A stretch of DNA of 33,073 nucleotides from an archaeon GW2011_AR19 (GTDB lineage Archaea; Nanobdellota; Nanobdellia; Pacearchaeales; GW2011-AR1), in NCBI GenBank assembly GCA_000806015.1, contig JWKY01000006.1:1-33073 (forward strand), written 5' to 3'. The notes beneath the pieces were generated by a model. It had not been told where the DNA came from and did no database searches. It worked only from the letters and a program-made list of their open reading frames with translations. The translations under genes were made by a program, and so were the position numbers. Below are positions 1-33,073 of this stretch, piece after piece; position 1 is the first letter of the stretch, and each line of letters begins with the position of its first letter.

Positions 1-6
1 TAAAAA

Positions 7-14
7 TTTATAAG
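7..14 (+). promoter_or_regulatory. TATA box of first pilin-like gene
   Basis: TTTATAAG lies about 25 bp upstream of the ATG at 36. No Shine-Dalgarno sequence is visible, so a leaderless or very short-leader transcript is expected. The same arrangement recurs through the window. Confidence 0.5.
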
Positions 15-35
15 TTAAGATTTCTTTTTGTTTAT

Positions 36-479
36 ATGAAAAAGCAAAAAAAAGGGGCAATGGAATTATCTTTTGGAATGCTTTTTTCAATTATATTAAT
101 AATCATTTTTATTGCATTTGCAATTTACGGAGTTTCAAAATTTTTGAGTCTGCAAAAAGGGATACAAACAAAAACATTTGCTAATGATTTGAATTTTGAT
201 ATTGATAAGTTATGGAAATCTCAAGGTTCACAGCCAGTAGTTTATACTCTTCCTAAAAATGTTGAAAAAGTTTGTTTTAGCGAAGATGAATTTGAAAAAG
301 ATATTAATATTGAAATTCGCGGGGAAAAATCTATTGAAACTTATGATATAATTCATGCAAAACTTTCAGAAGATTTTTCTAAAGGTCAAGGCGGTAATTG
401 TGTTTCTGTTGAAAATGGAAAAATAGCTCTTCAGTTGGAAAAAGAGCGCAACGAGGCTTTGGTTGTTATTGGGAAATAG
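36..479 (+). CDS. Pilin-like secreted protein with class III signal peptide
   Basis: 147 aa. The N-terminus has a short basic stretch (KKQKKG), then AMELSFG and a hydrophobic helix (about residues 15-37), as in archaeal prepilins cut after Gly by an EppA/PibD-type peptidase. The rest is a soluble extracytoplasmic domain with two Cys (VCFS and NCVSV) that could form a disulfide. It is the first of four prepilin-like genes in the first 5.1 kb, suggesting minor pilins or pseudopilins of one surface filament, although no pilus ATPase or platform gene is in the window. The exact role is unknown; the assignment rests on the N-terminal pattern only. Confidence 0.7.
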   Translation: MKKQKKGAMELSFGMLFSIILIIIFIAFAIYGVSKFLSLQKGIQTKTFANDLNFDIDKLWKSQGSQPVVYTLPKNVEKVCFSEDEFEKDINIEIRGEKSIETYDIIHAKLSEDFSKGQGGNCVSVENGKIALQLEKERNEALVVIGK

Positions 480-480
480 A

Positions 481-518
481 CAGACAAAACTTAAATTTGA
501 AAAAATAATTTAAGTCTG
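481..518 (+). terminator. Imperfect hairpin after pilin-like gene
   Basis: ACTTAAATT and AATTTAAGT form a 9-bp stem, extended by CAGAC/GTCTG across a small bulge, right after the stop codon. It may terminate or stabilise the transcript. No long T tract follows, so the call is tentative. Confidence 0.35.
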
Positions 519-568
519 GGCATTCATTCCATATTAGTAGTAATTTAAAAGTAACTATAATAAAAATG

Positions 569-576
569 TTTATAAA
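569..576 (+). promoter_or_regulatory. TATA box
   Basis: TTTATAAA lies about 28 bp upstream of the ATG at 605, consistent with a leaderless transcript for the next gene. Confidence 0.5.
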
Positions 577-604
577 CTGTTGATTTAATATTATTAATAA
601 GAAA

Positions 605-1225
605 ATGAAAATAATCTATCACAAAAGAATTACGGATGATAACGAATTAAAACCTTTTTTGTCACAGTTAGAGCCCCAGTTTAGCGATGAGAGAAATAGA
701 TATATCGTTGTAATGAAATATAACTTAAGAAGTTTAGAAAAAAGTCTTCTTGATAATATTAATAAACATTTAAAGGAAAAAGGTTTTACAACAACGCCTT
801 CTTCTGACAATAACCTTTGGATTTCAAAACCAGATAAATTCTCACTAACTCTTGATGCAAAAATTACTCGTGAGCGTGACAGCTCTTCTGATATAAGCTA
901 CTATTTTGACGTTCAAAATTCTCAAATGATAAAAAGAGGCACAAAACTAGAAAAGAATTTCTTTGGTACAAAAGAAATACCTGTTTATTTTGAAATACCT
1001 TCTGTGAATATAAGTGGACAAGTGGATTATGGGGCTCTTGAAGAAGTTGAAATAGTACCGGTTCTTGATGTATTGACTGCTCTTAATTATGAATCAAAAG
1101 TAATATCAACTAATCAAGAATATCTAGATGCTTTAAAAGAATCAGGATTAAAAAAAGAATATCTCAAAATCCATATCCATAATGATTCCTACATAGGCTC
1201 TCGGGAGATGTTGGCCGACGCATAA
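605..1225 (+). CDS. Hypothetical protein
   Basis: 206 aa, soluble, mixed alpha/beta composition, no signal peptide, no membrane segment and no recognised motif. I do not recognise the family. It has its own TATA box and separates the first two prepilin-like genes, but nothing in the sequence links it to pilus assembly. The C-terminus (HIHNDSYIGSREML) is rich in His and polar residues without a clear metal-site pattern. Downstream is about 300 bp of repeat-containing DNA. Confidence 0.6.
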   Translation: MKIIYHKRITDDNELKPFLSQLEPQFSDERNRYIVVMKYNLRSLEKSLLDNINKHLKEKGFTTTPSSDNNLWISKPDKFSLTLDAKITRERDSSSDISYYFDVQNSQMIKRGTKLEKNFFGTKEIPVYFEIPSVNISGQVDYGALEEVEIVPVLDVLTALNYESKVISTNQEYLDALKESGLKKEYLKIHIHNDSYIGSREMLADA

Positions 1226-1304
1226 CTCTCTTGTCACGTAAAGCGTGAAGATATCAAGACTTTTGCTTCTAAAAAAAGAAAATCTGATTGGATATAACGT
1301 ATCA

Positions 1305-1346
1305 GGCTATGTTTGGAGTCTTGGATTTTACTAAATTTTGGGAATT
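1305..1346. repeat. Solo arm of the GGCTCTGT terminal-repeat family
   Basis: GGCTATGTTTGGAGTCTTGG followed by a TTTTACTAAATTTTGG-like stretch matches, with scattered differences, the reverse complement of the right arm of the elements at 17.5 kb and 18.6 kb (TTTTTACTAAATCTTGG). No partner arm is evident, so this is probably a decayed copy or solo end. Confidence 0.5.
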
Positions 1347-1357
1347 TAAAAAAATTT

Positions 1358-1446
1358 AAAATACCTGCTCGTTTTTCTCGCAGAAATTAAGAAAATTACT
1401 CTCACGGCAAAGTTCAGAAAATTGAGTTAATCATTTAATTAAGCTG
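1358..1446. repeat. Intergenic repeat (ATACCTGCTC ... TTTAATTAAGCTG)
   Basis: It begins AAAATACCTGCTC, contains TCGCAGAAATTAAGAAAATTAC and ends ATTTAATTAAGCTG. The same start, middle and end motifs bound the longer intergenic repeat at 10157-10352, and an inverted partial copy lies at about 29.1 kb. Confidence 0.5.
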
Positions 1447-1522
1447 TCTGAGTAGAATTCTAAAAAGATTTTCAATAAAATAAATAGAATAGTTTTTTAT
1501 ATCATCAGATATTAATTTAATC

Positions 1523-2521
1523 ATGTTAAAAAAAAGAGGAACTCGCGCCCCCGCTCGATTTTTTCAAATTTACCTTCGGAATAATATCTCGCGAAAACGC
1601 TCGCAACTAAACATCTCCTTTGGCTGGCTTTTTGCAATCATTGTCGGCGCAATAATTCTTTTTTTAGCGATATTTGGAGCAACAAAAGTTATTAAAATCG
1701 GACAAAGTGAAGAACAGGCTGTTGGAGCAAAAGAGCTTGGAATTTTATTAAATCCTCTTGAAACCGGCTTTGAATCAGCAATTTCAACGCCTTTAGTATT
1801 AAAAACAGAGACAAGAATTTTAAATAAATGTTCTGTTTCAGGGAATTTTGGAAAACAGGGAATACAAATTTCTGAATTTAGTTTTAATAAATGGACTATT
1901 CCGGGAGTTGAATCGGGCTTTGAAAATAAATATATCTTTTCTAAAGCGCCATATACTGAAGGAAAAAAATTTTATATTTTTTCCAAGCCATTTGAATTTC
2001 CATTTAAAGTTTCAGATTTAATTTATCTGACTTCTGAAAATGAAAAATATTGTTTTGATAATGCACCGGAAGATATTGCAGAAGAAATTTCACAATTAAA
2101 TCAGGGGAATTTAGCTGCAGATTGTTTAAATGCCGAAGCCGATACTACTAAAATATGTTTTAATCCTGCAACAAATTGTGATATTCGTGTTTATTATGAT
2201 GAGGGATATATACAAAAAGACAAAGATAAAATTTATTTTGAAGAAGATTCTTTAATGTATTCTGCAATTTTTTCAAGTCCGGAAATATATTCTTGTCAAG
2301 TTCAAAGATTAATGAAAAGAACAAAACAACTTGCAGAATTGTATAAAGAAAAGGAATTATTATTATCTCAAAGAAATTGTGAAACAAATTTAGCCGGTGA
2401 TTTAGATTCATTAATCAGCCAGATAGAAAATGCTGAAGATTATAAAGTGATTTCCAGTGTCGATAGTTTAGTTGAAGGTCTTGAAAATAAAAATAAATAT
2501 GCAGAATGCACATTATGGTAA
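1523..2521 (+). CDS. Pilin-like secreted protein with repeat-expanded signal peptide
   Basis: 332 aa. It starts MLKKRG, is interrupted by a 21-codon insert, then resumes at QLNISFG with a hydrophobic helix (about residues 34-55). Removing the insert gives a normal archaeal prepilin leader (KKRG before Q). The insert itself ends in KRS, so a basic stretch still precedes the Gln that would be +1. The mature part is extracytoplasmic with about ten Cys, suggesting disulfides, and the C-terminal part is probably helical. There is no other Met near the mature start, so the ATG at 1523 is the likely start. It belongs with the prepilin-like genes at 36, 3303 and 4644; function is inferred from the leader only. 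Confidence 0.7.
   Translation: MLKKRGTRAPARFFQIYLRNNISRKRSQLNISFGWLFAIIVGAIILFLAIFGATKVIKIGQSEEQAVGAKELGILLNPLETGFESAISTPLVLKTETRILNKCSVSGNFGKQGIQISEFSFNKWTIPGVESGFENKYIFSKAPYTEGKKFYIFSKPFEFPFKVSDLIYLTSENEKYCFDNAPEDIAEEISQLNQGNLAADCLNAEADTTKICFNPATNCDIRVYYDEGYIQKDKDKIYFEEDSLMYSAIFSSPEIYSCQVQRLMKRTKQLAELYKEKELLLSQRNCETNLAGDLDSLISQIENAEDYKVISSVDSLVEGLENKNKYAECTLW
1541..1603 (+). repeat. 63-bp in-frame repeat insert in prepilin leader
   Basis: This segment is C-rich unlike the surrounding gene (GCGCCCCCGCTCG), is exactly 21 codons, and ends in AAACGCTCG immediately before the CAA codon for the +1 Gln. The independent insert at 3318-3446 ends the same way at the same point. It is related to the dispersed intergenic CTACTCCCG modules. 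Confidence 0.65.
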
Positions 2522-2522
2522 T

Positions 2523-2592
2523 GGGTTTCTTTTAAAAAAAGAAACTACAATGGTAGAAAAACTTGAATAGCAATGTAAAAGAAAATTAAAAT
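2523..2592. repeat. 70-bp intergenic hairpin repeat, copy 1
   Basis: GTTTCTTTT and AAAAGAAAC form a hairpin, followed by a conserved tail (ATGGTAGAAAAACTTGAATA and beyond). It is nearly identical to 9415-9484. This copy starts right after the stop codon of the upstream gene. It could be a terminator-like hairpin, a small mobile repeat or a small RNA. Confidence 0.7.
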
Positions 2593-2731
2593 AGTAAAAA
2601 AATGATAAACCAAAACACTTTTAAATCAGAGAAGATTAAAAATATTAGCAATCTTAGGATTGTGAGTATGATCCCCGGTGATCGCAAGGTTGCCGGATGT
2701 TTTTATGTTTCTAATAATTTTAGAGGTTTTT

Positions 2732-3301
2732 ATGGAAGATACAATAATTTTTGTTGATGATGGTTTTTTTGGACTTGTTAAAAAACATTTTCAAAAACAA
2801 GATGGGAAACCAAAAAGATATCTTCAGTCATTTAGAAATATATGTAAAAAAGAAAATCTAAATTTAAAACATCTTTTTATTTATACTTGTCCGCCTTATC
2901 AAAGTCCAAAACCAACTAAAAAAGAAGATTTCTTGACGAGCAGATATCAAAATATGACAAAGATGTTAAGAAAAAAAAATTGGATTACTTTAAGGGAAGG
3001 AAGATGTCAAAAATTTATTAATCTGGATGGAAAAGAAGATTTTTGTCAAAAAGGGGTTGATGCTTTAATTATTATGGATATGTATGATATTAAAGAGAGT
3101 TATCCTAATGTTAAAAAAATAATTTTAATTGCTTCTGATTCGGATTTTGTCCCCCTAATTGAGAAAATGAAGAAAAGAGGCGTTGAAATCTTTATTTATA
3201 CCTATTTTAATAGAAAACGAAAATCAAAGTTCTCAACTTCCAATCATCTTTTAAAAGTTGCATCGCGTTGGACGATGTTAACAAAGGAGGATTTTGAATA
3301 A
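2732..3301 (+). CDS. NYN domain (LabA/DUF88-like) putative ribonuclease
   Basis: 189 aa from the ATG at 2732, chosen over the upstream ATG at 2678 because GAGGT lies 5-10 nt before it and the fold begins at once with IIFVDDGFF. NYN-domain proteins are PIN-like metal-dependent nucleases with a set of acidic residues. Visible here are the N-terminal D-D pair, GVDALIIMDMYD in the middle and the hallmark IASDSDFVPLIEKMKKRG near residue 150, followed by a beta strand (VEIFIYTY). It probably acts on RNA in the cytoplasm. It sits in the prepilin-like cluster and its stop codon is 1 nt before the next ATG, so the two genes are probably co-transcribed, though a functional link is not shown. Confidence 0.85.
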   Translation: MEDTIIFVDDGFFGLVKKHFQKQDGKPKRYLQSFRNICKKENLNLKHLFIYTCPPYQSPKPTKKEDFLTSRYQNMTKMLRKKNWITLREGRCQKFINLDGKEDFCQKGVDALIIMDMYDIKESYPNVKKIILIASDSDFVPLIEKMKKRGVEIFIYTYFNRKRKSKFSTSNHLLKVASRWTMLTKEDFE

Positions 3302-3302
3302 A

Positions 3303-3971
3303 ATGATAAATAAAAAATCTACTCCCGCTTTGCCTTTGCTATTAGCAAAAAGAAAAAATTTGTCAAAGTCAAAACGCTCTACTCCCGCCTGCACTCGTAA
3401 TTTTTTAAAAGATTATTCTAATAAGTTTGTCTCGTGCAAACGCTCGCAAATGAAAATTCAGCAAATGGCGTTTATGTTAATAGCAGTTATGGTATTTTTT
3501 GCTTTGGTGGGATTGCTTATTTTTTCTGTAGGGTTTTCAGGATTAAAAGAAAAAGCAAGCGTCTTGCAGGAAGAAAATGCGAAACTGTTAGTTTCAAGAT
3601 TGGCTAACTCGCCTGAATTCTCGTGCGGACAGGCTTTTGGAAGCAAAGAAAATTGCATTGATTTAGATAAAGTATTTATTTTAAAAAATAATATAAATAA
3701 TTACAAAAATAAAAATAAAAATTTCTGGGGAGTTTTAGATATTGAAATAATAAAAATCTATCCTGAAAATAAAAATCTTATTTGCACAAGCGCAAATTAT
3801 CCCGATTGCGGCACTTTAAAACTTATTTCAGATCCAGGAGAAAAAACAACAGGAATCTCTGCAGAAAATTTTGTTTCGTTGTGCAGAAAAGAATATGATT
3901 CAGAAAATTACCTAAATTATGATAAATGCGAATTAGGAAAAATACTTGTGAGGTATGAGAAGATACAATAG
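3303..3971 (+). CDS. Pilin-like secreted protein with doubled repeat insert in leader
   Basis: 222 aa from the ATG at 3303, preceded by AAAGGAGG 12 nt upstream; the track's TTG at 3294 is less likely. The ancestral leader seems to be MINKK followed by QMKIQQMAF and a hydrophobic helix, a typical archaeal class III signal. A 43-codon repeat-derived stretch (STPAL ... CKRS) separates them and ends with KRS just before the +1 Gln. The mature protein is extracytoplasmic with several Cys (FSCGQ, NCID, ICTS, PDCG, LCRK, KCEL). It follows the NYN gene with 1-nt spacing. It is a likely minor pilin or pseudopilin; the partner machinery is not in the window. Confidence 0.7.
   Translation: MINKKSTPALPLLLAKRKNLSKSKRSTPACTRNFLKDYSNKFVSCKRSQMKIQQMAFMLIAVMVFFALVGLLIFSVGFSGLKEKASVLQEENAKLLVSRLANSPEFSCGQAFGSKENCIDLDKVFILKNNINNYKNKNKNFWGVLDIEIIKIYPENKNLICTSANYPDCGTLKLISDPGEKTTGISAENFVSLCRKEYDSENYLNYDKCELGKILVRYEKIQ
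3318..3446 (+). repeat. 129-bp in-frame insert made of two repeat units
   Basis: Two units, each starting TCTACTCCCGC and ending AAACGC, are joined head to tail (about 60 and 69 nt). The second unit matches intergenic DNA at about 19856-19913 (CTACTCCCGACCTCGC ... AATAAGTTTGTCTTGCGAA). The insert is 43 codons without a stop and lies exactly before the predicted peptidase site. Confidence 0.65.
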
Positions 3972-3992
3972 ACTAATAAAAGTTTATTAATC
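3971..3992 (+). terminator. Hairpin after pilin-like gene
   Basis: TAATAAA-AG-TTTATTA is a perfect 7-bp AT-only stem right after the stop codon. No T-rich run follows, so terminator function is uncertain. Confidence 0.3.
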
Positions 3993-4055
3993 TAAAAAAG
4001 CATCTAAAAATTAAAAGGAGGTAAAGTTTAAAAGTCTGAAGAGCTTATAAAAATA

Positions 4056-4262
4056 ATGCAAATTGAAATCTCAAATCAAAGCAAAGAAAAATTAAAGAAA
4101 ATTTCAGAAGCCACAGGATTTACTGCCAAAGATGTTTTAGACAGGGCTTTAATGTTCTTTTATTTAAGCACTGTAAAAGATGAAATTGAATTAAAAGAAG
4201 AACTCACTGCTTGGGATAAAGCAAGTGATGAAGATTTTGAAAACTTTGAAAGAAATTTATGA
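4056..4262 (+). CDS. Putative ribbon-helix-helix antitoxin of MazF/PemK pair
   Basis: 68 aa, acidic C-terminal half. The N-terminal pattern MQIEISNQSKEKLKKISEATG, with a short strand followed by two helices (FTAKDVLDRALMFFYL), fits a MetJ/Arc ribbon-helix-helix DNA-binding domain. The acidic tail (WDKASDEDFENFERNL) fits a toxin-binding segment. It lies 55 bp upstream of a MazF/PemK-type toxin in the same direction, the usual antitoxin-first order. It would bind its own promoter and neutralise the toxin. The strong AAAAGGAGGT 33 nt upstream is too far to serve this ATG and may be left over from rearrangement. Confidence 0.65.
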   Translation: MQIEISNQSKEKLKKISEATGFTAKDVLDRALMFFYLSTVKDEIELKEELTAWDKASDEDFENFERNL

Positions 4263-4317
4263 AAAAAAGCAAAAACAGGAAATTTTTTCATGTTTTCCAT
4301 TTTAACAGGAAATTAAA

Positions 4318-4647
4318 ATGAAAAAAGGAGATATTTTTCTCTTGGAACTTCCATTAAGCAATGGCCACGAACAATTTGGAATAAGACCCGCAATTGTTTT
4401 TTCTGAAGAAATTGGCAAAATGATTGTTGTAATTCCCTTAACAACTAAATTATCTGCTTTAAAATATTCTTTTACAATTAATATTGAAAATTCTAAATTA
4501 AATGGATTAAAAGAAAATTCTACGGCATTGTTGTTTCAGCTTCGCGCGCTTGATAAAAAGAGAATAAAAGACAAAATAGGAGAATTAGAAGAAAATTTAT
4601 TAAAAGAAATAGATAAATTGTTAATAGAGATGTTAAAACTAAAATGA
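4318..4647 (+). CDS. MazF/PemK family mRNA interferase toxin
   Basis: 109 aa, the normal length for this family. The opening MKKGDIFLLELP, the following RPAIVFSEE and VVIPLTTK are the characteristic strands of the MazF/PemK/Kid barrel, a sequence-specific endoribonuclease. The LRALDKKRIKDKIGEL segment near the C-terminus matches the family's last strand and helix. ACAGGAAATT precedes the ATG as a likely ribosome-binding site. Its TGA overlaps the ATG of the next prepilin-like gene (ATGA), so toxin and pilin-like protein are translationally coupled, which is odd for a toxin-antitoxin module. Confidence 0.9.
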   Translation: MKKGDIFLLELPLSNGHEQFGIRPAIVFSEEIGKMIVVIPLTTKLSALKYSFTINIENSKLNGLKENSTALLFQLRALDKKRIKDKIGELEENLLKEIDKLLIEMLKLK

Positions 4648-5135
4648 AAAATTACAAACAAAATAAGTTAGGACAAGAAGAAATGATTGGCTTTGCCCTG
4701 ATAATTATTTTAGTGTCTGTTATTTTGCTGGTTTTTTTGGCATTTTCCTTAAGCAAACCAAAGACAGAAGCAATAGAAAGTTATGAGGTCAATAGTTTCC
4801 TTCAATCAACTTTGCAATATACTGCGGCTTGTCAAACTTCCAGAGGGTTAAATTCTATTCAAGACCTTGTTTTTGAATGCGACCTTAAAGAGAGATGCTC
4901 AAATGAGGAGGACACTTGTAAAATATTAAATGAAACTCTGACTGATATTTTAAAAGAATCCTGGCCAACTGGAGAAGACAGACCTAATAAAGGATATGAA
5001 TTAATAATAAATGCAGGAGAAGAGATAATCTTGAAGATTCAAGAAGGAAATCTTACAAATAATTGCAAGGGTAGTTCTCAAATCTTGGCAAAATCAAGAA
5101 AAGAATTTTCAATTAATTTTGAGGCGTGTTTTTAA
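4644..5135 (+). CDS. Pilin-like secreted protein
   Basis: 163 aa. KQNKLG precedes QEEMIGFALIIILVSVILL, a clear archaeal class III signal (cut after Gly, mature N-terminus QEE with Glu near +3 and a hydrophobic helix). This is the most canonical leader of the four and carries no repeat insert. The mature domain has about seven Cys in a Cys-rich central loop (CDLKERCSNEEDTCK), suggesting disulfides. It overlaps the MazF-like gene by 4 nt and runs convergently into the wHTH gene with 13 bp between. Likely a pilin or pseudopilin. Confidence 0.75.
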   Translation: MKNYKQNKLGQEEMIGFALIIILVSVILLVFLAFSLSKPKTEAIESYEVNSFLQSTLQYTAACQTSRGLNSIQDLVFECDLKERCSNEEDTCKILNETLTDILKESWPTGEDRPNKGYELIINAGEEIILKIQEGNLTNNCKGSSQILAKSRKEFSINFEACF

Positions 5136-5148
5136 AATTTGTATTCTC

Positions 5149-5499
5149 TCAAACACTTACCCTAATCACTATTTCATCAACAGCAATCTCGGGTTTATGT
5201 CTAACCCGTTTTTTAGTCTTTTCTTTGATTAATTCAATAAATCCAAATCTTTCAAGAAGTTTAATATCTTCCACGACTGACTTAAAATTTCTTTTAAGTT
5301 TTTTGGCTAAATCATATATTGATTTTGGCTCTTGAGTTTTTATAACGTGCAGCATTCTTGCTTTTTCATTATTCAATAACTGCCTTAAAGCAGACAATCC
5401 TTCAAAATTATAATCTGATTTAGAAATTTGCTTGTCTTTAATTAAATTAAATATTCCTTTTGATTCTTTTATTGTTATTTCCCTTGTTTTTGAAGCCAT
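5149..5499 (-). CDS. Winged-helix regulator, HVO_A0114-like
   Basis: 116 aa. After an N-terminal helical region, the stretch ARMLHVIKTQEPKSIYDLAKKL starts a winged-helix fold whose recognition part is KRNFKSVVEDIKLLERFGFIEL, followed by a wing and a terminal strand (VDEIVIRV). This matches the HVO_A0114-type archaeal wHTH proteins, often found as antitoxin-like or autoregulatory factors. No partner toxin is adjacent. Three copies of an 11-bp AT-rich motif lie immediately upstream and may be its own operator. The neighbouring S-layer gene is divergently transcribed, so it could also be a target. Confidence 0.7.
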   Translation of the reverse strand: MASKTREITIKESKGIFNLIKDKQISKSDYNFEGLSALRQLLNNEKARMLHVIKTQEPKSIYDLAKKLKRNFKSVVEDIKLLERFGFIELIKEKTKKRVRHKPEIAVDEIVIRVSV

Positions 5500-5500
5500 T

Positions 5501-5543
5501 TTAGTATATATGGTATTTCTTAATATATATCTTTAGTATATAT
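5501..5543. promoter_or_regulatory. Triple TTAGTATATAT motif at wHTH promoter
   Basis: TTAGTATATAT (5501-5511), TTAATATATAT (5520-5530) and TTAGTATATAT (5533-5543) lie directly upstream of the minus-strand start. Each includes a potential TATA box for the regulator, so binding there could block transcription. Autoregulation is inferred. Confidence 0.5.
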
Positions 5544-5611
5544 TTACCTCTTAATAAATTTTTTGCTTTAATGAATTAAAAACAAGTGTGTAATTAAAGT
5601 AATAACACAAG

Positions 5612-5620
5612 GTTTATAAA
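5612..5620 (+). promoter_or_regulatory. TATA box of S-layer gene
   Basis: GTTTATAAA is the best TATA-like sequence between the divergent regulator and the S-layer start. A start site about 25-30 bp downstream would give a leader of roughly 235 nt, unlike the leaderless pattern elsewhere. Confidence 0.55.
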
Positions 5621-5639
5621 TGGAACCTTGAAAAAGGAG

Positions 5640-5881
5640 TGTTTTTCCCTGTCTGGTTGGTAAAAGAGCCGTAAGCTTTTTAAAGAAAAAAGAAATCTTA
5701 TAATTACATCTTAATGATTAAGATGGCAAATCTACAGGGAATAGATTTAATATCTGCCTTGTGGAAATGTTTCAACATTCAGCCTCCCTGTGCTGTAGTT
5801 GAAAAAAAATGTTGTCGTAGGCAACATACGGGGTGAAATATTCCCTATATACAGATGAAAGGAGGTTTAAAAAAAATAAAA
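5640..5881 (+). promoter_or_regulatory. Long structured 5' leader of S-layer mRNA
   Basis: The leader has several exact complementary segments. TTCCCTGT (5645-5652) pairs with ACAGGGAA (5734-5741), whose GGGAATA can instead pair with TATTCCC (5839-5845). AATGTT/AACATT (5766-5771/5774-5779) and ATGTTG/CAACAT (5809-5814/5822-5827) form two hairpins, but the middle pair CAACATT/AATGTTG can form a competing 7-bp stem. A GGAGGT at 5861-5866 lies 15 nt before the preferred ATG. It could control stability or translation of the abundant surface-protein mRNA. Confidence 0.5.
5714..5836 (+). CDS. Possible 40-aa leader ORF upstream of S-layer gene
   Basis: An ATG-to-TGA frame in the S-layer leader encodes MIKMANLQGIDLI... 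with four Cys (KCF, PPC, KCC) and a basic end. It spans the competing hairpins and stops 46 bp before the preferred S-layer ATG. No good ribosome-binding site precedes it, and a 40-codon frame can arise by chance. Confidence 0.2.
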   Translation: MIKMANLQGIDLISALWKCFNIQPPCAVVEKKCCRRQHTG

Positions 5882-8191
5882 ATGAAAATTAATTTTAGAA
5901 AAATTTCAGCTGTTGCTGCTAGTTTAATTATGACTGGTATGTCTGCTGGATTCGCTGCTGCTGCAAATTACCCTGCTCCTTTCGTAGAAGCGGGTGTAGC
6001 TAATGCAGCAATTGTTTCTGGTTCAGGTACTGGAGTTTCGGCTCTTGATGCTGTTGAAGCTGGAAACATACAAGCAAATCTTAATCTCGGAGTAACAAGC
6101 ACGAGTTCAACTCTTACTGGAGAAAATGTTGTTCAATTGGACAAGGCCAGTGATAAAATAAATTTAGGTGATGCATTAAACGGGCCTTTTGGGGCTACTG
6201 TTGATGATGCTGACTTAGATTTATTAAAAGATGTTGTTTACACTGCTGAAGATTCAGATACATTTGATGCTGAACAAAGAGTTACTTTAGGAAGCCCTAA
6301 ATTATCTCATTTCAGAGATTCTGATTATGAGAGTTTAGCAGGACTAAGTGATAAAACTCCAACTATTGGAATAAATATTTCAGATGGACAGCTTGTTATG
6401 AACTATACTCTTGACTTTCTTGATGACGCAGAATCAGATGTAGTAAGTTCTGAACTTGATGACCTTGAAGGAAGTTTCTTGCCCTTATTTGGTAAACAAT
6501 TCTATATTTCAGATTGGGATAATGGAACTGTTAATAATCAAGCAGGCAAGCTTACTTTACTTGATTCAGGCACAAAAGGAGTTGTTAAAGAAGGTGAAGT
6601 TACAACAGTCACTCTTGGAGCAACCTCTTATGATGTTGCTATTGATTACATAGATGCTGATAGTACAGCATTATCAGTTAATGGAGTTATAACTTCTGAT
6701 TTATTAGAAGGAGAAACTGAAAAATTAGCTGATGGAACATATGTAGGAGTTACTGATGTTAGAAGACTTGAAGTTGGCGGAGAAATTGGTACAGTAGAAT
6801 TTAGCTTAGGTGTAGGAAAACTTGAACTTACACATGGAGATGAAATTAAGTTAAATGGAGATACTGTTTCTGATGTTAGAGCATTTATGAGAAAAAGTGC
6901 GCCAAGTTCAGGAGTTGAAAAAATAGACTACATAGCACTTGAATGGAAAGCTGATGATGAGCTATTCCTTACACCAAAATCTGAGATTACTCTTCCAGGA
7001 ATGGGTGGTTTGAAATTCAGTATGACTGAATTTGTAAGACCTACAGAAGACAAACTTACTATTGCTGGTGACGGCGATACTAATGTTAAAATAACCCTTC
7101 CAATTAAGGATGGAACAGCAACAATACCTCTTTTATATGGTAATGCTACTGGTGATTTTGCAGGAGTTGGTAAAAACTATGATGAAAGACTTGCAACTTC
7201 CCCTACAACCAGACTTACATTTTGGTCCAAAAAGAATAATTTAGATTATCACAAATATTTTGTAGCAACATATAATGATAGTGATACTGCTGAATCATAT
7301 CTATTGGAATTAAAACCAAGAGAAGAAACGGGTGTTAGAAATGAGACAGATGTCTTAAATAAAGTAACAGGAGAAACTATCTCAAGTAAAAAAGCTGGTG
7401 ATAGTGTTAAAATTGGAGATGTTTCGTTTGATATTGAATTTGTCCATGTAAATAGCACTGACAAATATGTTAATATCACTGCAGGAACAAATGTAAACTT
7501 CAATACTGTTTTCTCAGTAGGTGGATTAAAAGTTTGGTTGCCTTATAGAGTTAGTAAAGCTACTAATAGTACTTTTGGTGAAGGAGATGATTTAGATGGA
7601 GCAGGTGGAGAAACTAATACAATCTTTGGTGTATATCCCGTTGCAGATACTGCAATAGGCGCTATTAATTTCACTAATGTTACTGATCTAGGAGCAGGAG
7701 GTTCTGCTGGACATAGTTGGGATACTTATTACCTTTCTATGGTTGGAGAGGATAAGGATGACAATATTGCTTCAGGACCATATTTTGCAGTTAGATTAGA
7801 TCCAAATGCAGATGGAGATATTGAAATAGATCAAATCAACAATAGTGTAGGCGCATTCGCAGGTTCAGGAGGTGGAACAGGTAAAGAACAAGGAACTACA
7901 AGCATTTATGAAGCGTATGTAGTTGGTTCTGCTGCAGGAGGTGGTGATATTGCTCCAAAAATACTTCACTATACAAAGCCAGATAGAGACTATGCTGAAG
8001 TTTATTATCCAACAGGCGCATCTCAATCGTATGCAAAAGTGTTCTTAACAGACATTTCTGCAGTGAGTGTGCCAGAAGGTGGAGCTGTTCTTGTAAAAGA
8101 TACTGAAGTTAGTAGTGTAGCAACAAAGAATCTTATTATTGTTGGAGGAAGCTGTATTAATTCAGCTGCTAATGCTAGTTGCTGGTTATGA
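5882..8191 (+). CDS. Major S-layer protein, C-terminus truncated by frameshift
   Basis: 769 aa from the ATG at 5882. The track start at 5855 would place the GGAGGT site inside the gene. The signal peptide (MKINFRKISAVAASLIMTG ... AAAA) is followed by AIVSGSGTGVSALDAVEAGNI, the N-terminal signature of the methanococcal/DPANN S-layer family. The protein is acidic and rich in Thr, Asp, Gly and N-x-S/T sequons, as expected for a glycosylated lattice protein. Near the end, NLIIVGGSCINSAA is the start of the conserved C-terminal domain, but the frame stops within 10 residues. The rest (LVAGYEAADT) is in the +1 frame downstream, and the segment normally between them is missing. Confidence 0.85.
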   Translation: MKINFRKISAVAASLIMTGMSAGFAAAANYPAPFVEAGVANAAIVSGSGTGVSALDAVEAGNIQANLNLGVTSTSSTLTGENVVQLDKASDKINLGDALNGPFGATVDDADLDLLKDVVYTAEDSDTFDAEQRVTLGSPKLSHFRDSDYESLAGLSDKTPTIGINISDGQLVMNYTLDFLDDAESDVVSSELDDLEGSFLPLFGKQFYISDWDNGTVNNQAGKLTLLDSGTKGVVKEGEVTTVTLGATSYDVAIDYIDADSTALSVNGVITSDLLEGETEKLADGTYVGVTDVRRLEVGGEIGTVEFSLGVGKLELTHGDEIKLNGDTVSDVRAFMRKSAPSSGVEKIDYIALEWKADDELFLTPKSEITLPGMGGLKFSMTEFVRPTEDKLTIAGDGDTNVKITLPIKDGTATIPLLYGNATGDFAGVGKNYDERLATSPTTRLTFWSKKNNLDYHKYFVATYNDSDTAESYLLELKPREETGVRNETDVLNKVTGETISSKKAGDSVKIGDVSFDIEFVHVNSTDKYVNITAGTNVNFNTVFSVGGLKVWLPYRVSKATNSTFGEGDDLDGAGGETNTIFGVYPVADTAIGAINFTNVTDLGAGGSAGHSWDTYYLSMVGEDKDDNIASGPYFAVRLDPNADGDIEIDQINNSVGAFAGSGGGTGKEQGTTSIYEAYVVGSAAGGGDIAPKILHYTKPDRDYAEVYYPTGASQSYAKVFLTDISAVSVPEGGAVLVKDTEVSSVATKNLIIVGGSCINSAANASCWL

Positions 8192-8285
8192 AGCTGCAGA
8201 TACTCAACTTGCAAGTACTTATGTAAGAACACAGACTTTTGATACAAGTGCTGTTGCTTATACAGGACCTGTAGTAAGTGTCTAA
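8175..8285 (+). pseudogene. Out-of-frame C-terminal tail of the S-layer gene
   Basis: LVAGYEAADTQLASTYVRT and about 17 further residues to a TAA are the usual C-terminal end of this S-layer family, read in the +1 frame relative to 5882-8191. The family normally has several tens of residues between SCINS and LVAGYEAADT. The junction therefore looks like an internal deletion with frameshift, either real or from assembly. Confidence 0.75.
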
Positions 8286-8295
8286 ACCCAAAAAA

Positions 8296-8329
8296 TTTTT
8301 TATTTTTTTTATTCTTTTTCTTTTTTTTA
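8296..8329 (+). terminator. Poly-T terminator after S-layer gene
   Basis: A long T-rich run (ATTTTTTATTTTTTTTATTC and on) begins about 10 bp after the restored stop codon at 8283-8285. T tracts are the main intrinsic archaeal termination signal, and its position supports the gene having originally ended at 8285. Confidence 0.65.
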
Positions 8330-8699
8330 AGACTTAGTGAGAACTTTGTTTATTCTTAGAAATTAAAAAATTATCATAACAGCAAAATTCATGAAATTGT
8401 TTGGGGAATAATTATAAAAATAATGAGCAAGTAAATTTAATATTTTAAAATAAAAAAGAAAAAACTTGCTTCGCAAATATTAATTTGAATTTTTCCAGAT
8501 TTCATCATGGAAAAATTTTAGGGAATAAATTACCTCATACAAAATTTTAAGGTTAGACTTGGATTACTTTTAATAATCCCCATATTAAATTATGCCATTA
8601 CAACGACAATTTCTTTTATTCTAAAATTCGCGAAAAAAACTTAAAAAAACAAAAAACATAAATTTATAATTAATAAAATAATTAAAATCATAGGAAAAC
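8330..8699. other. AT-rich intergenic region
   Basis: No gene is seen. It contains an 8-bp hairpin (TTTTTCCA ... TGGAAAAA) near 8495-8517 and a stretch near 8340-8400 (AGAAATTAAAAAATTATC) weakly resembling the repeat at 1358-1446. AGGAAAAC just before 8700 is the ribosome-binding site of the next gene. Confidence 0.4.
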
Positions 8700-9269
8700 A
8701 TGAGAAAAATACTTTCAAAATCAGAACAGGAAAAAAAGCGAAAAAGAAATTCCATAATCATTGGAGTAATTTTAATGATTGTAATGTTTGGAAGCGTGTT
8801 TGGAGTAGTTGTTGGCTCGCTTGGGCAAGGTTCTTCAGGAAAAAATAAAATGGAATATAATGGATATGAATTTCTTAATGAAAACGGGTTGTGGAAAGTT
8901 TCAATAGGAGAAATTAATTTTATATTTAGATATTTTCCAACTGAAACAACCGACACTACAAATATTTTAAAAAATGTAAATAATTATTACAATAAACCTT
9001 TATATGTATATTCTGAAGAGGCGGAATCTGAAATTGAAGTTTATGCGAATCTCCAGCAAATAGCCGCGAGAATACAGCCTGCATGTTTTAGCAATGAAAC
9101 CTGTGAAGGAGATTTTCCAATAAAAACCTGCTCTGATAATTTTATAATAATTGAAAATGGAACTGAGGAAATAACTCAGGTTGAAAATTGCGTGTATATA
9201 AAAGGGGAAAAACAGGAGCTATTAAAATTAACTGATTCATTTCTTTATAAGATATTGGATATAAAATAA
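8700..9269 (+). CDS. One-pass membrane protein, extracytoplasmic domain unknown
   Basis: 189 aa. A basic cytoplasmic N-terminus (SEQEKKRKRN) precedes one membrane helix (about residues 18-40), then an extracytoplasmic domain beginning with a MEYNGYEFL strand and carrying four Cys in two close groups (ACFSNETCEG, KTCSD, ENCVY). It resembles the gene at 9498 in plan: basic linker, one helix, then a short strand with Y-x-G-x-x-F (YNGYEF here, YKGTKF there), and Cys late in the domain. The two are probably distant paralogs. Function unknown. Confidence 0.65.
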   Translation: MRKILSKSEQEKKRKRNSIIIGVILMIVMFGSVFGVVVGSLGQGSSGKNKMEYNGYEFLNENGLWKVSIGEINFIFRYFPTETTDTTNILKNVNNYYNKPLYVYSEEAESEIEVYANLQQIAARIQPACFSNETCEGDFPIKTCSDNFIIIENGTEEITQVENCVYIKGEKQELLKLTDSFLYKILDIK

Positions 9270-9392
9270 CTATTCTTTAATTCAATGTGCTTCCTACAGA
9301 CATATGTCCTAGTCAAATAGTTTTATTTTATAGAAGAGATTATAGTTTTTATCAATTTTGAAATCTAAATGAATATAAAGAGACCTTAAAAA

Positions 9393-9485
9393 TGGGTTTT
9401 TCTTTTAGAAAAACGGGTTTCTTTTTGAAAAAAGAAACTACGATGGTAGAAAAACTTGAATAGCAATGTAAAAGAAAACTAAAAA
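9393..9485. repeat. 70-bp hairpin repeat, copy 2, with extra hairpin
   Basis: 9415-9484 nearly matches 2523-2592: GTTTCTTTTTGAAAAAAGAAAC hairpin plus the conserved tail ending in TAGCAATGTAAAAGAAAA. Just before it is a second hairpin (GTTTTTC-TTTTA-GAAAAAC). This copy lies immediately upstream of the gene at 9498, whereas copy 1 lies just after a gene. Confidence 0.7.
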
Positions 9486-9497
9486 GATATAATTAAA

Positions 9498-10157
9498 ATG
9501 GATGACGAAAATAAAAAAATAGAAGATGAAATTTCAGCTGAAAAAGTATTAAATGAAATTGAAGGAAAACCGAATAAAAACATTCTTGAAAAAGAAAGAA
9601 AACAATTAAGAAATGTGCTTCTTGGACTTGGAGTTTTTGTAATTTTAATTGTTCTCGCTGTTTTTTTTATTAATTCAATTAAAAGTTTTGAATACAAAGG
9701 AACAAAATTTGATATAGTCAAAGAAGGAAATTTAATTTTATACAATACAAAAGTCGCTTTGTTTAATGAAAATGGAGCGCATTATCAAAATTATAACTTT
9801 TTTTTAAGAAATGACCCGCGAGATTTAGCAAAGGCTGTTAAATTTAACGGGGAGCTTGAATTAAAAAAACTTGTTGTAATTAATTCGGAAGAAGAATTTA
9901 ACTGTGATGGCGACGGAATAATTGCAGTTCTTAATTTAAGACAGCTTTATGAAATTCTTGGAGCAAAAGTAATAAAAGATGAAAATGCAATGTGCAGTTC
10001 CGACGGGGAATATATGTATATTAATTTAAAAGAAGGAGAAGAAACAAGAATAGAGCAGACAGGAACGGCTTGCTATAATATTTTAATAAATAATTGCGAA
10101 ATTCTTGAAGGAACAGAAAAGTTTATGGTTGAGACTTTTGCTAATATTAATGGATGA
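9498..10157 (+). CDS. One-pass membrane protein, extracytoplasmic domain unknown
   Basis: 219 aa. A charged cytoplasmic N-terminus of about 37 residues (rich in E/K, helical) is followed by one membrane helix (NVLLGLGVFVILIVLAVFF) and a soluble domain starting FEYKGTKFDIV. Four Cys are present (FNCDGDG, AMCSSDG, TACYN, NNCEI). Its layout parallels the gene at 8700, which suggests duplication. No catalytic motif is visible. The hairpin repeat directly upstream may carry or affect its promoter. Confidence 0.65.
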   Translation: MDDENKKIEDEISAEKVLNEIEGKPNKNILEKERKQLRNVLLGLGVFVILIVLAVFFINSIKSFEYKGTKFDIVKEGNLILYNTKVALFNENGAHYQNYNFFLRNDPRDLAKAVKFNGELELKKLVVINSEEEFNCDGDGIIAVLNLRQLYEILGAKVIKDENAMCSSDGEYMYINLKEGEETRIEQTGTACYNILINNCEILEGTEKFMVETFANING

Positions 10158-10352
10158 AAATACCTGCTCAAGCTTTGTGAAGTCGTTATTAATTTAAAAT
10201 GTTTGTCGCTTCCCAAAACTCTCGGCTCGCAGGCTCGCAGAAATTATTGCTCTGCGTTAGAATAAATTCATAACGCTTCGCTCAGAAGATTTTGCCCCTT
10301 CACTACCTTTAATAAGCGCGATTAATTCTCCAATAATAATTTAATTAAGCTG
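10157..10352. repeat. Intergenic repeat with GC-rich core
   Basis: Shares its start (AAAATACCTGCTC), internal CTCGCAGAAATTA and end (ATTTAATTAAGCTG) with 1358-1446, but is about 100 bp longer, with a core containing CTCGGCTCGCAGGCTCGCAG and ACGCTTCGCTCAGAAGATTT. It fills the convergent gap between the one-pass membrane protein and DedA. No gene is seen in it. Confidence 0.5.
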
Positions 10353-10376
10353 ACAACAACAAAATTGACGGCAAAA

Positions 10377-11027
10377 TTAATTTCTTGCAAAAGAATTAAC
10401 AGCTGTTTTATTCCTGATTTTTATCCAAATAAGATAAGTTACTAAAATAATTGACAAAAATAAAAAAATAACTAAAAATATTAAAGTCATATTTGTTTTT
10501 ATTAATTCTAAATTATTTCCAAAAATATACCCTAAATAAATCAAAATTGCTATCCAAATTCCAGCGCCTAAAGAGGTAAACAAGCAAAATTTAAAAATAT
10601 TCATTTTAGAAAAACCTGCCGGAAGAGAAATTAATTGCCTGACTACCGGAATAAGTCTCCCAATAAAAGTCGTTATTTCGCCGTGCTTTTTAAAATAAAT
10701 ATCTGATTTTTCTAATCCTTTTTTTCCCAAAAGAAAAATTTTTCCATATTTTAAGATTAAAAAATTAATTGTTCTCCGTCCTAAATAAAATGCCAAAAAG
10801 AAATTTATCAATGCTCCTGCAAGGCTTCCTAAAAGACCTGCAAGAAACACCCAAATAAAAACCATTTCACCTTTTGCAATTAATGCTCCGGCAGGAATCA
10901 TAATTATCTCGCTTGGAAAAGGAAAAAATGAGCTTTCTATTGTCATTCCAACAAAAATTCCAAAATATCCAAAGTTTGCAATAATTGCTAATAATCCATC
11001 AACAATTTGGCTAAAAAATTCCATCAT
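10377..11027 (-). CDS. DedA family membrane protein
   Basis: 216 aa with about five hydrophobic segments. The family signatures are present in order: ESSFFPFPSEIIMIPAG near residue 31, AGLLGSLAGALINFFLAFYLGR, the helix after FKKHG, and GRLIPVVRQLISLPAGFSKM. DedA/VTT proteins are envelope proteins; bacterial members flip polyprenyl phosphate or phospholipids. Its ATG overlaps the TGA of the upstream archaeosortase gene (ATGA), so the two are translationally coupled. Together with the PAP2 gene nearby this suggests a lipid-carrier or surface-anchoring role. Substrate unknown. Confidence 0.9.
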   Translation of the reverse strand: MMEFFSQIVDGLLAIIANFGYFGIFVGMTIESSFFPFPSEIIMIPAGALIAKGEMVFIWVFLAGLLGSLAGALINFFLAFYLGRRTINFLILKYGKIFLLGKKGLEKSDIYFKKHGEITTFIGRLIPVVRQLISLPAGFSKMNIFKFCLFTSLGAGIWIAILIYLGYIFGNNLELIKTNMTLIFLVIFLFLSIILVTYLIWIKIRNKTAVNSFARN

Positions 11028-11554
11028 TTTCTAATCTCCTTATATAAAAATTTAATATCTGAATATACTGGAATTTCTTTAATCTTAAATGTTTTTACTT
11101 CAATAAACCAGATTAAAACAACAAAGATTGTAGTCCCAAAATACCAAAATAATTTGTGTGAAATATCAAATAAATTTGAAGTCTCAGGGGAATAAACAAA
11201 AATTAAAGATAAGATAACAATTCTAAGAATGTTTAAAATCAGTAAAAAACTAAAAGAAAATAAAAGCATTTTAAGTCTTTTTTTAATTTTTATTTTAGGA
11301 ATTGAAAAGTTAAGAATAAACAGGAGATAATATGCAGAGCCTGCAATACAGGCAGGGATTATTTCTATAAAAAATTCCCCAGAAATTTTAAAAGTATTTC
11401 CAATCAATAAAACTTCTTTAAAAAAAATTTTAAATGCTCCAAAAACAGGATAAATTGTTGCAGGTGTAAAAATAAAATAAAAAACAAAAAGATTTGGAAT
11501 AGCTATTAGAACAATAATAAGATATCTAATGAAAATTTTTAAACCCTTATCCAT
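11024..11554 (-). CDS. Archaeosortase/exosortase family membrane cysteine transpeptidase
   Basis: 176 aa, mostly hydrophobic with about five or six membrane helices. The three catalytic residues of the family appear in order and context: Cys69 in IIPACIAGSAYYL, Arg111 in LNILRIVIL and His133 in DISHKLFWYFG. Archaeosortases cut C-terminal tripartite signals (short motif, membrane helix, basic tail) on surface proteins and attach the protein to a lipid. The nearby S-layer-like protein at 12432-14387 ends in such a tail and is a plausible substrate (inference). A TATA-like ATTTAAAT lies about 25 bp upstream. Overlaps the DedA gene downstream. Confidence 0.85.
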   Translation of the reverse strand: MDKGLKIFIRYLIIVLIAIPNLFVFYFIFTPATIYPVFGAFKIFFKEVLLIGNTFKISGEFFIEIIPACIAGSAYYLLFILNFSIPKIKIKKRLKMLLFSFSFLLILNILRIVILSLIFVYSPETSNLFDISHKLFWYFGTTIFVVLIWFIEVKTFKIKEIPVYSDIKFLYKEIRK

Positions 11555-11575
11555 ACAATCCCAGAAAGGTTAGTT

Positions 11576-11583
11576 ATTTAAAT
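11576..11583 (-). promoter_or_regulatory. TATA-like box of archaeosortase-DedA operon
   Basis: ATTTAAAT is centred about 25 bp upstream of the minus-strand ATG at 11554, consistent with a leaderless operon transcript. Confidence 0.4.
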
Positions 11584-11700
11584 AATTTGATATTGAGTTA
11601 AGTATGGAAAATAAAATTAAATGGGAACAAAAGATAGGAAATCTTTTGACAAATTCATCTTCATACCCTCAAGGGCATAAAGGAAAAAGACAAATTAAAG

Positions 11701-12381
11701 ATGGGAAATAATACAAAAAATAACCAAAGGTCATACCCAAGGAGGGCACAAGAACCTGCAAGCAGGCAAGAACCTCTTCGAGGTAAAAATTTAGCAATTA
11801 TTTTTATCCTGCTTGGATTTGCAGTCATATTGAGTTTTGTTTTTGATAATTTAATTGTCCAGAACATTTCAAAATTAAGAAATGTTTTTACAGACGAAGT
11901 TTTTTTAGGAATAACTTTTATCAGTTCAGAAATAATAATCTTCTTTTTTTTAACAAGCTTATTTTTATGGCAGGAGCATAAAAGAAAATGGATTTTTCCA
12001 TTATGGCTGACTCTTTTTTTCTCAGTTATATTGAGTTTTATTTTAAAATTTGCAATTCAAAGATTAAGGCCATTTCAGCAAGATTTAGTTTCTATTCCTG
12101 AAATGCTTGCAAGCAAAAGTTATGAAATTTGGAATTTTTCTTTTCCTTCATTTCAGGCAATGCTTGTTTTTTGCGCTCTCCCAATAATTTCAAAAGAATT
12201 TCCAAAAATTAAATGGGCTTGGATTGTTTTTGCATTTTTAGTTGCATTTTCAAGAGTTTATTTTGGACTTCATTTTTTAAGCGATGTAATTGTTGGAGGA
12301 ATTTTAGGATATTTAATTGGCGTGCTGGTGATTAGATTAGAAAATAAAAAAAGTTTTGTGAGAAGAGTGTTGAGGAGATGA
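11701..12381 (+). CDS. PAP2 superfamily membrane phosphatase with altered motif 2
   Basis: 226 aa. After a polar, Arg/Pro-rich N-terminus of about 30 residues, five or so membrane helices carry the PAP2 motifs: KFAIQRLRP (motif 1), FPSFQAM (motif 2, normally PSGH) and SRVYFGLHFLSDV (motif 3, nucleophile His plus Asp). PAP2 enzymes hydrolyse lipid or polyprenyl pyro/phosphates at the membrane. The general-acid His of motif 2 is Gln here, while the other catalytic residues are intact, so activity may be changed. Divergent from the archaeosortase-DedA operon, so an envelope lipid role is likely. The start is uncertain because there is no clear ribosome-binding site. Confidence 0.8.
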   Translation: MGNNTKNNQRSYPRRAQEPASRQEPLRGKNLAIIFILLGFAVILSFVFDNLIVQNISKLRNVFTDEVFLGITFISSEIIIFFFLTSLFLWQEHKRKWIFPLWLTLFFSVILSFILKFAIQRLRPFQQDLVSIPEMLASKSYEIWNFSFPSFQAMLVFCALPIISKEFPKIKWAWIVFAFLVAFSRVYFGLHFLSDVIVGGILGYLIGVLVIRLENKKSFVRRVLRR

Positions 12382-12431
12382 AATAATTTCGTTGAACTAA
12401 CAATTAAAGAAATCTCAGAAAAATAAAAAAA

Positions 12432-14387
12432 TTATTTCTTTCTAGAAGCTTTTACAATAAGCACAATAATTATTGCGATTACGATTGCGCTGATTAAAGC
12501 AATTAATATTGCAACTAAACTATCGCTGCCGGAGATGTTTAATAATCCCTGCTTGCCTTCAATTCCAACCTGAACTGGCTGAGTTTTAAGAAGTTCTCCT
12601 TCTGAATAAGATTCTATATTGAAAGTCTGGTCTCCTGAAGTTTTTTTATCAACATTAAGAGTTACCCAAATGTCTCCAGATTGTCCAGCAGCAAGTGTTA
12701 AAGTGTTGTTTACTTTAGCATTTGAAGCCCAGTCAGAAAATCCTGAAACTGCAAAAGTATAAACTGTTTCTTCATTTCCCGTATTTGTAATTGTTGATTT
12801 AACAACTAAACTTTCTCCAGCTTGTCCGCCAGATTCTAAACTAGCTGAGATAGTCAAAGCAGGAGGAACACAATTTCCGCTTACAGTTAAAGGGAAATTA
12901 AAAGTTTCTTTTGAAACCTCGTCGTATTCAGAGTTGTCTGCATCCCAATCATAATATGTTTTTATATCTAAATTATGAATTTTTTCTTCAACACCGGCCG
13001 GAACATTAAATGTGAATTCAGCTTGCACCATTTCTCCCTGGTCTAAATCTCCGACAATTGTTTTGTTTTCGCTGACTCCAAGTTCAGTATTGAAAAGAGT
13101 AATCATTATTTGATCTTCAAAGTCTTTGTCACCTATATTCCAAATGTCGGTTGAAAAAGTAACTTTTTGTTCACATTGTGTTGTTGCAGGTAAAGGCAAC
13201 GTTTCTTTATCAACAACAACTGCTTCATCATCACCAGGCAAATTAATTGAAATATCTGCTTCGTATTTTGATGTTCCAAAACTTGTCAAATCACTTGACT
13301 GAGAAATACAATCTGTAGCTTCTTTTCCAGATGGAAATGCTTTTATTTTAACATCATAATTTCCGTCAGCGCTAAATTCTGCAGGGTTTATTCTGAATAT
13401 AAAAGTATGTTTAGCGTCATCTCCTTCATCAACATCTCCAAATTCAAATTCCTCTGCATCTTCACTTATCCAAATCATATCTCCAGCAATATTTTTTCCA
13501 GTGCTGTCAAATATTCCTAATTTAAATGTAAGGTCATTTATATCATATAATCCATTTGTAGAAACTCTGTTATTATCAAATTCAACTTCAATTTCAATTG
13601 TATCTAAAGGCAACCATTCATCATCCTCTCCAGTTCCTTTATTTGTAATATCAACAGCCAAAGCTAAATTAGTGTCACTTGAGCCAGCTGTACAAAAGTT
13701 TTCATATACAACTACTGTTCTTGTTTTTTGAATTGCAATATTTCCATTTGAATCTTGCGCGCTATAAATTACTGTGTATGTTCCTGCAACAAGAGTATTA
13801 ACAGTAGACACAGAAGTAACAGTTATAGCTGAATCAAAATTATCAGTTGCTGTTGCGCCAGCGTTAGTATATGTTCCTCCAAGAGCGACATATTCAAGAG
13901 AACTTCCAGTTATAGTAATTACTGGTTTAGTTGTATCTACTATCTTTATCTGGATTCCTAAATTAACGGGAGTTAAAGGTGCTCCTGTTGGCTCATCTCC
14001 GCTTAAAATTAAAGTCCCTAAATAATTTCCAAGAGTTTGAGAAGCTGGAACAGTAAATGTTAAAGACATTTGGGTGCTTGTAGTACTATCTGTTAAAGAA
14101 GTAATAACGCCAATAATAGTAGATGCAGAATTAAAATTGTTTGGACCGCTTGTTAAAGTTACAGGTACAGTCGTAAAAAGAAGATTATCTAGATTATCAG
14201 TATCAGCTCCTGAATCAACATCTTGCGCTTGAAATGAAATTGTAACTGTTTGAGCGCTGGTTGAATATTCAAGAGTAGTTGTATTGCCAGAAACTCCTGT
14301 AAAAGCAACTGTTGCACTAAGAAAACCTAAAACAAATACCATTGCAAAAATACTTGCAATCATCAAAGACAAACTTTTATTTCTCAT
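12432..14387 (-). CDS. Large S-layer-like surface protein with Ig-like domain and C-terminal anchor
   Basis: 651 aa. Signal peptide (MRNKSLSLMIASIFAMVFVLGF...), a beta-rich N-terminal domain, then an Ig-like domain at about residues 150-228 starting DTTKPVITITGSSLEYVALG and ending QDSNGNIAIQKTRTVVV, typical of DUF5011/bacterial surface Ig repeats. Further domains resemble CARDB-type beta sandwiches, for example ALTISASLESGGQAGE. It ends with GSDSLVAILIALISAIVIAI and then KASRKK, a hydrophobic helix plus basic tail. That could be a simple membrane anchor or an archaeosortase signal. The TATA box about 30 bp upstream suggests a leaderless mRNA. Confidence 0.8.
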   Translation of the reverse strand: MRNKSLSLMIASIFAMVFVLGFLSATVAFTGVSGNTTTLEYSTSAQTVTISFQAQDVDSGADTDNLDNLLFTTVPVTLTSGPNNFNSASTIIGVITSLTDSTTSTQMSLTFTVPASQTLGNYLGTLILSGDEPTGAPLTPVNLGIQIKIVDTTKPVITITGSSLEYVALGGTYTNAGATATDNFDSAITVTSVSTVNTLVAGTYTVIYSAQDSNGNIAIQKTRTVVVYENFCTAGSSDTNLALAVDITNKGTGEDDEWLPLDTIEIEVEFDNNRVSTNGLYDINDLTFKLGIFDSTGKNIAGDMIWISEDAEEFEFGDVDEGDDAKHTFIFRINPAEFSADGNYDVKIKAFPSGKEATDCISQSSDLTSFGTSKYEADISINLPGDDEAVVVDKETLPLPATTQCEQKVTFSTDIWNIGDKDFEDQIMITLFNTELGVSENKTIVGDLDQGEMVQAEFTFNVPAGVEEKIHNLDIKTYYDWDADNSEYDEVSKETFNFPLTVSGNCVPPALTISASLESGGQAGESLVVKSTITNTGNEETVYTFAVSGFSDWASNAKVNNTLTLAAGQSGDIWVTLNVDKKTSGDQTFNIESYSEGELLKTQPVQVGIEGKQGLLNISGSDSLVAILIALISAIVIAIIIVLIVKASRKK

Positions 14388-14414
14388 TTTTGATGTAATT
14401 CTTTAATTATGACA

Positions 14415-14424
14415 CTTTATAAAG
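14415..14424 (-). promoter_or_regulatory. TATA box of S-layer-like gene
   Basis: CTTTATAAAG, a perfect palindrome, is centred about 32 bp upstream of the minus-strand ATG at 14387. Confidence 0.5.
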
Positions 14425-14616
14425 ATTTCCATTATTCAAAAGATATGTTGATTTGTGTATTTTAGGGCTTTAGAGGACGAGTGAGTCAGATGCGAGTGAA
14501 TTTGCTGAAATTTAATATTCAAAAATTAAATATTAAAATAAATTAATGCAAATTCCAACTCACAATTTTTTATCTTTATGAAAAACTCCTGTTTTTTATT
14601 TTGAAAAATTTATTTT

Positions 14617-15414
14617 TCATCTTCTAGAAAGCTTCTTAAGATTTTCCAAATCCCTTTGCGCGGATTTTATTCTTTTTTCGGCGTCTGAAATAAGCTCCTC
14701 CATATCATTCGCTTCGGAAACAGAAAATTTTGGCTTGTTAACTTCGCTCAATTTTGTAACTTTGATAGGTCCTCTCTTTGGAGCATATCTAAAAATAAAG
14801 AAAACAACTGCTGCTAATAAAGCAACCCCTATAATATAATATAACCATTTAAAAGAAAATTTGCTTTCTTCATCTGTTTTTTCAGCTTTGTCTTTTTTTC
14901 CTAAATTTAAAAAAGCGCCAAGAAATCCTGACTTTTCCTCTGTTAAAGTTTCGTTAGAAGTTAAATTTGTTTCATCTGTTGTTTGATTAATTTCTGTAAT
15001 GTTGGTTATATTATTGGTTATATTAGTACTCTCTACGTTCCCTCCATTTGTCCCGGAAAGTGTTGGAGTTTCTTTTAATTCATATCCCTCAGGAATAATT
15101 TCTAAATAAACGGGCTCTCCTGCAATATAGTTATTTCTATATTTTTCAGATGAAATTGTCTTGTCTGATTTTTTTAAAACAACCATTAAATCAAAAATAA
15201 GTTCTTCTCCAGAATAAATAAAAGTTGCATCTCCATATGCATTAGAAGTTTGTTTGTAAATTGCATAAGCGCTATAATCTGCGTCGGGATCTAAAATAGT
15301 TAAATGAATTTCGGTAAATTCCGGGGTTTTAATTTTAATTTCTGTATCTCCAGCTAAAACAAATTGCATAGCAAATAAAAATAAAAAAAAGATGAGCAAA
15401 AATTTCTTTAACAT
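14617..15414 (-). CDS. Membrane-anchored surface protein with sequon-rich linker and cytoplasmic coiled coil
   Basis: 265 aa. Signal peptide (to about QFVLAG), a small beta-rich extracytoplasmic domain (about residues 23-120), then a linker dense in N-x-T sequons (NITNNITNITEINQTT and more), likely heavily N-glycosylated. A membrane helix (about residues 188-208, WLYYIIGVALLAAVVFFIF) is followed by a basic cytoplasmic segment and a C-terminal coiled coil (DMEELISDAEKRIKSAQRDL). The topology suggests a link between surface layer and cytoplasm. Family not recognised. TATA box about 25 bp upstream. Confidence 0.75.
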   Translation of the reverse strand: MLKKFLLIFFLFLFAMQFVLAGDTEIKIKTPEFTEIHLTILDPDADYSAYAIYKQTSNAYGDATFIYSGEELIFDLMVVLKKSDKTISSEKYRNNYIAGEPVYLEIIPEGYELKETPTLSGTNGGNVESTNITNNITNITEINQTTDETNLTSNETLTEEKSGFLGAFLNLGKKDKAEKTDEESKFSFKWLYYIIGVALLAAVVFFIFRYAPKRGPIKVTKLSEVNKPKFSVSEANDMEELISDAEKRIKSAQRDLENLKKLSRR

Positions 15415-15435
15415 CTTAATATTGATAAAACCCTC

Positions 15436-15443
15436 TTTATAAA
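15436..15443 (-). promoter_or_regulatory. TATA box
   Basis: TTTATAAA lies about 25 bp upstream of the minus-strand ATG at 15414. Confidence 0.5.
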
Positions 15444-15862
15444 TTTTTTTATATTGAGATGATAGGTTAATAAAAAAGAAATCTCCCTTTTTTAAAATGG
15501 AGTAGTTCGCCCACCATACTTCCGACCTCGCACGTAATTTTTTATTTGTTTTATTTTTTAAGTTTCTTTTGTGAAGTCTTTTGCCCCACCCACCAGCACT
15601 TCGTTCCCCTGCCTTCCAGCCCAGAGATCTTTTATTTTTATTATTTATTTTTAGTTACTGCCTACCACCTCCCCGATGGAAATTAACCAAGGAAACCGCA
15701 ACTCCCGACCCCGATTTCTATTTTTTATAAATGCCTTCGGAATTAATTAAAATCAAAGTCGTTCGCACTTTAGGGTGCGGAGGATGTCATTATGAATTTT
15801 CAACAAATTTTTTTAAATAGAAAAATATTTATATGAAATGAAATTAGAAACAATATTATAAA
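15444..15862. repeat. Intergenic region with C-rich repeat modules
   Basis: No gene is seen. It carries three modules shared with other spacers: CTTCCGACCTCGCACGTAAT (about 15529), TTGCCCCACCCACCAGCACT with its C-rich continuation (15573-15624), and TTTTTAGTTACTGCCTACCA (about 15649). A short inverted repeat CGCAC/GTGCG lies near 15764-15780. The 3' end holds the promoter of the gene at 15863 (ATATTTATATG). Confidence 0.55.
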
Positions 15863-16252
15863 ATGGTATTAAAATCTAAAGAAAACATTATCGGGGCGTG
15901 GTCTTTTTTAGTTGGGGTCGTGCTTGCAGTTATGGTCGGCGTGTTTACTACTCTAATTAAAATTCCATATTTAGTTACATACAGCGCGCAAATTTACGGA
16001 CTTTTAGTTCTTATAGGAATAGTTGTTGGAAGTTTCATAAAAGTAGAAGGGGAAGAAAGTCATACTTTTCTTATTGCCGGAGCAGTATTAGTAATAGTAA
16101 GCAAGTTTGGAAAAGAAAGCGTGTCAGGGTCTTTAATTGGTCTTGGGCTTGGGGATGTTGTTTCTTCTATTTTTGGGGCTTTATTAATATTATTTATTCC
16201 TGCGATGATAATTGTGGCTTTGAAAACTGTGTTTAGTATTGCGAAGATTTGA
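15863..16252 (+). CDS. Small integral membrane protein, unknown
   Basis: 129 aa with four hydrophobic helices, roughly at residues 10-30, 38-58, 67-84 and 96-125. The loops carry few charges and no catalytic motif is apparent. I do not recognise a function. It stands alone between two repeat-filled spacers, just after the envelope gene block. Confidence 0.7.
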   Translation: MVLKSKENIIGAWSFLVGVVLAVMVGVFTTLIKIPYLVTYSAQIYGLLVLIGIVVGSFIKVEGEESHTFLIAGAVLVIVSKFGKESVSGSLIGLGLGDVVSSIFGALLILFIPAMIIVALKTVFSIAKI

Positions 16253-16676
16253 TTTTTTAAGTTTCTCTCGCGGAGTTTTTTTGCTCACCCCCAGCGCTTC
16301 GCTCCCCCTCCTCCGACCCAGCATTGGGATAAAATAATTTACCCTCCGTGAACTTGCTCTACTCCCGACCTCGCACGGCATATTTTATCTTTTTTTATTT
16401 TTTAGTTACTGCCTACCACGAAGTCGCTCGCTATCGCTCGAATGAGATGACTTCGCATCAGCGTTCCGCATAATGCTTCGCTAAGAAAATTATCGTGTCA
16501 GAAAGGTTTGAAAAGTTGGATTAATTAATTATAAATTGAGGTTGATTAATTAAAACAAATAAAATTAAGATATAGAAATACTTTTATGGTACAATCTCAA
16601 AAAAATTTGAGTGACTTTGATTTACTGATATGAAAATTCTAAAATCTCTCTTTAATAAACCAAGAATCAAACCTAC
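16253..16676. repeat. Intergenic region with C-rich repeat modules
   Basis: No gene is seen; the minus-strand track ORF at 16190 translates repeat sequence. Modules: CACCCCCAGCGCTTCGCTCC with C-rich continuation (16283-16322), CTACTCCCGACCTCGCACGG (about 16350), TTTTTAGTTACTGCCTACCA (about 16401). A GC-rich inverted repeat CGAAGTC ... GACTTCG lies at about 16420-16456, with CGAGCG/CGCTCG self-complementarity inside. Confidence 0.55.
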
Positions 16677-17069
16677 TTAATAATCATCAAACTTGCTTTT
16701 AGCAGGTTTTACAGGAGGAAGTTCTTTATGAATTTTGGCAAAAGAAGGCGTTGCAACAATAAGATTTTCATGTCCTGCTATACTGCCCTCAAGGGCATCA
16801 ACTGTTTTTTTTATTTTTGAAACTGCTCTTTTCAATTCAATAGGGTCTTTTTGTTTCAAAACTCTAAAATCAACAATTGCGATAGTATATCCGTCTCTTA
16901 AAGCATTTAAGATTACATTTACATCTTCGTATTGATTTAGTGTAAATAATTTTACAATGATTTTGCTTCCTTTTACATTCTCGCTCTCTAAATCAATCTC
17001 AAGATATTCATCTTCCCCGGATTCACCAAGCGCGTTTGAAAAAGCTCTTTTTATTCTGTCTAAAACCAT
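16677..17069 (-). CDS. sepF: Cell division protein SepF
   Basis: 130 aa. The N-terminal MVLDRIKRAFSNALG is a short amphipathic helix, the membrane-targeting element of SepF. After an acidic linker, the DUF552/SepF core runs from about residue 35 to 115 (KIIVKLFTLNQYEDVNVILN, YTIAIVDFRVL, AVSKIKKTVDALEGSI, ENLIVATPSF). In archaea SepF anchors FtsZ filaments to the membrane, so this cell probably divides with FtsZ, although ftsZ is not in the window. A TATA-like TTTATAAATA lies about 25 bp upstream of the ATG. The terminal KFDDY is unremarkable. Confidence 0.9.
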   Translation of the reverse strand: MVLDRIKRAFSNALGESGEDEYLEIDLESENVKGSKIIVKLFTLNQYEDVNVILNALRDGYTIAIVDFRVLKQKDPIELKRAVSKIKKTVDALEGSIAGHENLIVATPSFAKIHKELPPVKPAKSKFDDY

Positions 17070-17131
17070 ATTAAATTATGATAGAATGGATTTATAAATA
17101 TTTCGGGTTTAAGATATATATTATTTTTTTT

Positions 17132-17503
17132 GCTTTGTTCGAGCAATTACGAAAGGGACAAATTTTAATTTAAAAATAATTTATCAATAACAGCTTTCGT
17201 GATTGGGAGTAGGAATTGTTTTGAAATTGGAGTTTTGATTTTTCTTGAACAACGAAATTGCTCGTTGCTTTGCCCGCAAAATTGCCCTTACTCGAGACCT
17301 CACTCGGACTTTTCAAATTTGACTTCGTGATGAAATCTCGTGAAATCTCTCGCCCCCAGCGCTTCTACTCCCCCCTTCCAGCCCAGCTTCGGGATAAAAG
17401 GAATTGTCGTCATAAAAACATTTTAAAAGTTAAGCTGAATTTAATATTCACAGATATTTGAATTTCCAAGATTTAGTAAAAACTCAAAACTCCGAACAGA
17501 GCA
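17132..17503. mobile_element. Compound TIR element with nested 72-bp insert and C-rich cargo
   Basis: Ends are TGCTTTGTTCG (left) and CGAACAGAGCA (right), inverted with one mismatch. Just inside the left end sits the 72-bp insert (17140-17211), after which the family's left arm resumes (GGAATTGTTTTGAAATTGG). The right arm (TTTCCAAGATTTAGTAAAAA) abuts the prefoldin stop codon. The interior holds a CCCCCAGCGCTT C-rich module (about 17350-17388). No transposase is encoded. No clear target duplication is seen. Confidence 0.6.
17140..17211 (+). repeat. 72-bp nested inverted-end insert, copy 1
   Basis: Matches the reverse complement of 19937-20008 at 69 of 72 positions by eye. Its own ends are partly inverted (AATTACGAAAG and CTTTCGTGATT), so it looks like a small palindromic element inserted into a larger one. 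Confidence 0.75.
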
Positions 17504-17506
17504 TAT

Positions 17507-17836
17507 TTATTCGTTTATTATTTGTTTTCTTATTTGTTCAAGTTTTTCAGAAAGATATTTTTCTTGTTTTTCAAAATTTTTAATTTTTAAATTTAATATT
17601 TTCTCCTTGTCAGAAAGCTCTTCTTTTATTTTTGATTTTGAAATTTTAATCATCAGTTGGCCAATTAATTTGTAAGCATCGTCTTGAGAATTTTCTATTT
17701 CTTTTAAAGCAGACTGAGTTTCTGTCAGCTCCATTTGAAAAGCTTGTTTTTGAAAAAGCAGGTTCTGAAGATTTTGCTCTAAAAATTGCACTTCCTGAAT
17801 ATTTTTATCGTTTGTCATTTTATTATTTGATTGCAT
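17507..17836 (-). CDS. pfdB: Prefoldin beta subunit
   Basis: 109 aa, typical length. Two long coiled-coil helices flank a beta hairpin: QNLLFQKQAFQMELTETQSALKEIE, then DDAYKLIGQLMIKISK, the conserved subunit signature, then KILNLKIKNFEKQEKYL. Archaeal prefoldin is an alpha2-beta4 hexamer that passes unfolded proteins to the thermosome. Either Met1 or Met7 could be the start; Met1 is used here. It follows L37Ae and RpoP on the same strand, the usual archaeal neighbourhood. The stop codon touches the TIR element at 17132-17503. Confidence 0.9.
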   Translation of the reverse strand: MQSNNKMTNDKNIQEVQFLEQNLQNLLFQKQAFQMELTETQSALKEIENSQDDAYKLIGQLMIKISKSKIKEELSDKEKILNLKIKNFEKQEKYLSEKLEQIRKQIINE

Positions 17837-17971
17837 TTTGTTTAATGTATCTAATGATAAATTTTTTTATTCAAATTTTTAATAGATTGTCCCGCAAAAC
17901 CACTTTATTCAGCTCGTAAGCCCACTCGGTTATTTATATAATTTATCTAATTAATTTTCTCCTCCGTGAAG

Positions 17972-18109
17972 TCATTCGGCTTTTACTTTTTTGATTTTTG
18001 TTCTTTGCTTGTAAAAAATTTTGCTTCCACAAGCAGGACAAACAAATCTTTTTTTTAGATCTTCGTCTTTTATTTTACTTTTACAATTGAAACATTTGTA
18101 GGTTATCAT
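17972..18109 (-). CDS. rpoP: DNA-directed RNA polymerase subunit P (Rpb12-like)
   Basis: 45 aa, too short for the ORF track. The translation starts MITYKCFNCKSKIKDEDL and continues with CPACGSKIFYKQRTKIKK. The CxxC ... CPxCGSKIFYKxR zinc ribbon is diagnostic of archaeal RpoP/Rpb12, a small zinc-binding core subunit of RNA polymerase. It lies between the L37Ae and prefoldin beta genes on the same strand, the conserved archaeal gene order. Start is the ATG at 18109; stop is TGA at 17972-17974. An AT-rich gap of 115 bp separates it from L37Ae. Confidence 0.93.
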   Translation of the reverse strand: MITYKCFNCKSKIKDEDLKKRFVCPACGSKIFYKQRTKIKKVKAE

Positions 18110-18224
18110 TTTTTATTGTTTAATTTCTTTAATTGAAATTTGTTTTATTAATTTAATTGTGTTTTTTAATGTTTTCATCTTGTTTTGTGGTCTCTCGTTT
18201 ATAACTTTTAAATTATTAGGGTAT

Positions 18225-18443
18225 TTAGTTCTCTAAATAAAATGCTCCGGACGCAAATTTTTTCTTGCATTTAGGACAATTCCAAATTCCTTTAGAGGAT
18301 CTTTTTGCGCCTAATCTTTTACAAAAAGGGCATTTTTGTTTTTTTCTTTGTTTTTCTTCAACTTTAACAAGTCTTGCTTTCGGAGTCTTTCCGTATCTTG
18401 CCCCAAACCTTCCCGCTGATTTTATTTTTTTTGTTTTTACCAT
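18225..18443 (-). CDS. rpl37ae: Large ribosomal subunit protein eL43 (L37Ae)
   Basis: 72 aa. The N-terminal KSAGRFGARYGKTPKARLVK is the strongly conserved start of eL43, and the zinc ribbon CPFCKR ... WNCPKCKKKFASGAFY is complete (CxxC, 13-14 residues, CxxC). It is a structural protein of the archaeal and eukaryotic 60S-type subunit. Somewhat shorter than many homologs, which often carry an extended C-terminus. First gene of the L37Ae-RpoP-prefoldin beta set; the MITE-like element at 18494 lies 50 bp upstream and so sits near its promoter. Confidence 0.95.
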   Translation of the reverse strand: MVKTKKIKSAGRFGARYGKTPKARLVKVEEKQRKKQKCPFCKRLGAKRSSKGIWNCPKCKKKFASGAFYLEN

Positions 18444-18493
18444 GTGAGATATTATTAGATTAGAAATCTTGTTTTTAAAATGTTTGGATTATT

Positions 18494-18635
18494 GGCTCTG
18501 TCCGGAATTGTTTTCAAATTGGAGTTTTTGATTTTTCAAATTCCCACTCTACCTCGTCTTTCAGACGAGACCCGCCCTTAATTTTTATTTGAATTTCCAA
18601 AATTTAGTGAAAAATCTAAAACTCCGGACAGAGCC
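18494..18635. mobile_element. MITE-like element 1 with 8-bp target duplication
   Basis: Ends GGCTCTGTCCGGA and TCCGGACAGAGCC are perfect 13-bp inverted repeats. GGATTATT occurs immediately outside both ends (18486-18493 and 18636-18643), a perfect 8-bp target duplication. The subterminal arms are also partly inverted (GAGTTTTTGATTTTTC versus GAAAAATCTAAAACTC). At the centre, CTCGTCT-TTC-AGACGAG forms a hairpin (18553-18569). It has no coding capacity, so mobilisation would need a transposase elsewhere. Confidence 0.85.
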
Positions 18636-18710
18636 GGATTATTGGTTTTTTGAATTTAATAAATTTTCATCGCAAACTTTATTAATCTTTTAAAATTCAT
18701 TAAATATCAT

Positions 18711-18783
18711 GGGGCTGTAGTATAGCCTGGTAGTATTCCAGGTTTGGGACCTGGCGACCGCGGTTCAAATCCGCGCAGCCCCA
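18711..18783 (+). tRNA. tRNA-Pro (anticodon TGG)
   Basis: 73 nt. Acceptor stem GGGGCTG/CAGCCCC with discriminator A, anticodon stem CCAGG/CCTGG with loop TTTGGGA giving anticodon TGG, T arm CGCGG-TTCAAAT-CCGCG. The D arm is short but normal with GG in the loop. No intron, and CCA is not encoded (A is followed by TTG). A T run (18792-18799) follows as terminator. MITE-like elements flank it on both sides, at 76 bp upstream and 41 bp downstream. Confidence 0.97.
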
Positions 18784-18823
18784 TTGAAAATTTTTTTTAG
18801 ATTATTAAAGTTTAGGTTATCAA

Positions 18824-18971
18824 GGCTTTATCCGGAATTGTTTTGAAATTGATGTTTTGATTTTTTTCTAATTCCCACTCCAAGTTCGAGCTAAAGCTCG
18901 AAAACCCACCCCTAATTTTTATTTGAATTTCCCAAGAACATTACTAAAAAAATCAAACTCCAGACAAAGCC
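18824..18971. mobile_element. MITE-like element 2 with 8-bp target duplication
   Basis: Ends GGCTTTATCCGGA and CTCCAGACAAAGCC are imperfect inverted repeats of the same family as 18494-18635. GTTATCAA lies immediately outside both ends (18816-18823 and 18972-18979), a perfect 8-bp target duplication. Flanking arms match element 1 (AATTCCCACTC; CCTAATTTTTATTTGAATTT), but the central hairpin is different, TTCGAGCT-AA-AGCTCGAA (18885-18902). No coding capacity. Confidence 0.85.
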
Positions 18972-19076
18972 GTTATCAAAAGATTGTATTTTAATATTTT
19001 TAATTTAAATTCTGCCTTCAAGAAATTTTTCATCAAATATTTTCACAAATCAAAAAAGCCCGATGGCTTAATAAAA

Positions 19077-19715
19077 TTAATCTTTCCAGGAGCCATTTAG
19101 TTTTTTATATTCTTTTATTTTATTTAAGTATTCATTAACTTCTGGCTTTAAATTATTCAATAAAATTTTTCCTTCTTTTGTATCTCGTGTATAAATTGTT
19201 TTGTAATTCTTGTTTTGTGAATTGGATGCAGGCAAATTTAATATGCTGTCTTCCTGTCCGAAAGCAGATTTAAACCCATTAACTCGTAATTCAAGCCCGT
19301 CTAATTTAAATCCTTTGCCAATAAAATCTCCATTTAGATGATAAGTTTTGGTTTCATTGTTTTGCCAGAAAACTTCTTCCGAAGCAAGACCATTTTTTAA
19401 TAATTTATATCTGGATATTTCTTTATTTTTAACAAATAGAGAACCTTTTGAACAAAATCCGTCGCGAGATGATTTAAAATAAATTTCTTTTTTTAAGATC
19501 ATGGAATAATTCACTAAAGTATCTGTGTAAATTTCTCCTCTTTTCGCAAAGGTTGTATCTATTTTTAGAGTATCTGTTTTTGAAAAACTATCCACATTAT
19601 ATTTTTCAAGTTCTCTTTCTATTGAACCAAGTCCCATTCTCAGAGCCATTCCAAAACAAAAACCTATCGGTCCTGCTAACAGAACAGAAAGTATTTGCTT
19701 TTTAGTTAAGTTCAT
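19077..19715 (-). CDS. Hypothetical secreted or membrane-anchored protein
   Basis: 212 aa. An N-terminal hydrophobic segment (ILSVLLAGPIGFCFGMALRMG) is probably an uncleaved anchor or signal peptide. The rest is soluble and beta-rich, with KTDTLKIDTTF and several KxY/YxL strands, one FCSKGS Cys and a charged C-terminal helix (NLKPEVNEYLNKIKEYKKL). Not recognised. Its style (short secreted protein with DTL/IDT words) resembles the secreted operon at 22.2-24.4 kb, so it may share an origin with it. Confidence 0.6.
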   Translation of the reverse strand: MNLTKKQILSVLLAGPIGFCFGMALRMGLGSIERELEKYNVDSFSKTDTLKIDTTFAKRGEIYTDTLVNYSMILKKEIYFKSSRDGFCSKGSLFVKNKEISRYKLLKNGLASEEVFWQNNETKTYHLNGDFIGKGFKLDGLELRVNGFKSAFGQEDSILNLPASNSQNKNYKTIYTRDTKEGKILLNNLKPEVNEYLNKIKEYKKLNGSWKD

Positions 19716-19810
19716 GATAAAATTATTCCCAAATTTTTAAGGATTTTTTTAATTGCCATTTTCGTAATCACTTTAAAATGAAAGAACTATATAAAAGTTT
19801 CTGTATTCTT

Positions 19811-20103
19811 GGCTCTGTTGAAAATCTCTTTTTTACATTTCGTTTTGAATTCTAATCTACTCCCGACCTCGCTCGCGATTAATAAAAATAAAATAAGTTT
19901 GTCTTGCGAAGTCATTTGCCCCACCCACCAGCGCTTTACTCCCAATCACGAAAGCTGTTATTAATAAATTATTTTTAAATCAAAATTTGTCACTTTCGTA
20001 ATTGCTCGGCTCCCCCTTCCTCCACCCAGAATTACTCTCGTCATTCACTTTTATAATTAATTGCCAAAGAAAGTTACGAACTCAAAACTTTTTCAACAGA
20101 GTC
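19811..20103. mobile_element. Larger TIR element with C-rich cargo and nested 72-bp insert
   Basis: Ends GGCTCTGTTGAAAA and TTTTCAACAGAGTC are inverted with one mismatch. Inside are CTACTCCCGACCTCGCTCGC, then GAAGTCATTTGCCCCACCCA, and the C-rich module CCAGCGCTT...CTCCCCCTTC split by the 72-bp insert (19937-20008). No reading frame of note and no target duplication is seen, so it may be older than the pair flanking the tRNA. The element fills the gap between two minus-strand genes. Confidence 0.65.
19937..20008 (-). repeat. 72-bp nested insert, copy 2 (inverted relative to 17140)
   Basis: Reverse complement of 17140-17211 with three differences by eye. Here it interrupts a C-rich module between AGCGCTT and CTCCCCC, positions that are adjacent apart from CG in the uninterrupted copy at 20641. 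Confidence 0.75.
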
Positions 20104-20119
20104 AGATTTTTCCAGGAAT

Positions 20120-20506
20120 TTAAAATCTTCCCGCATCTGCCTTTTTTTCCAAAACTTCAACTCTCTGCTGCAGTCTATAAATCTGATTTGAAAGATTTTC
20201 AATTTGATCCGTCATGTAAGTTAATCTTTTTACAAGTTTTTGCCGTCTATCTTCTAAATCAGAAGATGGGGGTTCCGAGGCTGTTTGAGGCATGTTTTCT
20301 GCAGAACTGCTTGAACCTCCAAAGCCAAAGAAGTTTCCAAGAAATCCTCCCGAACTTCCACTGCTTGCAGGATTTTCCGACGCAGCTTGTGAATTAGAAT
20401 TTGGAGTTAAATTTTTTACCTCATTTTCTTGTGATTCTTCTTCAGGAAATTTTTCTTTATATCTTGTTAAATCTAAAACTTTATTCTTTTTTTTAAACCA
20501 GCCCAT
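20120..20506 (-). CDS. Hypothetical protein with disordered linker and C-terminal coiled coil
   Basis: 128 aa. A basic start (MGWFKKKNKVLDLTRYKEKF) leads into a low-complexity Ser/Gly/Asn/Pro linker (SSGSSGGFLGNFFGFGGSSSS), then a helical segment (DRRQKLVKRLTYMTDQIENLSNQIYRLQQRVEVLEKK) predicted to form a coiled coil. No membrane segment. The coiled coil suggests oligomerisation or partner binding. I recognise no function; the layout recalls small conserved DPANN proteins, which is memory rather than evidence. Confidence 0.7.
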   Translation of the reverse strand: MGWFKKKNKVLDLTRYKEKFPEEESQENEVKNLTPNSNSQAASENPASSGSSGGFLGNFFGFGGSSSSAENMPQTASEPPSSDLEDRRQKLVKRLTYMTDQIENLSNQIYRLQQRVEVLEKKADAGRF

Positions 20507-20789
20507 GAATAATTAACAAATGAATTATTTATAAATTTAGTTATTTTGTTGATTTGTTAAGAATTTTTTCTTGTTGAGTTGTTTGCCCCACCCAACTCCC
20601 GACCAAGTTTTTGGATTTGATTAGGAAGCCCCACCAACCAGCGCTTCGCTCCCCCTTCCACCACCCAAGATAGTTTTTCTAATTATTAATTTTTTTAATT
20701 TATTTCTCTCACAAAAATTGAGTGCATTAAATTTTTTTAACAAAACCAAATTAGAAACCTTTTTTAAATACTAAAATATATTAATATTC
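20507..20789. other. Divergent spacer with C-rich repeat module
   Basis: Contains GTTTGCCCCACCCAACTCCC (about 20581) and the intact C-rich module CCAGCGCTTCGCTCCCCCTT (about 20639). Promoters for the two divergent genes should lie at its edges; TTTAAATACT near 20765 is a candidate TATA region for the gene at 20790. No gene is seen. Confidence 0.5.
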
Positions 20790-22208
20790 ATGGTAGAATC
20801 AATTCACGAGATTATTCAGAGAATCAGCGAGCATTATAAAAAAAAGGGAAAGCCCGAGGCAGAACATGTAATTGGATACGATTCATCTTCAGAGGGATTA
20901 GAGCCGATTTATTTTTTTATTACAGATTTAATGAATGATTTTGGATTAAAAACAGAAAAATTAATTGACAACTTTACTTCCTCTCCGGGTTCCGGCCATT
21001 TTGGCGAGCTTGGCCAGAGAGCAACAATTATGCAGCAGCAAGGAACAAAAATTTTAGCAGATATTAACGTTGTTTTAAGAAGTGTTTTAAATTTAATTTA
21101 TGACTTAAAAGATTTTAAAACAAGATTACAGCAATACGGCGGACTTAAATCAAAAGACAGGCTAATCCACGAAGCTGCTGTGCTTTCTCTGAAACAAATT
21201 TGGATGGATAAAGTTGATATGCAAAAAGGAAATTCTTCTATAAAATCAATGGCATTAGGTCAGGCGGGATTTGTAACTTTAATTGATGCTTTTTTGTCTA
21301 TATCAAATGAAAAAGAGGCTGACAAACTTGATTTAAATGAACGTGTTAAAAGAATTTTGAAACCCAGAATACAGGAATTTAATATTTGGCTGGCTCAATC
21401 TGAAAATGAATTAAAAAAAAGATATGAATTAGAAAAAAATTATTTAAGAAGTCAGGTAAACAGTTTAAAGCTTTATTCCCGCTGGGCAAAACCATATTTA
21501 AAATCTGCGCAGCAGCTTGAACAAAAAGAAGCCGGCAGAAGCGTTGATTTAGTCAAAACTTTTAATACAATTCTTCTTGAGCTGACTTTATTTGGAAAAT
21601 CAAAACTTGACATTAAATCTTCAGCATTTGCAGGAGACCTTCCCCAGGAATTTGCAAAAGACAATTTTTTAAAAAAACAAAAGAGAAATTATAATATCTG
21701 CATTTTAGTTGATTTTTATTTCAGGGGAATTCCACAGAGAGTAAGCCAACAGCAGGCGCACTATTCTTTTGGAGGAAAAACAACAGTAACATTCAGAGCA
21801 TATGTTTTAAATGACGACGAGATAGAAAAATTAAATCTGGAGATTTCAAAATCTGATTTAGAAGATGTTTTTGGATTGATTGAAGGCGCAACAACAGACA
21901 GCTTGGGAAGATTGCAGGAAGAAATAGATTCTTTTTTAAATGAAAAAGATGAAGAGGCTGAAAAAGAAAAGAAAAGTTCAGAAGTGAATCCATTTTTAGC
22001 ATTAATCGGAGTTTATGAAAAGAAACCGAAAAAATCAGACGAAAAAAAGGAAGATACAGAAATTAAAATTAAAGAAAAACCAATTAAAAAAGAGAGCTGG
22101 ATAGAGGCTGAATTAATAAGACCCTTGGCTGTAAAAAAGGCAGATGAAAAAGTATTTAATTTATTTAACACTTACAAAAAAGCACACGGAATGGTTAGTT
22201 ATATTTAG
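20790..22208 (+). CDS. Large helical cytoplasmic protein, conserved-type unknown
   Basis: 472 aa, no signal peptide or membrane helix. Largely alpha-helical: HEIIQRISEHYKKKGK at the start, a long central helical region (LNLIYDLKDFKTRLQQYGGL, RVKRILKPRIQEFNIWLAQSENELKKRYEL), then a mixed domain around residues 310-350 (NICILVDFYFRGIPQRV, YSFGGKTTVTFRAYVLNDDEI) and a highly charged E/K linker before a final helical tail. No catalytic motif is evident. Family not recognised. It has its own promoter and no same-strand neighbour, and the length and clean frame leave no doubt that it is a gene. Confidence 0.8.
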   Translation: MVESIHEIIQRISEHYKKKGKPEAEHVIGYDSSSEGLEPIYFFITDLMNDFGLKTEKLIDNFTSSPGSGHFGELGQRATIMQQQGTKILADINVVLRSVLNLIYDLKDFKTRLQQYGGLKSKDRLIHEAAVLSLKQIWMDKVDMQKGNSSIKSMALGQAGFVTLIDAFLSISNEKEADKLDLNERVKRILKPRIQEFNIWLAQSENELKKRYELEKNYLRSQVNSLKLYSRWAKPYLKSAQQLEQKEAGRSVDLVKTFNTILLELTLFGKSKLDIKSSAFAGDLPQEFAKDNFLKKQKRNYNICILVDFYFRGIPQRVSQQQAHYSFGGKTTVTFRAYVLNDDEIEKLNLEISKSDLEDVFGLIEGATTDSLGRLQEEIDSFLNEKDEEAEKEKKSSEVNPFLALIGVYEKKPKKSDEKKEDTEIKIKEKPIKKESWIEAELIRPLAVKKADEKVFNLFNTYKKAHGMVSYI

Positions 22209-22255
22209 AAAAATAAAAAATCGAATTAGCGAGCAGAGTTATCTTTGAAAAAGTT

Positions 22256-22642
22256 TTATTTTGAATTATATTTGATAACTTCGTTTTCCCCTTTTTTATC
22301 AATTCTTATTTCCATATTTACATTGCCATTTGAATTATAGAAATATAAACTGGTTATTTCTTTTTCTGACTTTTCATTTTTATAAGTTATAAACCATTCG
22401 TCTTTAATTCTTTGTCCTTTATCGTCATATTCATAAAAATGAGTATGTTTGAAATCTCCATTTTTTAAAAATTTCTTCATTAATTGATTTTTTTTATTAT
22501 ATGTTAAAGTTTGCCAATTTCCAAAAGATATTTCATATCCCTCTTTCGTCTTTAGGGTATCCTGTCCGTAACTTTTAAAATTACTAGCGCTTAATACTAA
22601 AACGGGGACTGCAATTTTAATTAAATTTTTCAGAGTTTTCAT
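22256..22642 (-). CDS. Secreted MORN/YwqK-like repeat protein
   Basis: 128 aa. Signal peptide MKTLKNLIKIAVPVLVLSAS ... SYGQ, then beta-hairpin repeats: TLTYNKKNQLMKKFLKNGDF, HFYEYDDKGQRIKDEWF, SLYFYNSNGNVNMEIRID. The Y-x-x-x-G-x-x-x pattern resembles MORN/YwqK-type or RHS-like repeats. Last gene of a four-gene operon; its ATG overlaps the previous TGA. Its closest relative in the window is the first gene of the operon (24124-24447), with the same SYxQDT(L/I)KT start to the mature protein. Confidence 0.7.
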   Translation of the reverse strand: MKTLKNLIKIAVPVLVLSASNFKSYGQDTLKTKEGYEISFGNWQTLTYNKKNQLMKKFLKNGDFKHTHFYEYDDKGQRIKDEWFITYKNEKSEKEITSLYFYNSNGNVNMEIRIDKKGENEVIKYNSK

Positions 22643-23637
22643 TTTCCTGATTTATCTTTTGGTTTTTCTAAATCTTTTTCTCTTAAATAATACAAGCTTC
22701 CAAGTTTTTCACTTAAAGTGTCATGCTCGGCTTTGGTTAAAAAATTATATTCTTCAAGCAAATCAAGTTTTTGCTGATATCTTGAATCAGTTGTGTCTGC
22801 GAAATAAAGGGGATAAAGTCTTGAATAATTTTCTAAAGATGAAGCATTACGTGAAGATTTTGATTCTAATATGAATGAAGATAGCTCAATAATCGAAGAA
22901 CAAAGAGTTAGTTGTGAAGAATATAATTTCAGCTGCAAAGAATCCCTTGCTGACAAAAAAGGTTTTGATAATAGGGAATTTTTTAGGAATGAATAAGAGT
23001 CCATTTCAGATTTGTATTCTGAAACTTCTTTTGTAAGCGCAAGACTATCAGTTGTATAATTTTTATCTAATTCTTCTATATCTTCGGGATTTTTATCATA
23101 ACTTAAACATCCGACAAACTCCGCTGCGTCTTCATTTTTTGATGTTGAAGAATAAGGATTTAATAAACCATTTTTTGGATTATCTGTTCCATCTTTCCAG
23201 GTAATATCCTTTAAGATAAATGGCCAAGAATACCAAACATTTTTTATATTTTTTTTTCCATATTTAAAATCTGCAATTTTTTTCCATCTTTTTGAAAAAT
23301 CTGATTTATGTTTATCTAAAGCATAGTTCCTTACATGAGCAGCTTCGTGAAAATGACTTCCAGATTTATTTTTGAACTCTTCTGAAAAACATATTGTTGT
23401 TTTTTTATTATAGTGTGTATGAGCATATGAATTTTTTCCTAAATCTTTTTCATCAATTACATATACATCTTTCAAATATTCTTTCAATCCCGGATTAAGT
23501 TTGTTAAGCAAACTGTCTTTTTGTTCTTTTGACAATGGCTCATATTTTTTTAGTTTAATTGCATGCTGCAACGGATAACATCCGTTTAACCCCGTTATTA
23601 GAGCCGTTCCGACCAAAATTCTTGAAAGGGTTTTCAT
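22639..23637 (-). CDS. Putative lipoprotein zinc metallopeptidase (HEAAH)
   Basis: 332 aa from the ATG at 23637 (AAAGGA upstream), not the track start at 23706. Signal peptide with lipobox-like LNGC (Cys20). HEAAH at residues 97-101 is an HExxH zinc motif, followed about 70 residues later by NEDAAEFVG, where a Glu could be the third ligand, as in several secreted zinc peptidases (ED-x-AE type). The C-terminal third is helical and rich in Ser/Leu. Likely secreted and membrane-tethered. Third gene of the operon. Substrate unknown. Confidence 0.7.
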   Translation of the reverse strand: MKTLSRILVGTALITGLNGCYPLQHAIKLKKYEPLSKEQKDSLLNKLNPGLKEYLKDVYVIDEKDLGKNSYAHTHYNKKTTICFSEEFKNKSGSHFHEAAHVRNYALDKHKSDFSKRWKKIADFKYGKKNIKNVWYSWPFILKDITWKDGTDNPKNGLLNPYSSTSKNEDAAEFVGCLSYDKNPEDIEELDKNYTTDSLALTKEVSEYKSEMDSYSFLKNSLLSKPFLSARDSLQLKLYSSQLTLCSSIIELSSFILESKSSRNASSLENYSRLYPLYFADTTDSRYQQKLDLLEEYNFLTKAEHDTLSEKLGSLYYLREKDLEKPKDKSGK

Positions 23638-23650
23638 TTTTCTTTTCCTT

Positions 23651-24127
23651 TCATTTTCTTTTTGTTTCAAGTATCTCACCAAGCATTTCTTCTGATCCAT
23701 AATCAACGGGAGCTGTTAATTTAAATGACTCTTTTACATATTTCTTTAATTCTTTTCTCATTGCAGCTTCTGAATCTTTATGGACGTATGCCCCCTCAAA
23801 ATTAAAATTAACCGGAATTACAACTGCTTCTTTATTTTTGTTGTAGGTTAAAAAGAAAGTTTTTGCCGGCGGTAAAAGAAAATCTTCTCCCTTTAGTAAA
23901 GTTGTGTAAGGCACTTTTGCTTTAAAATTTGTTTTTATAGAATCAATGCAAAGATCATATGTTGAAATAGAATCAATTTCTAAAGAAACTTTTCTTAAAT
24001 TAAGGCGAGAACTTAAATATGCAATTGCAACTCCTGCAGGTTTTTGCGCTTTAACCTCGTTAGGCAAAGCTAATCCTAATGTTGTTACCAAAAATGTTCC
24101 AGTTAAAAGTTTTGAGAGAGTTTTCAT
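23651..24127 (-). CDS. Hypothetical secreted protein
   Basis: 158 aa. Signal peptide MKTLSKLLTGTFLVTTLGLA ending near VKAQ; the mature part is beta-rich with no recognised motif (SLEIDSISTYDLCIDSIKTN, LPPAKTFFLTYN, VVIPVNFNFEGAYVHK). Its ATG overlaps the TGA of the gene upstream, and the next gene starts 13 bp after its stop. The opening MKTLSKLL is shared with the other operon members. Confidence 0.7.
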   Translation of the reverse strand: MKTLSKLLTGTFLVTTLGLALPNEVKAQKPAGVAIAYLSSRLNLRKVSLEIDSISTYDLCIDSIKTNFKAKVPYTTLLKGEDFLLPPAKTFFLTYNKNKEAVVIPVNFNFEGAYVHKDSEAAMRKELKKYVKESFKLTAPVDYGSEEMLGEILETKRK

Positions 24128-24447
24128 TTTAATAATTCCCTATTTATAACTTCCTTTATTTTTCCTTCTTTATTATAAATTGTCTCGGTCATTAACTGCC
24201 CTTTTTCATTGTAATTATATAATCGGGTTTTCATGCCTTCACTAAATATTGTTAATTTTGTTAATTTTCCAGCGTCATATTCATAAACCCCTTCCCCTTT
24301 TCCTTTTTTCACAACATCCTGAATAATATGTCCTTCTTTATTTTTTACCGTATATCCGTCTGCAGTTTTGATTGTATCCTGAGAATAAGAATTATAGCTT
24401 AAACCTGCTAAAGCCATCGTTAGTAAAAGTTTATTTAGGGTTTTCAT
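24124..24447 (-). CDS. Secreted MORN/YwqK-like repeat protein
   Basis: 107 aa. Signal peptide MKTLNKLLLTMALAGLSYNS then QDTIKTADGYTV. Short repeats of the YEYDAGKLTKLTIFSEG and YNYNEKGQLMTETIYNKEGK type suggest a MORN/YwqK-like beta-hairpin stack. First gene of the four-gene secreted operon. Likely a paralog of 22256-22642. The style (Q after the signal site, YwqK-like repeats) is more familiar from Bacteroidota than archaea, which hints at transfer; that is inference. Confidence 0.7.
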   Translation of the reverse strand: MKTLNKLLLTMALAGLSYNSYSQDTIKTADGYTVKNKEGHIIQDVVKKGKGEGVYEYDAGKLTKLTIFSEGMKTRLYNYNEKGQLMTETIYNKEGKIKEVINRELLK

Positions 24448-24519
24448 ACTCTAATAATCTATTTAGATATTTAAATATCTTTCTGTAGTGTAGTAACTTT
24501 AAAATTAATACTTTACGAA

Positions 24520-24528
24520 AGATTTATA
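24520..24528 (+). promoter_or_regulatory. TATA box of TPR gene
   Basis: The AAAGATTTATAAT region about 30 bp upstream of the ATG at 24552. An almost identical GAAAGATTTATAATCC precedes the gene at 26555. Confidence 0.4.
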
Positions 24529-24551
24529 ATATTCATATCCTTCAGCTAAGA

Positions 24552-25601
24552 ATGGTACAAAGTAGTTCTAAACTGCAATATTTAAAGAGATTTTTTGCTG
24601 CGGGAAGTTTGATAGTTTCTTTAAATGGCTTAAACAGTTTTACAAATTTAGCAAATGCGCAAGTTAATGAAATGGAATCAGATAGTGCAAACACTCCTAA
24701 AAGGGAGATATTTCATTATGCAAGAAAAATTCTTGATTTAGAAAAAGAAGCGGGGTTTAAGGTACTGCCTTTTCATTATAAGAATTTAGATTCAATAATT
24801 AATAATGCAAAAAAAGAGGTTAACATTGAAGGTGTGGCAGAAGAATTAAAAAAAGAACAGGCGCTCAATAACCTAAAAAATATTTCGGAAATTTTCAGAG
24901 CGCATAATTTTATTTATTTCAGCGATCCGGATGTCTTGCTTCATAAAGCTCTTGAAACAAAAAAAATGAATTCTTACAATTTTCTTGTTTTATATTTTGA
25001 AATCGCTGAAAAAGCAGGGCTTCCAATAACTGCAAAAAAGGCCGACGATCATTATTTTATAGAATATGATTTGGATTCTGAAACCTTTGGCTGGGAATTA
25101 TTTTTAGGAATAGAACAAGATAAAAAATTATACCCAACCCTTGAAAAAAATAAAAACGTAACTCCTCTGGATAAAGAAAAATTTTTAGGAATAGCAGATA
25201 GGACAATTGGAATTCATTTATATAAACAGGAAAAATGCGAGGAAGCAATGAAATACATCACTAAAGCTATGAACGCGGATATTACAGACCCACGAACTAA
25301 TAAATATGAAGGAGATGTTTACAAATGCCTTGGCAAAGACGAAAGAGCGCTTGACAGTTACAATTATGCAATAGAATTTGAAGAAAACTTTTTTGAAGCG
25401 CGCGCTACGCTGGGAGAAATGCTCTATAAAAGAGGAGAGCTGTCAAAAGCGCTGGAGGATTATAATAAATCCATAGAATTGTCTCCCAGCAATCCCGAGC
25501 TGTACAAAACAAAAGGGGACATTTTAATAAAACTTTTGGACAAAAAGAAAGAAGCGCAAAAAGATTATGAAAAAGCTCTGGAGTTGATATTAAAAAAATG
25601 A
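24552..25601 (+). CDS. Secreted TPR protein with transglutaminase-like (SirB1-type) N-terminal region
   Basis: 349 aa. Hydrophobic signal segment (FFAAGSLIVSLNGLNSFTNLANAQ). The middle resembles SirB1/Transglut_core2: KKMNSYNFLVLYFEIAEKAGLPI followed by ADDHYFIEYD; the usual catalytic Cys is absent, the His is kept. The C-terminal 150 residues hold about four TPR repeats (DRTIGIHLYKQEKCEEAMKY, YEGDVYKCLGKDERALDSYN, ARATLGEMLYKRGELSKALE, TKGDILIKLLDKKKEAQKDY). It is probably an extracytoplasmic scaffold rather than a peptidase. Its TGA overlaps the ATG of the next gene. Confidence 0.75.
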   Translation: MVQSSSKLQYLKRFFAAGSLIVSLNGLNSFTNLANAQVNEMESDSANTPKREIFHYARKILDLEKEAGFKVLPFHYKNLDSIINNAKKEVNIEGVAEELKKEQALNNLKNISEIFRAHNFIYFSDPDVLLHKALETKKMNSYNFLVLYFEIAEKAGLPITAKKADDHYFIEYDLDSETFGWELFLGIEQDKKLYPTLEKNKNVTPLDKEKFLGIADRTIGIHLYKQEKCEEAMKYITKAMNADITDPRTNKYEGDVYKCLGKDERALDSYNYAIEFEENFFEARATLGEMLYKRGELSKALEDYNKSIELSPSNPELYKTKGDILIKLLDKKKEAQKDYEKALELILKK

Positions 25602-26023
25602 AATCCAAACAAATGAGCAAAAATGAATTTTATCTCTCAAAACTTTATAAAAAAAGCAAATTTTGCAAATGTAAAAATTTAGTAAGACTGCATTCTTTAG
25701 CAGAAGAAAGAAAAGAACTTGAGACTCTCTGCAATGATTTATTTGATTCTTTATCCGGAATTCATAAAGGAGATGACGAAGTAAGAGACATTTATGAACA
25801 AAAAATATATGAGCGTATAAGTTTTTTTAATGAACATAATTTGGAGTTAAATTTATTAATTAAGAACAAGAAACTAAAATTATATTATCACAATGAAAAA
25901 AATAATTATAATAAACAACCAACAACCTATAAAAGAGTTGAAAAATTATTAAATAAAAAGAAAATTGTCTGCGTGCATTGCTCTAATTGCAATCAATTAA
26001 TTGCGCCAATCTTCAAAAAATAA
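25598..26023 (+). CDS. Cys-rich helical protein, tandem paralog A
   Basis: 141 aa, basic, no signal peptide. Starts KFCKCKNLVRLHSLAEERKELE, helical middle, then KKLKLYYHNEKNNYNK and a terminal VHCSNCNQ. Cys pairs at both ends plus His suggest a zinc site joining the termini. Same layout as the next gene. Translationally coupled to the TPR gene by ATGA. Family not recognised. Confidence 0.7.
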   Translation: MKSKQMSKNEFYLSKLYKKSKFCKCKNLVRLHSLAEERKELETLCNDLFDSLSGIHKGDDEVRDIYEQKIYERISFFNEHNLELNLLIKNKKLKLYYHNEKNNYNKQPTTYKRVEKLLNKKKIVCVHCSNCNQLIAPIFKK

Positions 26024-26073
26024 AAATGAAAAATAAATTTTTCATAACAATACAAAACAGGAGGTTTTGCATA

Positions 26074-26448
26074 ATGGAAATAAAGGAATATATTTACTCT
26101 CTAAAAAAATCAAATGGCAAGTGTGAATGCAGGGATTTGTCAAGATTATTTTTTCTGAACAAAGAAAGAAAAACTCTTAAAAATGAATGCGAATATTTAA
26201 TGGATGAGTTAAACGAAAACCCAAATTATGGAGTAAAGGAAATGTATGATGAAAGAGCAAGTTCTTTTATGGAATACAAGAATTTATATTACGCTGAATT
26301 AGACAAACTTGCCAAAGAAAAAAAATTAAAATTTTGTTATCATAGTGAAAAAGAAAATTATAAAAAATATTTTATAAGCTCTAATGAAGCAAGAGAATTG
26401 CTTGGATATAAAGAGATAATTACCTCTCATTGCTCCAATTGTGAATAG
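26074..26448 (+). CDS. Cys-rich helical protein, tandem paralog B
   Basis: 124 aa from the ATG at 26074, which follows ACAGGAGGTTTTGCATA; the longer track start at 25987 runs through the preceding gene. Shares the full pattern of paralog A: GKCECRDLSRLFFLNKERKTL, then KKLKFCYHSEKENYKK and a terminal SHCSNCE. Probable zinc-binding protein from a tandem duplication. Its leader matches the triple repeat upstream of the MNT-HEPN gene at 31702. Confidence 0.7.
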   Translation: MEIKEYIYSLKKSNGKCECRDLSRLFFLNKERKTLKNECEYLMDELNENPNYGVKEMYDERASSFMEYKNLYYAELDKLAKEKKLKFCYHSEKENYKKYFISSNEARELLGYKEIITSHCSNCE

Positions 26449-26554
26449 CAGATAAATTTATTAAAAAAATAAATTAATTTCACTCCCAGCTTGTAATCAT
26501 TTTGAAATTAAAACATTAGAAAGATTTATAATCCTGAGATATTTCTTGTGAAAG

Positions 26555-26893
26555 ATGGCTGGAAAAACAAAAATTCATTTAGTTGAATCTGATAAAAATT
26601 CATCTTTTGAATCTGATATTTATTTTACGAAAAAAATAAAAGAGATTAATTCTAAACGGCCCTTAGATGCGGTTTTTGCTGATTCTTTTGAAAACTTTCC
26701 TATTATTATAAGATATTGTTCAAGGCATGAAATTGAAACAAAAAAAGCGGTTTCTTCTGACCCAAAAGAAAAATATAATCAAGTTTTAAATTATCTGGCA
26801 GAAAATCTCGGCAAAAGAAATTTAGCATATCTCCTACTCAAAAGCGAGGAAGCGGATAAATTATATAAATTATTTATAAAGTCAGATATCTAA
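26555..26893 (+). CDS. Hypothetical protein
   Basis: 112 aa, soluble, mixed alpha/beta (MAGKTKIHLVESDKNSSFES; LDAVFADSFENFPIIIRYC). No motif recognised. A TATA-like GATTTATAAT lies about 28 bp upstream. Overlaps the convergent membrane protein gene by 4 bp at its 3' end. Confidence 0.6.
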   Translation: MAGKTKIHLVESDKNSSFESDIYFTKKIKEINSKRPLDAVFADSFENFPIIIRYCSRHEIETKKAVSSDPKEKYNQVLNYLAENLGKRNLAYLLLKSEEADKLYKLFIKSDI

Positions 26894-27624
26894 CCGGTCT
26901 TTTTCAGCAGACTAACTATTTGTCTTGCAACATTTTTTCCTGCATTTACGTCGCTCGGAGTTGATGAAGCAAGTATTCTTATATTTGGATTCTTCTTTGA
27001 ATAAATTTCTCCATGTCCTGATTTGGGAATATAAGCAAAGCCATATTCTTTTAAAACTCTTGATTGTTTTATATTCGGAGTTCCTGCCCAGCCTGAGTCA
27101 AATGCTCTTCTAATCTCAGAAATTTCTTCTTTTGTAATTAATTCTTTTTTTTCTCTTGGAATTTTTCCGGAATATAAAACTTTTAAAAATTCTTCAGCAA
27201 TATTTCTTTCCAAGAGTTTTCCTTTAGATTCTTTTTCTAAAAGCTGCGAACCATACTCTTCCCTAACTAATTGCATTAATTCAGGGTCATTTTCAATTTC
27301 TTTTACCCCTCTTTTAAATTCATTTAAGCTGACATTTCCAACTCTGCTAAAATATAATGAAGGGTCTGTCATATGATAAAATTCTTCTTTTCTCTTTGGA
27401 GTTTTTCCTTTAAAAGCATCATACACAGATATTTTTGATTCAAGCTCGCTAACTACGAACAATGCAAGCCCGCTGACAAGAAACATTATTCCTATAAATG
27501 AATCCAGAACATCAACTTTTTTGCTGATAACATTTCCCGTAATAATTGCAAAAGAAGAATTTAAAATAAAAAAAAAGCCAGCTAAAATAATAAGAATACT
27601 AATTTTTTTCAGCCCCTTTTTCAT
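26890..27624 (-). CDS. Two-helix membrane protein with HicA-like C-terminal domain
   Basis: 244 aa. Two hydrophobic helices at the N-terminus (about residues 8-32 and 42-62), then a charged helical cytoplasmic region with ELMQLVREEYGSQLL. The last 55 residues (VLKEYGFAYIPKSGHGEIYSK, then RILASSTPSDVNAGKNVARQ) resemble HicA mRNA interferases: a GF strand, G-H at the catalytic position, Y strand, final helix. If right, this is a membrane-tethered HicA-like or dsRBD-fold RNA-binding domain. No HicB partner is adjacent. Divergent from 27658 with only 33 bp between starts. Confidence 0.6.
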   Translation of the reverse strand: MKKGLKKISILIILAGFFFILNSSFAIITGNVISKKVDVLDSFIGIMFLVSGLALFVVSELESKISVYDAFKGKTPKRKEEFYHMTDPSLYFSRVGNVSLNEFKRGVKEIENDPELMQLVREEYGSQLLEKESKGKLLERNIAEEFLKVLYSGKIPREKKELITKEEISEIRRAFDSGWAGTPNIKQSRVLKEYGFAYIPKSGHGEIYSKKNPNIRILASSTPSDVNAGKNVARQIVSLLKKTG

Positions 27625-27657
27625 AAATTTTATATATAAGCATTCCTTATATATTTT

Positions 27658-28233
27658 ATGCCTTTAAATGAGAAAATAGGAAATTTTCACTCGCTCAATA
27701 AAAATATTGAACGAAACAAAAAAGTAAAATTGTCTGCTAAAGAATTGAAAAAATTAGCAAAAGCTATAAAAGATTTGAAGTTAAAAACTGAAGATAGTAA
27801 AAAAACAAAAAACCCTAAAAAAATAATTGAGGAAAATAAGTTTATAGATTCTTTAATTGAATTGGAAGATTTTTCACCCGTTTTAAAAAAATTAAAAGCT
27901 TTTCAAGAATCGTCGGATTTAGAAAAAATTGCATCATCTGCGCCTTTGCAAGAAAATCCTGAAGATAAACAAGAAAATTTTTATTCTTTAAAACAAGAAA
28001 AAAAAGATGAAAAATATCACCAAATTCAGGAGGATTATCTGCCCAAATCAAATCAAAGATTGCAGAATGAATCTAAAAATTTAATACATTTTGGTGAATC
28101 AAGGCTAAAAGAAGAATTACAAAACGAATCTAAAAATTTAATGCATGCTGGTGAATCAAGACCAAAAGATGGATTTTCTGAGCGAGGGTCCAAATATATT
28201 GCAAAATCTAAGAGAGCGTATACGCCTCGTTAA
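27658..28233 (+). CDS. Lys/Glu-rich disordered protein with internal repeat
   Basis: 191 aa, highly charged, mostly helical or disordered, no signal peptide. Near the C-terminus a unit of about 17-18 residues occurs twice (LQNESKNLIHFGESRLK and LQNESKNLMHAGESRPK), and the end is strongly basic (KYIAKSKRAYTPR). No ribosome-binding site; TATATAAG and TTATATAT in the 33-bp divergent spacer may serve both genes as leaderless promoters. Function unknown. Confidence 0.55.
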   Translation: MPLNEKIGNFHSLNKNIERNKKVKLSAKELKKLAKAIKDLKLKTEDSKKTKNPKKIIEENKFIDSLIELEDFSPVLKKLKAFQESSDLEKIASSAPLQENPEDKQENFYSLKQEKKDEKYHQIQEDYLPKSNQRLQNESKNLIHFGESRLKEELQNESKNLMHAGESRPKDGFSERGSKYIAKSKRAYTPR

Positions 28234-28241
28234 TTTTATTT

Positions 28242-28484
28242 TTATTGTTCATCTTTATGATAAAAATCTAATAATGTTAAAACTTTTTCATTTAAATTAT
28301 AAGAATAAGATAATCTAAATGGGCTGATATAAACTTCTCTTGTTCCCTTTCTATTATTTTGCATTGGTTTTCCAATCTCAGGATTTTGAATTATCTTTGA
28401 GATTATCTTCTCAACTCTTTCCAAATAACTTTTATCTAATTTAGATTTTATTCTTTTAAAAGAATCAGTTTCTTTTATTCTCAT
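28242..28484 (-). CDS. RelE/ParE family toxin
   Basis: 80 aa, typical size. KSYLERVEKIISKIIQNPEIGKP is the helical hairpin, followed by the sheet with GTREVYISPFRLSYSYN and VLTLLDFYHKDEQ, the RelE-type ending with a basic/aromatic catalytic face. RelE toxins cut mRNA on the ribosome. Its ATG overlaps the antitoxin TGA (ATGA). Confidence 0.88.
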   Translation of the reverse strand: MRIKETDSFKRIKSKLDKSYLERVEKIISKIIQNPEIGKPMQNNRKGTREVYISPFRLSYSYNLNEKVLTLLDFYHKDEQ

Positions 28485-28687
28485 TTTTTAAGAGTCTTTA
28501 AGAATTCATCTGGAGAAGAATATTCTGTATATTTGCCTTCATCAATTTCTTTCCAAGCTTCTTCTGTTCTTTTTGCAAACTCTAAATCTTCAAGATACTG
28601 CTCTATTTTTTTAAATTTTTTAATATTTGCATTTATTTCAAGAAGTTTTTGATAAATTTCTTCAAGAGAAATTTGTTTTGTTTCCAT
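28481..28687 (-). CDS. RelB-type antitoxin
   Basis: 68 aa. N-terminal helical part (SLEEIYQKLLEINANIKKF) and an acidic C-terminus (EFAKRTEEAWKEIDEGKYTE...SPDEFLKTLKK) typical of archaeal RelB-like antitoxins that wrap RelE. Antitoxin-first order, 4-nt overlap with the toxin. Confidence 0.8.
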   Translation of the reverse strand: METKQISLEEIYQKLLEINANIKKFKKIEQYLEDLEFAKRTEEAWKEIDEGKYTEYSSPDEFLKTLKK

Positions 28688-28794
28688 GTTTTATTTAATG
28701 AATTCAGCTTTAAAAAATTTATTGTCTTTTAGTTAAATCCGTATTAATTCCAAAGTAACGAAATGTTTATAAAGAGAGAGGGAGTAGAAGGGGG

Positions 28795-29070
28795 ATGAAA
28801 AATTTAAGAAACAAATTCACAAAAAATGTAATTTTACCTTTAGCAATTGGTGGAATGGTTTTTAGTGGGTGTGAAAGAAGTTCTATAGACATACGCCTAA
28901 TCAATGATATAAATAACGACGGGTACATGGATTTATTTATCCAACAGCCTGATGGGTTTGGGGTAAGCAGAACCTTATATCTTTCAAATGAAATAAATGG
29001 GGAAGTTAAATATTCTGCAATGGATATTCAAGAAAATTCAGATTTGTATAAAAAATATTTTAAAGAATAA
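28795..29070 (+). CDS. Small putative lipoprotein with Ca-binding-like loop
   Basis: 91 aa. Signal peptide ending in a lipobox-like FSGC, then LINDINNDGYMDLFIQQPDG, whose D-x-N-x-D-G-x-x-D spacing is that of FG-GAP/dockerin calcium loops. A TATA box (TGTTTATAAAG) about 25 bp upstream plus GAAGGGGG as a ribosome-binding site. Single short beta repeat only; function unknown. Confidence 0.65.
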   Translation: MKNLRNKFTKNVILPLAIGGMVFSGCERSSIDIRLINDINNDGYMDLFIQQPDGFGVSRTLYLSNEINGEVKYSAMDIQENSDLYKKYFKE

Positions 29071-29198
29071 TCGGCGCAGGATTAATCGGACTTTCTAAAA
29101 TTTTCTTTTAGGGTAATCTTCTTAATTTCTGCGAAGCAGGTTTTTTCAACAGAACTCCCTCTCGTTAAGTATATAAATAATTTAATTGTTTATTCAAT
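29071..29198. repeat. Intergenic partial repeat and promoter
   Basis: The reverse complement of 29110-29160 reads TCTGTTGAAAAAACCTGCTTC then CGCAGAAATTAAGAAGATTA, combining the terminal motif seen at 19811 with the repeat at 1358. AGTATATAAATAAT near 29170 is the likely TATA box of the gene at 29199. Confidence 0.4.
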
Positions 29199-31070
29199 AT
29201 GACTAATTATAATATAGAGAATATTTATCAGGGAGGGTATAGTAGTTTTAAACCAAGCTACGGAGATGTTTTTACGGGTTATCATGTCGCTGCGTCGTCG
29301 CTTGGAGCAACAACAAATCCAACAATCGCAAATCAAATAGTTGAGTTAGACAAAATTTTAAGGCAGGGAGTTGTCCCGATAGAAGTTGGAGCAATAGACC
29401 CGAAAATTTTTGAAGCTATTCCTAAACAGCACTTTAAAGAAATAAAGCGTATGGCTAAATTAACCGGAGCCAAAATTTCTGTTCATTCGCCTCTTGTTGA
29501 GCCGTCTGGAATTGCCGAGGGTGGATGGAGTGAATCTAACAGGCAAGCTGTTGAATATCAATTAAAAGATGTTATTGCAAAAGCGCATGAAGCCGATTCT
29601 CTGGGAAATATTCCGGTAGTAGTTCATGCTACAAATATTGGCGGAACAGAATGGAAAATGACTCCTGAAGGAAAAAAAATTGAAAAGCTGACCGCAATAA
29701 ACCAAGAAACAGGACAGATGACTGCAATTAAAGAGGAAATTAAATATTATCCTGGCAGAGAATCTATGATGGAGTTAAAGCCGGATATTGAAAAAAAAAT
29801 ACTTAGAGGAGAAATTAAAGAGATGAAAAACGAATATTATCAGGAAATTCCTCTTGAAAAAGGAAAAATTATTTCTCCGGAAAAACAAATAACTGTACAG
29901 AATCATTCTGAATGGGACAATTCTATATCACAGCTTTTATTTCAAAAAGAAAGAGCAGATGAAATTCTTAGAAATAATTCCCCTCAGATTTCGCATTTTA
30001 TAAAAGAAATGGCTGAAAAAAAAATGACTCCTGAAAAATTAAAAGAATATCTTAATGAGGATCCAGTGCAAAGACGGGCATATAATCATTTTATGAATGC
30101 CCAAACTTATTTGGAAGATATAGAAGAGCATTTGAGCGGTTTATTTAGTAAATCGTATAAATATGGATCGCCGGAACAGAGAAAATTTTTAACTGAAATC
30201 AGAAGCAAGTATCAAGGGGAATTAGATAAAATTCATCCAGGCGATATTATGGCGCAGTCAGAAGCAGTGCAAAATTTAATGCATAATTTAAAGACTCCTG
30301 TACTTGCTCCAAAAGTATATTCCCGCATGGAGGATTTTGCAAATGAAAAATCTGCAACGACTTTTGGAAATGTTGCTTTTGATGCCTTTAAAAAATTTGG
30401 AGAAAAAGCTCCTGTAATTTCTATTGAAAATCTTTATCCGGGGTTTGCGTTTTCAACCGGAGAAGAAATGAACAAATTAATTTTATTATCAAAAGAACAA
30501 TTTGTAAAAAATGCTGTTAAAGATGGTCTTTCTAAATCAGAAGCTGAAAAACAAGCAGACAAATCAATTGGACTGACTTTTGACGTCGGGCATCTCAACA
30601 TTCACAGAAAACACGGATTCACGGAAAAAGATTTACTAAAAGAATTTCAAGCCATGGCTCCGCATATAAAACACCTTCATTTAACAGATAATTTTGGAAG
30701 TTATGATTCTCATCTGCCTCCCGGAATGGGAAATGTTCCAATTAAACAATATTTAGAAGAGTTAGAAAAACAGGGATTTAAAGGAAGAACTATTGTTGAA
30801 GCTGGAGGATTTATTCAGCAGTTTGGAACTTCTCCGTATGTCCCGCTTTTAGAGGCTTTTGGCTCGCCAATTTATCAGGACGGCGTCGGTCCTTATTGGA
30901 ATCAGGCAATTGGATTACAGCAAGGATATTTTTCAGGTCATGGGAACATGCTTCCAGGAGTGCATTATGAAATGTTTGGAGCAGGATTTTCAAATTTACC
31001 TTTTGAACTTGGCGGACAAAGAGGCGGAGGCGGAGAAGGAAACAGGATGAGCGGGAGAGGAATGGAATGA
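29199..31070 (+). CDS. Xylose isomerase-like TIM-barrel protein
   Basis: 623 aa, about twice the usual AP endonuclease 2/sugar isomerase domain. N-terminal barrel strands: VVPIEVGAI, KISVHSPLVEPSG, IPVVVHATNIGG. A long helical insert (about residues 160-385) separates these from the C-terminal half: APVISIENLYPG, LTFDVGHLNIHRKHG, IKHLHLTDNFGSYDSHLPPG, GRTIVEAGGF. The E, D-x-GH, H-x-H and E residues match the metal site of this family. The tail is Gly-rich. Probably a divalent-metal enzyme on a sugar or nucleic acid; substrate unknown. Confidence 0.85.
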   Translation: MTNYNIENIYQGGYSSFKPSYGDVFTGYHVAASSLGATTNPTIANQIVELDKILRQGVVPIEVGAIDPKIFEAIPKQHFKEIKRMAKLTGAKISVHSPLVEPSGIAEGGWSESNRQAVEYQLKDVIAKAHEADSLGNIPVVVHATNIGGTEWKMTPEGKKIEKLTAINQETGQMTAIKEEIKYYPGRESMMELKPDIEKKILRGEIKEMKNEYYQEIPLEKGKIISPEKQITVQNHSEWDNSISQLLFQKERADEILRNNSPQISHFIKEMAEKKMTPEKLKEYLNEDPVQRRAYNHFMNAQTYLEDIEEHLSGLFSKSYKYGSPEQRKFLTEIRSKYQGELDKIHPGDIMAQSEAVQNLMHNLKTPVLAPKVYSRMEDFANEKSATTFGNVAFDAFKKFGEKAPVISIENLYPGFAFSTGEEMNKLILLSKEQFVKNAVKDGLSKSEAEKQADKSIGLTFDVGHLNIHRKHGFTEKDLLKEFQAMAPHIKHLHLTDNFGSYDSHLPPGMGNVPIKQYLEELEKQGFKGRTIVEAGGFIQQFGTSPYVPLLEAFGSPIYQDGVGPYWNQAIGLQQGYFSGHGNMLPGVHYEMFGAGFSNLPFELGGQRGGGGEGNRMSGRGME

Positions 31071-31160
31071 TTTTTTAAATGATCTTTAATAAATAATAAA
31101 TTATAAATCCTTAAATTCACTAAATTTAAAAACTGAAATATATATTTTGAAGTATATAAT

Positions 31161-31374
31161 ATGAAAATTCTCCTAATTAATCATGCAAAACAAAGAATAG
31201 AAGAAAGAGAAATAACGTTCCAGCAAATTAAAGAAACAATTAATTTTTCCAGATTATATTATTTCTAAAGAAAATAAGATAGAAGCATACAAGAAAATAA
31301 ATAATAAATTATTAAAAATTGTTTATGCTAAAGAGGGTAAATTTATAAAGATTATAACTCTTATTTGGAAATGA
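31161..31374 (+). pseudogene. DUF4258-like protein, frameshifted
   Basis: Starts MKILLINHAKQRIEEREIT, the DUF4258 N-terminus (HA-x-x-R-x-x-ER), but the frame stops after 35 residues. Dropping one T from the run of five at 31254-31258 restores ETINFPDYIISKENKIEAY to ...LLKIVYAKEGKFIKIITLIWK, the rest of the family, ending in a TGA that overlaps the next ATG. The length of 214 nt (71 codons + 1) confirms a one-base insertion. Either a mutation or a sequencing error. Confidence 0.8.
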
Positions 31375-31577
31375 AAATCACTTATGATTCAGAAGCAGAT
31401 GCAGGGTATATTTATTTTAAAGAAATTTCAAAAGGGGAAGTAGCTCAGACTATTTCTCTTAATGAATCAATAAATATAGATTTAGATAAAAATGGAAAAA
31501 CCTTGGGCATAGAAATATTAAATGCAAGCAAGAATTTGCCTAAGAATACTTTAAAATCAGCAAAAATTATTAATTAA
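31371..31577 (+). CDS. DUF2283 family protein
   Basis: 68 aa from the ATG at 31371 (the track begins at a TTG two codons earlier). MKITYDSEADAGYIYFKE ... INIDLDKNGKTLGIEILNAS is the standard DUF2283 sequence. DUF2283 genes commonly follow DUF4258 genes as an antitoxin-like partner, as here with a 4-nt overlap. Confidence 0.88.
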   Translation: MKITYDSEADAGYIYFKEISKGEVAQTISLNESINIDLDKNGKTLGIEILNASKNLPKNTLKSAKIIN

Positions 31578-31621
31578 ATATTAAAGTATATAATAAAAAA
31601 ATGAAAATTAAAAATCTTCAT

Positions 31622-31702
31622 AGATACAAAACAGGAAATTTTGCATAAAGATACAAAACAGGAAATTTTGCATAAAGATACAAAACAGGAAATTTTGCAT
31701 AA
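31622..31702 (+). repeat. Perfect 27-bp tandem repeat x3 in leader of MNT-HEPN gene
   Basis: Three identical units AGATACAAAACAGGAAATTT + TGCATAA. Each unit is nine codons (RYKTGNFA-stop) in frame with an ATG at 31601, carries an AGGAAA site, and the last ends TAATG, overlapping the start of the next gene. A diverged single unit precedes 26074. The minus-strand track ORF here (CKISCFVSL x3) only reflects the repeat. Confidence 0.95.
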
Positions 31703-32532
31703 TGGTGAATAAAAAAAAGAGAACTGAAAAAAGCAATTTAAAAAACATTCCGACTTTGAAATTAAAAAGCGAGCATGAAATTGCAATGGATTTTGCAACA
31801 AAGGCTTATAAAAAATTTGAAAAGGCAATAAAATCAATTATTCTTTTTGGCTCAACGGCAAAAAAAACGCAAACTGTCGGTTCAGATATTGATATTATAA
31901 TCGTAATTGACGACGCGTCTATAAAATGGGATCAGGAATTAACTGCTTGGTATAGGCAGGAGCTTGATGCGATTTTAAGAACAAATCCTTATCAAACAAG
32001 TCTTCATATTAATACGGTAAAATTAACAACCTGGTGGCAGGATTTAATGCGGGGCGATCCAATTATTTTAAATATTCTTAGAAATGGAGAAGCTTTAGTT
32101 GATATGGCCGGATTTTTTGACCCGTTGAAATTTTTATTAATTCAGGGAAAAATAAAATCAACCCCTGAAGCAATTTATAATAATCTTCAAAGAGCTCCGG
32201 CGCATCTTGCGCGAAGCAAAGCAGCAGAATTAAATGCTATTGAAGGTTTATATTGGTGCATGGTTGATTCTGCCCACGCTGCTTTGATTTCGGCAAATGT
32301 TTCTCCGCCCTCGCCAGAACATATTCCGGAAGAGCTTGCGCGAAATTTTGTTAATAACAAAAAATTAAAAATAGAATATGTTCAGTGGTATCGGGAACTT
32401 CTCGCGCTTCATAAAGAAATTTCTCATGGAAAAATAACTGATTTAAAGGGCGCTGATATTGATTTGTGGCAGAAGAGGGCGGAAGAATTTTTATCAACAA
32501 TGGCGAAGCTGATTAAAGAAAGTGTGAAGTGA
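31702..32532 (+). CDS. MNT-HEPN fusion (nucleotidyltransferase plus HEPN)
   Basis: 276 aa. Nucleotidyltransferase domain near residues 25-140 with the complete GSx10DxD signature (FGSTAKKTQTVGSDIDIIIV). The C-terminal helical half matches HEPN, with R-x5-H in YRELLALHKEIS. MNT and HEPN are usually separate antitoxin and toxin genes in which the MNT protein AMPylates HEPN; here both are in one chain. The ATG overlaps the last repeat unit's TAA. Confidence 0.8.
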   Translation: MVNKKKRTEKSNLKNIPTLKLKSEHEIAMDFATKAYKKFEKAIKSIILFGSTAKKTQTVGSDIDIIIVIDDASIKWDQELTAWYRQELDAILRTNPYQTSLHINTVKLTTWWQDLMRGDPIILNILRNGEALVDMAGFFDPLKFLLIQGKIKSTPEAIYNNLQRAPAHLARSKAAELNAIEGLYWCMVDSAHAALISANVSPPSPEHIPEELARNFVNNKKLKIEYVQWYRELLALHKEISHGKITDLKGADIDLWQKRAEEFLSTMAKLIKESVK

Positions 32533-32606
32533 ATTTATATATTGAAAAATACAATTAAATTATTAAAGGATAATTGTTCTGTTAAAGATTGTAAGGAAAA
32601 ATAAAA

Positions 32607-32891
32607 ATGACCTTAGAATTTGATGAAGAAGGGAGAGTAATTGTTCCTGAGATAATAGTGCATGAAGAAGATAATATTGTCTTTAAATGCAATTGGAATG
32701 ATGCGGGGTGGAAAGAAATTTGTTGGCACTGTAACAAACATGTTGATTGGGTGGATTTTGAAGCAGACCATAGACCTAATCCATATAGTAAGGGCGGTAA
32801 GACAAGTGTGGGAAATGGGGTTTGCGCCCATAAATTTTGTAATCTCAAAGCGAGTAATAAAGAGAATTTGACTAAGAATTGGTTATCTTAA
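32607..32891 (+). CDS. Small HNH endonuclease-like protein
   Basis: 94 aa. N-terminal beta region (EGRVIVPEIIVHEEDNIVFK), then ICWHCNKHVDWVDFEADHRP, GGKTSVGNGVCAHKFCNLKAS: a CxxC zinc knuckle, DH, N and HxxCN in HNH order. Compact HNH nucleases of this size occur alone or in phage and mobile DNA. No partner is seen. Complete frame with no obvious ribosome-binding site. Confidence 0.8.
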   Translation: MTLEFDEEGRVIVPEIIVHEEDNIVFKCNWNDAGWKEICWHCNKHVDWVDFEADHRPNPYSKGGKTSVGNGVCAHKFCNLKASNKENLTKNWLS

Positions 32892-32938
32892 AAATAGTTT
32901 TATTTCTGGATAAGTCAATTTTTTCTCAAATCAAAACA

Positions 32939-32974
32939 TTTAAATAATCTACATATGTATACAAAGGTATACCT
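32939..32974 (+). promoter_or_regulatory. TATA box and palindromic operator-like site
   Basis: TTTAAATAAT (TATA-like) is followed by overlapping palindromes TACATATGTA, GTATAC-AAAG-GTATAC and AGGTATACCT just where transcription should start. This suggests binding by a dimeric regulator, possibly the product of the partial gene downstream. Confidence 0.5.
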
Positions 32975-33029
32975 AAAGTCAAATCAAGTCAAAGCTATAA
33001 AGCACAGACACGAAACGACACGAAATGAA

Positions 33030-33073
33030 ATGGAAACAACAGTCCGTTTGAATATCCAAACAAAAGGAGAATT
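33030..33073 (+). CDS. Partial gene, possible ribbon-helix-helix protein (runs off window)
   Basis: The ATG at 33030 opens METTVRLNIQTKGE, continuing past the window edge. A TTVRL-type strand followed by a turn is how many ribbon-helix-helix antitoxins and regulators begin, and palindromic sites lie just upstream. Only 14 residues are visible, so this is weak. Confidence 0.35.
   Translation, partial: METTVRLNIQTKGE

Follow-up and report, generated by a model that had tools for sequence, protein, structure and literature searches.

A dispersed repeat of ~65 nt has inserted, in frame and immediately before the predicted cleavage site, into the leaders of prepilin-like genes of an archaeon and its relatives, in at least 12 genera. 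The repeat probably proliferates in these genomes, with in-frame inserts in prepilin leaders being tolerated since their removal together with the leader is expected. In-frame insertion of a repeat into the prepilin leader had been proposed from a sequence-only reading of the window, the 33,073-nt stretch of DNA analysed here; the proposal is supported, and it extends to a third pilin of the same genome (G000, a 678-kb draft MAG in 20 contigs) and to other genomes.

Leader inserts in the window

In agreement with that reading, gene 1523 encodes MLKKRG, 21 inserted codons (63 nt, 1541-1603) and then Q (CAA), and gene 3303 encodes MINKK, 43 inserted codons (129 nt, 3318-3446) and Q (CAA) (Table 1). 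Both inserts, which are copies of the ~65-nt repeat, end with AAACGCTCG directly before CAA, and the larger one consists of two units head to tail, starting TCTACTCCCGC. As had been claimed, they are C-rich, with 32% C in 1523 and 24% in 3303 against 12-13% in the mature parts; the G+C content is 47.6% and 38.0%, respectively, against 30%. For the insert at 1541-1603 the structured RNA strand is the minus strand and the coding strand the plus strand. The intergenic match of the second unit, previously placed near 19856-19913, is a copy of the repeat at 19857-19918, and the sister genes at 36 and 4644 indeed have leaders that are short and free of the unit. At 4056-4647, a PemK/MazF-like toxin gene (E 2e-23) and a short upstream ORF separate pilin genes 3303 and 4644.

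Table 1. Prepilin-like genes of the window, the repeat units in their leaders and intergenic copies of the unit (R1, covariance model of the unit).
Feature	Position	Strand	Evidence
Sister pilin-like gene, short leader MKKQKKG	36..479	+	ORF; G015 ortholog with two-unit insert
Prepilin-like gene, class III signal peptide, 332 aa, 21-codon leader insert	1523..2521	+	ORF; G002 ortholog 83% identical, without insert
Single repeat unit between leader codon -1 (GGA) and +1 (CAA), in frame	1541..1603	-	R1 E 7.7e-15 at 1540-1603; G002 site empty
Prepilin-like gene, 43-codon leader insert	3303..3971	+	ORF; homologs in ~30 genera, leaders 3 to >40 residues
Class B (TTTGTCAAAGTCAAAACGCTC) unit, first in tandem insert	3318..3378	-	R1 E 4.3e-5 at 3319-3380; related intergenic copies L007-L009
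Class A unit, second in tandem insert, ends AAACGCTCG before +1 CAA	3379..3446	-	R1 E 2.8e-16; C10 pilin leader unit 88% identical
Sister pilin-like gene, short leader	4644..5135	+	ORF; unit present in G016, G017 and G170 orthologs
Intergenic unit copy	15699..15765	-	R1 E 7e-5
Intergenic unit copy	16359..16430	-	R1 E 1.5e-6
Weaker intergenic unit copy, arm of 72-nt inverted repeat	17140..17212	+	R1 E 2.4e-5; inverted repeat I1
Intergenic unit copy, sub-type as in 1523 insert	17289..17352	-	R1 E 6.5e-14
Intergenic unit copy	17910..17978	-	R1 E 2.3e-5
Intergenic unit copy, named in the sequence-only reading	19857..19918	-	R1 E 5.2e-10
Weaker intergenic unit copy	19937..20008	-	R1 E 6e-5

The pilin genes show the traits of archaeal type IV prepilins, namely a short basic leader, a small residue at -1 and a hydrophobic segment (e.g. 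MLKKG^, MRKRG^ and MVNKKG^, the caret marking the cleavage site). Ser at -1 is less usual in prepilins than Gly or Ala. Matches to A24 prepilin peptidases were found in 15 of 16 genomes. The PF01478 profile scored above its cut-off in the two congeners G001 and G002, and in G000 at 23.1 bits, below the cut-off of 26.5, at C17:6201-6506.

Empty and filled sites among congeners

Orthologs of the filled leaders are empty in close relatives. The G002 ortholog of 1523 reads ATGTTAAAAAAGGGG^CAATTAAATATT, MLKKG^QLNISFGW, without the unit. The third filled G000 pilin (C10:15345-15929) has two units inserted at the same site, MNNKKG-TRAPAQQFIKNILPSQKRS-TRIRTRNYLNNYSNQFVSCKRS^VSPVIATILL, and its orthologs are empty (MRKRG^VSPVIA in G002, MKKA^VSPVIA in G001). 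A further pilin shows the reverse: G000 has the empty leader (MVEIYSNYKG^QVWIE) and G002 the filled one (MVKIYSNYRTIRVPTSVMRENICLKSKRS^QVWIE), the DNA reading AATTATAAGGGG^CAAGTC in the former and AATTATAGA, the repeat ending in AAACGCTCA and ^CAAGTC in the latter, with nearly identical flanks. Since the 1523 and C10 pilins are empty in G002 and the QVWIE pilin is reversed, the filled or empty state changes within one genus. The search for insert-free leaders suggested by the sequence-only reading thus found them at the 1523 and C10 sites in a congener and in most related genera. The three G000 pilins do not share one insert unit but carry different ones. Among pilins of the 3303 family, leaders vary in length even in the absence of the unit; the G002 leader has 24 residues and no repeat, and a repeat search within the G002 genome did not recognise it as one.

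Copy number, distribution and RNA structure of the unit

The covariance model R1, built from 22 copies, gave 93 matches in G000 up to E 1, ~85 of them below 0.005. G001 and G002 hold 36 and 56 copies and other genera of the family 0-15, and none were found in 23 genomes from other families of the order or class. On the C-rich strand the unit reads CTACTCSCGNCC...(A/T-rich)...CTCGYGMAAWCGCTCG, measures 51-84 nt and is often tandem. Near-identical tandem pairs at G000:C1:21662-21776 and C12:18875-19012 look as if units duplicate in place. The arms at 17140-17212 and 19937-20008, both weak R1 matches, form a 72-nt inverted repeat, 96% complementary and 2.7 kb apart. An A-rich or other constant target before the unit was absent from the flanks of 85 copies in G000, and neither a clear target duplication at the insertions nor a mobilising enzyme was identified. 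A pilin-switching model, with silent pilin cassettes behind intergenic copies, was rejected, as none of the 3' flanks of these copies resembled a pilin start by eye. The window also holds repeats of other types: an intergenic one of 69 nt, 91% identical between 2523-2591 and 9416-9484, and one of ~27 nt (ATACAAAACAGGAAATTTTGCATAA), single and tandem, at 4252-4286, 26034-26077 and 31609-31705, two copies of which end beside ATG.

The two ends of the unit pair on the G-rich strand in a 9-bp terminal stem. In a MAFFT alignment made without reference to structure, 97% of the stem cells are standard pairs, with both-side changes at 6 of 9 pairs; the controls gave 80% in shuffles and 30-50% with the partner slid. 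A 91-copy alignment, which leans to the structure, gave 96.5% paired cells and both-side compensatory changes at 9 of 9 pairs. On the G-rich strand U-G pairs are far more numerous than G-U pairs; as they would be mismatches on the opposite strand, this indicates that the unit is maintained as an RNA hairpin of the former. When copies were folded one by one as the coding strand, the result was mostly no better than for shuffled sequences; a signal emerged from the opposite strand and from the alignment. No Rfam family matched the unit.

Recurrence in prepilin leaders across genera

The survey covered five pilin families in about 30 genera and was followed by a leader-profile search of 181 genomes of the family. 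Filled leaders with R1 support (E<0.01) were found in 20 prepilin-like genes from 12 genera (three each in G000 and G116, two each in G015 and G170, and one each in G002, G016, G017, G022, G023, G066, G068, G071, G153 and G156). Others were recognised by sequence signature alone (three in G125, one more in G015, a second in G071, and one each in G110, G127, G060 and G067). In filled leaders the insert always ends at the +1 residue, i.e. at the predicted cleavage site, and nearly all end in K-R-S; the coding strand is the C-rich strand in all of them. As many were found with a leader-derived profile, the orientation and frame shared by distant leaders are partly ascertained. The first eight genes (three in G000, two in G015, and G016, G017 and G023), found without this profile, are all in the C-rich orientation, compared to 4 of 12 non-pilin coding copies (Fisher P 0.005).

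Unrelated repeats also occupy prepilin leaders, in G029, G031, G005, G015 and G023. In a G029 pilin cluster (L061) two paralogous leaders are filled by the palindrome GGAACCAAGGTTCC, and in a G031 cluster (L055) AGAACCTGGGGGAAGAATGCCCAG occupies the same codon position in three paralogous leaders, flanked by CAG on either side.

Copies in other coding genes

The sequence-only reading had suggested a search for the unit inside other ORFs, and in-frame copies were located elsewhere in G000, each unit adding 19-23 residues in coding genes. Housekeeping genes are named here after sequence motifs that were identified by visual inspection. Elp3 reads IE[RFRGGQKLITNNRARSGVE]LG, exactly 57 nt more than IELG in G001, and TruB reads KEL[CSRPHSVIGKDNLSSVKSLG]IGAHM compared to KELNVGAHM in G001. 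Two identical units lie in frame at the C-terminus of uL10 and two in the N-terminal part of methionine aminopeptidase (MetAP); further in-frame copies occur in a glutamine amidotransferase-like protein, an RsmB-like methyltransferase, a PolX-like protein and a Sec-type leader. Uninterrupted orthologs exist in G001, G002 or G004 for the TruB, Elp3, amidotransferase, RsmB-like, uL10 and MetAP inserts. The PolX-like insert was dropped as a clean presence/absence case, as an identical stretch is present in G002. This insert and its immediate flanks (G000 C8:7606-7667; L249 in G002:C9) look identical although other genes of the congeners differ clearly, which suggests a conversion or recent transfer. 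ORFs over copies such as C11:11708-11998 and C12:18875-19012 look spurious and were left out of the counts.

In G000, 15 of 85 units are coding, far below the expectation for random placement. Pilin leaders make up 3 of the 11 genes hit, with P between 1e-6 and 2e-8 for random placement in coding DNA, the range depending on the pilin number assumed. PolB of G031 carries the unit within its exonuclease region (L188, G031:C9:46897-46959). A different repeat occupies nearly the same place in PolB of G015 (L275, G015:C23:4090-4171); this spot, between VITWK and the YVEY/VEYVEDEAEL region, is thus filled in frame in two genera and is another recurrent hotspot.

Proposed mechanism and alternative explanations

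We propose that the genomes of this Nanoarchaeota-type family host a proliferating repeat of ~65 nt whose G-rich strand is kept as a stem-loop RNA. The majority of copies are intergenic; most coding insertions would be lost, and in-frame ones would stay where the added residues do little harm. The prepilin leader would be such a dispensable segment, because A24 peptidases cut off the basic N-terminus only and the hydrophobic segment stays (PMC4858521); the prepilin peptidase would remove the insert and leave the mature pilin unchanged. As the unit end AAACGCTCG reads K/N-R-S and would rebuild a basic and a small residue beside an untouched +1, insertion between -1 and +1 would work in one orientation and frame. 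We infer that cleavage takes place after the Ser of KRS, that the peptide is removed, that the inserts are neutral, and that insertion rather than excision is the main direction. Tolerance through removal of the segment is the best explanation for the observations.

Alternatively, placement itself could be biased, with the repeat delivered to prepilin cleavage codons (AAARGN^CAR) either because it prefers that target or because pilin paralogs exchange it by gene conversion, which we consider unlikely. Leader copies of the R1 family all follow the host K-K-G, exactly at -1/+1, and none was seen upstream; since an insert would be harmless there too, this leaves room for biased targeting. Several paralogs are filled per genome (three in G000, three by sequence in G015, three in G116), and the unrelated G031 repeat with its single codon position points the same way. 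Intergenic copies, however, have no AAARGG-type target in their flanks, the junctions in Elp3 and TruB are CTC/GAG, and the three G000 pilins hold different units and not one converted sequence. A wider form of this idea, in which the leader is a preferred landing site and safe harbour, with the hairpin RNA and unrelated repeats delivered to cleavage codons by an RNA- or recombination-based route and the KRS end selected to rebuild the peptidase site, appears just as doubtful.

Still less probable is a domesticated leader element, in which the hairpin or the extended basic leader would be functional, for instance by co-regulating pilin translation or secretion. The occurrence in many genera, the fixed orientation and the frequent tandem units would fit such a role, but presence and absence flip among congeners and among the paralogs of one genome, the covarying U-G stem belongs to the strand opposite to the pilin mRNA, and the unit also occurs in unrelated housekeeping genes.

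True starts downstream of the insert, which would make it 5' untranslated and its frame incidental, are very improbable. Gene 3303 does have ATG as its +2 codon and TTG codons within its first unit. In 1523 and C10, however, where a downstream start had been set beforehand as a test, no in-frame ATG, GTG or TTG occurs from the insert start to the hydrophobic segment, so that the insert must be translated; moreover, the frames are open through the insert, and TruB and the RsmB-like gene carry the unit internally. Chimeric joins in a draft MAG of 20 contigs, a known risk as assemblers fail at repeats, can hardly be the cause, as both flanks of the inserts are colinear with uninterrupted orthologs in other genomes and the same arrangement recurs in many genera whose genomes were assembled independently.

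Relation to known repeat families

Rickettsia palindromic elements (RPEs) were reportedly described by Ogata et al. in 2000 and 2002, and Wolbachia counterparts in 2005. The likeness to RPEs noted in the sequence-only reading holds for behaviour. According to passages of PMC2229807 and PMC10969869, RPEs insert in frame in protein genes, including TruB; like them, the archaeal unit is a short stem-forming repeat of many copies, lies in frame in conserved protein genes with uninterrupted orthologs, TruB in both cases, and is without a known mobilising enzyme. It differs in its host, an archaeon instead of Rickettsia, in its length (~65 nt, range 51-84, compared to 105-146 nt), in having only a 9-bp terminal stem, in being read in either orientation and in more than one frame, and in its concentration at the prepilin cleavage site.

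Passages of PMC3733652 describe GTAG/CGTC-tagged REPs with RAYT transposases, whose intragenic copies encode 20-30 aa and hit TruB and DNA polymerase genes. These share with the archaeal unit short hairpins, G-T pairs suggesting RNA, tandem groups, intragenic copies and the TruB and DNA polymerase targets, but the taxa named there are bacterial. Instead of a 5' GTAG tag, the unit has CTAC flanking the 5' side of the stem; the C-rich strand has a conserved 5' CTACTC, and the other strand carries GGGAGTAG 3' of the stem. Mobilisation by RAYT/IS200 was rejected, as a Y1_Tnp (RAYT-type, PF01797) profile search with positive controls found no match in the incomplete genomes of the three richest congeners G000, G001 and G002. 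We assign the unit to neither the RPEs nor the GTAG REPs, as host, unit size and tag differ and there is no RAYT gene. In the part of PMC2229807 on Yersinia RU-2 (YPAL), a fusion forms part of a predicted signal peptide, so that there, too, a small mobile sequence supplies residues to an N-terminal targeting sequence; that case is one locus with a Sec-type prediction, whereas the archaeal unit sits in class III prepilin leaders, recurrently over genera and paralogs.

Significance

Palindromic repeats within protein-coding sequence are familiar from Rickettsia, Wolbachia and other bacteria, and the archaeal case adds to them; no report of in-frame palindromic repeats in archaea was found in the open-access literature. 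The archaeal case offers a clear reason for tolerance that the bacterial ones lack, namely that the host should remove the inserted segment. The natural replicates over genera and paralogs let insertion bias and selection be told apart, and the many natural variants can be used to test how much leader the prepilin peptidase accepts. For DPANN pilins, leader lengths and start-site calls may be wrong.
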